From Opitutus sp. GAS368 (lineage in GTDB: Bacteria > Verrucomicrobiota > Verrucomicrobiia > Opitutales > Opitutaceae): 49,536 nt of DNA. Under the pieces are notes generated by a model that worked only from the letters and a program-made list of their open reading frames with translations, was not told where the DNA came from and ran no database searches. Below, piece by piece: positions 1-49,536 of the stretch. The stretch is from assembly GCA_945874455.1 (NCBI GenBank), contig CAMCHO010000008.1, positions 1 through 49,536 of the forward strand, given 5' to 3'. The translations under genes and the position numbers were made by a program. Every line of letters begins with the position of its first letter. Positions within the stretch are counted from its first letter, which is position 1.

Positions 1-55
1 GCGCGGAGCAACGGGCCAGCTTGGCGCGAGACTTTAGCCTCGCCCGCATCCGCGC

Positions 56-637
56 TTGAACTCCGCGGTTCGCAACTGCATTCGTCTCGCCGTGGATTCG
101 CCCCGTCCCGATCACGCCGCTTGGTTTGCCTCCGAAGTGCTCCCGCACGAGCCGGCGCTGCGGTCCTGGCTGCAAGCGCGGTTTGCCTCGGTGCGCGATA
201 TCGACGATGTCCTCCAGGAAGCCTACTTGCGCGTCTTTCGCGCCCGCGCCGCAGGAAAAATCGACCATCCGAAGGCTTATCTGTTCAACACGGCGCGTAA
301 TGCCGCGCTCGATCGCGTGCGGCGAGATCGGGTCGTGGCATTCGAGCCTCTAACTGATTTCGAGGGCTCGTTCGTCTTGGAAGGTAACGCCGATGCCACC
401 TCTGCCGATGTCGACTTCGAACTCGAAACGCTCGCCGCCGCGATCCGCACCTTGCCCGAGCGCTGCCGCGAAGTACTCATCTTGCGAAAATATCACGGCC
501 TGTCCCACGAGGAAATTGCCGCGCGCCTCGGGATCACTCGCAACACGGTGAACGCCCACATCACCCTCGCGATGCTGCGCTGCCGGGAATATTTTCGGGC
601 CCGCGGCTTGCTGCGGAAAGATCGCCATGACCCCTGA
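56..637 (+). CDS. ECF-type RNA polymerase sigma factor (FecI-like)
   Basis: 193-aa sigma-70 family protein of extracytoplasmic-function size. Region 2 lies at about residues 27-85, with the DIDDVLQEAYLRVFRAR stretch typical of 2.1-2.2. Region 4 lies at about 125-175 (LPERCREVLILRKYHGLS, then the helix-turn-helix HEEIAARLGITRNTVNAHI). The TTG start is supported by a paralogous relic at 18241, which keeps the same TTG and the same spacing to the VDSPRPDH motif. The last codons overlap fecR, whose ATG lies inside this gene, so the two are translationally coupled. With the adjacent FecR and STN-TonB receptor it forms a classic cell-surface signalling set: substrate binding at the receptor is relayed through FecR to this sigma factor. 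The inducing substrate is unknown; neighbouring enzymes suggest a carbohydrate. Confidence 0.93.
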   Translation: MNSAVRNCIRLAVDSPRPDHAAWFASEVLPHEPALRSWLQARFASVRDIDDVLQEAYLRVFRARAAGKIDHPKAYLFNTARNAALDRVRRDRVVAFEPLTDFEGSFVLEGNADATSADVDFELETLAAAIRTLPERCREVLILRKYHGLSHEEIAARLGITRNTVNAHITLAMLRCREYFRARGLLRKDRHDP

Positions 638-1718
638 CCCACGCCAATCGCCCGGCGACGGCGACCACGACACGGGTGCTGCCGCCGTGCGCGCGGCGGC
701 GGAATGGCGGGCGCGTCAAGACGCCGGACTGACTCCCGCCGAGCAGGAGGAATTTCTCCGCTGGCTCGAGCACGATGCCCGCCACGCCGAGCTGTTCGGC
801 GAAATGGAGGACACGTGGTCGCTCTTGGAACGTACCCGCGAAATCCCGCTGGCTTCCCTGGTCGCGACGACTGCGCCGTCGGCTGATTCTCTTGGCGTTT
901 CCACCCTGACGCACCGTCCTTGGCGCTTCTGGCTACCCGCTTCGCTGGCGGCGGCCGCTTCGCTTGCAGTCGCAGTCTGGGTTTGGCAACGACCGGGCGA
1001 CCAGGAAACGCAGTTCGCCGAATCGACCACGGAGGAAGCCGGCATGCTCAAGCGCGTCAACCTGCCCGATGGCTCCGTCGTGCGGCTGCGCCCTTCCTCC
1101 GCGATCGCCGTCAGCTTGGGCCGGCACGAGCGCCACATTCAGCTGCTCCGCGGCGAGGCGCACTTTACCGTGGCGAAGGATGCCGCACGCCCGTTCGTGG
1201 TGGAGGCCGATGGCGTCGGCGTCCGCGCCGTCGGCACGGCCTTCAGCGTCACCACGGCTGCTGGGTCGGTGGAGGTCCTCGTGACCGAGGGCAAAGTCGG
1301 GGTGGAGTCTGCGCGACCCGGCGGGCTCCGCGCGACACTCCTGCCGAAAGTGGCGGCCACGCGTGACGCGCCCGTGCTTTCCGCCGGCGAAAAAGCGAAG
1401 GTGAGTATTCCGAAGCCCAGCGCGCCGATCGTGACCGCCACCGTGGAGCGGTTGGCCCGCAGCGAAATCGAGGCGGCGCTGGCGTGGCAGCAGCGCACGC
1501 TCGCCTTCGAGGCGGCGCCACTCGCCGAGATCGTCGCGGAGTTTAATCGCTACAATCGCCAGCAATTCGTGGTCGCCGATGCGGCGCTGGCGGGCCTGCG
1601 TTTCGGTGGTTCCTTCCGCGCCGACGACCCCGATGGTTTTTTGGTGCTGCTCGCGGCCACCGCCCAAGTGGCGGTCGAAACGCGCGGCAACGAAACTGTC
1701 CTGCGCTCCAGGCGGTGA
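627..1718 (+). CDS. FecR-family anti-sigma regulator
   Basis: 363-aa inner-membrane sigma regulator. Residues about 20-65 form the cytoplasmic DUF4880-like anti-sigma part (EWRARQDAGLTPAEQEEFLRW is the family hallmark). One transmembrane helix sits at about 99-120. The periplasmic FecR beta domain follows (about 130-240: VNLPDGSVVRL, GEAHFTVAKD, RPFVVEADGVGVRAVGTAFSV). The C-terminal 80 residues (TLAFEAAPLAEIVAEFNRYN) resemble the DUF4974/STN-like fold that contacts the receptor plug domain. It starts inside the sigma gene and its TGA overlaps the GTG of the receptor gene, so the three genes are one operon. Role from family knowledge: it holds the ECF factor and releases or activates it when the receptor signals. 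Confidence 0.93.
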   Translation: MTPDPRQSPGDGDHDTGAAAVRAAAEWRARQDAGLTPAEQEEFLRWLEHDARHAELFGEMEDTWSLLERTREIPLASLVATTAPSADSLGVSTLTHRPWRFWLPASLAAAASLAVAVWVWQRPGDQETQFAESTTEEAGMLKRVNLPDGSVVRLRPSSAIAVSLGRHERHIQLLRGEAHFTVAKDAARPFVVEADGVGVRAVGTAFSVTTAAGSVEVLVTEGKVGVESARPGGLRATLLPKVAATRDAPVLSAGEKAKVSIPKPSAPIVTATVERLARSEIEAALAWQQRTLAFEAAPLAEIVAEFNRYNRQQFVVADAALAGLRFGGSFRADDPDGFLVLLAATAQVAVETRGNETVLRSRR

Positions 1719-4700
1719 CGCCGGGCGTGGTGTTGGGCATGAGGACGCTGTTGCCCGCCCGCCACGACCCGCGGCGCTTTCGCTCCGCCTCTAACTGTTT
1801 TTTGCGGTGGTTCGTCTTAGTCGCAGTGCCCCTACCCCGCGTCTACTTTCCGCCGACCTATGCGATACATTTCGCGCTGGGCTGCGCCTTGATCTCGAGC
1901 GTAGGGGCTGCCACCACTCCCGAAGCCTCGGCCAAGCGGTCGTTCGATCTTCCAGCAGGTGAAGCGGCGGCGGTTTTTAAGCAGTTCATCGCGCAGTCGC
2001 GCGTGCAACTACTCTACGTCGCCGACGACGCCACGAGCGTGCGCACGAACGCAGTCAAGGGGGCGTTCACACCCCGCGAGGCCATCGACCGGATTCTCGC
2101 CGGCACGAGTCTCATCGCGGTGCAAACGGACAGCGGCTCCATCGCAGTGAAGACGCTGGCACCTCAGGTCCGACCGGGAATTTCACCGACACCCATTTCA
2201 CCGCCCGCCAAGCCGGCGGAACCTGCCGCGAATCCCCGAAACCAGACGAACGCTCCCCAAACTCCGATGAAATCCCCAAAACTGCTCTCGATCCTCAGCC
2301 TGCTCGCGTTTGGCGCCACTGAAGCCTCGGCCCAAACCGCTCCGGTCGCGCCCGCCACGAGCGAAACGGTCGAACTCTCACCCTTCATGGTCACTTCGGA
2401 AAAGGACGCGGGCTACTATGGCGCAAATTCGATGTCGGGTACCCGAATGAACACGAAGCTCGAGGACATTGCCGCCTCGATCACGGTCATCACCAAACAG
2501 CAAATGATGGACCTGGCGCTGCTCAACATGGACGACATCTTCTCCTACGAGGCCAGCACCGAGGGCACGCGCAACTACACCGCCTTTTCCTTCGACCGCA
2601 ACCAGGTGGCAATCGACAACACGCAGTTCGATCCCCTCAACGCCAACCGGATCCGTGGCGTGGGAGCGGCGAATGTTTCCTTCGGCAATTTCGAAACGAG
2701 CGGTCGCACACCGATCGATGTGCTGGATGTCGATGCCGTCGAGATCGGCCGCGGGCCCAACTCGAATGTTTTCGGGATCGGCAGTGCCGCTGGCACCGTG
2801 AACACCGTGCGGGCCAACGCGAACGTCCAACGCAATCGCTCCCAGGTGGGTTTCCGGGTCGACAGTTACGATGGCTATCGCACGAGCCTCGACTTGAATC
2901 GGGTCTTGCTGCCGGGGAAGCTGGCGGTTCGCGGCACCGTTGTCGCGCAGCGGGAGGGATTTCAACTCAAGCCCTCCGGGATGAATACCGAGCGTTACAA
3001 CGGCATGGTCCGCTACCAGCCCTTCAAGACCACGAGCCTCTCCGCCTCGCACACCTATTACCACAGCTACGGCAATCGACCCAACACGACCACACCGCGC
3101 GAATCGATTACGGCCTGGCGCGATTCCGGATCGCCGACTTGGGACCCGCTGACGAATTCAGCGACGCGGAACGGGGTCACGACGGTCGGCGTGCCGAGTT
3201 ACTTCAATCGCAGCACATTTAGCGGAAACACGATGTTCATGCTCGATCCCAACGGACTTTTTTGGTGGGGCCAGAACACGGGACAAGGACGCAACCTGCA
3301 GGGCGTTAATCAGGACCCCACCGGCTATCGCGCGTCTCAACCGCTCATCTACGATTATCCCGCGCTGACCTCGAAGGACATTTACGATTGGACGCGCTTC
3401 AATCTGGGAGCGCCGAACCGCACGGACGACAAAAACCAAATCGCCTCAATCTTGCTCGATCAGACGTTGTTCACGACCCAACGCCAGGCGGCCTTTGTGC
3501 AATTGGGTTGGTTTCGCGAGCAGACCTATCGTTTCACCCGCAACGTGATGGGAAATCTGACCCAGTCGATCCTGAGTGTGGACGTGAATAAAAATCTGCC
3601 CGATGGCCGGGCCAACCCGGGCTTCCTGCGGCCTTACGTCAGCGTGAACCACAACCTCAATGTCAACCCGCTGGATCGCGACACGTATCGCGCCCAAGGG
3701 GCTTACAAACTCGACTTCACGCAGGACAAGAACTGGATGCGCTGGCTGGGCCGGCACGACGTGGGGGCGTTTTATGAGTACAAGGATTTCAAGTCATGGA
3801 GCCGCACCTACGAGGATGTCATCGTCGATGATCACACGTGGCTCCGCGATGCCGTCCGCTCCGGTGCCGCATCGAGCGGGCTCCCGATGGGCACGACGCA
3901 AGGGCGGCCGTATCCATTTTTCTATATGGGCGACACCCAGGGCCAAAACATCGACTACGCTCCGGCAAACTACAACACGGGCACTTACCCAGTCACCACC
4001 ACCCTGAACCCGGGTGGCCAGTGGACCACGGAAAATGCCCGGATCGGCGCAGCGTGGAGTGGAGGCGGCATCTCATGGACAGAATTGAAGAGTCGGGGTG
4101 TGACCCTGCAGAGCCGGCTTTTAAACGACCGCGTCGTGACGACCTTTGGCCTCCGACATGACGCCCGTTACTCCCGCGTCGGCACAGCGCCTCTGCTGAA
4201 CCGTGACGGCTACACGGTCAACGAAGCATCGTTCCTCACCTGGGCCCCGAGTGACTGGACGCTTGGTAAGGGACCGACGCGGACCGCCGGCATCGTGGTG
4301 AAACCACTACGTTGGCTCAGTGTGTATGCCAATAAGTCGGACAGTTTCCAGCCCGCCAACGTCAACACGGATGTCTATCTGAGAAAGTTGACCGACCCGA
4401 CTGGCAAGGGAGAGGACTACGGCATCATGATCAATTTGTTTGCGGGAAAAGTCGTCGTCCGCGCCAACCAATATACCACGACCCAAGCCAAATCCCGCAA
4501 CGGCAACGTCGGCATCTTCGCTTCCCGGCTGATCACGATTGACCGACCGAGCGGGCTGGGCTCCGACCTGCCGGCCGGATTTGGCTTCCAGTTGCGGTCG
4601 CAGGCGACCGGGTGGGTCACGACCGCAGCTGCGGCCAAGGGGCAGACGCTTACGCAAAGCGAAATCAATACCCAGGTGGCTGCGATCATGAAGATGCCGA

Positions 4701-5446
4701 CCAGTTTCCTGGACCCGTTTCAGTATTCACAGTCCGGAACCTCGGACCAGATCGCCAAAGGCCGGGAGATCGAGATCAGTTACAATCCGACGAAATTCTG
4801 GACCATGAAGGTCAATGTCGTGGAATCGAAAACGATCCAGGCGAACATCGGTCGTGAACTCGTCCAGTATCTGGACGAACGCATGAAAGTGTGGCCGACG
4901 ATCATCGATCCGACCATCAATGCCCCTTGGTTCACTAACAACTATGGCGGCGGCCCTGCCGTAAACACCACCCCGGCGGCCAATGTTGAGCAGCAAATCC
5001 GTGCTCCGTTGGCGCTGCAACTCGCCAGCGAAGGCCTCTCGAATCCTCAGATTCGCAAGTACCGGCTCAACGCGCTGACCAATCTTCGCCTCGAGGGAAT
5101 CACCGATAACAAAATCCTGAAACGCTTCAACGTCGGCGGGGCGCTGCGCTGGGAGGACAAGGGAGCGATCGGCTACTGGGGCAAACAGCAGGTGCCGTCC
5201 GCCATCACCGAATACGATCCCTATCGGCCGCTTTACGACCGGGCTCACTTGTATGTCGATGGTTTTGCCGGCTACCGCACGCGGTTGTTCCGCAACAAAG
5301 TCGGAGCCACCTTTCAGTTAAATGTCCGCGATCTGACCGAGGGCGGCCGCCTGCAGCCGATCGTCGCCGACCCGGACGGATCGATTGCGGCGTGGCGGAT
5401 TGTCAGCCGGCGCCAGTTCATCTTTACGACGACGTTTGATTTCTGA
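1715..5446 (+). CDS. TonB-dependent outer-membrane receptor with N-terminal STN domain
   Basis: 1243-aa receptor (GTG at 1715; an in-frame ATG at 1739 is an alternative). Residues about 48-67 look like a signal sequence. The STN signalling domain follows at about 74-150 (SFDLPAGEAAAVFKQFIAQSRVQ...), then a Pro/Ala linker at 155-184. At residue 185 (ATG at 2267) a second, complete signal-peptide-like segment begins (MKSPKLLSILSLLAFGATEA, cut after ASAQ), followed by ELSPFMVTSEKDAGYYG, the mature N-terminus usual for Opitutaceae receptors. Plug domain about 245-390, then the 22-strand barrel, ending in the aromatic FTTTFDF expected for BAM insertion. The STN domain and the FecR/ECF neighbours show that it signals as well as transports. 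Substrate unknown. The buried second signal peptide suggests a young gene fusion or an internal start. Confidence 0.93.
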   Translation: MTPGVVLGMRTLLPARHDPRRFRSASNCFLRWFVLVAVPLPRVYFPPTYAIHFALGCALISSVGAATTPEASAKRSFDLPAGEAAAVFKQFIAQSRVQLLYVADDATSVRTNAVKGAFTPREAIDRILAGTSLIAVQTDSGSIAVKTLAPQVRPGISPTPISPPAKPAEPAANPRNQTNAPQTPMKSPKLLSILSLLAFGATEASAQTAPVAPATSETVELSPFMVTSEKDAGYYGANSMSGTRMNTKLEDIAASITVITKQQMMDLALLNMDDIFSYEASTEGTRNYTAFSFDRNQVAIDNTQFDPLNANRIRGVGAANVSFGNFETSGRTPIDVLDVDAVEIGRGPNSNVFGIGSAAGTVNTVRANANVQRNRSQVGFRVDSYDGYRTSLDLNRVLLPGKLAVRGTVVAQREGFQLKPSGMNTERYNGMVRYQPFKTTSLSASHTYYHSYGNRPNTTTPRESITAWRDSGSPTWDPLTNSATRNGVTTVGVPSYFNRSTFSGNTMFMLDPNGLFWWGQNTGQGRNLQGVNQDPTGYRASQPLIYDYPALTSKDIYDWTRFNLGAPNRTDDKNQIASILLDQTLFTTQRQAAFVQLGWFREQTYRFTRNVMGNLTQSILSVDVNKNLPDGRANPGFLRPYVSVNHNLNVNPLDRDTYRAQGAYKLDFTQDKNWMRWLGRHDVGAFYEYKDFKSWSRTYEDVIVDDHTWLRDAVRSGAASSGLPMGTTQGRPYPFFYMGDTQGQNIDYAPANYNTGTYPVTTTLNPGGQWTTENARIGAAWSGGGISWTELKSRGVTLQSRLLNDRVVTTFGLRHDARYSRVGTAPLLNRDGYTVNEASFLTWAPSDWTLGKGPTRTAGIVVKPLRWLSVYANKSDSFQPANVNTDVYLRKLTDPTGKGEDYGIMINLFAGKVVVRANQYTTTQAKSRNGNVGIFASRLITIDRPSGLGSDLPAGFGFQLRSQATGWVTTAAAAKGQTLTQSEINTQVAAIMKMPTSFLDPFQYSQSGTSDQIAKGREIEISYNPTKFWTMKVNVVESKTIQANIGRELVQYLDERMKVWPTIIDPTINAPWFTNNYGGGPAVNTTPAANVEQQIRAPLALQLASEGLSNPQIRKYRLNALTNLRLEGITDNKILKRFNVGGALRWEDKGAIGYWGKQQVPSAITEYDPYRPLYDRAHLYVDGFAGYRTRLFRNKVGATFQLNVRDLTEGGRLQPIVADPDGSIAAWRIVSRRQFIFTTTFDF

Positions 5447-5537
5447 GGATATTCTGTGCAACTCGCTCCGTGGCCCACCTGTTTCACGCGCTTGCTTTAG
5501 CTGTGATTGGTTTCTCCAGGCTCGGGTCGCTACCCGC

Positions 5538-8500
5538 ATGAAATACCTCCTCCTCGTTCTGCTACTCGCTCCCCTCGCCGCACTGCACGCCGCCGATCTC
5601 ACCCTGACCTCACCGCGTGATTTCCAAGTCGTGCAGCGGGCGACTCCCACGCGGGGGCTGCTGAAAATCGCGGGGCAGCTTCCCGAGCCGGTGCCGGGCG
5701 ATGCGGTCCTGGAGGCGCGGTTGGTCGGCGCCGCGTCGGACGCAGGGTGGCAGCGACTCAATGCGACGTTTGCCGACCGCACGATTTCCGGCGTCCTCGA
5801 CGCTGCGGCCGGTGGTTGGTGGAGGCTCGAGGTGCGCGTTTCGCACGGCGGCAAGGCGGTCGCGTCGGGAGCTGTCGAGCATGTCGGCGTGGGCGAGGTG
5901 TTCGTCATCGCGGGGCAGTCAAACTCGGCTAATCACGGGCAGGAAAAACAAAAACCACAGAGCGGTCGCGTCGCCACGTTTGATGGCACGAGCTGGCGGC
6001 TCGCGGACGATCCGCAGCCGGGCGCGAGCGGTGGCGGGGGTAGTTTCATCCCGCCATTTGCCGATGCCGTGGTGGCCAAACAAGAGGTGCCCGTGGGCAT
6101 CATCGCCTGCGGCATCGGCGCGACGAGTGTGCGCGAGTGGTTGCCCAAGGGCGCGACCTTTCCGAATCCTCCCACCATCGAGCGCCGCGTCGAGAAACGC
6201 CCCGACGGCACCTGGGCCAGCCAAGGCGCAGCCTACGACGCCTTCGTCGCACGTTTGAAACCACTCGGACCGCAAGGCTTTCGCGCCGTGCTCTGGCATC
6301 AGGGCGAGAGCGATGCGAACCAGAAAGACACGTCGCGGACGCTGGCGGGCCCGCTTTACCGCGAGTATCTCGAAAAGCTCATCCGCGACTCGCGACGGGC
6401 GATCGGCTGGGAAGCGCCGTGGTTTGTCGCACAGGCGAGTTATCATGTGCCCGGCGACGAAGGCAGCGCCGACATCCGCGCGGCGCAGGCCTCGCTGTGG
6501 AAGGACGGCATCGCCTTGGCAGGTCCGGACAGCGATGCGCTGAAAGGCGAGCTGCGCGAACGTAACGGTCAGGGTGTTCACTTCAGCGGCCAGGGCCTGC
6601 GCGAACATGGTGCAAAGTGGGCGGAGAAGGTCGTGCCGTGGCTCGATCAACAATGGACGGCGCCGAGGCGTGCGCATGGCGGCACGGAATGGAGCCGCTA
6701 CGAGCACCTCCCCGAGTGCCATAGCATCGGTTGGGTCAGTGCGAACGTGCAGACGAAGGACACGCAGAGCTGGAACGGCGTGCTCGATGAAGCGAAGTGG
6801 GGCACGCCCGCGCCGCAGCAGGTGGTGGGGCGAAATTGGGATTGGAAAATCAGTGCCGCGCAGTGGGCCGAAGCGGTGAAGCAGAAAGGCGAAGGCAAAC
6901 GCGAGGAGGTGAAGTGGGATCTCTGGCTGCCGGATGGGGTGAGCGTGGTGAAAGGCATCGTCGTCATGTCCGGTCACGGCAGCGGCGAGAATCTCTTCCG
7001 CCGTGCTGACCTGCGCGCGCTCGCCCAGGAGCTGCACTTGGCTTTGTTCAAGTTCGTGGGCAATCCCGTGCAGCGGGGCTTCTGGCCGAGCGGTTTACTT
7101 TTCGATCGATTACAGATTTGGGGCGAAAAAACCGGCCACCCTGAGCTGGGTCATGCGCCGCTCTTCCTCTACGGCCACTCGAACGGCACCGGCTTCTCTG
7201 CGGCGTTCCCCGCGTCTGCGCCGGATCGCGTCTGGGGCTGGGTGTCGATGCGCCCCGGCATCACGTTTCAGGTGTATCAGCCCGGCGCGGCGCAGGTGCC
7301 TGGGTTGGTCATCTTCGGCGAGGACGATCCCTTTCTTGCGCGTCCGTCCAAGGAGGAGAATCTCGCCGTCGTCCCGACGCTGAGAAAAAACCACGCCGCC
7401 GTGTGGAGCTTCGCCGTCGAGCCGAAGACCGGTCACGGCCCCGGTGAAAAGACCTGGCCCTTGGTGTTTTCCTTTCTCCGTCACAGCTTCGCGGCGCGGG
7501 TGCCGGCCGCTGGCGACGCTCGCCAAAACCCCGTGAAGCTAAACTCCCTCCCCCTCGAAAAAGGCCACCTCGGCCAAAACTGGGATCCGACGAAGGGCGG
7601 CTATCAAACCCTGACCGTCACCCCGTTCGCAGCGTTCAAAGGCAACCAAGCCACGGCCTCCTGGCTCATCAACGCCGCCTTTGCCACCGACTGGCAGGCC
7701 TTTCAGCGCGAGGGAAAAATCAACGCCCCGCCCGCGGCCATCGAGCCAAGAAAACCTGCGACCACACCGGCCTCTGCTCCCGCGAAGCAACCGCCAGCCA
7801 AACGCCTCACGTCCGCCGAGCAACGCGCGGAGGCAGCACAGCACGCGGTGCGTATACCCAGCTCGATTGACGGATCAGAACAACTCGTCATCTGGCATTG
7901 CCCCGAGAGCGCAGCCCGCGAGGTGGAGGGCAAAGCAGTCCCGCTCTTGGTCTACCTCCATTCGTGGAGCGGCGGCTTCGAGCAGGGCGTGTCCTTGATC
8001 GGCCTCGCGAAGAAAATGGGCTGGGTGCTCGTCGCTCCCGATTTCCGCGGACCCAATAGCCGTCCCGAAGCCTGCGCCTCGGAACTCGCCTCCCAAGACA
8101 TTCTCGACGCCGTCGATTACGCGAAGAAACACGCTCGCATTGACTCGTCCCGCATCACCCTCCTCGGCGGCTCGGGTGGTGGCCACATGGCCCTCGTCAT
8201 GGCCGCCCGCGCACCTCAGGTGTGGGCTGGCGTGAGCGCCTGGGTGCCCATCTCCGACCTCGCCGCCTGGCACGCGGAGAGCACCGCCCGCAAGACCAAC
8301 TACGCAAAGATGCTCGCACAATCCTGCGGCGGCCCGCCCAGCCCGACGACCGAGAGCGAATATCGGAAGCGCTCCCCCCTTTTTCATCTCGCAGCAGCCA
8401 AGAATGTGCCGCTCGACATCAATACCGGTATCCACGATGGACACACGGGGTCCGTGCCAGTGAGCCACTCGCTCTACGCGTTCAACGCCCTGGCCGCAGC

Positions 8501-8789
8501 CTCGGACCACCCGGAACGCCAAGTCAGCGAGGCCGACATCCGCTCCATGGTGAAGGAGCAAAAGATTCCCGCCGCGCTCGCCAGCGAGACCCAAACCGAC
8601 CCGGAGCGGCAAAAGCCGGTGCTCTTCCGCCGCATCGCCAGCCAGGCCCGCATCACCGTCTTCGAGGGCGGACATGATTCCGAACCCGCCGCCGCTATCG
8701 CGTGGCTCGCCCGCCAGCGCCGCGGCCAGGCCGCCGATTTCACCCTCGGCAGTGCCGCCTCCGCCGCGGCCGAAGCCGTCGGAAAATAG
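5538..8789 (+). CDS. Secreted triple esterase: SASA domain plus two alpha/beta hydrolases
   Basis: 1083-aa secreted protein. The ATG at 5538 is chosen because it opens a clean signal peptide (MKYLLLVLLLAPLAALHAA). Domain 1 (about 20-360) is a SASA/sialate-O-acetylesterase-like SGNH hydrolase: nucleophile Ser128 in AGQSN and the WHQGESDA block with His254 and Glu257. Domain 2 (about 455-655) is an alpha/beta hydrolase with GHSNG, Ser548, and a GEDDPF acid loop. A Pro/Ala/Lys linker (about 735-760) leads to domain 3 (about 770-1060), a prolyl-oligopeptidase-like hydrolase with GGSGGGH, Ser879. Three potentially active sites in one chain suggest removal of several ester decorations from one polysaccharide (inference). 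It lies 91 nt downstream of the receptor gene and probably in its operon. Confidence 0.85.
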   Translation: MKYLLLVLLLAPLAALHAADLTLTSPRDFQVVQRATPTRGLLKIAGQLPEPVPGDAVLEARLVGAASDAGWQRLNATFADRTISGVLDAAAGGWWRLEVRVSHGGKAVASGAVEHVGVGEVFVIAGQSNSANHGQEKQKPQSGRVATFDGTSWRLADDPQPGASGGGGSFIPPFADAVVAKQEVPVGIIACGIGATSVREWLPKGATFPNPPTIERRVEKRPDGTWASQGAAYDAFVARLKPLGPQGFRAVLWHQGESDANQKDTSRTLAGPLYREYLEKLIRDSRRAIGWEAPWFVAQASYHVPGDEGSADIRAAQASLWKDGIALAGPDSDALKGELRERNGQGVHFSGQGLREHGAKWAEKVVPWLDQQWTAPRRAHGGTEWSRYEHLPECHSIGWVSANVQTKDTQSWNGVLDEAKWGTPAPQQVVGRNWDWKISAAQWAEAVKQKGEGKREEVKWDLWLPDGVSVVKGIVVMSGHGSGENLFRRADLRALAQELHLALFKFVGNPVQRGFWPSGLLFDRLQIWGEKTGHPELGHAPLFLYGHSNGTGFSAAFPASAPDRVWGWVSMRPGITFQVYQPGAAQVPGLVIFGEDDPFLARPSKEENLAVVPTLRKNHAAVWSFAVEPKTGHGPGEKTWPLVFSFLRHSFAARVPAAGDARQNPVKLNSLPLEKGHLGQNWDPTKGGYQTLTVTPFAAFKGNQATASWLINAAFATDWQAFQREGKINAPPAAIEPRKPATTPASAPAKQPPAKRLTSAEQRAEAAQHAVRIPSSIDGSEQLVIWHCPESAAREVEGKAVPLLVYLHSWSGGFEQGVSLIGLAKKMGWVLVAPDFRGPNSRPEACASELASQDILDAVDYAKKHARIDSSRITLLGGSGGGHMALVMAARAPQVWAGVSAWVPISDLAAWHAESTARKTNYAKMLAQSCGGPPSPTTESEYRKRSPLFHLAAAKNVPLDINTGIHDGHTGSVPVSHSLYAFNALAAASDHPERQVSEADIRSMVKEQKIPAALASETQTDPERQKPVLFRRIASQARITVFEGGHDSEPAAAIAWLARQRRGQAADFTLGSAASAAAEAVGK

Positions 8790-8888
8790 CAATAAACGAC
8801 GCCGCCCGATGCAAAATCCAACAGAGAGCACACGCTTTGAGCAGAAACCAAAACCCTTGCACTCGCGCTGGGACGCTTCCTCGACCTC

Positions 8889-11285
8889 ATGACACGCCTT
8901 GGTTTGCTTCGCGCTCTGGTTGTTCTGCTCACGACTTCGACGTTTCTTTTGCCAGCAGCCGAATTTTACGTCGCCCCGCAAGGCGATGACGCGAGTCCGG
9001 GTAGCCACGAACATCCGTTCGCGACGTTGGAGCGTGCGCGGGATGCCGTGCGCGCACTCAGCGCGGCGAAGACGTATCCCGCCGAGGGCGTCACGGTTTG
9101 GATCCGAGGTGGTGTGTATCAACGCAATCATTCCTTCGATCTCGATGCGCGTGATTCCGGCCAACGCGGCGCGCCCGTCGTCTATGCCGCCAGGGCCGGA
9201 GAGACGGTGCGCCTCGTCGGCGGGCGCACGGTGCCGGCGTCGCGGTTTCGTCCGGTGGTGGACCGCGTTTTTTTAGATCGCGTCAGCAGTCGCGCCGCGC
9301 GACGGCACCTGTTGCAGGTGGATTTGAAAGCGTTGGGCATTACGGATTATGGCGAGCTGATTCCGGTGCATGCGGTGGACTTCGGTTCCAACACCCACTA
9401 CGTGCCTGCGCCGCTGGAATTGTTCATCGACGGGAAAGCGGCGACGTTGGCCCGCTGGCCGAACCGCAATGACGCCGCGCCGATGCTGGGGTTGATCGAG
9501 AGCGCGGTGCAGGCCATGGTAAAAGATAACAAGGGCGGGGCGAAGGAGTATTCGACGATAATCTTAAAAGACGTGCCGACTAAACCTTGGGGAACCGAGG
9601 GGAACGGCGACTATCCCGCCTTGTTTCCGCAGCAGGCGATGTCGCATCTGAGCCAGTGGGGAGCTGTCGATGACGCCTATGTCGTCGGCGGTTTGGTCCG
9701 GGCCTACGCGCACACGAGTCGAAAAATCGGCGCGATCGACGCCAAGCTGGGGACCGTGACATTCACGACTCCGATCCAAGTCTGGCCGACCTACCACGAC
9801 ATGGCGAAGTGGTTCTATTTTTCCAATCTCCCGCAGGAACTCGATGTGCCGGGCGAGTATTATCTTGATCGAAAGACCGGCGTGCTGACGCTGTATCCGA
9901 CTGCCGGATTCAACGAGCAGTCGGAGGTCGTGGTGTCGATGCTCAACGACGTACTCGTCGCGATGGAGGGTTGCTCCCACGTGCGGCTGCGTGGACTCAC
10001 CTTGGAAGCCACGCGTACGAGCGCTGTCTACATCGAGCGTGGTGAGGACAACATCGTCGAGCGCTGCGTCATTCGAAACACCGGGATCGCAGGCGCACAG
10101 ATCGGTTTCGGTTGGGACACCGGCTTGCCCGGTGAATGGGCAGCGCAAGTCTCGCGTGGCGTCGCCGCTCCGCCCGAAATCGTGGCCGCTGGCACCGGCA
10201 ATCCGCTCCCGCGGCTCCCTGGCTCGTATCGTCATGTGCTCTGCACGGGGATGGAGCGCCTGCCGAATCGCCTCCCGGGCGCGACGGCATTGGATCGTCA
10301 AGGCGGGCGGGGCAACGGTCTCGATAGCTGCACAATCTACGGTACCGGAATCGGCGGAGTGATTCTCGGCGGCGGTGATCGCAAGACGCTGACGCCGGCG
10401 GGGAATTTTGTGCGCAATTGCGACATCTCCCGCACCGACCGCCGCGTGCATATGTATGCCGAGGCCGTGGTCGTGGACGGGTGCGGCAATCTCGTGGAAG
10501 GAAACTATCTCCACGATAACTACGGCGGGCTGCTCTACTTCCTCGGCAACGATCACCTCATCCAGTTCAACGAGATTTGTCGCGGCCTGACCGCGTCCAA
10601 GGACGGCGGAGTCGTCGAGACGCGGCAGAATCCGAGCATGCTCGGCAACCGGATTCGCTTTAATTATTTCCACCACAACGAGCGGGGCAGTCCCGACCAC
10701 AACGCGCAGAACTGCACGATCTACCTCGATAACGGCACCCACGGCGTGGAAATCTTCGGCAACGTCTTTTTCCGCAACATTGGCCGCACCGTCGCACCGT
10801 GGAGTCGCGCGCAGATCGGCGTCACCGGGGGACACGACCACGTGATCGCCAACAATCTCTTCATCGACAATCCCGGAGTGAAGATCAACGACGGCGGCGA
10901 TTTCGAGAAGACGCGGCAGACCTTCCAGGCGAGCGCGAACATGCTGGCGAAAGATGTCGATGTGACCGCGCCACCGTATTCGACCCGCTATCCCGCGTTC
11001 GCAAAAACCTACGTCGGAGTAGGGGTGAACAACGATCCGACCACGCCGCTCACCAATCGCGTTTTCAACAACGCCCTCATCGGCAACAACGAGGGCGTCG
11101 GTCCGAGCCGTTACCCCGATCAGGACTACCGTCACCACAACGTGGAGATCGACACCGATCCCGGCTTCGTCGACGAGGCCGCGGGCAACTTCGCTCTTCG
11201 CCCCGACTCGCGCGTGTTCAGGGAAATCCCCGGCTTCGAGCCGATCCCCTTCGAAAAAATGCAACGCGCCCACACCCTGCGATGA
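8889..11285 (+). CDS. Secreted right-handed parallel beta-helix protein, putative glycoside hydrolase or lyase
   Basis: 798-aa protein with a signal peptide (MTRLGLLRALVVLLTTSTFL..., cut before EFYVAP). The start of the mature chain (FYVAPQGDDASPGS, PFATLERARDAVRAL) is the hallmark of secreted beta-helix carbohydrate-active proteins. Repeated Asn/Gly/His turns at about 360-680 (e.g. GNLVEGNYLHDNYGGLLYF, HDHVIANNLFIDNPG) are the helix coils. The overall layout recalls beta-helix families such as GH141 or GH120, but I cannot assign a family without a profile search, and lyase activity is also possible. ATG at 8889; a 99-nt gap separates it from the esterase gene. Its stop overlaps a short downstream reading frame. 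Confidence 0.82.
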   Translation: MTRLGLLRALVVLLTTSTFLLPAAEFYVAPQGDDASPGSHEHPFATLERARDAVRALSAAKTYPAEGVTVWIRGGVYQRNHSFDLDARDSGQRGAPVVYAARAGETVRLVGGRTVPASRFRPVVDRVFLDRVSSRAARRHLLQVDLKALGITDYGELIPVHAVDFGSNTHYVPAPLELFIDGKAATLARWPNRNDAAPMLGLIESAVQAMVKDNKGGAKEYSTIILKDVPTKPWGTEGNGDYPALFPQQAMSHLSQWGAVDDAYVVGGLVRAYAHTSRKIGAIDAKLGTVTFTTPIQVWPTYHDMAKWFYFSNLPQELDVPGEYYLDRKTGVLTLYPTAGFNEQSEVVVSMLNDVLVAMEGCSHVRLRGLTLEATRTSAVYIERGEDNIVERCVIRNTGIAGAQIGFGWDTGLPGEWAAQVSRGVAAPPEIVAAGTGNPLPRLPGSYRHVLCTGMERLPNRLPGATALDRQGGRGNGLDSCTIYGTGIGGVILGGGDRKTLTPAGNFVRNCDISRTDRRVHMYAEAVVVDGCGNLVEGNYLHDNYGGLLYFLGNDHLIQFNEICRGLTASKDGGVVETRQNPSMLGNRIRFNYFHHNERGSPDHNAQNCTIYLDNGTHGVEIFGNVFFRNIGRTVAPWSRAQIGVTGGHDHVIANNLFIDNPGVKINDGGDFEKTRQTFQASANMLAKDVDVTAPPYSTRYPAFAKTYVGVGVNNDPTTPLTNRVFNNALIGNNEGVGPSRYPDQDYRHHNVEIDTDPGFVDEAAGNFALRPDSRVFREIPGFEPIPFEKMQRAHTLR

Positions 11286-11482
11286 AACACCGCCGCGCGG
11301 TCCTGGTTATTCCGTTGATCGTTTCGCCTTCACTGGAAGCCGAAGACATCGCACTCCAAATAATCCGTGAGCGGATTGAGTGCTTTGATACGATCGTGGA
11401 GGCACTGGCGAAATTCATTGCCGAAGCGCGGCCCGTCGGCGGCAATGGAGCTACCCTCCCCCTCACCCTTCGGAATATCTGA
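11282..11482 (+). CDS. Possible short reading frame, unknown
   Basis: A 66-aa frame whose ATG overlaps the stop of the beta-helix gene (ATGA). It begins with a basic, then hydrophobic segment (MKHRRAVLVIPLIVSPSLEA) that could be the remains of a signal peptide, and ends after 66 residues with no recognised domain. The opposite strand is also open here. It directly precedes a truncated ThuA domain, so this may be the start of a gene that has decayed rather than a functional peptide. I do not recognise it. Confidence 0.25.
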   Translation: MKHRRAVLVIPLIVSPSLEAEDIALQIIRERIECFDTIVEALAKFIAEARPVGGNGATLPLTLRNI

Positions 11483-11516
11483 GGCAAGGAAAGCTCCCTG
11501 AAACTCCGATTTCCCT

Positions 11517-11975
11517 ATGTATATTCCCCGACTCCGTTCCCTCCTCCAACTGACGACGTTCGCTAGCGCGATGGTCTCAGTCGGAAGTGGCCATGGAGCG
11601 CAGCACGAATTCTTGGTCGAGACGCGCGCCGACCACCCCATCCTGCGCGGCCTCCCCGAAAAATGGCTGCACGCAAAGGAGGAGTTCTCTCACGGGCTCC
11701 GTGGCCCCGCGGAAAACGTCACCGTGCTCGCCTCCGCGCTCTCCGACAAAACCAACGAGCAAGAGCCGATGCTTATGGTGATTCCGTTCGGCCAAGGCCG
11801 CGTCTTCCACACGGCGCGTGGCCATGCGGTTGATGCGGTGAACGGTCTCGGTTTCCAAGTGACGTTCGCCCCCGGCGTCGAATGGTCTGCTACGGGCCAC
11901 GTCACCCTGCCCTCGCCGCAGTCCGGCGAACGTTCCCCCATCAACGTGTCCGTGCGCACTGTATCCGCCCGCTGA
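11517..11975 (+). pseudogene. N-terminally truncated ThuA-like domain protein
   Basis: 152 aa. From about residue 24 the sequence follows the C-terminal half of ThuA-like (class I glutamine amidotransferase-like) proteins of planctomycetes and verrucomicrobia: GHGAQHEFLVETRADHPILR, GLPEKWLHAKEE, LRGPAENVTVLASA, EPMLMVIPFGQGRVFHT, and WSATGHVTLP at the end. Family members are usually 250-300 aa, so the first half, which carries the Rossmann core, is missing. The first 23 residues (MYIPRLRSLLQLTTFASAMV) are not ThuA-like. Several usually conserved positions differ (SHGLRGP, GHAVDAVN). Most likely a decaying gene fragment; a short expressed protein cannot be excluded. Confidence 0.65.
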
Positions 11976-12004
11976 CGCATCTCCCGTCCACCCGAAAAAA
12001 TCCC

Positions 12005-14680
12005 ATGCGTTTACGCTCTTTCTCTTTCCTCGCCCTAGCCCTCGCCCTCGCTGGTGCGGCCCAGGCCGCCGAGCCCCCGCGCCTCCCGCCGATGCCATCG
12101 CCGCCGTATCTGCCCGCGAACGAGAGCCTGAAACTCTTCGAACTGCCGCCGGGCTATCACCTCGAACTGGTCTTGAGTGAACCGCTCATCGCGGAGCCCG
12201 TCGTCACTGCCTTCGATGGCAATGGCCGCATGTTTGTAGCCGAGATGCGTTCCTACATGAAAGATATCGACGCGACGGACGAGAAAGCCCCCGTCAGCCG
12301 CGTCTCGATGCACTGGTCGTCGCAAGGCAACGGCATCTTCGATCGCCACTCGGTGTTCATCGACCGCCTCATGTTGCCGCGCATCCTGCTCCCTTTGCGC
12401 GACAGCCTCCTCGTGCAAGAGACGGACACCAACGATATCTATGAATACCGCGACACCGACGGCGATGGCATCGCTGACGACAAGAAACTCTTCTACGCCG
12501 GAGGTCCGCGCCAAGGAAACCTCGAGCACCAGCCGAGCGGCCTCATCTGGTCCACCGACAACTGGCTCTATACGACCTACAATGCCTATCGTATCCGCTG
12601 GACTCCCACAGGCATCATCAAAGAACCCACCGCGCCCAACGGCGGCCAGTGGGGTCTGACGCAGGACGACTCCGGCAAGCCTTGGATCGTCAACGCGGGA
12701 GGCGAGCTCGGCCCGATCAATTTTCAGCAGCCGATCGTCTATGGTGCGTTCAAATTCCGCGACGAAGTCGCGCGCGACTACAAGGAGGTCTGGCCGCTCG
12801 TCCCGATTCCCGATGTGCAGGGCGGCACGAACCGCTTCCGCCCCGTCGAGAAAACCCTCAACCATATCACCGCCGCCTGTGGCGCCGACGTCTACCGCGG
12901 GGATCGCCTGCCTGCCGATCTCGCGGGTGATTTACTTTACTGCGAACCTGTTGGTCGACTCATCCGACGCACGAAAATCGACGTGAAGGATGGCCTCACC
13001 ACGTTGCGCAACGCTTACGAAAAATCCGAGTTCATCCGATCCTCCGATCCGTATTTTCGCCCCGTCAACCTCGTCACCGGCCCCGACGGCACACTCTACA
13101 TCACCGACATGTATCGCGGCATCATTCAGGAGGGCAACTGGACCAAAGCGGGCTCCTACCTCCGGACCGTGATCCAGCAATACTCCCTCGACAAGAACGT
13201 CGGCGGCGGCCGCATCTGGCGGCTCGTCCACGACAGCGCGAAGCCGGGCCCCGCGCCGCGCCTGCTCGACGAAACTCCCGCGCAACTCGTCACCCACTTG
13301 GCGCACCCGAACGGCTGGTGGCGCGACACCGCGCAAAAGCTCCTCGTCCTCGCGCAGGACAAATCCGTCGCGCCCGCACTCAAGGCGATGGCCCGCACCC
13401 ACGCCAACCCGCTCGCTCGCGTGCACGCACTCTGGACGCTCGAGGGCCTCGGCGCCCTCGACGCCGATCTCGTCCGCGAAAAATTCAAGGACGCGAGCAC
13501 GCCCGTGCGCGTCGCCGCCCTCCGCACCACCGAGTCGCTCGTCAAGCAGGGCGACCGCGAACTGCCCGCCGACGTTCTCGCGCTCGTGAAAGACGTTGAT
13601 CCCGCCGTGGTGATCCAGGCGATGATGACTGCTGACCTGCTCAAACTGCCGGAGGCCAAGGCGCTCATCCAGAAGACCGCCGTCACCGGCTCGTCCGTCG
13701 CCATCAAGGAAATCGGCGCGCAGCTCCTCAACCCGCTCTCCTCGCAAATTGCCGCCGGCTACAGTGGCACCGAGAAAACTCGGCTGGAGCGGGGTAAGCA
13801 AATTTACATGGAGCTTTGCTTCGCCTGCCATGGCGTCGACGGCAAGGGCACGCCGACCGAGATCAAGGATATCACGCTGGCGCCCCCTCTCGCGGGTTCC
13901 GCGACGGCGCAGGGCCATCGTGACCTCACCGTAAGTGCCGTGCTCTTTGGCGTCGCCGGTCCGATTGAGGGGCGCAACTACGAGGCGGCCATGATCCCGA
14001 TGGGCGCCAACGACGATGAGTGGATCGCAGCCGTCGTCTCCTACATTCGCACCGCTTTCAGCAACGGCGCCTCGACCGTCGATGCCAAGGACGTCGCTCG
14101 CGTCCGCGCCGCCAATCCCCGGCGCACCGATCCCTGGACGCTCGACACCCTCCGTCCGCTGCACGCCCAGCCGCTGTCGAATCGCGCCGCGTGGACATTC
14201 ACCTCCAACCGCGCGCGCAAGACGGAACCCGTCACCGCCTCACCCGCGAAGGCGATCGCGACGACGACGGCGACCACGGCCAGCACGATTCCGCCGACTC
14301 CCGCGCCGATCATCTATGCCACCGGCTCAACCAAACTCCCGCTGACGGTTGAGAAAGGCCAGACCGCGAGCGCTTGGGTCCAAATCGAGCTCCCTGAGCC
14401 CGCCACCCTTTCGGAGGTTCGGCTCGGCAGTTCCAAGTCCCCGAACAACTACATCCGCGCATGCGACATTACACTCTCCGAGGACGGCACCCATTGGGGC
14501 AGTCCCGTCGTCAGCGGTAAGAGCGCCGCGCCGATCCTTGAGCTGAGTTTTCCACCCACCCGCGCAAAATTCGTCCGTATCACATCTTCGGATTCAAGCA
14601 AAAATTGGAGCTGGGCACTGGACAACGTGGTCCTCTTCACGCCGGCGATCTCTCCAAGCCAGAGCAGGACTAATCGTTGA
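12005..14680 (+). CDS. PVC-type membrane-bound dehydrogenase with HEAT repeats, cytochrome c and discoidin domain
   Basis: 891-aa secreted protein. The ATG at 12005 opens a signal peptide (MRLRSFSFLALALALAGAAQ, then AAEPP). Residues about 35-430 form the PVC-type sugar-dehydrogenase-like beta-propeller (FELPPGYHLELVLSEPLIAE, FDGNGRMFVAEMRSY, GPDGTLYITDMYRG). HEAT-like repeats follow at about 440-580. A single cytochrome c site CFACHG (Cys605, Cys608, His609) sits at about 590-690. A C-terminal F5/8-type C (discoidin) domain, about 750-885, should bind carbohydrate. The family is typical of planctomycetes and verrucomicrobia; its substrates are mostly unproven, but periplasmic sugar or alcohol oxidation with electrons passed to heme c is the usual proposal. 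Placement among polysaccharide esterases fits. Confidence 0.88.
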   Translation: MRLRSFSFLALALALAGAAQAAEPPRLPPMPSPPYLPANESLKLFELPPGYHLELVLSEPLIAEPVVTAFDGNGRMFVAEMRSYMKDIDATDEKAPVSRVSMHWSSQGNGIFDRHSVFIDRLMLPRILLPLRDSLLVQETDTNDIYEYRDTDGDGIADDKKLFYAGGPRQGNLEHQPSGLIWSTDNWLYTTYNAYRIRWTPTGIIKEPTAPNGGQWGLTQDDSGKPWIVNAGGELGPINFQQPIVYGAFKFRDEVARDYKEVWPLVPIPDVQGGTNRFRPVEKTLNHITAACGADVYRGDRLPADLAGDLLYCEPVGRLIRRTKIDVKDGLTTLRNAYEKSEFIRSSDPYFRPVNLVTGPDGTLYITDMYRGIIQEGNWTKAGSYLRTVIQQYSLDKNVGGGRIWRLVHDSAKPGPAPRLLDETPAQLVTHLAHPNGWWRDTAQKLLVLAQDKSVAPALKAMARTHANPLARVHALWTLEGLGALDADLVREKFKDASTPVRVAALRTTESLVKQGDRELPADVLALVKDVDPAVVIQAMMTADLLKLPEAKALIQKTAVTGSSVAIKEIGAQLLNPLSSQIAAGYSGTEKTRLERGKQIYMELCFACHGVDGKGTPTEIKDITLAPPLAGSATAQGHRDLTVSAVLFGVAGPIEGRNYEAAMIPMGANDDEWIAAVVSYIRTAFSNGASTVDAKDVARVRAANPRRTDPWTLDTLRPLHAQPLSNRAAWTFTSNRARKTEPVTASPAKAIATTTATTASTIPPTPAPIIYATGSTKLPLTVEKGQTASAWVQIELPEPATLSEVRLGSSKSPNNYIRACDITLSEDGTHWGSPVVSGKSAAPILELSFPPTRAKFVRITSSDSSKNWSWALDNVVLFTPAISPSQSRTNR

Positions 14681-15021
14681 AACCCGCCCGCACTCTCCTC
14701 CCGGTTCTTATGTGCGCGCCCCCCGTAGCGCTCCACGCTGACGAATCCGACCGAACACGGCTGGCGCAAGGGTCGCGGCCCTTGCTGCGCGCCGTGCCGG
14801 ATTTCCAGAACTCAGTCGACCGCACGCCGCTGACGTCCTGGAGCCAGCCCTACACGAACGAGCAAAGAGTCGGCCGTAGCGCGAGCTGCTGTCACCTCCT
14901 GAACCTAGGCTACGATCACCACACGCAGTTAACAGGGGATCCCCGCCGGTTCACGTTCACCGGCCGTACCGGCGATCCGCAATGGCTGAAGCGCGACGAC
15001 CGCGGGCGCTGGTCGGTGTGA
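14677..15021 (+). CDS. Short unknown reading frame with signal peptide, probable remnant
   Basis: 114 aa from a TTG that overlaps the stop of the PVC dehydrogenase gene. It starts with a convincing signal peptide (MKPARTLLPVLMCAPPVALH, cut after AD) but the remainder (e.g. PLLRAVPDFQNSVDRTPLTS, then DPQWLKRDDRGRW) matches no family I know and ends abruptly. The coupled start and export signal argue that a secreted protein once began here. The short length and the following 169 nt without a gene suggest truncation. Confidence 0.35.
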   Translation: MKPARTLLPVLMCAPPVALHADESDRTRLAQGSRPLLRAVPDFQNSVDRTPLTSWSQPYTNEQRVGRSASCCHLLNLGYDHHTQLTGDPRRFTFTGRTGDPQWLKRDDRGRWSV

Positions 15022-15190
15022 GTACGCGTTCGAGCGCGGTCGTCATGGCGTTGAATCATTCTGCGCACGTGCTCGCGAGCGCCCGTGACTCGCTCGCTCA
15101 ACGTCTCCTCATGGTCTGCAAGCATCGCATGCTCGTTCAAGCCGTGGCTGCGCTCAGGCAGGTGGTGGTCACGAGGCGAAAAAAACCGAA
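15022..15190. other. Non-coding or degenerate spacer
   Basis: 169 nt between the short frame and the double esterase. No frame here has recognisable protein similarity. A poly-A/purine stretch (about 15177-15190) just before the ATG of the esterase may serve as a weak ribosome binding region. I see no promoter of confident consensus. Confidence 0.3.
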
Positions 15191-17335
15191 ATGAAAACCC
15201 TGATCACCCGCGCTCTTGTAATCCTCATCGTGACTGGGTCCTGCGCGCTGCGTGGGGTTGAGGTGGCCCCGCAATGTTTCGATCTGCAGGGCAAGAGTCT
15301 GGAGGCCGGTGAGGCGAACCGGACGTATCGGGAGCAAGCCAACCTCACCGTTTATCTGCCCGCACCGGGCACAAACACGAGCACCGCGTTGGTCGTTTTT
15401 CCCGGCGGCGGTTATCGCGGCCATGACATCCGCCAACACGTCGAGGCAAACGCCGCCTACTTCGTGCCCAGGGGCATTGCGGTGATTGGGTTGAGATATC
15501 GGGTGGCTCAACCGGGCGTCGAAGTCACCGAAGCGACGGTGGCCAAGGCCTTGGCGGATGCAGAGCAGGCCTTGCGCCTCGTGCGCAATCGTGCGGCCGA
15601 GTGGCGCCTCGACCCGAAACGTATCGGCGTCCTGGGATTCTCGGCCGGATCTCATCTGGCCCTTACCCTCGCAGGCCATTTTGATCGCGGCGAACCTCAG
15701 TCGGAAGATCCGATCCTGCGGGAGAGCTGCCGGCCGGACTTCATTGTCGCGCTCTGCCCTTCTCCACGCGGGCAACAGGCGAGCGATTTCAAATTTAGCC
15801 GCCAATCGCCGCCCGTATTTATAGCGACCGCGAAAGATGATAAAGTCGCCCCGAGCGTATTCACCGTCGGCATTGCGGAGTCGCTGCGAACCTTGTCGGT
15901 GCCCGTGGAGGTGCACCTCTACCCCGCTGGCGGGCACAGGGCGTTTCATGCGGATCAGACCACCGCAGCGTCCCATTGGCCGGACCGGTTTCTTCCGTGG
16001 TTAAGATCTTTGAGATCTCCGGCCGCTCAAGCTGCGAGTACTCCAGTGCAGCTCAACACGTGGATCAAAACAGAGAGCGACCATCCGGACGCGATCTATG
16101 AACTCGGCGAGACCGCGGTGTTTCGCGTAACCCTGGCCGACCACGCTCCACGCTTGCCCGCCGAACTCTCGTGGACGCTGACGCTCGACGGGGCGACGGT
16201 TTTGGGAAAAGGCACCCTCTCGCTCAAGTCCGGCGCGGCCACAGTCCAGGGAACGCTCGACCAACCCGGCGTGCTGCAACTCAGGGTGACGCCGGTCGTC
16301 GTCGCAGACCAGGCAACACTCGGCTCCGGCATGGCCGCGGCCGCCTTCGCACCCGACCACATTGCGCCCACCACGAAACTCCCCGCTGACTTCGAGGAGT
16401 TCTGGAACGTGCAGAAAGCAGCGCTGGCGAAAATCCCCGTCGACGCGAAAATCAGTCCGGTTGCGCAGGAGAATCCCCACGTCGAACTCTTCGAGGTGAG
16501 TTTCGCGAACATCGACGGCCGCCGGTCGCACGGTTACCTCGCCAAGCCCAAGGGTGCCTCTTCGCTACCCATTATGATATCGCAGCCGGGCATGGGCGTG
16601 CACCCAAATGGCTTGAAGGAATCCCGCTGGGTCATCGGCAATGCGGTCCTGGGGTTTCTCGCGCTCGATATGAGCGCGCATGACATGCCCATGGAGCGAA
16701 CATCCGAGGATGAAGCCCGGTGGAAAAAATACATGGGTTATCCGTATATCGGCAGCGACGACCGCATGACCTACTATTACCGGCAGGTCTTCACCGGCAT
16801 GCTGCGTGGGATTGATTACATGACCTCGCGTCCCGATTGGAATCAACAGGCCGTCATCAGTTCGGGGGCCAGCCAAGGCGGCGGGCTCGCGCTGATCGCC
16901 GCCGCGCTCGATCCACGCATCACCGCCGTCGTGAGCGTCGCACCCGCGCTCGGCGAGCACACCGGCCCACTCCATGGCCGACCCGACGCCGCGCCCAGCA
17001 ACCTCATCATGGGCCCGGACAAGAAGACGCCCGATCTCAAAATCATCGCCGCCACCGCCTACTACGACACCTGCAACTTCGCCCGTTTCGTGAAGGTGCC
17101 GGTGCTCATGAGCAGCGGCCTGATCGACACGGCCTGTCCGCCGATGACTGTTCTCTCCATCTACAACACGCTCACCTGTCCGAAGCAGATCGATCTCGTT
17201 CCGCTCTTGGGCCACAATCGCAGCCGCTGGTTTGATAGCCTGCGGAACCGTTTTCTCGTCGAGCAGGCCGGCATCCCCGATCCCGCGACGAAACCGACCA
17301 CCGCGATCAACATGGGAGCTCCGATCCACCAATGA
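15191..17335 (+). CDS. Secreted double esterase: BD-FAE-like alpha/beta hydrolase fused to CE7-like acetyl xylan esterase
   Basis: 714-aa protein with signal peptide (MKTLITRALVILIVTGSCAL...). Domain 1 (about 30-275) is an alpha/beta hydrolase of the BD-FAE/esterase type: VVFPGGGYRGH oxyanion region, nucleophile Ser151 in GFSAGSH, AKDDKV acid loop, and a late His in YPAGGHRAFH. A beta-rich linker (about 285-385) may be an Ig-like module. Domain 2 (about 395-705) resembles the acetyl xylan esterase AXE1/cephalosporin deacetylase family (CE7): LPADFEEFWNVQKAAL entry, nucleophile Ser561 in SGASQGGGLAL, SGLIDTACPP acid loop, GHNR catalytic His. Two esterase sites in one chain suggest clearance of more than one ester substituent from xylan-like glycans. 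Its TGA overlaps the next gene's ATG. Confidence 0.87.
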   Translation: MKTLITRALVILIVTGSCALRGVEVAPQCFDLQGKSLEAGEANRTYREQANLTVYLPAPGTNTSTALVVFPGGGYRGHDIRQHVEANAAYFVPRGIAVIGLRYRVAQPGVEVTEATVAKALADAEQALRLVRNRAAEWRLDPKRIGVLGFSAGSHLALTLAGHFDRGEPQSEDPILRESCRPDFIVALCPSPRGQQASDFKFSRQSPPVFIATAKDDKVAPSVFTVGIAESLRTLSVPVEVHLYPAGGHRAFHADQTTAASHWPDRFLPWLRSLRSPAAQAASTPVQLNTWIKTESDHPDAIYELGETAVFRVTLADHAPRLPAELSWTLTLDGATVLGKGTLSLKSGAATVQGTLDQPGVLQLRVTPVVVADQATLGSGMAAAAFAPDHIAPTTKLPADFEEFWNVQKAALAKIPVDAKISPVAQENPHVELFEVSFANIDGRRSHGYLAKPKGASSLPIMISQPGMGVHPNGLKESRWVIGNAVLGFLALDMSAHDMPMERTSEDEARWKKYMGYPYIGSDDRMTYYYRQVFTGMLRGIDYMTSRPDWNQQAVISSGASQGGGLALIAAALDPRITAVVSVAPALGEHTGPLHGRPDAAPSNLIMGPDKKTPDLKIIAATAYYDTCNFARFVKVPVLMSSGLIDTACPPMTVLSIYNTLTCPKQIDLVPLLGHNRSRWFDSLRNRFLVEQAGIPDPATKPTTAINMGAPIHQ

Positions 17336-18165
17336 ACCTCCGTCGCTACCTCCTCGCCGCGCTGACACTCTTCCCGTTCGTCGCTCTCCACGCCGCCGAG
17401 CCGTTTCCTCACGAGAAGATCGATTACCCGGCCTTTGCGCTGCGCTCGGTGCCGATTGGCCATGGAAACGCGTTCGTGCTTTGCCCGGAGAAGCCCGCCG
17501 CCGGAAAGCCGTGGGTGTTGGCCCCCTCGTTTTACGACGTGCGGAATCCGGCGGTGGCGAACATGACCCGCACCCAGCTCACATTGGTCCGGCGCGGATT
17601 CCATGTGGTTTGCGCCAGTCCCAGTGTCGTTCTCGGCGCGCCCGATCCGCAGGGCGTTTGGGATTCCGTCTATCGGGAGATGACCGGGAAATACGGCCTG
17701 TCCCAACACGTCGCGCTGATGGGAGTGAGCCGCGAAGGTTTGCCCATGGCCCGCTGGGCTGCCGCGAATCCGGGAAAGGTATCGTGCCTCTATTTGGACA
17801 AGGCCGTGTGCGATTTCAAAAGCTGGCCGGGCGGCAAACTCGGTTTCGGCAAAGGCAGCCCAAAGGACTGGCAGAGTCTTCTCGAGGTCTATCGTTTCGC
17901 CTCCGAGGCGGAGGCCCTGGCATTCACGCAAAACCCCGTCGATCTCGCGCCGAAACTCGCCGCCGACAACGTCGCGATCATCTACCTCACCGGCGCGAAA
18001 GACGACGTGGTGCCTTACGCGGAAAACGGCGCGCGCATGAAAGCGCACTACGATACACTCGGCGGGACGTTCACCGTGATCCGGCGCGAAGCCGAAGGGC
18101 ATCACCCGCACGGCTTGGACGATCCGACGCCCGTGGTTGATTTCATCGCGAGCCACTCGCGCTGA
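17332..18165 (+). CDS. Secreted alpha/beta hydrolase
   Basis: 277 aa with signal peptide (MNLRRYLLAALTLFPFVALH, then AAE). It has an alpha/beta hydrolase layout with nucleophile candidate Ser133 in MGVSREGLPMARWAA. The nucleophile elbow reads GVSRE where GxSxG is usual, although a Gly follows one residue later. The acid loop is TGAKDDVVPY and the His is in EGHHPHGLDD. It is coupled to the double esterase by an ATGA overlap and ends the plus-strand island. It is probably another carbohydrate esterase or a related hydrolase. The substituted elbow residue raises doubt about full activity. Confidence 0.8.
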   Translation: MNLRRYLLAALTLFPFVALHAAEPFPHEKIDYPAFALRSVPIGHGNAFVLCPEKPAAGKPWVLAPSFYDVRNPAVANMTRTQLTLVRRGFHVVCASPSVVLGAPDPQGVWDSVYREMTGKYGLSQHVALMGVSREGLPMARWAAANPGKVSCLYLDKAVCDFKSWPGGKLGFGKGSPKDWQSLLEVYRFASEAEALAFTQNPVDLAPKLAADNVAIIYLTGAKDDVVPYAENGARMKAHYDTLGGTFTVIRREAEGHHPHGLDDPTPVVDFIASHSR

Positions 18166-18240
18166 TCAACGGTGCGATCCGCGAAGTTGTGCCGCGGCGC
18201 GGCACGCGCCGCCCCGCGGGCACACTTTCCGCAAACGCAC

Positions 18241-18434
18241 TTGAGTCCAGCAGCGCGCGCCTGCATGCGTCTCCCCGTGGATTCGCCCCGTCCCGATCAC
18301 TCCGCCTGGTTCACCGCTGAACTGTACCCGCATGAGGCATTGCTGCGCGGGTGGTTGCGGGCGCGGTTTCCTGCGCTGCCGGATCTCGACGACATCGTGC
18401 AGGAGACTTTCGCCCGCGTGTTGCGGGCATCCAT
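18241..18434 (+). pseudogene. Truncated ECF sigma factor gene (paralogue of the gene at position 56)
   Basis: From a TTG at 18241 the frame reads CMRLPVDSPRPDHSAWF, then PHEALLRGWLRARFPALPDL and DDIVQETFARVLRAS. This aligns without gaps to the first 70 residues of the sigma factor at position 56. A 26-nt block (18275-18300) is identical to 90-115. Homology stops at about 18434, before the rest of region 2 and all of region 4, where unrelated sequence with a transposase fragment takes over. This is a disrupted duplicate; the associated FecR and receptor genes are absent here. Confidence 0.75.
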
Positions 18435-18459
18435 ACAGCCCGAGGACATGCGAGGCGAG

Positions 18460-18832
18460 ATTCGGGCAACGCAACGCAGGCCGGATCAGCCAGCGCGTCA
18501 TGCTAATCACGCGCGGCAACTGGGCGGGCCGCTGGTCGTCGGTCCACCCGCGCCACTCGTCGCGCGTGGCCAAACACAGCGTGGCCAAATACCGGGCGGC
18601 GCTGGTGCGCGCAGCCTGGAGGCTCGAACGGCAGGGCAGATTTGGTTGGGACTTCCTGCCATCCTATAGCCCCGATTTAAACCCGATCGAGTGCGTCTGG
18701 AAACGAACCCGGCGAAACGGTCTCCACAATGCCTACTTCCCACGATTGGCCTTGGTTGCAGAATCGGTCGAAAAACAATTCGCCCGCTGGTCGGAACCGA
18801 ATGCAGAACTTACTCATCTTTGCCCGCGATGA
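18460..18832 (+). mobile_element. IS630-type transposase C-terminal fragment
   Basis: The frame ending at the TGA at 18830-18832 contains FLPSYSPDLNPIECVWKR, the C-terminal DDE block of IS630/Tc1-mariner-type transposases, including the third catalytic acid (the E of NPIE). It continues with the usual helical tail (LALVAESVEKQFARW). Upstream of about 18640 similarity is unclear, and the N-terminal HTH and first two catalytic acids are missing, so the element is dead. The sequence at about 18834-18855, ending in TA, may be the surviving right terminal repeat; I find no matching left copy. The left boundary given is approximate. Confidence 0.65.
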
Positions 18833-18844
18833 CGCGCAATCAAT

Positions 18845-18940
18845 GATGGCGGTAAGTATAGCTGGGACGCTTACATTCGAGGCAACTTCAGATACCAGAC
18901 ACGGAACACGGTCCCACTGAGCAGGAAATCTGATTTTTGA
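18845..18940 (+). other. Orphan C-terminal reading frame next to the IS relic
   Basis: A short open stretch reading ...DGGKYSWDAYIRGNFRYQTR..., then a stop at 18938-18940. It has no start of its own and ends in Phe. It may be the surviving 3' end of the gene into which the insertion sequence jumped, but it is too short to identify. Nothing else coding is visible up to the convergent gene that ends at 18956. Confidence 0.25.
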
Positions 18941-18955
18941 CGCCGCCGGGGCGCC

Positions 18956-19999
18956 TCACAACAGCGCGAGCTCTTTTTTGTTTTGGAAAATCACTCGCAC
19001 GCCCGATTCACCGAAAAACTGTTTGCAGCTTTCGGTCATTTTCTGGGTCACATTATCCACGTCCAAATCCGTCATCGGCTTCCAGGCAGGTTCCAATTCC
19101 GCCGCTTTCCCGAGCTTGGCAGTAAGGACGCTCAATTCTTTGCGGTTTTCCTCAAAGCGCACTTCTAAGGCGCGCATCACTTCCTGCGCCTTACGCAGCC
19201 GCTGGCTGACCGCCAAAAAACCCTCTTCCTTAAAAGCGCTCACTTTCCGTTTCAGCTCTTCAGCAAACGCCGCAAAGGCCACGCCGCTGGCCAGCCACGA
19301 CAAGAGCCCCCAGATTACGAGGATAAATCCCAGCAGGCCGACGGCGGCCGCGATGACCAGGGAAACGTTGATAAAAACCATCCCCAACAGCGCGACTCCC
19401 AAAGCGATCGCTGAGCCTTTCTGCGCCTTGCGCGTCCGCAAAAACGCTTCGACGCATGCGCTCTCTTTTTCGGCCTCGGCGAATTCTTCGCGGGCTTCTT
19501 CGATTTTCTTTTCGATCCCCATAGCCCGCGATTCCAGTCCGGCTTTCTCTCGGCGCAATTTCACAAATTCACCGAGAGCGTAAATGCGCTCGGGATAATG
19601 AAACGTGTCCGTCAAAGTCCGCATACTGTCTTCGCCGAGATTCAGCCGAAGATAATCAAACGTGGATTGATATTCACGAATGAGTTGAGCGTGCCGGTTC
19701 TTATCGTCACGCAAGGCCAACATTCGGGGATCGAGTCCCTCGAGTCTGAGGGCGTTATCGACGAGCATCCGGGCCCGAATCGCTGGGCTGCCGGGCGCCT
19801 CGTCGCTCAAGCCTTTCAGTCGGGAGGACAGCTCCCATAGCAGGTTGCGCGAGCGGCGCAGTTGTATTTCAGCCCGCTCCTTCGCATCGGCGGCTGCGGT
19901 GGCGTCAGGCCCAGTAGCTTTGCCGGCATCAGCTTGAAATACCTGCCACACTTCGGTGGAAGTCGCGGCCAGCTGCGTGAGCTGTTTGAGACTGATCAT
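18956..19999 (-). CDS. Unknown coiled-coil protein with two transmembrane helices, end of motility operon
   Basis: 347 aa from the ATG at 19999 (a longer frame reaches 20062 but would overlap the upstream gene). The N-terminal 190 residues are helical and charged, with a coiled coil at about 145-190 (EKKIEEAREEFAEAEKES). Two tightly spaced hydrophobic helices follow at about 197-240 (GVALLGMVFINVSLVIAAAV, then LLGFILVIWGLLSWL), then a second helical segment at about 245-305 (LRKAQEVMRALEVRFEENRK) and a soluble C-terminus. No recognised domain. It begins 11 nt after the CxC protein, in line with motA-motB, so a role in stator assembly, anchoring or motor control is plausible but unproven. Confidence 0.75.
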   Translation of the reverse strand: MISLKQLTQLAATSTEVWQVFQADAGKATGPDATAAADAKERAEIQLRRSRNLLWELSSRLKGLSDEAPGSPAIRARMLVDNALRLEGLDPRMLALRDDKNRHAQLIREYQSTFDYLRLNLGEDSMRTLTDTFHYPERIYALGEFVKLRREKAGLESRAMGIEKKIEEAREEFAEAEKESACVEAFLRTRKAQKGSAIALGVALLGMVFINVSLVIAAAVGLLGFILVIWGLLSWLASGVAFAAFAEELKRKVSAFKEEGFLAVSQRLRKAQEVMRALEVRFEENRKELSVLTAKLGKAAELEPAWKPMTDLDVDNVTQKMTESCKQFFGESGVRVIFQNKKELALL

Positions 20000-20010
20000 C
20001 GCAGCGACGT

Positions 20011-20262
20011 TTAACGCGCGCCCGTCGTGTACCGACAATCGATCTCCACGATTTTGCCGCATTCACACGTCACGATCAATGTTGTGATCACGTCACCCTC
20101 GCGGACGCATTGGACCGAAGAGGCCCCGGCTTTCGGCGCAGCAGCGCTGGGCGGCGCGCACGCGGAGGCCAAGAGCGATAGGCCCGAGGGCGCTTCGACC
20201 TCGACGGGATTCGGCGAATCCAAAACGGCAACGCCCGTTCGGCCAGATAGAAAGGACTTCAT
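20011..20262 (-). CDS. Small CxC-motif protein coupled to motB, unknown
   Basis: 83 aa; its ATG overlaps the motB stop (ATGA). The N-terminal half is Pro/Ala/Ser-rich and probably disordered. The C-terminal 35 residues hold VQCVREGDVITTLIVTCECG, then KIVEIDCRY, with cysteines in a C-x15-C-x-C-x7-C pattern that could bind a metal ion such as zinc. I do not recognise the family. Coupling to motB suggests co-production with the stator. Confidence 0.7.
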   Translation of the reverse strand: MKSFLSGRTGVAVLDSPNPVEVEAPSGLSLLASACAPPSAAAPKAGASSVQCVREGDVITTLIVTCECGKIVEIDCRYTTGAR

Positions 20263-21035
20263 GGTTTTACTTTTTCGACCGGTTTTTCCGGCGCGGGGTC
20301 ACCGAGTTTTCGGTTACCGACAGAGAGTTTAATTTCTACGCGGTGGTCGTTTTCGGGATCGTTCTTGTCGGCCTTGGCCGGGCGGGTGTCGCCAAAGGAC
20401 GCCACCCGTTCGAATTGTTCGCCGGCGACGGCGACATTCGCCATGAGCCGGCGGACATTGTTGGCGCGATCGCCCGAGAGTTCCCACGCCGAGTAAGCCG
20501 GGGATAACATTTTTAAACCACTGCGGGAGTGACCTTCGATGGACACGCGGAAAGCGTGGCGATCGACCAGCCAGGCAAGATTTTGAAAAACGAAATCCCC
20601 CCACTGCGAGAGTTCGGCGGAGGCTTCACCTTGGAAGAGCGGTTTGCGGGGCCGATCATAGAGCGTAATCAACACGCCGTCGTTGGAAACGACCACATCA
20701 ACCGGCCGGTTGGGATCCTCCGATTTCACGTTGATCATACCGTAAAAGCCCATCGCGATAGCGTTGAGATTTTTTTGTTCGGCCGCGGCAGCTTTGGCCG
20801 CGTTTTCCTTGATAGTTTTGGCGTTTATGTCACGCACGGCCGCCTCTTTGGCCTGGTCTTTGAGTACGCCGGTGGTCCAGGGCATTCGGATTTTGGGCGG
20901 TTCCCTAAAATACTTAGCAACCCCCTCCAATAATTCAGGCTTCAGGCTCATGAGCCACATACACAAAAAGAACGCCATCATCGCGGTCATAAAGTCCGCA
21001 AAGGCCACCTTCCACGCTCCACCGCTTCCAGCCAT
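20259..21035 (-). CDS. motB: Flagellar motor stator protein MotB
   Basis: 258 aa. The N-terminal WKVAFADFMTAMMAFFLCMW block is the MotB plug/transmembrane signature, with the ion-carrying Asp14. The C-terminal OmpA-like peptidoglycan-binding domain (about 125-240) keeps the YSAWELSGDRANNVRRL helix and NDHRVEIKL. The normally strongly conserved GHTD reads GHSRSG, so the usual Asp is replaced. The tail is Lys/Pro-rich. It is 24 nt downstream of motA and overlaps the CxC gene. Together with MotA it forms the ion-driven stator anchored to the cell wall; proton or sodium use cannot be decided from sequence alone. Confidence 0.95.
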   Translation of the reverse strand: MAGSGGAWKVAFADFMTAMMAFFLCMWLMSLKPELLEGVAKYFREPPKIRMPWTTGVLKDQAKEAAVRDINAKTIKENAAKAAAAEQKNLNAIAMGFYGMINVKSEDPNRPVDVVVSNDGVLITLYDRPRKPLFQGEASAELSQWGDFVFQNLAWLVDRHAFRVSIEGHSRSGLKMLSPAYSAWELSGDRANNVRRLMANVAVAGEQFERVASFGDTRPAKADKNDPENDHRVEIKLSVGNRKLGDPAPEKPVEKVKP

Positions 21036-21059
21036 GATATTTAAGGGCGTTGAGGTTGG

Positions 21060-21935
21060 TTATTTAGCCGCGGCACCGCCACGCAGGGCGGCTTCCAAGG
21101 CTTCCGCCGAGGGTTGCACGGAGTGATCCAGCGAGCGGCGCGCCAACTCGGCCGCGGTCAACGGCGCCATGCCTTTGGCAAAAGCCACCACCGCGATTTT
21201 GGTGCAACGCAGGTATTGGATATAACCTTCGTTCAAACCCCGGATACTACTGGCTAAAGGATTGGCAAAACCATAAGCGGCGAACACTCCCAACATCGTT
21301 CCGGAAAGAGCTGCGGCCACCTTTTCTCCGACCACAGCAGGTCCATCATTAATTGCTCCCATCGTATGAATGATGCCCATAACCGCTGCCACAATACCGA
21401 TACCCGGCAAAGAGTCCCCCGCAAAATTCAAAACATGAGCCGAGTGCTCCGCCTCACGGGTTTTAGTCTCAATATCCATATCAATCACACCCTCAAGCTG
21501 ATCTGGCTTGATTCGTCCGTCGACCAGAGGCTTTAGACTATCGACGATAAAAGCGAGACGGTCCGGGGAGGCCAGCACGGTAGGATATTTACGGAAAATA
21601 GAGCTCTGGGTCGGAGCAGAAACATGCTCTTCCAATGCAAGCAATCCACTTTTGCGACCGGCCTGGAACAGCTCATAGAGTGCCCCGATCAACTCGAAGT
21701 AATGAGTCTTGCCGATCGTTTTACCCGTCATGACTTGGATGATCTTGCTCAGCGTGTCCTTCAAAACATGCAGCGGAGTCGCGATTAAGACCGCACCTAA
21801 AGTAATCCCGAAAATGGCGACGAGCTCGGCGGGATGGAGCAAATGCATGACCATTCCTATCTCCCAGCTATGCCCCATGATGAACGAAATCACCGTACAG
21901 CTCAATACCACTGCGAGTCCTATAATAATAAGCAT
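21060..21935 (-). CDS. motA: Flagellar motor stator protein MotA
   Basis: 291 aa with four hydrophobic segments. Helices 1-2 are at the N-terminus (MLIIIGLAVVLSCTVISFIM; ELVAIFGITLGAVLI). A cytoplasmic loop follows, containing the FRKYPTVLASPDRLAFIVDS stretch. Helices 3-4 carry the conserved prolines in DSLPGIGIVAAVMGI and GFANPLASSI, which are needed for stator gating in characterised MotA. It begins 8 nt after fliA. It assembles around MotB and pushes on FliG. Confidence 0.96.
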   Translation of the reverse strand: MLIIIGLAVVLSCTVISFIMGHSWEIGMVMHLLHPAELVAIFGITLGAVLIATPLHVLKDTLSKIIQVMTGKTIGKTHYFELIGALYELFQAGRKSGLLALEEHVSAPTQSSIFRKYPTVLASPDRLAFIVDSLKPLVDGRIKPDQLEGVIDMDIETKTREAEHSAHVLNFAGDSLPGIGIVAAVMGIIHTMGAINDGPAVVGEKVAAALSGTMLGVFAAYGFANPLASSIRGLNEGYIQYLRCTKIAVVAFAKGMAPLTAAELARRSLDHSVQPSAEALEAALRGGAAAK

Positions 21936-21943
21936 ATAAAATC

Positions 21944-22726
21944 CTATTTATTTTGATTACGTTCGATAAAGCTACGCAGCGCTAGGATCGCCTGCGTGTG
22001 GATCTGACTAATCCGGGCCTCCGTCAAATCCATCGCCTCGGCTATTTCAGCGAGCCGCAGTCCTTCAAAATGGTACAACGCCAGCACTTTTCGCTGCGTC
22101 TCGGGCAACATCTCAATGCGGTCGGCCACTAAACGCCACAATTCAGCCCGCTCTAAGCCCGCAGAGGCCGGTTCCAGATTTTCGTCGGCGATCGTCTCGT
22201 GCAGCTTGAATCCGTCCCCGTCTTCATACGCCGACGCATCGATGTTGATAAAGGTGACCGGGCTGGATTCCAGCAGCCACGCTTCGTACTCAGCGGGTGT
22301 CAGCTGCAATTGACGCTGGATCTCTTCTGCCGTCGCCGCGCGTTGGTGCTTCTGCTCCAACTCAGCGATCGCATCCTTTAATTTACGCGCCTTGGCCCGG
22401 GTCCGACGGGGACACCAATCCAAGCGCCTCAATTCATCAAGAATCGCTCCGCGGATTCTAGTATACGCATACCCAGCAAAGGTCCGGCCCTCTTGCGGGA
22501 CGTACCGCTGCGACGCCGCGATCAAACCCATCACCCCCATCGAATGGAGGTCATCAGCATCAATGTGCGGGGGCAGGCTCATCTTGATCCGACCGACGAC
22601 CTGACGCACCAATGGCAGGTGCTCCTCGATTAAGGCCATCGAAGCACCGGTCGTCTGTTGGTAGGCCTTGTACGCCATCGGCGAAATCGGTGGCGGAGGC
22701 GTATCGGATGAAAGAGGAGGTTCCAT
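21944..22726 (-). CDS. fliA: Flagellar RNA polymerase sigma-28 factor FliA
   Basis: 260-aa sigma-70 family protein of the FliA/WhiG group. Region 2 reads LVRQVVGRIKMSLPPHIDAD, then DLHSMGVMGLIAASQRY with FAGYAYTRIRGAILDELR. Region 3 is at about 115-160, and region 4 at about 200-255 (LPETQRKVLALYHFEGLRLA, then EIAEAMDLTEARISQIH). It should transcribe late flagellar genes, none of which lie in this window. Its own transcription probably comes from the flhB promoter. An anti-sigma FlgM gene is not seen here. Confidence 0.95.
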   Translation of the reverse strand: MEPPLSSDTPPPPISPMAYKAYQQTTGASMALIEEHLPLVRQVVGRIKMSLPPHIDADDLHSMGVMGLIAASQRYVPQEGRTFAGYAYTRIRGAILDELRRLDWCPRRTRAKARKLKDAIAELEQKHQRAATAEEIQRQLQLTPAEYEAWLLESSPVTFINIDASAYEDGDGFKLHETIADENLEPASAGLERAELWRLVADRIEMLPETQRKVLALYHFEGLRLAEIAEAMDLTEARISQIHTQAILALRSFIERNQNK

Positions 22727-22753
22727 GGTTTTACCCTCGGTTAATCAACACGT

Positions 22754-23020
22754 TCATTTCTTAGCTTTGGCGACCACAGTTTCACCTTTTTTTTGACGAT
22801 TGGCCTTGGAGGCGGCCTCGGCCGCCGCGCGTTTTACGGCGACGGTGATCCGCATCGCACCCAAAACATGATTCCAAAACCAATGACCCGCGAGTCCGCC
22901 CACTACGGCGGCGATACAAGCATCCCGCACGACCAACGCGATAGTCCGATCAGCCCAAAGGCCGGCCAAAAAGACCATCGTGAAGAAAACAAAACCGAAC
23001 ACCAAAAATATGTAGCGCAT
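22754..23020 (-). CDS. Small two-helix membrane protein in the flhG position, unknown
   Basis: 88 aa with two hydrophobic segments (about 3-22, YIFLVFGFVFFTMVFLAGLW; and about 28-50) and a basic Lys/Ala-rich C-terminal tail (KRAAAEAASKANRQKKGE...). It sits between flhF and fliA, the slot in which many bacteria encode the MinD-like ATPase FlhG; it has no relation to FlhG. The spacing to both neighbours (5 and 27 nt) shows that it belongs to the operon. Function unknown; the basic tail could face the cytoplasm and contact nucleic acid, lipid or the divergent FlhF. Confidence 0.7.
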   Translation of the reverse strand: MRYIFLVFGFVFFTMVFLAGLWADRTIALVVRDACIAAVVGGLAGHWFWNHVLGAMRITVAVKRAAAEAASKANRQKKGETVVAKAKK

Positions 23021-23025
23021 ACGAA

Positions 23026-24054
23026 TCAGCTCTTGCCCAAGGTTTTTTTGGCGAGGAAATCGAGCGGATCGACGCCAATGGGGCCAAGCAAGTTGCCGTC
23101 ATGCGAGAAGAAAAGGGGACGCATTTCTCCCTCGAGCAAAATTTCCCAAAGTTTACCCACATCTTTAGCCTCGTCCAGGTGCGTGAGCACCACGTGGGTA
23201 GCCCCGAGCGAACGGCCCGATCTCAAACCAGCACGCAGGCTTTCGATTTCATACGCGGCATTCAACACGAGCACCCGCGTCTCGATCGCTTGTTGCCTCA
23301 ACAAATCAGCCAACTGCGGCGTTTCGTCGCCCGCGGCCGCGCCGAAGCAAGGCACATCCCAGTAAACGCGCGCGTCCTCATCACTTACCCGCTGATCCGG
23401 CGTATAGTGAGTCAGCCCCACACCCACCGCATCGCAAAATACTTCCAACTCGAGACAGGGATTGGGCCGGCTAAATTCCACATGGCACACGCGGCACTTG
23501 GTGCCCTGCTGAAACACTTCCCACGTCAGCCATTGCCCGAGCGCCAACGATTTGTCAGCCTGCGAACTACCGATAAAAACCACCCGCTGACTGAGCGGCG
23601 CCGCCGGAAATGCTCCCACCAATTGCCGTAATTCGCGCACAAATTCCGCCAGCGCATCACCCAAAGGCTTCTCGACGGAGATCGACCAACGCCGCTCCGT
23701 TTCCACGCGCCACAGCAGCGCTTCGGAAAATCCCGCCGCCTTCAGCGCAGCCCGCAAATCCACGGGCCGGCTCCCTCGAGCCAACCCAGCCGCATACGTC
23801 GCACTCAACACCCCCGGCACCGGAGGCGCTAGCGCCACCTCCCTCGCCGATTCGGGCGCCGCGAGCTCAGCGATGACTTCCAGTTTAGCTCCGCTGAAAA
23901 TACGTTGGAGAAAGCTCTGACGCAGGGGCCGCACCGAGAGCACGCGCGCCTCGGGCCCCAACTGCGATTTGAGCACCGCAAGCGCCTCGTTTACGGAGCG
24001 TACGATGAACCGGTAGGTGCCCGGCGTGGGAGATTTGAGAGCAGATGAAGCCAT
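23026..24054 (-). CDS. flhF: Divergent FlhF-like SRP-type GTPase with degenerate nucleotide site
   Basis: 342 aa from the ATG at 24054, 4 nt after flhA (a longer frame reaches 24084). The N-terminus (YRFIVRSVNEALAVLKSQLG, PEARVLSVR) is the FlhF B-domain signature. The NG-like C-terminal half keeps the fold (THVVLTHLDEAKDVGKLWEI resembles the G4 region) but lacks the active motifs. The P-loop reads GSSQADKS instead of GxxxxGK[ST], the DTYR region is HVEFSRPNP, and the DTAGR motif is absent. FlhF normally places the flagellum and supports FliF assembly in a GTP-controlled way; this copy is probably a poor nucleotide binder. Position between flhA and fliA supports the name. Confidence 0.8.
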   Translation of the reverse strand: MASSALKSPTPGTYRFIVRSVNEALAVLKSQLGPEARVLSVRPLRQSFLQRIFSGAKLEVIAELAAPESAREVALAPPVPGVLSATYAAGLARGSRPVDLRAALKAAGFSEALLWRVETERRWSISVEKPLGDALAEFVRELRQLVGAFPAAPLSQRVVFIGSSQADKSLALGQWLTWEVFQQGTKCRVCHVEFSRPNPCLELEVFCDAVGVGLTHYTPDQRVSDEDARVYWDVPCFGAAAGDETPQLADLLRQQAIETRVLVLNAAYEIESLRAGLRSGRSLGATHVVLTHLDEAKDVGKLWEILLEGEMRPLFFSHDGNLLGPIGVDPLDFLAKKTLGKS

Positions 24055-24058
24055 GGGA

Positions 24059-26182
24059 TTAAGCCGCCGCACGGGCCGTTTCAACCGGCGCCGAGATTAT
24101 CCCGGCATTCTCGATCTGGTAAGTCCCCGGTATTTCTTGGAAAGACACGACCGAGAGCCGCGGGAACGTCGGCTCCAGGAAACGCCGCAACGCCAACCGC
24201 AACTCGGCGCCCACCGCGATGCACGGCGCGCTGCCGCCGGCGGCGAATTCCGTCTGCTTGGCGTTGATCCCTTGGAGTAAATGCGCGCTCAACGCCGGAT
24301 CGAGTGCCAGACCGTAGTCAGCCGCCGTCCGATGGATTTTGGCGACCAGCTCTTTTTCGAGGCGCAAATCGAGCGTCAATGCCCGCACCGTACCCGGAGC
24401 CGACTCCAGCAACGGCACAAAATAAGGCCCCAGCCGGCGCCGCACCAATTCGCTCAAATCGTCAGGATTCTTCGTCAAGACCGCGTAATCGGCGATCCCT
24501 TCCAAGATCAACGGCAGATTGAGAATCGGTACATTTTCACGGAGCAAATTTTGCAACACACGCTGGATGATACCGAGATTGACCAAGTCCGGCAACAACT
24601 CGCTGACGAGCGCCGGATGCGATTGCTTCACATGATCGATCAACGACTGCACATCTTGCCGGCCGAGTAAGACATGGGCGTTCGACTTCAAAATTTCGGA
24701 GAGATGCGTGACGATGATCGAGGCGCAATCCACCACCGAGTAACCGTTGATTTCCGCATTCTTCTTTTCGGCTTCTTCAATCCACACCGCCGCCAGCCCG
24801 AAGACCGGCTCCTGACACGCGACACCCCGCAATTGTACGCGACTGCCCGATACATTCATCGCCATCCAGCGACCCATCATGAGCGAACCACGCCCCACGA
24901 TCCGGCCACGCAAAAGAAAACGGTACTCGCCACTCGCAAGCTCTAGATTGTCGCGCACCGCCACCTGCGGCACGATGACACCCAATTCGCGGGCTAAGGT
25001 TTTGCGCACGCCGGTGATGCGCGCGGGTAAGTCGCCACCTTGCTTCTGATCCGCTAAACCCACCAGGCCGAAGCCCACTTCCACCGCAAACACATCGACG
25101 TCGATCAAGCGACGCACTTCCTCCACCGAGCCACTCTTGGGCGGCGCGGCTTCTTTATCCTTGGCCTTCTCAGCGGCGGTCTTGGCGACCGGTTCCACCT
25201 CAGGCGCGACCTCCGGAAGTTTATAGCCAATATAGAGAAAAAATCCGCCCATCAAACCGAGCGGCAAGAGGGGCAACCCCGGCATGAAGCCCATGAGTAA
25301 CATCACCGCGCCGACCATCTTCAACGCAACCGGATATCGCACCAGTTGGCCGCCGACCTGTTGACCCAGGTCGCCGTTATCCGCCGCCCGGGTGACCAGC
25401 AAACCCGCAGCCACCGAAATCACCAGCGCTGGAATTTGCGTCACCAGACCATCACCGATCGACAGCAACGTGAATTTTTGCAGCGACTCCATCAGCGACA
25501 AATCCATCTGCAACACACCGATCATGAAGCCACCCAAAATATTCACCAAGGTGATCAAAATACCCGCGATCGCTTCACCACGCACAAACTTCGACGAACC
25601 GTCCATCGCGCCGTAAAAATCCGCTTCCCGTTGCACTTTGAGCCGCCGAGCCGTGGCCGTAGACTCATCAATCGTCCCCGCGTTCAGCTCTGCATCGATC
25701 GCCATCTGTTTACCCGGCAACGCATCCAAGGTAAACCGCGCCGACACTTCTGCGATCCGGCCCGCGCCCTTGGTAATGACGACAAAGTTAATCACGACCA
25801 AAATCACGAATACCACGAAGCCGACCACGTAATTACCCTGAATCACGATCTTGCCGAACGCATCGATGATGTGGCCAGCTTCACCCCTCGTCAGCACCAA
25901 GCGCGTCGAACAGATGTTCAGAGCCAAGCGGAAAAGCGTCAGGCCCAACAACACGGTCGGAAACGCCGAAAATTCTACCGGTTGGCGCACGTAAATCACC
26001 ACCAGCATGATCAACAACGACGAAGCGATGCTGAGCGCCAGCAGCATATCCATCACCACGAACGGCACCGGCAGCACCAAGAGCATGATCGTGCCAAACA
26101 ACCCGGCCGTGAAGATAAGATCGGCCCGGCCTAAAAGTTGGCGGGAAAACGTCGTTGCGGAAACGGGAACAACAGCAGCCAT
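24059..26182 (-). CDS. flhA: Flagellar export gate protein FlhA
   Basis: 707 aa, the normal FHIPEP-family length. About eight transmembrane helices fill the first 320 residues, including the conserved cytoplasmic loop (GAGRIAEVSARFTLDALPGK, QMAIDAELNAGTI, RREADFYGAMDGSSKF-type block). The soluble C-terminal half forms the ring that receives export substrates from FliI/chaperones. It begins 5 nt after flhB. The family is essential for flagellar type III secretion, and no reduction is visible. Confidence 0.97.
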   Translation of the reverse strand: MAAVVPVSATTFSRQLLGRADLIFTAGLFGTIMLLVLPVPFVVMDMLLALSIASSLLIMLVVIYVRQPVEFSAFPTVLLGLTLFRLALNICSTRLVLTRGEAGHIIDAFGKIVIQGNYVVGFVVFVILVVINFVVITKGAGRIAEVSARFTLDALPGKQMAIDAELNAGTIDESTATARRLKVQREADFYGAMDGSSKFVRGEAIAGILITLVNILGGFMIGVLQMDLSLMESLQKFTLLSIGDGLVTQIPALVISVAAGLLVTRAADNGDLGQQVGGQLVRYPVALKMVGAVMLLMGFMPGLPLLPLGLMGGFFLYIGYKLPEVAPEVEPVAKTAAEKAKDKEAAPPKSGSVEEVRRLIDVDVFAVEVGFGLVGLADQKQGGDLPARITGVRKTLARELGVIVPQVAVRDNLELASGEYRFLLRGRIVGRGSLMMGRWMAMNVSGSRVQLRGVACQEPVFGLAAVWIEEAEKKNAEINGYSVVDCASIIVTHLSEILKSNAHVLLGRQDVQSLIDHVKQSHPALVSELLPDLVNLGIIQRVLQNLLRENVPILNLPLILEGIADYAVLTKNPDDLSELVRRRLGPYFVPLLESAPGTVRALTLDLRLEKELVAKIHRTAADYGLALDPALSAHLLQGINAKQTEFAAGGSAPCIAVGAELRLALRRFLEPTFPRLSVVSFQEIPGTYQIENAGIISAPVETARAAA

Positions 26183-26187
26183 GAAAA

Positions 26188-27300
26188 TTAGCTAGAAAGC
26201 GCCGCCGCACGCCGGCTAGGCAGAGTGAAATAATAGTAACGGTAAGTCCGGTAAACGAACGCGAGGATCTCGGCCACCGCCTCAAACATATCCTGCGGAA
26301 TCGGCTCCCCGACTTTCCCCGTCGCATACAGCAAGCGTGCGACTGGACGGTTTTCCACGATCGGCACCCCGTGTAGCGCGCCCAATTCCTTGATTCGCAG
26401 CGCGTGACGATTTTCGCCCTTCGCCACGATCACCGGCGCCGCATCCGATCCCCGCTCGTAGCGCAGCGCCACCGCAAAGTGCGTCGGATTAGCCACAATC
26501 ACATCCGCGGTCGGGACCGCGTCCATCATCTGCTTCTGCAAGAGTCGACGAGCGAATCGGCGCATCGCTGCTTTCACCAGCGGATTGCCATCCGATTGCT
26601 TGTGCTCGTCTTTGACCTCCTGCCGCGACATCATCAGCTCCTGGTTCGATTTATAAAGTTCGTACGCGTAACTAATGGCTGCGATCACCGCGATTGCGCC
26701 CAGAAATCTCCACATGAGCGACATCGCGCTGGTGTGCAGAAAATTCGCGAGGTACAAAAGCTCCACGGGGGCGGAGAAAATCACATCACTGAAAATCTTG
26801 CTGGTCGCCGCCGCCAGGCACGCGAATACCGCGATCACCTTTAATAGATCAAGCGAAGCGGTTACCCAGATTTTTCCTGAGAAAATGCGACCCAGGCCGG
26901 CAATCGGATTAAAACGCTCGAAATTGGGCTGCATCGCTTCCGGGGTCAGTTGAAAACCGCTTTGCACCCCGCCAGCCAAAATCGCCGCCAAGGCCGTGGC
27001 CAAGACCACCGGCAACGCAATCGAGACAAAGGTCGTCATTGCCAATTCCGCCACCGCCGGGACTTCCTCGCCCTGCACCCGCAGTTCGCCCAAACGACCA
27101 AAAATCACCACGGCCAACCGCATCATCTTATCGGACGCCTCGCGGGCCGCCAAACCGAAGGTAAATAACGCCGCCCCCAACGTGAACACCAAGGTCAACT
27201 CCGGCGCGCGCGCGAACTGCCCCTTCGAATGGGCTTCGGAAAGCCGCTTCGCGGAGGGTGCCTCGGTTTTTGAATCTTGATCTTCAGCGCTCAATACCAC
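26188..27300 (-). CDS. flhB: Flagellar export switch protein FlhB
   Basis: 370 aa with a basic N-terminus (TEAPSAKRLSEAHSKGQFAR), four transmembrane helices and the C-terminal cytoplasmic domain with autocleavage motif NPTH (Asn271-Pro272 in VIVANPTHFAVALRY). FlhB changes export specificity from hook to filament substrates together with FliK. The start is uncertain: the frame opens with GTG at 27300, but a sigma-54-like promoter at 27307-27323 predicts transcription from about 27296, so the TTG at 27294 (giving MSAEDQDSKTE, like other FlhB proteins) may be the true start. First gene of the second motility transcription unit. Confidence 0.96.
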   Translation of the reverse strand: MVLSAEDQDSKTEAPSAKRLSEAHSKGQFARAPELTLVFTLGAALFTFGLAAREASDKMMRLAVVIFGRLGELRVQGEEVPAVAELAMTTFVSIALPVVLATALAAILAGGVQSGFQLTPEAMQPNFERFNPIAGLGRIFSGKIWVTASLDLLKVIAVFACLAAATSKIFSDVIFSAPVELLYLANFLHTSAMSLMWRFLGAIAVIAAISYAYELYKSNQELMMSRQEVKDEHKQSDGNPLVKAAMRRFARRLLQKQMMDAVPTADVIVANPTHFAVALRYERGSDAAPVIVAKGENRHALRIKELGALHGVPIVENRPVARLLYATGKVGEPIPQDMFEAVAEILAFVYRTYRYYYFTLPSRRAAALSS

Positions 27301-27306
27301 CCATTA

Positions 27307-27323
27307 AGCAAGTTAGACGCCAG
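27307..27323 (-). promoter_or_regulatory. Putative sigma-54 promoter of flhB unit
   Basis: Minus strand reads CTGGCGTCTAACTTGCT. GG and GC are separated by exactly 10 nt, TTGC is intact at -12 and TGGC at -24 (consensus TGGCAC-N5-TTGC). It is followed by TTAATGGGTGG, nearly the same as downstream of the flgB site. The predicted start of transcription is about 27296, within or next to the flhB start codon. Confidence 0.6.
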
Positions 27324-27430
27324 CCAGAAACTAATATTATAAATACATGATTAACATATATTTATAGAATTCTTAATCAAACAACACTTGGGTTTTTAGC
27401 CGTTCTGCAGCGGCATTTTTTTCCTAAAAC
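27324..27430. other. AT-rich gap between fliR and flhB
   Basis: Non-coding and strongly AT-rich against a GC-rich background (about 27330-27380). Near the fliR end the minus strand has a small GCCG/CGGC inverted repeat (about 27398-27413) followed by TAAAAAC, at best a weak terminator for the flgB-fliR transcript. The AT-rich part lies where an upstream activator site or bending sequence for the sigma-54 promoter would be expected. Confidence 0.4.
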
Positions 27431-28195
27431 TCAAGGCCCAGCCGAACGCAGACTGACTTCCAGCATATCCCAAGGCAGCGCCTGCCACAACGGATCCAAA
27501 TTGCGCAACAACAGCGCGCCAAAGCCCGAAAGCAGCAACAATCCCGCCCACAGCCGGACCGAAACACTGGCAATGAATACGTTCATCCGCGGAACCGCTT
27601 TGCCCAAAATACTAAAGGCTAAATTGATGATAAAACTTAACGCAATAAACGGAGCCGCAATCCGCAGCCCCACCGCCAAAATATCAGCCGTCACTTTGAT
27701 CAACCGTTCCAGCGCCACCGCGGTGACGGTATACGTGCCCAACGGCGAAAACTCAAAACTACGGGCAAATGCCGCCAACATATCCTGGTGCACACCCATC
27801 CCAAAAAACAATACGCCCGCAAACGCGGTGATCAAAGCCGGCAAGGGCTCCTGCGCCGGCACGGGCACATCGAAACCCGGCGGTGAGTTCAATCCGATTT
27901 CATTAGCAATCAATCGCCCCGCCAGCGCCGTGATCGAAAGCGCTGCCCGTACCACCAACCCCATCGCAAAACCCAGCAACACTTCACTCACCGCCGCCAT
28001 CGCCAACCGGATCCAGTCCGCATCACGTAACGCCACAGGCAACGGCACCACCCCGACCAGCAAAACCGCCAACATCATACTGAGCGCCACCCGAATACGA
28101 ACGGGCAACGTGCCTCCTCCCGGCGTGGGCAACGCGGCAATCACGCCCAACGAGCGCAAGCCAATCAAAACCCATGCAATCAACCAGAGGAGCAT
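27431..28195 (-). CDS. fliR: Flagellar export gate protein FliR
   Basis: 254-aa, six-helix membrane protein. Family features are the N-terminal VRIRVALSMMLAVLLVG segment, the GLVVRAALSITALAGRLIAN block and the LSFIINLAFSILGKAVPRMN stretch, with a Pro-rich C-terminus. With FliP and FliQ it forms the helical export pore at the base of the rod. Last gene of the flgB-fliR unit, 17 nt after fliQ; a 130-nt gap follows. Confidence 0.95.
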   Translation of the reverse strand: MLLWLIAWVLIGLRSLGVIAALPTPGGGTLPVRIRVALSMMLAVLLVGVVPLPVALRDADWIRLAMAAVSEVLLGFAMGLVVRAALSITALAGRLIANEIGLNSPPGFDVPVPAQEPLPALITAFAGVLFFGMGVHQDMLAAFARSFEFSPLGTYTVTAVALERLIKVTADILAVGLRIAAPFIALSFIINLAFSILGKAVPRMNVFIASVSVRLWAGLLLLSGFGALLLRNLDPLWQALPWDMLEVSLRSAGP

Positions 28196-28212
28196 GGCTT
28201 CATCCCGCCGCT

Positions 28213-28482
28213 TTAATTGCCTAAACTAGCCATCCGCCCAAAACAGCTAATCGTAAATTCTCCCAGCACTCGAACCAACCACGGCGCCAACAGCACAAAC
28301 ATCAGTCCGCCCGCGACCAGCTTAGGCCCAAACGTCAAGGTCTGCTCCTGGATACTCGTCGCCGATTGAAAAATACTCGTGATCAAGCCGACCACTAACA
28401 TCGCGATTAAAAACGGACTGCACACGAGCAACGAGAAGATGATCACTTCCTTCAAAATATCGATCGCTGCTTCGGGAGTCAT
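28213..28482 (-). CDS. fliQ: Flagellar export gate protein FliQ
   Basis: 89 aa, two transmembrane helices separated by a short loop (SIFQSATSIQEQTLTFGPK), the exact FliQ signature. Four copies join FliP5 and FliR in the export gate in characterised systems. It lies 6 nt after fliP. Confidence 0.96.
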   Translation of the reverse strand: MTPEAAIDILKEVIIFSLLVCSPFLIAMLVVGLITSIFQSATSIQEQTLTFGPKLVAGGLMFVLLAPWLVRVLGEFTISCFGRMASLGN

Positions 28483-28488
28483 GGGCGT

Positions 28489-29298
28489 TTAAACATTAAA
28501 GCTCTCCACCAAGCTCTTCACCACCAGTTGCCAGCCATCCACCAAGACAAAGAGCAGCAATTTAAACGGCAGCGCCACCACGGCAGGTGGCATCATCATC
28601 ATGCCGAGCGACATTAAGATCGTCGAGACCAGCAGATCGATCACGAGAAACGGCAAGAAGAGGAAAAAACCCATTTGGAAGGCGGTCTGTAATTCGCTAA
28701 TCACAAACGCAGGCACGATGACGCGCAGCGGCAAATCTTGAACCTTCGTCGGCGCAAACCGTCCAAGCTTGAGGAAAAATTCGATATCCCGCGTGCGCGT
28801 CTGCTTCAGCATGAAACCTTTGATCGGTTCACCGGCTGCTTCCAAGGCGGCCCCGGAAGCCAAATTCCCCGACAAATAAGGCTGCAAGGCCTCCGTATTC
28901 ACCCGTTCGAAGGTCGGGCCCATGACGAATAAGGTAAGAAACAGCGCGAGACCGGTAATAATTTGATTCGAAGGCGCATTCGGGAGCCCTATGGCCGTCC
29001 GGAGAAACCCCAGTACGATGACAATACGCGTGAAACTTGTCATCAACATCACGAGCGTGGGCGCCAGTGAAAGCAGCGTCATCACGACGACGATTTGCAA
29101 ACCCACGCTGATCTCGCCGGGTTTTTCTGCGCCTTCGAGATTCACCGCCAATTTCCACGGAGCCGGCGTCGCCGCGGGCGCGCCATTGCCCGGAGCCGCC
29201 GGTGGCGTCTGGGCATGCAGCAAACCTTGGGTAAACACCAAGGTCGTGAACAAAAATAAAATCGGTAATCGCAGGCGCCGGAGCCAAATCAGATTCAT
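28489..29298 (-). CDS. fliP: Flagellar export gate protein FliP
   Basis: 269 aa. A signal sequence at the N-terminus (LPILFLFTTLVFTQGLLHAQ) and four membrane helices. Family signatures are MTLLSLAPTLVMLMTSFTRI with VIVLGFLRTAIGLPNAPSNQ and FLPFLVIDLLVSTILMSLGM with MMMPP. It forms the pentameric core of the export gate. Its ATG overlaps the fliO stop. Confidence 0.97.
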   Translation of the reverse strand: MNLIWLRRLRLPILFLFTTLVFTQGLLHAQTPPAAPGNGAPAATPAPWKLAVNLEGAEKPGEISVGLQIVVVMTLLSLAPTLVMLMTSFTRIVIVLGFLRTAIGLPNAPSNQIITGLALFLTLFVMGPTFERVNTEALQPYLSGNLASGAALEAAGEPIKGFMLKQTRTRDIEFFLKLGRFAPTKVQDLPLRVIVPAFVISELQTAFQMGFFLFLPFLVIDLLVSTILMSLGMMMMPPAVVALPFKLLLFVLVDGWQLVVKSLVESFNV

Positions 29299-29726
29299 GG
29301 CGTAGGTTCCGAGGGTGGCACTTCCGAAACCAGATCGATGCGACCTTGGCTGACGCCGATGAGAAACGACCGACCACGACAGGAAGTAAGCACTAGGTAT
29401 TGCCGATTACCAAGGGGCCGCGTTTCTTCGATCGAAATTTCTGCGCCTTGGTTTTTAAGCGACCGGCCGTTGCCTTTGGCGCGAAACCAGAGCCAAGCAC
29501 CGCCACCGAGGCAGAGGACGACAAACACGATGTAACCGATCGAAGGTGAATCCGCAGGACGCGCAGCGCTTTGCTCGATCGGTTGCGGATAAATGACCGT
29601 ATCGGCGGACCGAGGCGCGGCCGGGGCCGCCCCCCACAGTAAGCCGCCGGAAAAGACTAGGCCCAGAGCCCAAAGGGCCAGGCGACGCGGACGGTGAATC
29701 AACAGGGTGAGCGTGGGGCGACTCAT
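29295..29726 (-). CDS. fliO: Flagellar export assembly protein FliO
   Basis: 143 aa. An N-terminal hydrophobic segment (LALWALGLVFSGGLLWG) precedes a short Pro/Ala region, a transmembrane helix at about 62-82 (IGYIVFVVLCLGGGAWLWF) and a compact cytoplasmic beta domain (EISIEETRPLGNRQYLVLTS, GRSFLIGVSQGRIDLV), the FliO pattern. FliO helps FliP fold and assemble. It overlaps fliN and fliP by ATGA. Confidence 0.88.
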   Translation of the reverse strand: MSRPTLTLLIHRPRRLALWALGLVFSGGLLWGAAPAAPRSADTVIYPQPIEQSAARPADSPSIGYIVFVVLCLGGGAWLWFRAKGNGRSLKNQGAEISIEETRPLGNRQYLVLTSCRGRSFLIGVSQGRIDLVSEVPPSEPTP

Positions 29727-29971
29727 TTGGCGCGGCCCACGAATTCGGTGACACGAATACCAAAACTGTCGCCAACGAGTACGACTTCGCCCCGAGCGAC
29801 CAGTTTCTGATTCACGTGCAGCGACACGGGCTCATTGGCTTTTTGCGCCAACTGCAAAATGGTGCCGGGCGCGAGAGCGAGCACCTCGCGCATGGGCAGT
29901 TCGCAGGAGCCTAGCTGCACGGTGACGTTCACCTTGATGTCTAAAACGAGGTCGAGAGATTTGTTTTCCAT
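29723..29971 (-). CDS. fliN: Flagellar motor switch protein FliN (short form)
   Basis: 82 aa, consisting almost only of the SpoA (surface presentation of antigens) domain: LDIKVNVTVQLGSCELPMRE, then LALAPGTILQLAQKANEPVS and ARGEVVLVGDSFGIRVTEFV. The N-terminal extension seen in many FliN proteins is missing. It builds the lower C-ring with FliM and docks the FliH/FliI export complex. Overlaps fliO. Confidence 0.95.
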   Translation of the reverse strand: MENKSLDLVLDIKVNVTVQLGSCELPMREVLALAPGTILQLAQKANEPVSLHVNQKLVARGEVVLVGDSFGIRVTEFVGRAK

Positions 29972-29989
29972 GGTGGGTAAGGTGAACAG

Positions 29990-30946
29990 CTAGCGAGTGG
30001 CCGCGGTGATGGAGACGGCGATACGTTCACCCTCAATGCCAATAGTGCCGATAAATTTTTCTTCGGAGCCGACAACGATCGCAGTCTGCTCCAAGATACT
30101 CATGGGCAGCGGCAAGACAGCGCCGATCTCGAGATTGGCAAGTTCGGCGAGCGTGAGGGTGAAGGCGTCCCAATGAGCGGTGATCGGCACCAACACATCT
30201 TCAAAAGCGGGATGCCAGTGGGGTTCACGCGCGACGGGTTTGTCGGGCTGCATTTTTTCCTGGCGAAATTGGAAGGAGCGCAGGAGCGGCTCGACCATGA
30301 CTTCGGGCACACACAAGGAGAGCGGTCCCGTAGCGCCACCGAGAGTCATCTCAATGCTGAGATGCACAAAGGACGCAGTCTTGGAGGAGCTCTGCATGAA
30401 GCCCGAAAAGCGCTGACCACCGAGGATGGCAGGTTGGAGAGCTTGTTCATAGCCCCATTGGTTGAACCATTCTTCGAGGACTTGGATCATCATGTCGTCG
30501 AGCAAAGCACACTCAATTTCGGTAAGTTCACGCTCGACGGTCTGGGCCACACCGGGACCACCCAGAAGACGGTCCACCACGGTAGAGGCCAAAGAGGAGG
30601 GTAACGTCATCTGCCCCAAGCCGCGCAGGGGCTCGGCCTTAAAGGTGCAATTGTAAGAACGTTCAGAAATTTGACCGCGAAATTCGGCGAAGGTGGTCTC
30701 GGAAAAGCCGACTTTGCCGAGGACGCACTCGAGCTTCAAAACCAAGGATAAGCGCGTCGCCAGTTGGCGGGCGAATTGGGCTTGTAACTCGCGCAGCTGC
30801 GCCAGTTGCCCCGCCGTCAACATGACGGGGTTCCGGAAATCATAGGCGCGCACCGCCGGGAAAAGCTCAGCGGCGACGCGATTACCGAGGGGATCGAGAT
30901 GGATCGCAGGCCCCGCCGGCTCAGTCTGGGGTTCGGCCGTCATCAC
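29990..30946 (-). CDS. fliM: Flagellar motor switch protein FliM, lacking the usual CheY-binding N-terminus
   Basis: 318 aa. The middle CheC-like domain (about 45-230) keeps the core (LKPLRG-like KAEPLRGLGQMTLPSSLAST, GGPG for GGxG, a LEEWFNQWG helix). A C-terminal SpoA domain (about 245-318) contacts FliN. The extreme N-terminus (MMTAEPQTEPAGPAIHLDP) has no LSQxEIDALL peptide, to which phospho-CheY binds in characterised FliM. The start is fixed by the ATGA overlap with fliL, so the motif was not missed upstream. The motor may be steered in another way, or not at all. Confidence 0.93.
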   Translation of the reverse strand: MMTAEPQTEPAGPAIHLDPLGNRVAAELFPAVRAYDFRNPVMLTAGQLAQLRELQAQFARQLATRLSLVLKLECVLGKVGFSETTFAEFRGQISERSYNCTFKAEPLRGLGQMTLPSSLASTVVDRLLGGPGVAQTVERELTEIECALLDDMMIQVLEEWFNQWGYEQALQPAILGGQRFSGFMQSSSKTASFVHLSIEMTLGGATGPLSLCVPEVMVEPLLRSFQFRQEKMQPDKPVAREPHWHPAFEDVLVPITAHWDAFTLTLAELANLEIGAVLPLPMSILEQTAIVVGSEEKFIGTIGIEGERIAVSITAATR

Positions 30947-31539
30947 TGCACCACAAAGTCAGAGAAAAAGACCTGCTCCACCAGAGGCGCTTTGAGCAGA
31001 TCGTTGAATGCGGCCACCAGACGGCCACGTACCACCGCCTTGCCGCTGGGCTCGTTAAGCTCAGGCATCGAGAGGCCGGAGAGAATCGTCAGAGTGGTAT
31101 CGACCAACTCGGCGTGTTTTGCGTCGATTTTTTTATTAGCCGCGTCGTTTTTGCCGACGACATTAAAGGTGACCTTCAGGTAGCGGGTACCCTGCGTACC
31201 AGCGATATTAACGGTGAGATTTTCGAATTTGGGGCGCACTTCTGGTTTTTCTTTACCGCCCGCCTCGCCCTTCGGTGCGGCCTGGGCACCGGCACCGGCG
31301 TCGGCTTGATGCCCCGCTCCCACTTCCGTGCCATCACGATTGCTGGCTTGGGCCATGATGGTGGTGAGCTCACTCTTGATATTGTCAGTGAGCTTAGGGA
31401 TGACCGCAAAACTAACCACCACCCATGAAAGCACGGGGGCGAGCACCACCGCGATAATCGTCGGGAGCATGCCACCGGCAGATTTGCCCGCGGCAGAGGC
31501 CGGTTTTTCGGCTGATTTATCGGGAGCGGAGTCAGACAT
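30943..31539 (-). CDS. fliL: Flagellar basal-body-associated protein FliL
   Basis: 198 aa. A short cytoplasmic Ala/Ser/Lys-rich start, one transmembrane helix (about 24-47, LPTIIAVVLAPVLSWVVVSF), a Gly/Ala linker, and the periplasmic FliL domain (FENLTVNIAGTQGTRYLKVT ... VEQVFFSDFVVQ, the characteristic end). FliL surrounds the stator and raises its output in studied species. It overlaps fliM and follows flgE by 20 nt. Confidence 0.92.
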   Translation of the reverse strand: MSDSAPDKSAEKPASAAGKSAGGMLPTIIAVVLAPVLSWVVVSFAVIPKLTDNIKSELTTIMAQASNRDGTEVGAGHQADAGAGAQAAPKGEAGGKEKPEVRPKFENLTVNIAGTQGTRYLKVTFNVVGKNDAANKKIDAKHAELVDTTLTILSGLSMPELNEPSGKAVVRGRLVAAFNDLLKAPLVEQVFFSDFVVQ

Positions 31540-31559
31540 GGGAGAGGAAAATTTAAATC

Positions 31560-32345
31560 TTAGCGCTTAAGATTGACGGTGTCTTCGACCATTGAGTCGG
31601 ACACGGTTACGATGCGAGAGGAAGCCTGAAGACTGCGTTGGGCATTGATGAGGGACGCGAATTCGCCGGTCAGGTCGACGTTGGAGAGTTCGAGCGTCTC
31701 CGGTTCGATCGTGCCGTTGCCCACGCCACCCGGGAGGTTGCCTGTGGCGGTGAGCGCCACACCGCCGACGGGCGCGGCATTTTTAAGATTGGTGTACATG
31801 TTGGCCCCGTCCAGTTTGAGCGCGGTCGGATTCGAGAAGCGCTGCAGGAGGACGCGGTTGGTCACGGCGGTGGTCCCATTCGAGTAGGTTTCCGTGAAAT
31901 TACCTTTCTTATCAAAAGCGAAGCTGAGCAATTCTGCACCGGCGGGCGGGGTCTGGCTGACGCGAATACTGCCGATGGCCGCGGGCGCGGTACCAACGGC
32001 ACCACCGGTCAAACCCTGCACCTGATAGCCACTGCTGTTAACCAAATACCCCTCTTCATCGAGGTGGAAATCACCGGCACGCGTGGCAAACTCGGCGTTG
32101 TCGTCGGTCTTCAGTAAACGGAAAAAACCCTCGCCCGAAACGGCGAGATCGGTCTTTACGCCGGTAATTGAAAGCGAGCCTTGCGAGGTTCTAATCGAAT
32201 CATCCATCAACGCCGAAAACGAAACGGTCGCGGATTTGTAGCCGGTGGTGTTTGCGTTGGCGATGTTGGCGCTGATGGTTTCGACACCCTTGGAGAAGGC
32301 CTTCATGGCAGTGACGCCGGTATGGATTGAGCTTGAGACAGGCAT
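31560..32345 (-). CDS. flgE: Flagellar hook protein FlgE (short form)
   Basis: 261 aa. The N-terminus carries the rod/hook family motif (ISANIANANTTGYKSATVSF) and the C-terminus ends VDLTGEFASLINAQRSLQAS ... DTVNLKR, the FlgE-type end. Placement just after flgD supports FlgE rather than FlgG. The usual hook protein is about 400 aa; here the middle is only large enough for D0, D1 and a small domain, close to FlgG/FlgF size. It lies 37 nt downstream of flgD. Assigning it to FlgF or FlgG remains possible. Confidence 0.82.
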   Translation of the reverse strand: MPVSSSIHTGVTAMKAFSKGVETISANIANANTTGYKSATVSFSALMDDSIRTSQGSLSITGVKTDLAVSGEGFFRLLKTDDNAEFATRAGDFHLDEEGYLVNSSGYQVQGLTGGAVGTAPAAIGSIRVSQTPPAGAELLSFAFDKKGNFTETYSNGTTAVTNRVLLQRFSNPTALKLDGANMYTNLKNAAPVGGVALTATGNLPGGVGNGTIEPETLELSNVDLTGEFASLINAQRSLQASSRIVTVSDSMVEDTVNLKR

Positions 32346-32382
32346 AAGTGTTAGGTTTTGAGGTTGTGTTTAAAAATGAAGT

Positions 32383-32838
32383 TTAGGCAGGAACGTTGGC
32401 GGGAAGAGCCTGGGCTGAGGTGGGGGCGACGCGGGTGACGGAATCAAACGAGAAGAGCGACGCGCCCATGCGCAACTGTAGCCCGGTGGCTGAATTCTCC
32501 ACGGCATCAACAATGCCCTTGGTTTCTGCACCGGTATAATCTCTCACGGTGACTTCACGGCCGATCATGCTGCTGGCCGCCATCATCTTGTTGGCGTCAC
32601 CCATGCCCTTCAAGGAAGTGATCATCTGGCTGGATTGCTCGAGGCCGGTGAATTGGGCCATGGTGGTGACAAACGAGTTGTCATCCATCGGCTTCATCGG
32701 GTCCTGATTTTTTAACTGCATGGTGAGCAGCTTCAAAAAATCCTGCTGGGTCATCGATTGCTTGGTCGTGCGAGTAGCGGTGGGAGCGGCGGCCGGAGCA
32801 GCCGCCGCGGGAGCGGGCGTAGTGGAGATGATAGGCAT
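32383..32838 (-). CDS. flgD: Hook cap/scaffolding protein FlgD (short form)
   Basis: 151 aa from the ATG at 32838; the open frame extends upstream into fliK but the Pro/Ala-rich MPIISTTPAPAAA start, 2 nt after the fliK stop, fits. The conserved N-terminal region reads MTQQDFLKLLTMQLKNQDPM, KPMDDNSFVTTMAQFTGLEQ. The C-terminal half (MIGREVTVRDYTGAETKGIV ...) holds only the Tudor-like part; the Fn-III-like insertion of enterobacterial FlgD is absent, as in other short FlgD proteins. It caps the growing hook. Confidence 0.9.
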   Translation of the reverse strand: MPIISTTPAPAAAAPAAAPTATRTTKQSMTQQDFLKLLTMQLKNQDPMKPMDDNSFVTTMAQFTGLEQSSQMITSLKGMGDANKMMAASSMIGREVTVRDYTGAETKGIVDAVENSATGLQLRMGASLFSFDSVTRVAPTSAQALPANVPA

Positions 32839-32840
32839 GG

Positions 32841-34934
32841 TCAGGCGAAGATTTGTAAACGGTGATTGGCGGCGAGAACGGGAGCCGCGACGGGAGCGAC
32901 GGGGACAACCGGAAGGGAGGGTGTGCGCCCCACCCGCGCAGCGGGCTCGGCTTTGGAATACATGTTTTGCCGGGCATCCGCATCGGCTTGCGCCCCATTT
33001 TGGCCTCGGCCGGACGTATCCGGTGAACCCTGCCACTGAAACGAGGAAGAAAAATGACTCGAGCGATCCGATCGATCGAACGCCGCCTGCAACGATTCAC
33101 GCAAAGAAGCCGAATCCGTACTCAAGACCGTTTCCACGTGGTCGGCACGACGCACCACTTCGACGCGGAGTTTACCGTGACCGGTGACATCGAGATCCAC
33201 CACGCAGCGTTGCTGGCCGGAAATCCGCACCTGCTCAGTGATCGCCGCGACTTCATCAACGACCTGCACCAAGTTCACGCGCGTCACCGCTTCGGCTGCT
33301 GGGGCATCCGAGGGGCTCGCGGCCGAGAAATCGAGAAGAGGACTGGACATGTTCGAATTGCTGATAGCAATCGATGGGCCAACTACCGCATCTGATTTCC
33401 TAAATAGTTGATTACTATCTTTTTCTATATTATTAAAAATAGCTGAAACCATGCGCTCATCTCCGTTAGCGCTGACGCCGGAGGGCAGAGCGGCAGTTTT
33501 TTCTGCTGTTAACGAGCGCGGCAGCGGAGCCGCGAACAAGGCAGGAGCTGGCTGCGCGGCGACAGCGTTCAACCCAGCCGGAAGCTTGAAAGCGCCCGCG
33601 GCATCTTGCTGCGTCGAGCGCTCCCCATCCGCGTTAGCCGCCCTACCCTCGGCCGCATCATTAACAGTCAACCACACTCCCTCGGCTCGGCGTGTCTCCT
33701 GGGCTGGCGCCTGCGTAGCCGACATCTGCGTAGCCGGCGTCTGCGTAGCCGGCGTCTGCGTAGCCGACATCTGCGTGGCCGGCGTCTGCGTGGCCGGCAT
33801 CTGCGTGGCCGACATCTCCGTAGCCGGCGTCTGCGTGGCCGGCGTCTGCGTGGCCGACATCTGCGTGGCCGGCGTCTGCGTGGCCGGCATCTGAGTGGCC
33901 GACATCTGCGTGGCCGGCGTCTGCGTGGCCGGCATCTGAGTGGCCGGCATCTGAGTGGCGAGCGCCTGTGGGGCCGACATCTGCGGAGCCGGCGTCTGCG
34001 TGGCCGACATCTGCGTGACCGCCGTCTGCATGGCCGGCGTCTGCGTGACCGGCGTCTGCGTGGCCGACATCTGCGTGACCGGCGTCTGCGTGGCCGGCGT
34101 CTGCGTGACCGGCGTCTGCGTGGCCGACATCTGCGTGACCGGCGTCTGCGTGGCCGACATCTGCGTGACCGACATCTGCGTGACCGGCGTCTGCGTGGCG
34201 AGCGCCTGCCGGGCCGGCGTCTGCGCCGCCAGCCTTTGCCCGGCAGGCGCCTGCGCGGCTGCAAATGCCTCAGGCCGCGCTGCCTCACGCCCCCCCATTT
34301 GATTCACGATCGCAGGCATGGCCTCAACCGACGCGCGAGCACTCTCATCACCCCCGGTCGGGTTTGCTCCGACGGTGATCGTGAGGGCCATCGCTTCCGC
34401 CTCAACCGGCGCAGATTCGAACGGCGCCTCGAATGCACCTAAATTAACTGGAGCCGCTTCCTGGATCAGCAACGGCTGAGGAACCCTTGCTGGGACCAAC
34501 CCGGCGAGATTATCGGCCTCCGGAAAAACCTCGGCAGATCCCTCCTGCTCGTCGGCGAGAAGATCGGCCGGCAGCTCTTGCTCGCCGGAGTCGGCCACGC
34601 GCCCCTCGGGATCGCGGGTAGACTGTGCGCGCGTTTCAGAAGCGCTCGGACGCGTCGCATGTGGAGATTTTGATTTAACCCCCTCCAGCGCCTGCTGCGC
34701 CTGGTGGTGAGGATCCGCGCCCCGCGGAGACTTCACCGCAGGGGCGGTAACGGACGCAGACGGGGCTTCTTTCTTAACCTGCCCGAGCATGCTCGCAAAC
34801 GAACGTTTCAGCTCGGCCGACGTGCGCGTAACCTTGGCGCCCGCCTCCGAGGGAAACGCTCCAGCCGGCAGACCAGCTAACGAAGAGGACGCGGCGCCCG
34901 AAAGTTTCGGCTCAAACTGCAGGGGAGACATCAT
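32841..34934 (-). CDS. fliK: Hook-length control protein FliK with pentapeptide repeat region
   Basis: 697 aa. The long N-terminal part is low-complexity and export-competent. Residues about 246-410 are 33 tandem pentapeptides of the form [A/V]TQ[M/T][P/S]. The C-terminal part (about 560-640) is the FliK/Flg_hook domain that triggers the FlhB switch (VNLVQVVDEVAAITEQVRIS, LDVTGHGKLRVEVVRR, STDSASLRESLQAAF). FliK acts as a secreted ruler: in studied species its length helps set hook length. The start overlaps the motE stop. Because of the repeats, apparent reading frames on the opposite strand are artefacts. Confidence 0.9.
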   Translation of the reverse strand: MMSPLQFEPKLSGAASSSLAGLPAGAFPSEAGAKVTRTSAELKRSFASMLGQVKKEAPSASVTAPAVKSPRGADPHHQAQQALEGVKSKSPHATRPSASETRAQSTRDPEGRVADSGEQELPADLLADEQEGSAEVFPEADNLAGLVPARVPQPLLIQEAAPVNLGAFEAPFESAPVEAEAMALTITVGANPTGGDESARASVEAMPAIVNQMGGREAARPEAFAAAQAPAGQRLAAQTPARQALATQTPVTQMSVTQMSATQTPVTQMSATQTPVTQTPATQTPVTQMSATQTPVTQTPAMQTAVTQMSATQTPAPQMSAPQALATQMPATQMPATQTPATQMSATQMPATQTPATQMSATQTPATQTPATEMSATQMPATQTPATQMSATQTPATQTPATQMSATQAPAQETRRAEGVWLTVNDAAEGRAANADGERSTQQDAAGAFKLPAGLNAVAAQPAPALFAAPLPRSLTAEKTAALPSGVSANGDERMVSAIFNNIEKDSNQLFRKSDAVVGPSIAISNSNMSSPLLDFSAASPSDAPAAEAVTRVNLVQVVDEVAAITEQVRISGQQRCVVDLDVTGHGKLRVEVVRRADHVETVLSTDSASLRESLQAAFDRSDRSSHFSSSFQWQGSPDTSGRGQNGAQADADARQNMYSKAEPAARVGRTPSLPVVPVAPVAAPVLAANHRLQIFA
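33705..34199 (-). repeat. 33 tandem 15-bp repeats inside fliK
   Basis: 33 units of 15 bp, each encoding a pentapeptide: ATQTP, VTQMS, ATQMS, ATQMP and close variants. Only a few units depart (AMQTA, APQMS, APQAL, ATEMS). Three more degenerate units (AGQRL, AAQTP, ARQAL) flank the high-coordinate side. The unit is a multiple of three, so gain or loss of copies keeps the frame and changes FliK length in steps of five residues. Confidence 0.95.
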
Positions 34935-35563
34935 TTTGCCGAACGGTAATTTTTAACACCCTCGGCTAATTTAGCCGCCCGCTTGGCCATCAACGGATCG
35001 CCCGCGGCCTGCTTGCCCATCTCTTCAAAAATCCCTGCGACCACATCCACTTTCATCAGAGCGAGAATTTTGACCGCGCTGGTCTCGTCCATTTGGAGCA
35101 TGATCGCGACCGCGGATTTGGGCGACATCGCCGAGTAGGTTTGCACCAGCACTTTCAGATTCTTGAGTTCAATCACCGCGTCTTCGGCGCGTGCCTTGAC
35201 GTTTAAGCCTTTCGCCTCTGCCAAATAAACTTCGACCTGTTTGCGCATCAAATCGATGTCGGCTCGCGTGCGTTCGAGCTCAAGCCGCCCGGATTCCACG
35301 CGTTTTTGTTGTTCGAGCAGTGCGGCCTCGCGCACCACCAGTTGATCTTTGGCCAACTTCAATTCGCTGACGGCGCGGCTCGTGACATCCACCGGCGGTG
35401 GACGATCCGGCAAGTGCGAAGGAATGACCTTGGGCTTCGGACGCATCGCCGCGACCATCTTCGCATATTCGGGCACTTGTTTCAGCACCAAGTAGCAGGA
35501 AAGCCCGACGCCCAATAAGGTCGCCACCAGGATAATGACTAAAGGGGAGGTGAGCAGTTTCAT
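34931..35563 (-). CDS. motE: MotE-like flagellar protein (MgtE N-domain fold)
   Basis: 210 aa. One N-terminal transmembrane helix (SPLVIILVATLLGVGLSCYL), a long coiled coil (about 65-125, EQQKRVESGRLELERTRADI), and a C-terminal helical domain (YSAMSPKSAVAIMLQMDETS, KILALMKVDVVAGIFEEMGK) of the MgtE_N/FliG-N-like superhelix, as in MotE. In Sinorhizobium MotE is a periplasmic chaperone of MotC; in other phyla the same protein lies between fliJ and fliK with unknown partners. Here it sits exactly there and overlaps both by ATGA. Confidence 0.85.
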   Translation of the reverse strand: MKLLTSPLVIILVATLLGVGLSCYLVLKQVPEYAKMVAAMRPKPKVIPSHLPDRPPPVDVTSRAVSELKLAKDQLVVREAALLEQQKRVESGRLELERTRADIDLMRKQVEVYLAEAKGLNVKARAEDAVIELKNLKVLVQTYSAMSPKSAVAIMLQMDETSAVKILALMKVDVVAGIFEEMGKQAAGDPLMAKRAAKLAEGVKNYRSAK

Positions 35564-36015
35564 GACGGAAGAGAATACGAGGCACCTGCGATCCGACTGG
35601 CGGCTTCATCCATCTCCGCCTGCTCGAGACGAGTCGCTTCTTGGAAATGACGCTCTTCCGCCCGACCCCGGAGATTATTAACCGCCTTGAGTTCTTTACC
35701 GGCTTCGGCCCAAGCGAGTCGCGCTTGGTCCAGAATCTTGGTGTGGGCGAGTAACGCCTTTTCCGCACTGCGCTCCTGCGCGACCATACGATCAAAATCA
35801 GCCAAGGCCGCAGAGTGATCCTGCGGGGCGAAGCGCTTGCCTTCGGCTTGGAGTAAGTTCGCCCGCGCCAACTCGGAACGAGCCTGCGCCTGCACCAAAT
35901 CATGCTCCAGACGCCGCTGTTGCTCGAGTTTTTTCGCCAACACCGTCGCCGCCTGGGTCTCGCGTAATTCACGCAAGAACACCAAACTCTGCAGTCTAAA
36001 ACGAAAACGCTTCAT
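35560..36015 (-). CDS. fliJ: Flagellar export stalk protein FliJ
   Basis: 151 aa, almost entirely a helical hairpin: FRFRLQSLVFLRELRETQAA at the start is the FliJ signature (KRF.F.LQ..L..R), followed by long charged helices. FliJ sits in the FliI hexamer like the gamma subunit of F1-ATPase and links it to FlhA. It overlaps fliI and motE. Confidence 0.9.
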   Translation of the reverse strand: MKRFRFRLQSLVFLRELRETQAATVLAKKLEQQRRLEHDLVQAQARSELARANLLQAEGKRFAPQDHSAALADFDRMVAQERSAEKALLAHTKILDQARLAWAEAGKELKAVNNLRGRAEERHFQEATRLEQAEMDEAASRIAGASYSLPS

Positions 36016-37337
36016 GCGAGTGCCCTCTTCAATCCGGCCGCCATCACCTCGCTCGAAACCACCTCATCGATGCTCTGACGCAGGTAAGTCTGTAACGGCC
36101 CATGCACGCGGATCGCATGGTCGAGCGCGGGATTCGAACCTTTGTTGTACGCCCCGATGTTGATCAAATCTTCGTTGCGCCGATACAGCGCCACATGTTC
36201 CCGCGCCGCGGCGGAACCTTGCAAAACCGCCGGCGGCGCCACTTCGCGCCCCAAGCGACTGATACTTTCCAAAATATCGATGGCCGGATAATGGTTCGCG
36301 TGCGCCAACGCCCGCGACAACACCAAGTGCCCGTCCAAAATACCACGCACCGTATCGGCCACCGGTTCGTTCATGTCGTCGCCTTCCACCAAGACCGTGT
36401 ACAACGCCGTGATGGCGCCGGTTTCACCCGCGCCCGATCGCTCCAACAAACGCGGCAGCAACGCAAAGACCGAGGGCGTGTATCCGCGCGTCGCCGGCGG
36501 TTCGCCGACCGCGAGCCCGATCTCACGCTGCGCCATCGCGAAACGCGTCACCGAATCCATTAACAATAAAACATTGCGGCCCTGATCGCGGTAACTCTCC
36601 GCCAACGCCGTCGCGGTAAACGCGGCGCGTAAGCGCATCGGCGCCGGCGCATCCGAAGTCGCCACCACGACGACCGATTTTTCCATACCGCCGGGTCCGA
36701 GATCACGCTCAATAAATTCCCGGACTTCACGACCACGCTCGCCCACCAGTCCGATCACCACGACATCTGCCGAAGAACCGCGCGCGATCATCCCGAGCAA
36801 CGTCGATTTACCGACGCCAGAACCGGCGAAAATACCCATCCGCTGCCCCCGGCCCAAGGGCGTAAACGCATCGATTGCCTTCACGCCGGTTAAAAAGGGT
36901 TCGGAGATCCGCTGCCGGCGCAAAGGATGCGGCGGCGGGGTCTGCGCGGCCCAAGCCTGACGCTGGCGCGACAACGTCGCTCCTTCATCCATCGGCCGAC
37001 CGAGCGCATCGAGGACGCGACCCAACAAGAGATCATTGGCCACCGGCAACGAGAGCGAGTCCATCGCGACCGTTTCACAACCGACGTGCAAGCCGCCGAC
37101 ATCGCCCAACGCCATCAATAAAATTTTTTCCGCCCGAAATCCCACCACCTCAGCCAGTACTTCGAACGCGTTACGCTGGCTGCGTAATACGCAGAGTTCA
37201 CCGAGGCCGACATTCGGCCCCTCGGATTCCACGATGAGCCCAGAAATAGAAGCCACGCGACCGTAGCGGCTAAACGTCGGTGCCTGCTGCACCTGACCGC
37301 GCACCAAAGAAACGATGTCTGCCACGGCGGGGTTCAT
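36012..37337 (-). CDS. fliI: Flagellum-specific ATPase FliI
   Basis: 441 aa, the normal length. Walker A GSGVGKST (Lys177), GLVGERGREVREF, the Walker B segment NVLLLMDSVTRFAMAQREIG, and the conserved GEPPATRGYTPSVFALLPRL block. C-terminal AYNKGSNPALDHAI is typical of the family. It energises and orders substrate delivery to the export gate with FliH and FliJ. Coupled to both by ATGA overlaps. Confidence 0.97.
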   Translation of the reverse strand: MNPAVADIVSLVRGQVQQAPTFSRYGRVASISGLIVESEGPNVGLGELCVLRSQRNAFEVLAEVVGFRAEKILLMALGDVGGLHVGCETVAMDSLSLPVANDLLLGRVLDALGRPMDEGATLSRQRQAWAAQTPPPHPLRRQRISEPFLTGVKAIDAFTPLGRGQRMGIFAGSGVGKSTLLGMIARGSSADVVVIGLVGERGREVREFIERDLGPGGMEKSVVVVATSDAPAPMRLRAAFTATALAESYRDQGRNVLLLMDSVTRFAMAQREIGLAVGEPPATRGYTPSVFALLPRLLERSGAGETGAITALYTVLVEGDDMNEPVADTVRGILDGHLVLSRALAHANHYPAIDILESISRLGREVAPPAVLQGSAAAREHVALYRRNEDLINIGAYNKGSNPALDHAIRVHGPLQTYLRQSIDEVVSSEVMAAGLKRALA

Positions 37338-37918
37338 TTACGCGAGAGCTCCCGCCGCAAGGCCTCCACCTTCGGGCCATGGCGCGCATCGATCACTCCA
37401 AAACGACTGCGCACCTGACATTCGCCGGAAGCAAACGCCGGATCAATCGTCACCGCGATGCCGGGATACGCCACCTTCCACTCCGGCACCAAACGGGCGA
37501 TGATCTCATGATCGCGTTCGCCGACGACCAGCTCGAGATTCTGCACTTCGGGAAAAAGCGCGACCAAGGCTTCCTGGCACAGTTGCGCGACCACTTCAGG
37601 TGGCGGCGTGAAACCCGCGAGCACGCGCTTGGCGACTTCGACCGCGAGATCGGGCAAAACCACCCGGATTTGATCGGCGATCAACTGCTCCGCCTCGCCG
37701 AGGCGAGAAAACAATCCATTCTGCACTGCGCTCACCTCCGAGCGAAATTCCACGAAACGACGGTCCACGCCGGTATCGGCCTGACGCGCACCTTCACGGC
37801 GGCCCCGTTCAAACTCGGCCGCGAATTCCGCCGCAGTGTAATGCCGCACCGGCTCGACCGCTTCGGCGGCCAGCACGAAAGGTCCGGTAAAGGAGATCGA
37901 ATGACGTGAGATAGCCAT
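37334..37918 (-). CDS. fliH: Flagellar export ATPase regulator FliH
   Basis: 194 aa from the ATG at 37918, 4 nt after fliG (the frame is open further upstream inside fliG). A helical N-terminal region (AAEFAAEFERGRREGARQAD) is followed by the V-ATPase-E-like C-terminal domain (LPDLAVEVAKRVLAGFTPPP, EVQNLELVVGERDHEIIARL, DPAFASGECQVRSRFGVIDA), which is the FliH/YscL pattern. FliH dimers bind FliI and anchor it to FliN in the C-ring. The order fliG-fliH-fliI is the standard one. Confidence 0.9.
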   Translation of the reverse strand: MAISRHSISFTGPFVLAAEAVEPVRHYTAAEFAAEFERGRREGARQADTGVDRRFVEFRSEVSAVQNGLFSRLGEAEQLIADQIRVVLPDLAVEVAKRVLAGFTPPPEVVAQLCQEALVALFPEVQNLELVVGERDHEIIARLVPEWKVAYPGIAVTIDPAFASGECQVRSRFGVIDARHGPKVEALRRELSRK

Positions 37919-37922
37919 GGGA

Positions 37923-38945
37923 TTATGCAGCGCCGTCCGCATCGTCTTCGTCGAGGATGATGTCGCCCGATTCCTCGAGCTTGCGGAGCATATCGACCAC
38001 GGAGGCCTGCGCCGTTTCGACTTCCTTGGGGCGGACGTTGCTGAGCATCGAGATATCGTCGCGCAAGCCTTGCCCAGCGCGTTTCGAGAGTGCGGAAAAG
38101 ATTTTTTCCTGCATGCCTTCGGAGGCACCTTTGAGCGCGAGCGCCAATTGCGCCGAATCCACTTCGCGCATGAGGCGTTGCATGTCGCTGGGGCGCAGCC
38201 GGGAGAGATCCTCGAACGAAAACAGTTTCCGACGCACCGCGGTGGCGAGTCGGGGATTTTTTTCTTCCATCTGGGCCATGACGGCGCGGCTGGCGTCTTT
38301 GGAAACACCTTTCAGCATGTTGGCCACCGTTTCGGCGCCGCCACTGCGGTGGAACGCGGGCACCTCGGTCTGCGAAACGTGAGCGCCGAGTTGGTTGGCG
38401 ATCTTTTCGATGTATTTTAGCGAGGTGCTATCAATCAGGCCGATCCGCAGCGAAATATCCGTCTGCAACTCGGGGGAAAATAATTTAAAGGCGTCGCGGG
38501 CTTTAACTTTGTCGATGTAAGAAAGCACGAAGGCGATCGTTTGCGGCTGCTCGCGTTTCAGCAGGAGAAACACATCGCGGCCTTCCATTTCGGAAATGCT
38601 TTCCATCACTTTGCCAGAGGCGAGGCTCACGCTCGCGCCGATCCGGCTCAACATGGCGCCGGTCTTGAATTCGCCGCGCGAGAGATCCAGGGCTTTTTTG
38701 GCGAAATCGAAGCCACCTTCGATCGATTTCAAACCGCCGATGATGAGCGGCTCAAATTCAGCGATGAGAAAATCTTTCAGCTCTTGGGAGACGATTTCAA
38801 ATTCGCCCATTAAGCGGCAGATTTCCTCGACCTCGCGGTCAGGGAAAGTGCGCAGGATGTCGGCCGCAGCGTCCGGGCCTGCCACGATCAGCAAGGCGGC
38901 GAGTTTTTGCGGTCGGCTTAGCTTACTGTAGTCGGTAGAAGTCAC
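37923..38945 (-). CDS. fliG: Flagellar motor switch protein FliG
   Basis: 340 aa. FliG N domain (about 5-100: LSRPQKLAALLIVAGPDAAA, DILRTFPDREVEEICRLMG), middle armadillo domain (RREQPQTIAFVLSYIDKVKA-type), and C domain (about 200-330) with the torque helix region (FSFEDLSRLRPSDMQRLMRE, VDSAQLALALKGASEGMQEK, IFSALSKRAGQGLRDDI) carrying the charged residues that face MotA. It binds FliF at its N-terminus and FliM at its middle domain. 12 nt after fliF. Confidence 0.96.
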   Translation of the reverse strand: MTSTDYSKLSRPQKLAALLIVAGPDAAADILRTFPDREVEEICRLMGEFEIVSQELKDFLIAEFEPLIIGGLKSIEGGFDFAKKALDLSRGEFKTGAMLSRIGASVSLASGKVMESISEMEGRDVFLLLKREQPQTIAFVLSYIDKVKARDAFKLFSPELQTDISLRIGLIDSTSLKYIEKIANQLGAHVSQTEVPAFHRSGGAETVANMLKGVSKDASRAVMAQMEEKNPRLATAVRRKLFSFEDLSRLRPSDMQRLMREVDSAQLALALKGASEGMQEKIFSALSKRAGQGLRDDISMLSNVRPKEVETAQASVVDMLRKLEESGDIILDEDDADGAA

Positions 38946-38957
38946 GAGCGGTCAAAT

Positions 38958-40523
38958 TTAGGTCTTAGACTCGGCGGACCAATCACGCAGAGCGGCGCCG
39001 ATGTTACCGGGTTTTTTACGGAGCAATTCGTTCAACGTCGCCGCGGTCACCACGGCGGGCAGATCGGATTCTTCCTGTACCCGCGGTGGATTGAACAACT
39101 CCATCGGCACAGTCTCGAGCCTTTGGGTGCGCAGGAGGCGGAAGAAAAAACCAAAAGCGAGGACGGCGATCAGCACGGGCGTGTATTTAGCACCGAGCTC
39201 GATCCAGGTGCGCACCTTCGTCGGCACGGTCGCTTCTTCGACGGCGGCAGGGAAAGACGATTGGAACGCGGCTTCTTGGATCGTCACGAGATCGTCGACA
39301 TTGGCATTAGCGTTGGCGCCGGCAAAGGCTTTGAGGCCGATCGCGTTAATTACCAGTTTGCGCAAGCCTTGGAGTTCGTCGGCGGTGCGGGGTTGCGGCT
39401 TGGCGTCGGCGCCGGTGCCCACCATGCGTTGGGCTACGAAGACCGAGGCGGAAAGTCCGCGGATCGTGCCCGGGGTGCGGGACGAGTTGGTGAGGACGCG
39501 ATTGATTTCGTAGCTGGTGGTCCGGTTTTTGGTGTTCTGATCGTTGGCCACAAGCGGGGCTTCTTCTTTACCCGCTGCATCCGGAGTGTTGCTCGTCACG
39601 CCGGCGACGCCGGATTTCTTCTTTTCCACGGAGGTGGAGGTTTCTTCGATATTGGTTTGGGAGCGCACAACTTGGCCCTCGGGGTCAAAACGCTCTTCGC
39701 TGCGGTTGGCCGTCTCGCTATCGATATCGGCGGAGACGCGAACGACGGCATTGCCGGGTCCGATCACGGGGGTGAGCAAGGATTCGACTTTGCGCGCAAA
39801 GTAATCTTCGACCTGTTGACGGTAGCGCATCTGGCTGGTCGCGGCTCCCAAGGTCGGGTCGTCTTTCAAGTCGGCCGAGAGCACATGGCCCTTTTGATCA
39901 ATGACCGCGACTTCATCGACGACGAGGCCTTGGACGGAATTGGCGACGAGGTTGCGGATCGCGTTGACGGCCTCGACGGGGATACGATTGCCGCGGAGCT
40001 CCACGAAGACCGAGGCGGTGGGCTTGATGCTCTGACCGACGAGGAGGAGCCGGTTTTCGGGTTGCACGATCATGACGCGCGCGGCGGCGACGCCGTCGAG
40101 CTGCGCGATGGTCCGAGAGAGTTCACCTTGGAGGGCGCGAGCGTAGTTGGTGCGCTGTGCAAAATCACTCAGACCAAACTGGCCTTTATCAAAAATTTCA
40201 AAGCCCACGCCTTCGCCGCTCGGGAGGCCTTTGCTGGCCAAATCCATGCGCAAGCGGTGAATGTTTTCCGCCGGCACGTAAACAGCGCTACCATCCGCGC
40301 TGGTGCGGTACTTGATGTTCTGCGTCTGCAACGAGCTGATGATGACTGCGGCGTCCTTCTGGGCGAGCCGGCCATAGAGGAGCTGGTAATCAGGTTGACC
40401 GGACCAGACGGCCACGGCGACGAGACCACCCAGCACCAGAAAAGCGGCAAGGATGATCGAGGTTTTCTGGCCGACGGTGAACTCGCGCCAGACACGCAAG
40501 AAGGAATCAATAAAAGGCTTCAT
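38958..40523 (-). CDS. fliF: Flagellar MS-ring protein FliF
   Basis: 521 aa. Transmembrane helices at about 22-42 (SIILAAFLVLGGLVAVAVW) and 445-465. Between them lie the ring-building motifs (DYQLLYGRLAQKDAAVIISS, LDGVAAARVMIVQPENRLLL, AVRVSADIDSETANRSEERF-type YscJ/FliF domains). The C-terminal tail (LNELLRKKPGNIGAALRDW) is the FliG-binding segment. It is the first structure built in the membrane. 23 nt after fliE. Confidence 0.96.
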   Translation of the reverse strand: MKPFIDSFLRVWREFTVGQKTSIILAAFLVLGGLVAVAVWSGQPDYQLLYGRLAQKDAAVIISSLQTQNIKYRTSADGSAVYVPAENIHRLRMDLASKGLPSGEGVGFEIFDKGQFGLSDFAQRTNYARALQGELSRTIAQLDGVAAARVMIVQPENRLLLVGQSIKPTASVFVELRGNRIPVEAVNAIRNLVANSVQGLVVDEVAVIDQKGHVLSADLKDDPTLGAATSQMRYRQQVEDYFARKVESLLTPVIGPGNAVVRVSADIDSETANRSEERFDPEGQVVRSQTNIEETSTSVEKKKSGVAGVTSNTPDAAGKEEAPLVANDQNTKNRTTSYEINRVLTNSSRTPGTIRGLSASVFVAQRMVGTGADAKPQPRTADELQGLRKLVINAIGLKAFAGANANANVDDLVTIQEAAFQSSFPAAVEEATVPTKVRTWIELGAKYTPVLIAVLAFGFFFRLLRTQRLETVPMELFNPPRVQEESDLPAVVTAATLNELLRKKPGNIGAALRDWSAESKT

Positions 40524-40546
40524 TTATTCGGACGTAAGAGAAAACA

Positions 40547-40888
40547 TTAAACGGGCATGCGCATGAGCTCTTGGAAGCCCTCGACGACTTTGTTGCGAAC
40601 TTCGACCATGAGGCTGAACGCCACCGAGGCTTCCTGCATCGCGATCACACTCTGGTGGAGCGGAGCGCCTTGGCCGAGGAGCACCGATTTGGTTAAAGCG
40701 GCCGCCTCATTTTGCTTGTCGATGAGCGGTGAAGCCAATTGCGAGAGCACGCCGGCGAAATCCGCTGGCCCCGTGGCGGCCTTGTCGCCCGCGCCGCCAG
40801 GGTTGAGACCTTTAAGATCAAGCGCCGGCAGACGCGTGGCCGCATGCGGGGTGATTCCGCTCGCTGTGATGGCTCCAATGGTGGACAT
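40547..40888 (-). CDS. fliE: Flagellar hook-basal body protein FliE
   Basis: 113 aa. The C-terminal 70 residues (FAGVLSQLASPLIDKQNEAA, LGQGAPLHQSVIAMQEASVA, FSLMVEVRNKVVEGFQELMR, ending MPV) match FliE closely. FliE is the first exported protein and joins the MS ring to the rod. It lies 13 nt after flgC in the common flgB-flgC-fliE order. Confidence 0.96.
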   Translation of the reverse strand: MSTIGAITASGITPHAATRLPALDLKGLNPGGAGDKAATGPADFAGVLSQLASPLIDKQNEAAALTKSVLLGQGAPLHQSVIAMQEASVAFSLMVEVRNKVVEGFQELMRMPV

Positions 40889-40901
40889 GGGTTAGGAGAA
40901 A

Positions 40902-41327
40902 TTAACGGCCGATATCGATCGTCTTCTGTGCCATCTGGCGGGCGGCTTTGACGACGGAGAGGTTGGCTTCGTAGGTGCGGGAGGCCGTGATCAGATCGAC
41001 CATTTCAGTCGAAACATTGACGTTGGGCATCGCCACCATGCCTTGAGCGTCAGCATCGGGGTGCCGGGGATCGTAGATTTTTTGCCCGGGGGTCGGATCG
41101 TTGCTGATGGAGGCGACTTTGACGCCGGTAGCGCCAGCACCTTGACCGCTGCGGGCCATGCGGTTGGCGAGCTGCGCTTCGAACGTGACGACCTGACGCT
41201 TGTAGGGACCGCCGTCGGCCGAGCGCGTCGTCTGAGCGTTGGCGATATTTTGGGCGATGAGATCGAGCCGGGTTTTTTGAGCGTTCAACGCGCTGCCGGT
41301 GGCACCTACGCCAGTAATGAGTTCCAT
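40902..41327 (-). CDS. flgC: Flagellar proximal rod protein FlgC
   Basis: 141 aa. The N-terminal rod motif (TRLDLIAQNIANAQTTRSAD, PYKRQVVTFEAQL) and the C-terminal NVNVSTEMVDLITASRTYEA, then NLSVVKAARQMAQKTIDIGR are the FlgC signatures. Part of the proximal rod with FlgB and FlgF; 17 nt after flgB. Confidence 0.97.
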   Translation of the reverse strand: MELITGVGATGSALNAQKTRLDLIAQNIANAQTTRSADGGPYKRQVVTFEAQLANRMARSGQGAGATGVKVASISNDPTPGQKIYDPRHPDADAQGMVAMPNVNVSTEMVDLITASRTYEANLSVVKAARQMAQKTIDIGR

Positions 41328-41344
41328 GGTCGGGCGAGGTAAGA

Positions 41345-41728
41345 TTAGAAGCTGCTTCGGCCGGTGATGGCCATTTTCAGCGACTTGAAATTGGAGCCGA
41401 TCAGCTGGGTGAGATACTCGTGATTGACCTGATTTTTGTTCATCTGGAGCAATTCATTTTCGAGGTCGATCGTGTTGCCGTCAGCACGCAGAGCGCGGGC
41501 TTGGCTATCTTCCGCGATGCGCGCAGCCGGGAGCGCGTTTTTGGCGCCGCCACGTTGCACCGCAGTCTTGAGGCGGTCGGCAAAATCCTTGGCGACATCC
41601 ATCCGCTTGTAACCGGGGGTTTCGACGTTGGCGATGTTGGACGCCAGCGCCTCCTGCCGGAGGACGCAGGCATCCAGGGACCTTTGCGCAATGCGCATGT
41701 TCAGACTGGGCTCGATTCCTTGGATCAT
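41345..41728 (-). CDS. flgB: Flagellar proximal rod protein FlgB
   Basis: 127 aa. The N-terminal LRQEALASNIANVETPGYKR motif and the C-terminal LLQMNKNQVNHEYLTQLIGS, then NFKSLKMAITGRSSF are typical FlgB. First gene of the large flagellar unit. The ATG at 41728 has no clear ribosome binding site and lies only about 2 nt after the predicted sigma-54 transcription start; an in-frame ATG at 41698 (Met11) would still give the normal FlgB length. Confidence 0.96.
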   Translation of the reverse strand: MIQGIEPSLNMRIAQRSLDACVLRQEALASNIANVETPGYKRMDVAKDFADRLKTAVQRGGAKNALPAARIAEDSQARALRADGNTIDLENELLQMNKNQVNHEYLTQLIGSNFKSLKMAITGRSSF

Positions 41729-41739
41729 GGCACCAATTA

Positions 41740-41756
41740 AGCAAATGCGGTTCCAG
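41740..41756 (-). promoter_or_regulatory. Putative sigma-54 promoter of flgB unit
   Basis: Minus strand reads CTGGAACCGCATTTGCT, matching TGGCAC-N5-TTGCW at all but one consensus position and with GG-N10-GC spacing. It is followed by TTAATTGGTG, almost as at the flhB promoter. Predicted transcription start about 41729, one base before the flgB ATG. The NtrC-type activator encoded at 46857-48323 is the obvious candidate regulator. Confidence 0.7.
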
Positions 41757-41938
41757 CCTAAACCAATGTTACATAAACCTAGGCCAGACAGTTGATTAAA
41801 ATATGATAAACTTGATTAAGACCTTAGTTTTTACCCCGAAAACGACAGGCAATTTTTGCCGCAAAACGAACGGTGATTTTTTACTTAAGTCCAAGGCCAA
41901 GCGGGCCGTTCATACGTTTACCTACATTGGGCTTAGAC
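41757..41938. other. Divergent intergenic region between flgB and the REC/HD protein gene
   Basis: About 180 nt, AT-rich at 41760-41835 (repeated TTGATTAA-type words), and the place where activator-binding sites for the flgB promoter would be expected. On the plus strand 41728-41742 reads TGGCACCAATTAAGC: perfect -24 and correct spacing but a poor -12 (AAGC). I would not call it a promoter. The downstream gene may begin inside this region (GTG at 41873). Confidence 0.4.
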
Positions 41939-43276
41939 GTGTCCACCCAAACTCAGTTCTCTCCACGGGATCCGATCGTGATCCCAGGCGTGCCGCTTGC
42001 CAGCGGCCGTGGGGAAGATCGTGCCCCCCCCCTCGTGCTCGTGGTGAATGCCGATGCGGTGACGCTCGAGGCCTTGCAGCTTACTTTAGAATTCGAGGGC
42101 TTTGCGGTGCACCAAGCGCCCGCCCCTGCCCCGGCCCTCGCGCTTTTGGAACGTGAAGATTTCGCCGTCGTTCTCGCCGACCACGAACTACTCGTGCGCG
42201 ATCAGAGTGATTTATTGATCCGCACCGCCATCCGGCAGCCCTACGCCTCGATCGTCGCACTCACCAGCGTCTTCACCGTCAATCAGGCCATGGAGCACGT
42301 CAGTGCGGGCCGCTTCTTCGGCTTCGTCACCAAACCCTGGCTGCGCGAGGAGCTGATCGCCACGATCGCCGCCGGGGCCGCCACCGCCCACACGCGCAAA
42401 GATAACGCCGCCCTCCAGCAGGAACTGCGCGACCTCAACCGACATGCCGCCCAACTCCAACTGCGCATCCAGAGCCTTGACGCCGAACTCAGCGCCAAGC
42501 TCAAGGCGCTCCAAGTCCAAGGGAATCTCCGGCAACGCGGTCTCGAGGACGCCCAACATTTTTGCCATCAGTTGCTCGCGTCCCGCCACCCGGCCCTCGC
42601 CACGCGCAGCCAGCATCTCCTGGCGATCGTGAGTAAATTCTCGCGACTCGATGCGTTTAGCCCTGAAGCCGCGCGCCGGCTCATCCTCGCCGCCGCCGTC
42701 TGCGATCTCGGCATGATGGGATTCGAACCAGCGCTGCTCGAGCGCGTGCTTGGTGATTTCGCGTCCCTGTCGGACACGGATGCAGCGACTTACGAGACGC
42801 ACCCCATCCTCAGCCACAACCTTGCCTGCCACTTTGACCCCGATCCGATCGTGGCAGAAATCGTTCGAAACCACCACGAACACTTTGATGGCAGCGGTTT
42901 TCCCGCCGGCATCAAAGGAGATACGATTCCGTGGCTCGCTCGCTGTCTCGCGGTGGCTGTGCATCTCGTCGAGAAACCCGTACCCCACCCCGCCGCGCTC
43001 GAGCAGCTCCTCGCGCAAGCCGGCCGCACGCTCGATCCGGCCGCGGTAAAACTGTTTTTTCGCATCCCAAATCTCGTCGGCGACGCCTCGCTCTTCCGCG
43101 CGCCGCAACCCGGCCAGCCCGGCGTCGGCCCAACGGTGGCCACGCCGCTCTTCAGCTCGGAAGGCAGCGCGTTTAGCCTTGATACCAGCCTAACGACCCG
43201 AGACCTCGTGAAAAAACTCGCACCTCCCGTGGACCGCAGCACGCAACTCGGCCAGCGTCTGCAAACCTTGGGCTGA
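41939..43276 (+). CDS. Response-regulator receiver domain fused to degenerate HD-GYP-like domain
   Basis: 445 aa from the GTG at 41939 (a GTG at 41873 is also open). The REC domain (about 31-155) has a putative phospho-Asp81 (VVLADHELL) and the switch Lys in GFVTKPW, but the acidic pocket is reduced (VVNAD where VDDE is usual). A coiled-coil linker (about 165-205) leads to an HD-GYP-like domain (about 210-375) with HHEHFDGSGFPAGIKGDTIP. Its HD motif reads CDLGMMG instead of HDIGKIG, and the late Asp of AVAD is Val, so cyclic-di-GMP hydrolysis is unlikely. It may bind c-di-GMP or a partner. Divergent from flgB and convergent with the small gene at 43288, hence probably motility-linked. Confidence 0.82.
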   Translation: MSTQTQFSPRDPIVIPGVPLASGRGEDRAPPLVLVVNADAVTLEALQLTLEFEGFAVHQAPAPAPALALLEREDFAVVLADHELLVRDQSDLLIRTAIRQPYASIVALTSVFTVNQAMEHVSAGRFFGFVTKPWLREELIATIAAGAATAHTRKDNAALQQELRDLNRHAAQLQLRIQSLDAELSAKLKALQVQGNLRQRGLEDAQHFCHQLLASRHPALATRSQHLLAIVSKFSRLDAFSPEAARRLILAAAVCDLGMMGFEPALLERVLGDFASLSDTDAATYETHPILSHNLACHFDPDPIVAEIVRNHHEHFDGSGFPAGIKGDTIPWLARCLAVAVHLVEKPVPHPAALEQLLAQAGRTLDPAAVKLFFRIPNLVGDASLFRAPQPGQPGVGPTVATPLFSSEGSAFSLDTSLTTRDLVKKLAPPVDRSTQLGQRLQTLG

Positions 43277-43287
43277 GCCTGCCCGAG

Positions 43288-43653
43288 CTATTCCCTAGGC
43301 CGGCGCGTCGCGTACAGCTGAGCGGCCGCCGAGAGCGATTGAGCCACCACCGGCCGCCGCGTCCCCAGGCTGTGCCGCAACAAGAGCTGCTCATTCTCCC
43401 GATCCAGCCGCAAAATCTGCATCGACCGCTCCCGCGCCAATGCCAACCGCGGGCCACCGCCAGCCGCTTTATCCGCCGACTTCAGCGCCGCCACACTCTC
43501 GTTGAGGCGCTGCAACAACCCCTCCTTGCGCGTGCTTATCTCCGCTCCGGGGAGTCGCTGCTCTTCCCGCAAGATGCGATTCTCCTCCATCACCAACGCG
43601 TGCAACTCTTCGCAGATTTTGAGGTGACTATCGACGGCTTCGATGCGCTTCAT
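43288..43653 (-). CDS. Small coiled-coil protein, FlgN/FliT-like chaperone candidate
   Basis: 121 aa, helical with two coiled-coil stretches (ICEELHALVMEENRILREEQ; MQILRLDRENEQLLLRHSLG). Size, charge and pattern resemble the flagellar export chaperones FlgN and FliT, and it lies in the flagellar region, but there is no clear signature and I cannot assign it. It ends 11 nt from the convergent REC/HD gene. A 224-nt gap separates it from the upstream TPR-like gene, with a 6-bp hairpin at 43785-43803 and no U-tract. Confidence 0.6.
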   Translation of the reverse strand: MKRIEAVDSHLKICEELHALVMEENRILREEQRLPGAEISTRKEGLLQRLNESVAALKSADKAAGGGPRLALARERSMQILRLDRENEQLLLRHSLGTRRPVVAQSLSAAAQLYATRRPRE

Positions 43654-43877
43654 GCAATCTCGCCAGCAAGACCACTCCCGCGCCCCGCTTCAAGCTAGGA
43701 AGCACCCGATGATGATTCTGTACAATTTCCTTCCGGAATCTGCGGAGTCCTGAATCTGTGGGAGCAATCCGGAAGATCGGCCGCGCGCACTCGGCGCGTG
43801 CGCTTGAGGCTGAGATTTCCCGCAGATTCGGGGCACCGCCGATGGCTGGCAGAGCGCGGCGGAGCGATTAATGCGCG

Positions 43878-45177
43878 CTAGGGATTTCCCTTCAAACTCG
43901 TGAGCTCGGCGTCCATGCGCTCGGCCCATTTCAGGTACTCGAGTCGCCACTGAGCCAACTTGGGTAATTCCGCGACTTCAGCGCTCAACCCCTCGGCTTT
44001 CGCCGCGGCCAACTCGGTGTAAGTCCCCTTCGCCTTCGCAAATTCTTTCATCTGCTCCGCGACTAAACCCACTTGATACAATAACGGCCAACGCCAACGC
44101 TCGTCACCCGACAACTGCAACAATTTCCCGTAGAGCTCCGCCGCCTCCGGTAGATCGCCCGCACTGTAAAACATATTGGCCAACTGATTGCCCGCGCGCC
44201 GCTGCCAGTGCCGCAACATTTCATCGGAAATGTCGCCAGAGCTCTTCTGCTGTTCAAACAACGAAATCACTTCCCGCACGGCATCATCGCGCCGTCCTAG
44301 TTCGGCATAAACGACCGCCAATTCAAAACGCGCCTCAAGCGCGAGCGGACTATCCGAACACGACTCCAACAGGGCCTGATATTCCTCCGCCGCGCCGGGC
44401 TTGTCTCCTGCGAGCTTCAACGCCCGCGCACACGAGAGATAAACATTGGCGCGATCCGCCTCGATCAGCGGCAACTTACGCATGCCACGGAAAAGTCGCG
44501 CCGCTTGCGCATGCCGCCCGAGCGCCATCTGCGTCTGCGCGATTTCGTATTGCGCCGAGTACGCCACTTCCCGCCCCTCAGTGGGCGAAGCACCTTCCTT
44601 ATTAACCGCCAGATCAAGCACCGAGTAAAACCGGCTCAACGCCGCCTCATTAGCCCCTGCTTGTGCATAGGTGCGCCCGAGTTCGAGCAAGGCCAGGGGC
44701 AACTCCGGGGAATGTGGGTTATCCGAAATATACGCTTCATACAAAGGGATCGCCTGACCCCAATCCTGGTTGCGCCGGAAGGAGCGGGCCAACGTGAGAG
44801 TGGCGAGCGCCTCCGCAGCCTTGGTCTTTGCTCCGGGATTATCCTCGTGCACCCCAGCGGCCTCCACGGTCGGGCCATGGGCCGCCGGAGCCGAAACCTT
44901 CTCCGGCCCGCTGGCCGGCGCCGCTGCGGGCGGCGCCCCTTGCGCAGCCGCGGGCGGCACCTCGGCTTTCGCCGCAACGGGACGCTCGGCGCCCAGTGCA
45001 GGGGCGGACTCCGCCGAGGCAGGAGCCTCCGCGCGAGTGTTCGCCTCTGTCAGCGACGCCGCGGTCGGTTCGGACTTCGTCACCACCTCCGCCGGCGGTG
45101 CGGCGGGCGGTAAGTCAGCGGCGGATACGGCTAGGGCGCCAACGAACAAAAGTCCCGCGCCCAGCGCACCCATTCGC

Positions 45178-45191
<14 letters not shown>
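43878..45191 (-). CDS. Secreted TPR-like repeat protein
   Basis: 437 aa from the ATG at 45191, overlapping the upstream gene by 14 nt (ATG at 45173 is an alternative). Signal peptide (RMGALGAGLLFVGALAVSA), then about 90 residues of Pro/Ala/Glu-rich linker. From about residue 130 come six to eight TPR-like helical pairs (e.g. QDWGQAIPLYEAYISDNPHS, ELPLALLELGRTYAQAGANE, GAAEEYQALLESCSDSPLAL, DLPEAAELYGKLLQLSGDER). Probably a periplasmic scaffold. It is co-transcribed with the Pro/Ala-rich protein and may form a complex with it; in a flagellar locus this could be an accessory basal-body or secretion component. Confidence 0.8.
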
Positions 45192-46557
<1,366 letters not shown>

Positions 46558-46671
46558 AGCGGAGACCGTAGGGTGTGAAGAGATACCGTATCAACGGCTC
46601 CCAACAGGGAAAGCTAAAGCAAAATTCCAAGAATCCAAGATTCCACTACTCCTTCCGTCTGAGGCAACTGA

Positions 46672-46733
46672 CCCCGCGCTCCCTTCGAAGAAGCGCGGGG
46701 CAGTTCGCGTTGGTAGCGGACCGAAGTCCGCTA
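46672..46733. terminator. Two hairpins in the gap between the NtrC-type and Pro/Ala genes
   Basis: Hairpin 1: arms 46672-46680 and 46692-46700 (CCCCGCGCT / AGCGCGGGG), loop 11 nt. Hairpin 2: arms 46714-46721 and 46726-46733 (TAGCGGAC / GTCCGCTA), loop CGAA, followed on the plus strand by AAGTTTTT. The U-tract points to plus-strand termination, yet no plus-strand gene ends here. For the minus strand they lie 124 nt and more after the regulator gene and could still block read-through. The rest of the 299-nt gap (46558-46856) shows no gene and no confident promoter. Confidence 0.45.
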
Positions 46734-46856
46734 AAGTTTTTCTGCGCGTCGTAAGCGACTGTCCGCTCCTTTCTAGAACGGAGCCGGGGCCGAAAGCTTA
46801 AGTGCAATCTCTACGAACGACGAAAATAATTCGCCGCGCCCCACGGTGCGGGACGT

Positions 46857-48323
46857 TTACTCGTCCGAAAAATCGCCACTCTCTCGGTACTCCTGCAATT
46901 TATTGCGGAGGGTCCGGATAGAAATTCCCAGCAACTCGACGACTTGCGCGCGGTTGCCGTCTTTGGCTTTCATGGCCGCCAAGATCGCCTGCTTCTCCAT
47001 CTCAGCGAGCGACTGTAAGGCCGGTTCCGATACGGGCGAAGCCGCGGGCGGCGGCGCTGGCGCGACGCGCGGCGGCAGGGGTTCCGCGGCGGGGCCGGTC
47101 ACCGGCGACGCCGGGGGTTGCCAGTCCGATTCCACGACATCCCCGACGGCGCCGACGGGCAACTCAATGCCGAGCGCCGCGCCGGAGATCGGGCGGTCGT
47201 TTTCTGAGAGAATCACCGCTCGCTCGATCGTGTTTTGGAGTTCGCGCACGTTGCCCGGCCAGCGGTACGAGCGCAGCGCGTGCATCGCCTGCGGCGAGAA
47301 GCCGAGGATGCGGATGCCGCTGCGGCGCGCACTCAAGCGCAGGAATGACTCGGCCAAGATCGGAATCTCTTCCCCGCGCTCACGCAGCGGCGGCACGTGG
47401 ATCGGAAACACGTTGAGGCGGTAATACAAATCCGCGCGAAAGCTGCCTTGCTCGACGCAGTGGAGGAGGTCGCGGTTGGACGTGGCGAGGATGCGCACGT
47501 TGACTTTGATGGGCTTGCTGCCGCCGACGCGTTCAAACTCACGCTCCTGCAGCACGCGCAGGAGTTTCGCCTGCAGGTTGGGCGGGATCTCGCTCACTTC
47601 GTCGAGCAGGAGCGTGCCGCGATTGGCGAGTTCAAAGCGGCCTTCGCGCTTCTCCGTCGCACCGGTGAAGGCGCCGCGTTCGTGTCCAAATAATTCACTC
47701 TCGATCAGCGTCTCGGACAACGCCGCGCAGTTGACCTTAATAAAAGGTTCCCGGCGGCGCGAAGAGAGCCGGAAGATCTCGCGTGCGACAATTTCTTTGC
47801 CGGAGCCGTGTTCGCCGGTGATGAGCACGGTGGCCTCGGTCGGAGCGACGCGCTCGACGTGCGAGCGCAGTCGGCGCATGGCGAGGCTGCCGCCGACCAC
47901 GAATTCATCGCCGCCGGCGCCGCGGTCGTTGAGGTAGCGGTTTACTTTGACGAGTTGATTGTAGACGTCGGCTTTCTTGAGGAGGACTTCGATGCGCGAG
48001 GCGTTGAAGGGCTTCACGACGTAGTCAAAGGCCCCCGCACGCATGCAGGAGACGGCGCTCTCGATGGTGCCGACGGCGGTCACCAGCACGACGATCGGCC
48101 GGTCGGGTAACGTCATCAGACGTTCCAAAAATTGGTGGCCATCGCCGTCCGGCAGCCGCACATCCAAAAACACGAGGTCGTAGGTTTCCCGCAGAATCAG
48201 GCTGTTGGCCGAGGTGAGATCGGGCGCGTGCGCAAACCCAAGATTCGCCTGCGTGCAGATTTCCTCCAACAGTCTGGCGATAATCGGGTCGTCATCGACG
48301 ATCAGTATGCGATCCAAGGGCAC
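46857..48323 (-). CDS. NtrC-family sigma-54-dependent response regulator (FlrC/FleR-like)
   Basis: 488 aa. REC domain (1-120) with acidic residues Asp10-Asp12, phospho-Asp54 and Lys104. AAA+ domain (about 140-380) with Walker A GEHGSGKE (170-177), the sigma-54 contact loop GAFTGA (217-222), Walker B LLLDEV and arginine-finger region. A Pro/Ala linker (about 400-440) precedes a Fis-type HTH (EMEKQAILAAMKAKDGNRAQ, VVELLGISIRTLRNKLQEY). Such proteins open sigma-54 promoters; the two sites before flgB and flhB are likely targets, making this the master activator of the cluster. GTG start at 48323 without a clear Shine-Dalgarno. A cognate kinase may be the gene beginning at 48656. Confidence 0.94.
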   Translation of the reverse strand: MPLDRILIVDDDPIIARLLEEICTQANLGFAHAPDLTSANSLILRETYDLVFLDVRLPDGDGHQFLERLMTLPDRPIVVLVTAVGTIESAVSCMRAGAFDYVVKPFNASRIEVLLKKADVYNQLVKVNRYLNDRGAGGDEFVVGGSLAMRRLRSHVERVAPTEATVLITGEHGSGKEIVAREIFRLSSRRREPFIKVNCAALSETLIESELFGHERGAFTGATEKREGRFELANRGTLLLDEVSEIPPNLQAKLLRVLQEREFERVGGSKPIKVNVRILATSNRDLLHCVEQGSFRADLYYRLNVFPIHVPPLRERGEEIPILAESFLRLSARRSGIRILGFSPQAMHALRSYRWPGNVRELQNTIERAVILSENDRPISGAALGIELPVGAVGDVVESDWQPPASPVTGPAAEPLPPRVAPAPPPAASPVSEPALQSLAEMEKQAILAAMKAKDGNRAQVVELLGISIRTLRNKLQEYRESGDFSDE

Positions 48324-48655
48324 GCAAAATCAGGGGTTTTGGCGTCCAGCCGAGAGTGAAGGTTGAAACGTAAGGTGCCGCACTTCCGACACAATAGGCA
48401 TTTTTCGGTGCGGTGAGGCAAGAATTATGGCGCTCGCGGTGCGTTTCGTAAACCCAACGCTCTCGACGGCGGCGTGGGTGGGATCGGCGGGCGGAAGGAT
48501 ATTTTCATTTTACTCGGCGGCGCCGGAGTGAGAGTTTGCCTGAGTCGCGAGCGCGCGTACGAGCACGGCGGTCAATCCCTCCCCTCAGGGCTGGCGTACC
48601 CTCCGCCGCCCCGCGCTCGCTCCCCTGCCCTGCACGAACCCGACTTTTAAAAAAC
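48324..48655. other. Divergent intergenic region
   Basis: 332 nt between the divergent NtrC-type regulator and membrane-sensor genes. I see no RNA gene, no good sigma-54 or FliA consensus for either gene. A 34-codon frame at 48427-48531 has no recognisable features. A T/A-rich stretch (48647-48655) precedes the ATG at 48656. Confidence 0.35.
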
Positions 48656-49536
48656 ATGTATCCCTTCAATTTATTCACGGCCTTTATTAAATTAGGGGTG
48701 ACGTTTTTTTACGTCGCCGTGAATTGGATGAACACGCCGCGCGGCGGCACGCGCTATCAATTTTATCGCAATGCCTTCTGCGTGGCGGTGATTTTCCTGA
48801 GCTGCGTCCAGATTGTCCGGGCTTTCTCCCCGCTGGAGACGCAAAACAAGCTCCTGCAAATCGGAGTGGCGACAGTCATCGCCATCTTGATGCTTTGGAT
48901 CAAAATCTTCGAGATCATCGCCGAGTATAAACCGAGTGTGGCGGCCAAGACCCTCTTCGTAGCGCTCATTTTCGTGGCGATCGGGGCCCTGTTCCTCCCC
49001 GGCGGCGGCTACTGGGGGGAGGCGACGTTCACCAAAGAAACGCTGTTCAACGGCGACGTCTTCATTCGGCCTCAGTATGGCCCGCCGACACCCTATCGCT
49101 CCGTGCTGATCATCAGCGGGGTCATCGGGCTGGGCTACCTCTTAGCTTTAGCCAACATCACCAGCCGCCAACGCGATCGCAAAGTCGGGCGCGCGATGAT
49201 AGTCGCCACGATCTGCATGGTCCTCGTCATGCTCTGGAATGTCCTTTGCGGCATGAAAGTGATCAACGGGAGCCTCGTCCCTGGCCTGTACGGCATCTCC
49301 GGGATCTTTTTTTTAATGTGGATCGACCGTGAGAACGAACAATCACTCATCCGCGAAAATAAACGCTTGGGCGATCAGAACCTCGCCCAAACCGCCATGC
49401 TCGATGCCTTGGTGCGCCACGGCGCCTTTGCCTGCGCCGAATTCAACGCCCAAGGCACCCTCCTCACTCAGAACCTCGCCTACCAAGAACGCATCAGGCC
49501 GCTCTTAAGCCCGTCCGATTTCAGCAGCTACGACCG
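48656..49536 (+). CDS. Multi-pass membrane sensor protein, 5' part (probable histidine kinase or diguanylate-type sensor)
   Basis: Open from ATG 48656 to the window end (293 codons, no stop). Starts MYPFNLFTAFIKLGVTFFYV. About seven hydrophobic segments lie in the first 225 residues (e.g. GVATVIAILMLWIKIFEIIA, TLFVALIFVAIGALFLPGGG, SVLIISGVIGLGYLLALANI, IVATICMVLVMLWNVLCGM). A helical linker (IDRENEQSLIRENKRLGDQN) follows, then a stretch that begins like a PAS domain (MLDALVRHGAFACAEFNAQG, TLLTQNLAYQERI). The architecture (7TM-type sensor, linker, PAS) is typical of histidine kinases, but the output domain lies outside the window. Divergent from the response regulator, so they may be partners. 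Confidence 0.75.
   Translation, partial: MYPFNLFTAFIKLGVTFFYVAVNWMNTPRGGTRYQFYRNAFCVAVIFLSCVQIVRAFSPLETQNKLLQIGVATVIAILMLWIKIFEIIAEYKPSVAAKTLFVALIFVAIGALFLPGGGYWGEATFTKETLFNGDVFIRPQYGPPTPYRSVLIISGVIGLGYLLALANITSRQRDRKVGRAMIVATICMVLVMLWNVLCGMKVINGSLVPGLYGISGIFFLMWIDRENEQSLIRENKRLGDQNLAQTAMLDALVRHGAFACAEFNAQGTLLTQNLAYQERIRPLLSPSDFSSYD

Follow-up and report, generated by a model that had tools for sequence, protein, structure and literature searches.

A degenerate GTPase site in FlhF of an Opitutaceae genome and the stepwise loss of FlhF nucleotide motifs in a class without recognizable FlhG

FlhF and FlhG have been presented as a conserved switch that governs the place and number of flagella (PMC12826062). 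The nucleotide-binding elements of SRP-GTPases are described as the P-loop (G1), DTxR (G2), DxxG (G3) and (N/T)(K/Q)xD (G4) motifs (PMC10910532). In S. putrefaciens, the FliG-interacting domain (FID) of FlhF is reported to bind FliG, the NG domain of FlhF to bind the landmark protein HubP independently of nucleotide, and FlhG to stimulate the FlhF GTPase in order to recycle FlhF (PMC11236974). A dependence on GTP has been described in other species: mutation of the GTP motifs of FlhF causes defects in Vibrio (PMC7226244), FlhF-FliG binding requires GTP in P. aeruginosa (PMC12713375), and so does the homodimerization of FlhF in B. cereus (PMC7218170). The P. aeruginosa FlhF/FleN pair is described as including a FleN without the DQAxxLR motif, showing that the activator helix of FlhG can be lost; it differs from the locus analyzed here in having retained both the GTPase activity of FlhF and FleN itself (PMC12713375). 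Among the matches listed in a search of the open-access literature, none was recognized by its title or the start of its abstract as concerning FlhF in Verrucomicrobia/Verrucomicrobiota, or an FlhF without GTPase activity or without FlhG, and no nucleotide binding, hydrolysis or motility test of an FlhF from the class studied here was found in the portions of the literature searched.

The window is a stretch of 49,536 nucleotides from Opitutus sp. GAS368 (contig CAMCHO010000008.1), in which flhF occupies positions 23026..24054 of the minus strand as an intact ORF of 342 amino acids that starts with an ATG at 24054 and encodes a degenerate GTPase site. Its product resembles known FlhFs (B. subtilis 2PX0/2PX3, S. 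putrefaciens 8R9R, FID 9EN1) in the FID-linker-NG layout, in both folds and in the operon place of its gene after flhA; it differs from them in that the G1-G4 consensus fails throughout, no FlhG was found, and only 25 of the 174 bits required by TIGR03499 are reached. The FID, at the start of the B domain, covers residues 12-65 (23860..24021, minus strand; AlphaFold and sequence profile), and the N and pseudo-G domains cover residues 82-342 (23029..23811, minus strand; AlphaFold and structure comparison). A first-pass annotation had described the B-domain signature as intact. The signature is indeed present, but weak: TIGR03499, the NCBIfam model for FlhF, matches residues 15-76 with 25.1 bits (E=1.6e-5), below its curated cut-off of 174 bits. 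FlhF was the sole NCBIfam family matched at E<=0.01. A Pfam search with the window FlhF returned no match, and SRP54 (Pfam, E<=1) was matched by 25 of 28 alignment members, the window counted in. A profile of the window FlhF and 82 relatives identified B. subtilis FlhF (2px0, E=3.4e-44) and S. putrefaciens FlhF (8r9r, E=8.3e-36) in the PDB.

The AlphaFold model, built from 83 sequences with a mean pLDDT of 87.5, shows an NG domain preceded by a small domain of mixed alpha/beta structure. Averaged over ten-residue blocks, pLDDT is mostly 79-97 from residue 101 onward and lower at residues 81-100 (58-68) and at the very end (55). The predicted NG domain retains the FlhF fold, with a Z of 21.8 to FlhF 8r9r (240 residues, 3.7 A) and of 21.6 to FlhF 2px3; chains of FtsY and Ffh were tied with these structures to within 1 Z. 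Folded alone, the FID matched 9EN1, the solved FID of S. putrefaciens FlhF, with a Z of 7.2 and an rmsd of 1.3 A (49/49 residues aligned), followed by a next row at Z 5.0. Foldseek likewise placed 9EN1 at rank 1 with a probability of 1.00, but at E=0.046, and a sequence profile of the FID returned 9EN1 first (E=0.0039). Because both the NG fold and the FID fold match FlhF structures, and in line with the profile matches, the window ORF is an FlhF; membership in another P-loop family is ruled out by the two folds and by FlhF being the only NCBIfam match. The FlhF profile matched the window locus alone in this genome, which is 95.5% complete in 333 contigs, a state of assembly that we have counted against the best explanation. 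Candidates for a second, intact FlhF resolved into other proteins: FtsY and Ffh account for the two strong matches to SRP54, and a DEAH helicase (HrpA) and an ABC transporter ATPase for the two weak ones.

All four nucleotide motifs of the window FlhF fail the SRP-GTPase consensus. The P-loop reads GSSQADKS (residues 162-169; 23548..23571, minus strand) and does not fit GxxxxGK[ST]: its lysine and serine (Lys168, Ser169) are retained, and the glycine before the lysine is replaced by Asp and the inner glycine by Gln. In addition, the second Thr of the P-loop is changed to Leu and K174 to Gln. The former G2 position (DTxR) carries EFSRPNPC (residues 193-200; 23455..23478, minus strand, from the motif table), and the former G3 (DxxG) reads DVPC (residues 233-236; 23347..23358, minus strand), so that DVPCF stands in the place of DTAGR. 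In the former G4 (TKxDE), which reads THLDE (residues 291-295; 23170..23184, minus strand), the Asp is kept and His replaces Lys. The first-pass annotation, which had read the P-loop as GSSQADKS and had reported motifs equivalent to DTYR (here EFSR) and DTAGR as gone, was thus correct in these respects, and the broken GTPase site is real. Asp233, Asp294 and Glu295 remain in place and, together with the P-loop Lys and Ser, may still allow weak or altered nucleotide binding, as far as can be judged from these residues. On the branch leading to the window, changes in five nucleotide motifs taken together were not significantly enriched over other conserved sites (14/36 vs 18/68, p=0.26). Higher proportions were obtained for the P-loop alone (7/11, p=0.03) and for the P-loop with G5 (12/19, p=0.002), both in tests picked afterwards.

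The first-pass annotation had also considered the operon position to be intact, and this holds: the order is flhA-flhF-small ORF-fliA-motA-motB. Upstream of flhF, and conserved beside it, lies the ORF at 24059..26182 (minus strand), which we take from its sequence to be flhA. fliA, encoding sigma-28, is located at 21944..22726 (minus strand) and is named from its place, its product showing Sigma70 regions 2, 3 and 4. Between flhF and fliA, where flhG would lie, an ORF for an 88-aa protein is found (22754..23020, minus strand). No Pfam match was obtained for this small protein, in which two hydrophobic stretches, an Arg near the second of them and a polar tail can be discerned by eye. It is likely, from these sequence features, to be a membrane protein resembling FlgV. 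As described for FlgV of B. burgdorferi (BB0268), it lies beside the sigma-28 gene and has hydrophobic stretches (PMC10802407); the likeness is one of place and eye-read features, set against the description of BB0268. A profile comparison of the window-type small protein with that of canonical loci gave a moderate match (probability 87.7, E=3.4e-6). The arrangement of flhF, a small ORF (74-125 aa) and fliA, lacking flhG, was present in 18/18 flagellar loci of the family and order, 13 of which were identified by BLAST similarity of the small ORF to that of the window and the other five read from ORFs. In one locus (L045 in genome G012), about 3 kb (4840-8002) separate the small ORF from fliA; in most of the others this gap is short.

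The FlhF half of the FlhF-FlhG switch is present in the operon; the partner gene flhG, on which the first-pass annotation was silent, is absent from it. In 13/13 canonical loci from elsewhere in the phylum, eight found via FlhF and five via FlhG itself, which biases the choice, a MinD-like FlhG gene directly adjoins flhF. DQAxxLR is present in 12 of these 13 FlhGs, lying well inside the ORF as called at L184, and reads SQAASLQ in the remaining one (L127). With a profile built from eight FlhGs, the proteins beside the 13 canonical FlhFs scored 317-504 bits. At E<=1e-35, the profile matched 22 of 387 genomes of the phylum, all outside the window's class: 13 with a canonical FlhF, one with a cut-off flhF, six without FlhF and two without flagellar neighbors. 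Three such genomes (G445, G485, G508) were not counted as canonical, owing to a lack of flagellar neighbors or a cut-off flhF. Among 57 relatives including the window genome, by comparison, the best score was 50.8 bits, which corresponds to MinD/ParA-like background, and a match of any kind at E<=1e-8 was found in 46 of the 57; no FlhG-like gene rises above this background in the window genome. PF13614 matches in that genome, among the matches listed, fall on contigs other than that of the window. In the 60 class genomes where the FlhF profile found a match, the FlhG score never exceeded 67 bits, and a search of 29 further flhF loci of the class found no FlhG.

Across 286 genomes of the class, only three exceeded 190 bits with the FlhG profile (G165, G220, G152), all three outside the set of 60 matched by the FlhF profile. 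These MinD-like proteins (approximately 199-230 bits) were rejected as FlhGs: they match from profile positions 33-37 onward, no activator motif was detected in them, and their genomes gave no FlhF match. Two genomes of family f23 (G081, G099) contain near full-length MinD-like matches of 64-66 bits on contigs other than that of flhF, which may represent a diverged FlhG. A mirror state was observed in six genomes of families f83 and f76, which have flhA and an FlhG-like gene and no detectable flhF. No DQAxxLR-like activator motif was detected at their loci (L172, L173, L176, L180, L183, L185), and flhA and the FlhG-like gene are adjacent in the five whose ORFs were inspected.

The first-pass annotation had treated the window protein as a single odd FlhF. 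This is not borne out by a comparison of 92 FlhFs, 79 from the window's class and 13 canonical ones from elsewhere in the phylum, in which it stands at the end of a class-wide rewiring. Two fragments (L023 and the 99-aa L179), two Ffh (L132, L208), and one FtsY (L207) were dropped before counting, as were repeat loci of genomes already represented; G053, the flhF of which is seen in L052, and the fragments of G034 were not added to the 79. Each of the motifs G1-G4 conforms to the consensus in 13/13 canonical FlhFs and in neither member of the pair formed by the window FlhF and that of its relative G008. DTxR occurs in 13/13 canonical FlhFs and in 0/79 of the class, so that an alignment of homologues revealed no intact set of motifs among close relatives. 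TH.[DE]E (THxDE or THxEE, for TKxDE) is found in 74 of the 79, or in 72 of 75 when the window pair and a divergent pair from family f23 are set aside. These 75 members retain G1 in 43 and G3 in 66 cases, G2 in none and G4 in one. Five residues are nearly invariant in the 77 class rows that remain when the f23 pair is left out: Asp233, Pro235 and Glu295 in 77/77 and His292 and Asp294 in 76/77, position 292 being Lys in 13/13 canonical FlhFs. They may now serve the fold or binding rather than catalysis. The f23 pair itself (L085:6844-7962, L086:6632-7819), left out of the conservation profile and of alignment A3, is a second, separate divergent form of FlhF with GMPGCGKT or GLPGSGKT, DMTRP or DMSRP (no DTxR), DYNG or DWNG (DxxG kept) and TQAD.

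There is also a warning here for annotation pipelines. With up to eight candidates scored per genome, the TIGR03499 cut-off was reached in 0/286 class genomes; an FlhF-profile match was obtained in 60, in two of which (G065, G212) it was FtsY and Ffh, leaving 58 genomes with a match to some other protein.

The P-loop lysine position is K in 47 of the 79 class FlhFs, the window pair included, and R in 23, S in five, A in two, T in one and C in one. Among the best 80 of 99 scan loci it is R in 57, K in 12, S in six, V in three and A in one, with one locus not covering it; seven of the 12 K loci have the collapsed ADKS form. Nine of the ten S, V or A loci in that set (L283, L284, L286-L290, L292, L294, L295) are labeled Chthoniobacter flavus or Spartobacteria and one Verrucomicrobia bacterium, and such rows form a second lysine-loss clade in the FlhF tree. 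This tree was computed by a quick method after removal of the motif columns, with SH-aLRT as the only support measure and with long branches flagged, one of them being that on which the f23 pair meets the outgroup. The class FlhFs lie on one side of a branch with an SH-aLRT of 100. The window pair falls inside a clade of 27 rows (SH-aLRT 95), the other 25 of which all lack the lysine, at the end of a branch of 1.37 changes per column. Scored as lysine kept vs lost, with the window pair as lost, the tree requires at the fewest two changes, and seven when all letters are distinguished. Judged from sequence, the lysine has been lost at least twice in the class. Since the window pair sits in a clade whose other 25 rows have lost it, the Lys of the window loop looks like a secondary R-to-K change. 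Separately, FlhA of the window and of G008 groups with that of other genera (G032, G013) rather than with that of G005 from the same genus (loci L040, L041, L044, L054), and FlhF does likewise; either an exchange of the flagellar cluster between genera or an unnatural genus may lie behind this.

GxxxxGK[ST] is retained in 45 of the 79 class FlhFs (43 of the 75 and both f23 members), which, from this motif, may still bind nucleotide. This retention, together with the strong conservation of DxxG and THxDE in the class and the presence of Asp233, Asp294 and Glu295 in the window, would suit a class that evolved a rewired nucleotide switch with another base and another activator, the window FlhF binding nucleotide weakly via Lys168, Ser169, Asp233 and Asp294. 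We regard such a switch as unlikely, however, as in G1 of the window lineage Asp precedes the Lys and the inner Gly has given way to Gln or Pro, DxxG has become DVPC, many relatives have R, S, A, T, C or V instead of the lysine, and no FlhG activator was found. Far less probable is that the pseudo-NG domain pairs as the inactive half of a heterodimer with an intact FtsY or Ffh supplying the nucleotide. One FtsY and one Ffh are encoded in the genome, and the NG fold resembles them about as closely as it does FlhF, but in the composite site of SRP GTPases both partners have to contribute motifs.

The collapse of the P-loop is confined to the window's lineage, both in the 79 class FlhFs and in the best 80 of 99 scan loci. 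A scan of named genomes identified eight loci with 88-95% identity (best segment) to the window FlhF, labeled uncultured Opitutaceae, Opitutae, Opitutia and similar. The collapsed loop, with GSSQ, GSSP or ISSS before ADKS, is present in all seven that cover it, the eighth (L224) not reaching this part, and is thus common to the window and seven named genomes. Because 7/7 close homologues carry the same loop, a local mutation or sequencing error is unlikely. A comparison of the window with G008 (92% identity) gave a dN/dS of 0.146 over FlhF and of 0.096 over the G domain, eight neighboring genes spanning 0.036-0.222; the B domain alone gave 0.42, on 20 changes. When six lineage homologues are added to the window in a pooled estimate, dN/dS is 0.072 for the whole FlhF and 0.056, 0.062 and 0.057 for the FID, N and G domains, respectively, and residues 158-178, which include the dead loop, show 0.039 (seven members). 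ORFs are intact and of the same length in 7/7 lineage sequences compared. These low values reveal strong purifying selection on FlhF of the window lineage and argue against decay. That the window flhF is a decaying remnant after loss of need, a pseudogene in the making, is accordingly the least credible reading, for although all four motifs are lost, the branch to the window pair is long and the B domain value is raised in the single comparison with G008, the lineage dN/dS is low throughout FID, N and G, the same-length ORFs and the operon place are conserved and the fold is confident.

The most probable explanation, in our assessment, is that the window FlhF is a genuine FlhF in which the GTP cycle has ceased and which has become a nucleotide-independent adaptor after the loss of FlhG. 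In this model, FlhG, the ATPase that sets off GTP hydrolysis by FlhF, would have been lost in the class ancestor and, presumably afterwards, the active site of FlhF rebuilt, with DTxR lost and TKxDE changed to THxDE. Once the switch was gone, the P-loop lysine would have been lost at least twice, and in the window lineage the whole P-loop would have been replaced. The N-terminal FID would bind FliG and help to nucleate the MS/C-ring, and a constant docking surface or anchor would come from the folded pseudo-NG domain; the protein would do so without binding nucleotide, as a monomer or nucleotide-free dimer. As NG-HubP binding is described as nucleotide-independent in S. putrefaciens and the FID there binds FliG, FlhF could hold both partners without GTP, and a switch-less FlhF could, by analogy, still bring FliG to a docking site. 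The GTP dependence described in Vibrio, P. aeruginosa and B. cereus implies that the class must have compensated. Motility occurs in some Opitutaceae: Lacunisphaera is described as motile cocci (PMC5303756), and flagellar motility is listed for Opitutus terrae (PMC10288369). One may speculate that a spherical cell gains less from controlling the polar placement and number of its flagella, and that FlhG was lost for this reason. That a switch-free FlhF adaptor has taken the place of the FlhF-FlhG nucleotide switch in the whole class is a more tentative proposal, to which we give slightly less than an even chance.

The first-pass annotation had suggested that the window FlhF may act as a nucleotide-free scaffold. 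This role is plausible: it fits the destroyed site in the window and seven other genomes, the purifying selection, the kept folds and the lack of FlhG. The change in the site is not a peculiarity of one protein: it is class-wide and stepwise, selection maintains it, and it is accompanied by a lack of FlhG. An FlhG-less clade that dismantles the GTPase of FlhF in steps separates two jobs of this protein, scaffolding and switching, and its natural variants, with the lysine kept, the lysine lost or the loop erased, are suited to testing which steps of assembly need GTP. If a switch-free adaptor is indeed in use, flagella are still built with it, in some members by spherical cells. The GTP cycle of FlhF would then do no more than control where and how many flagella form, and FlhF could play its part in assembly without it; the window lineage would represent a natural experiment in which the site has been erased and the protein nevertheless kept.
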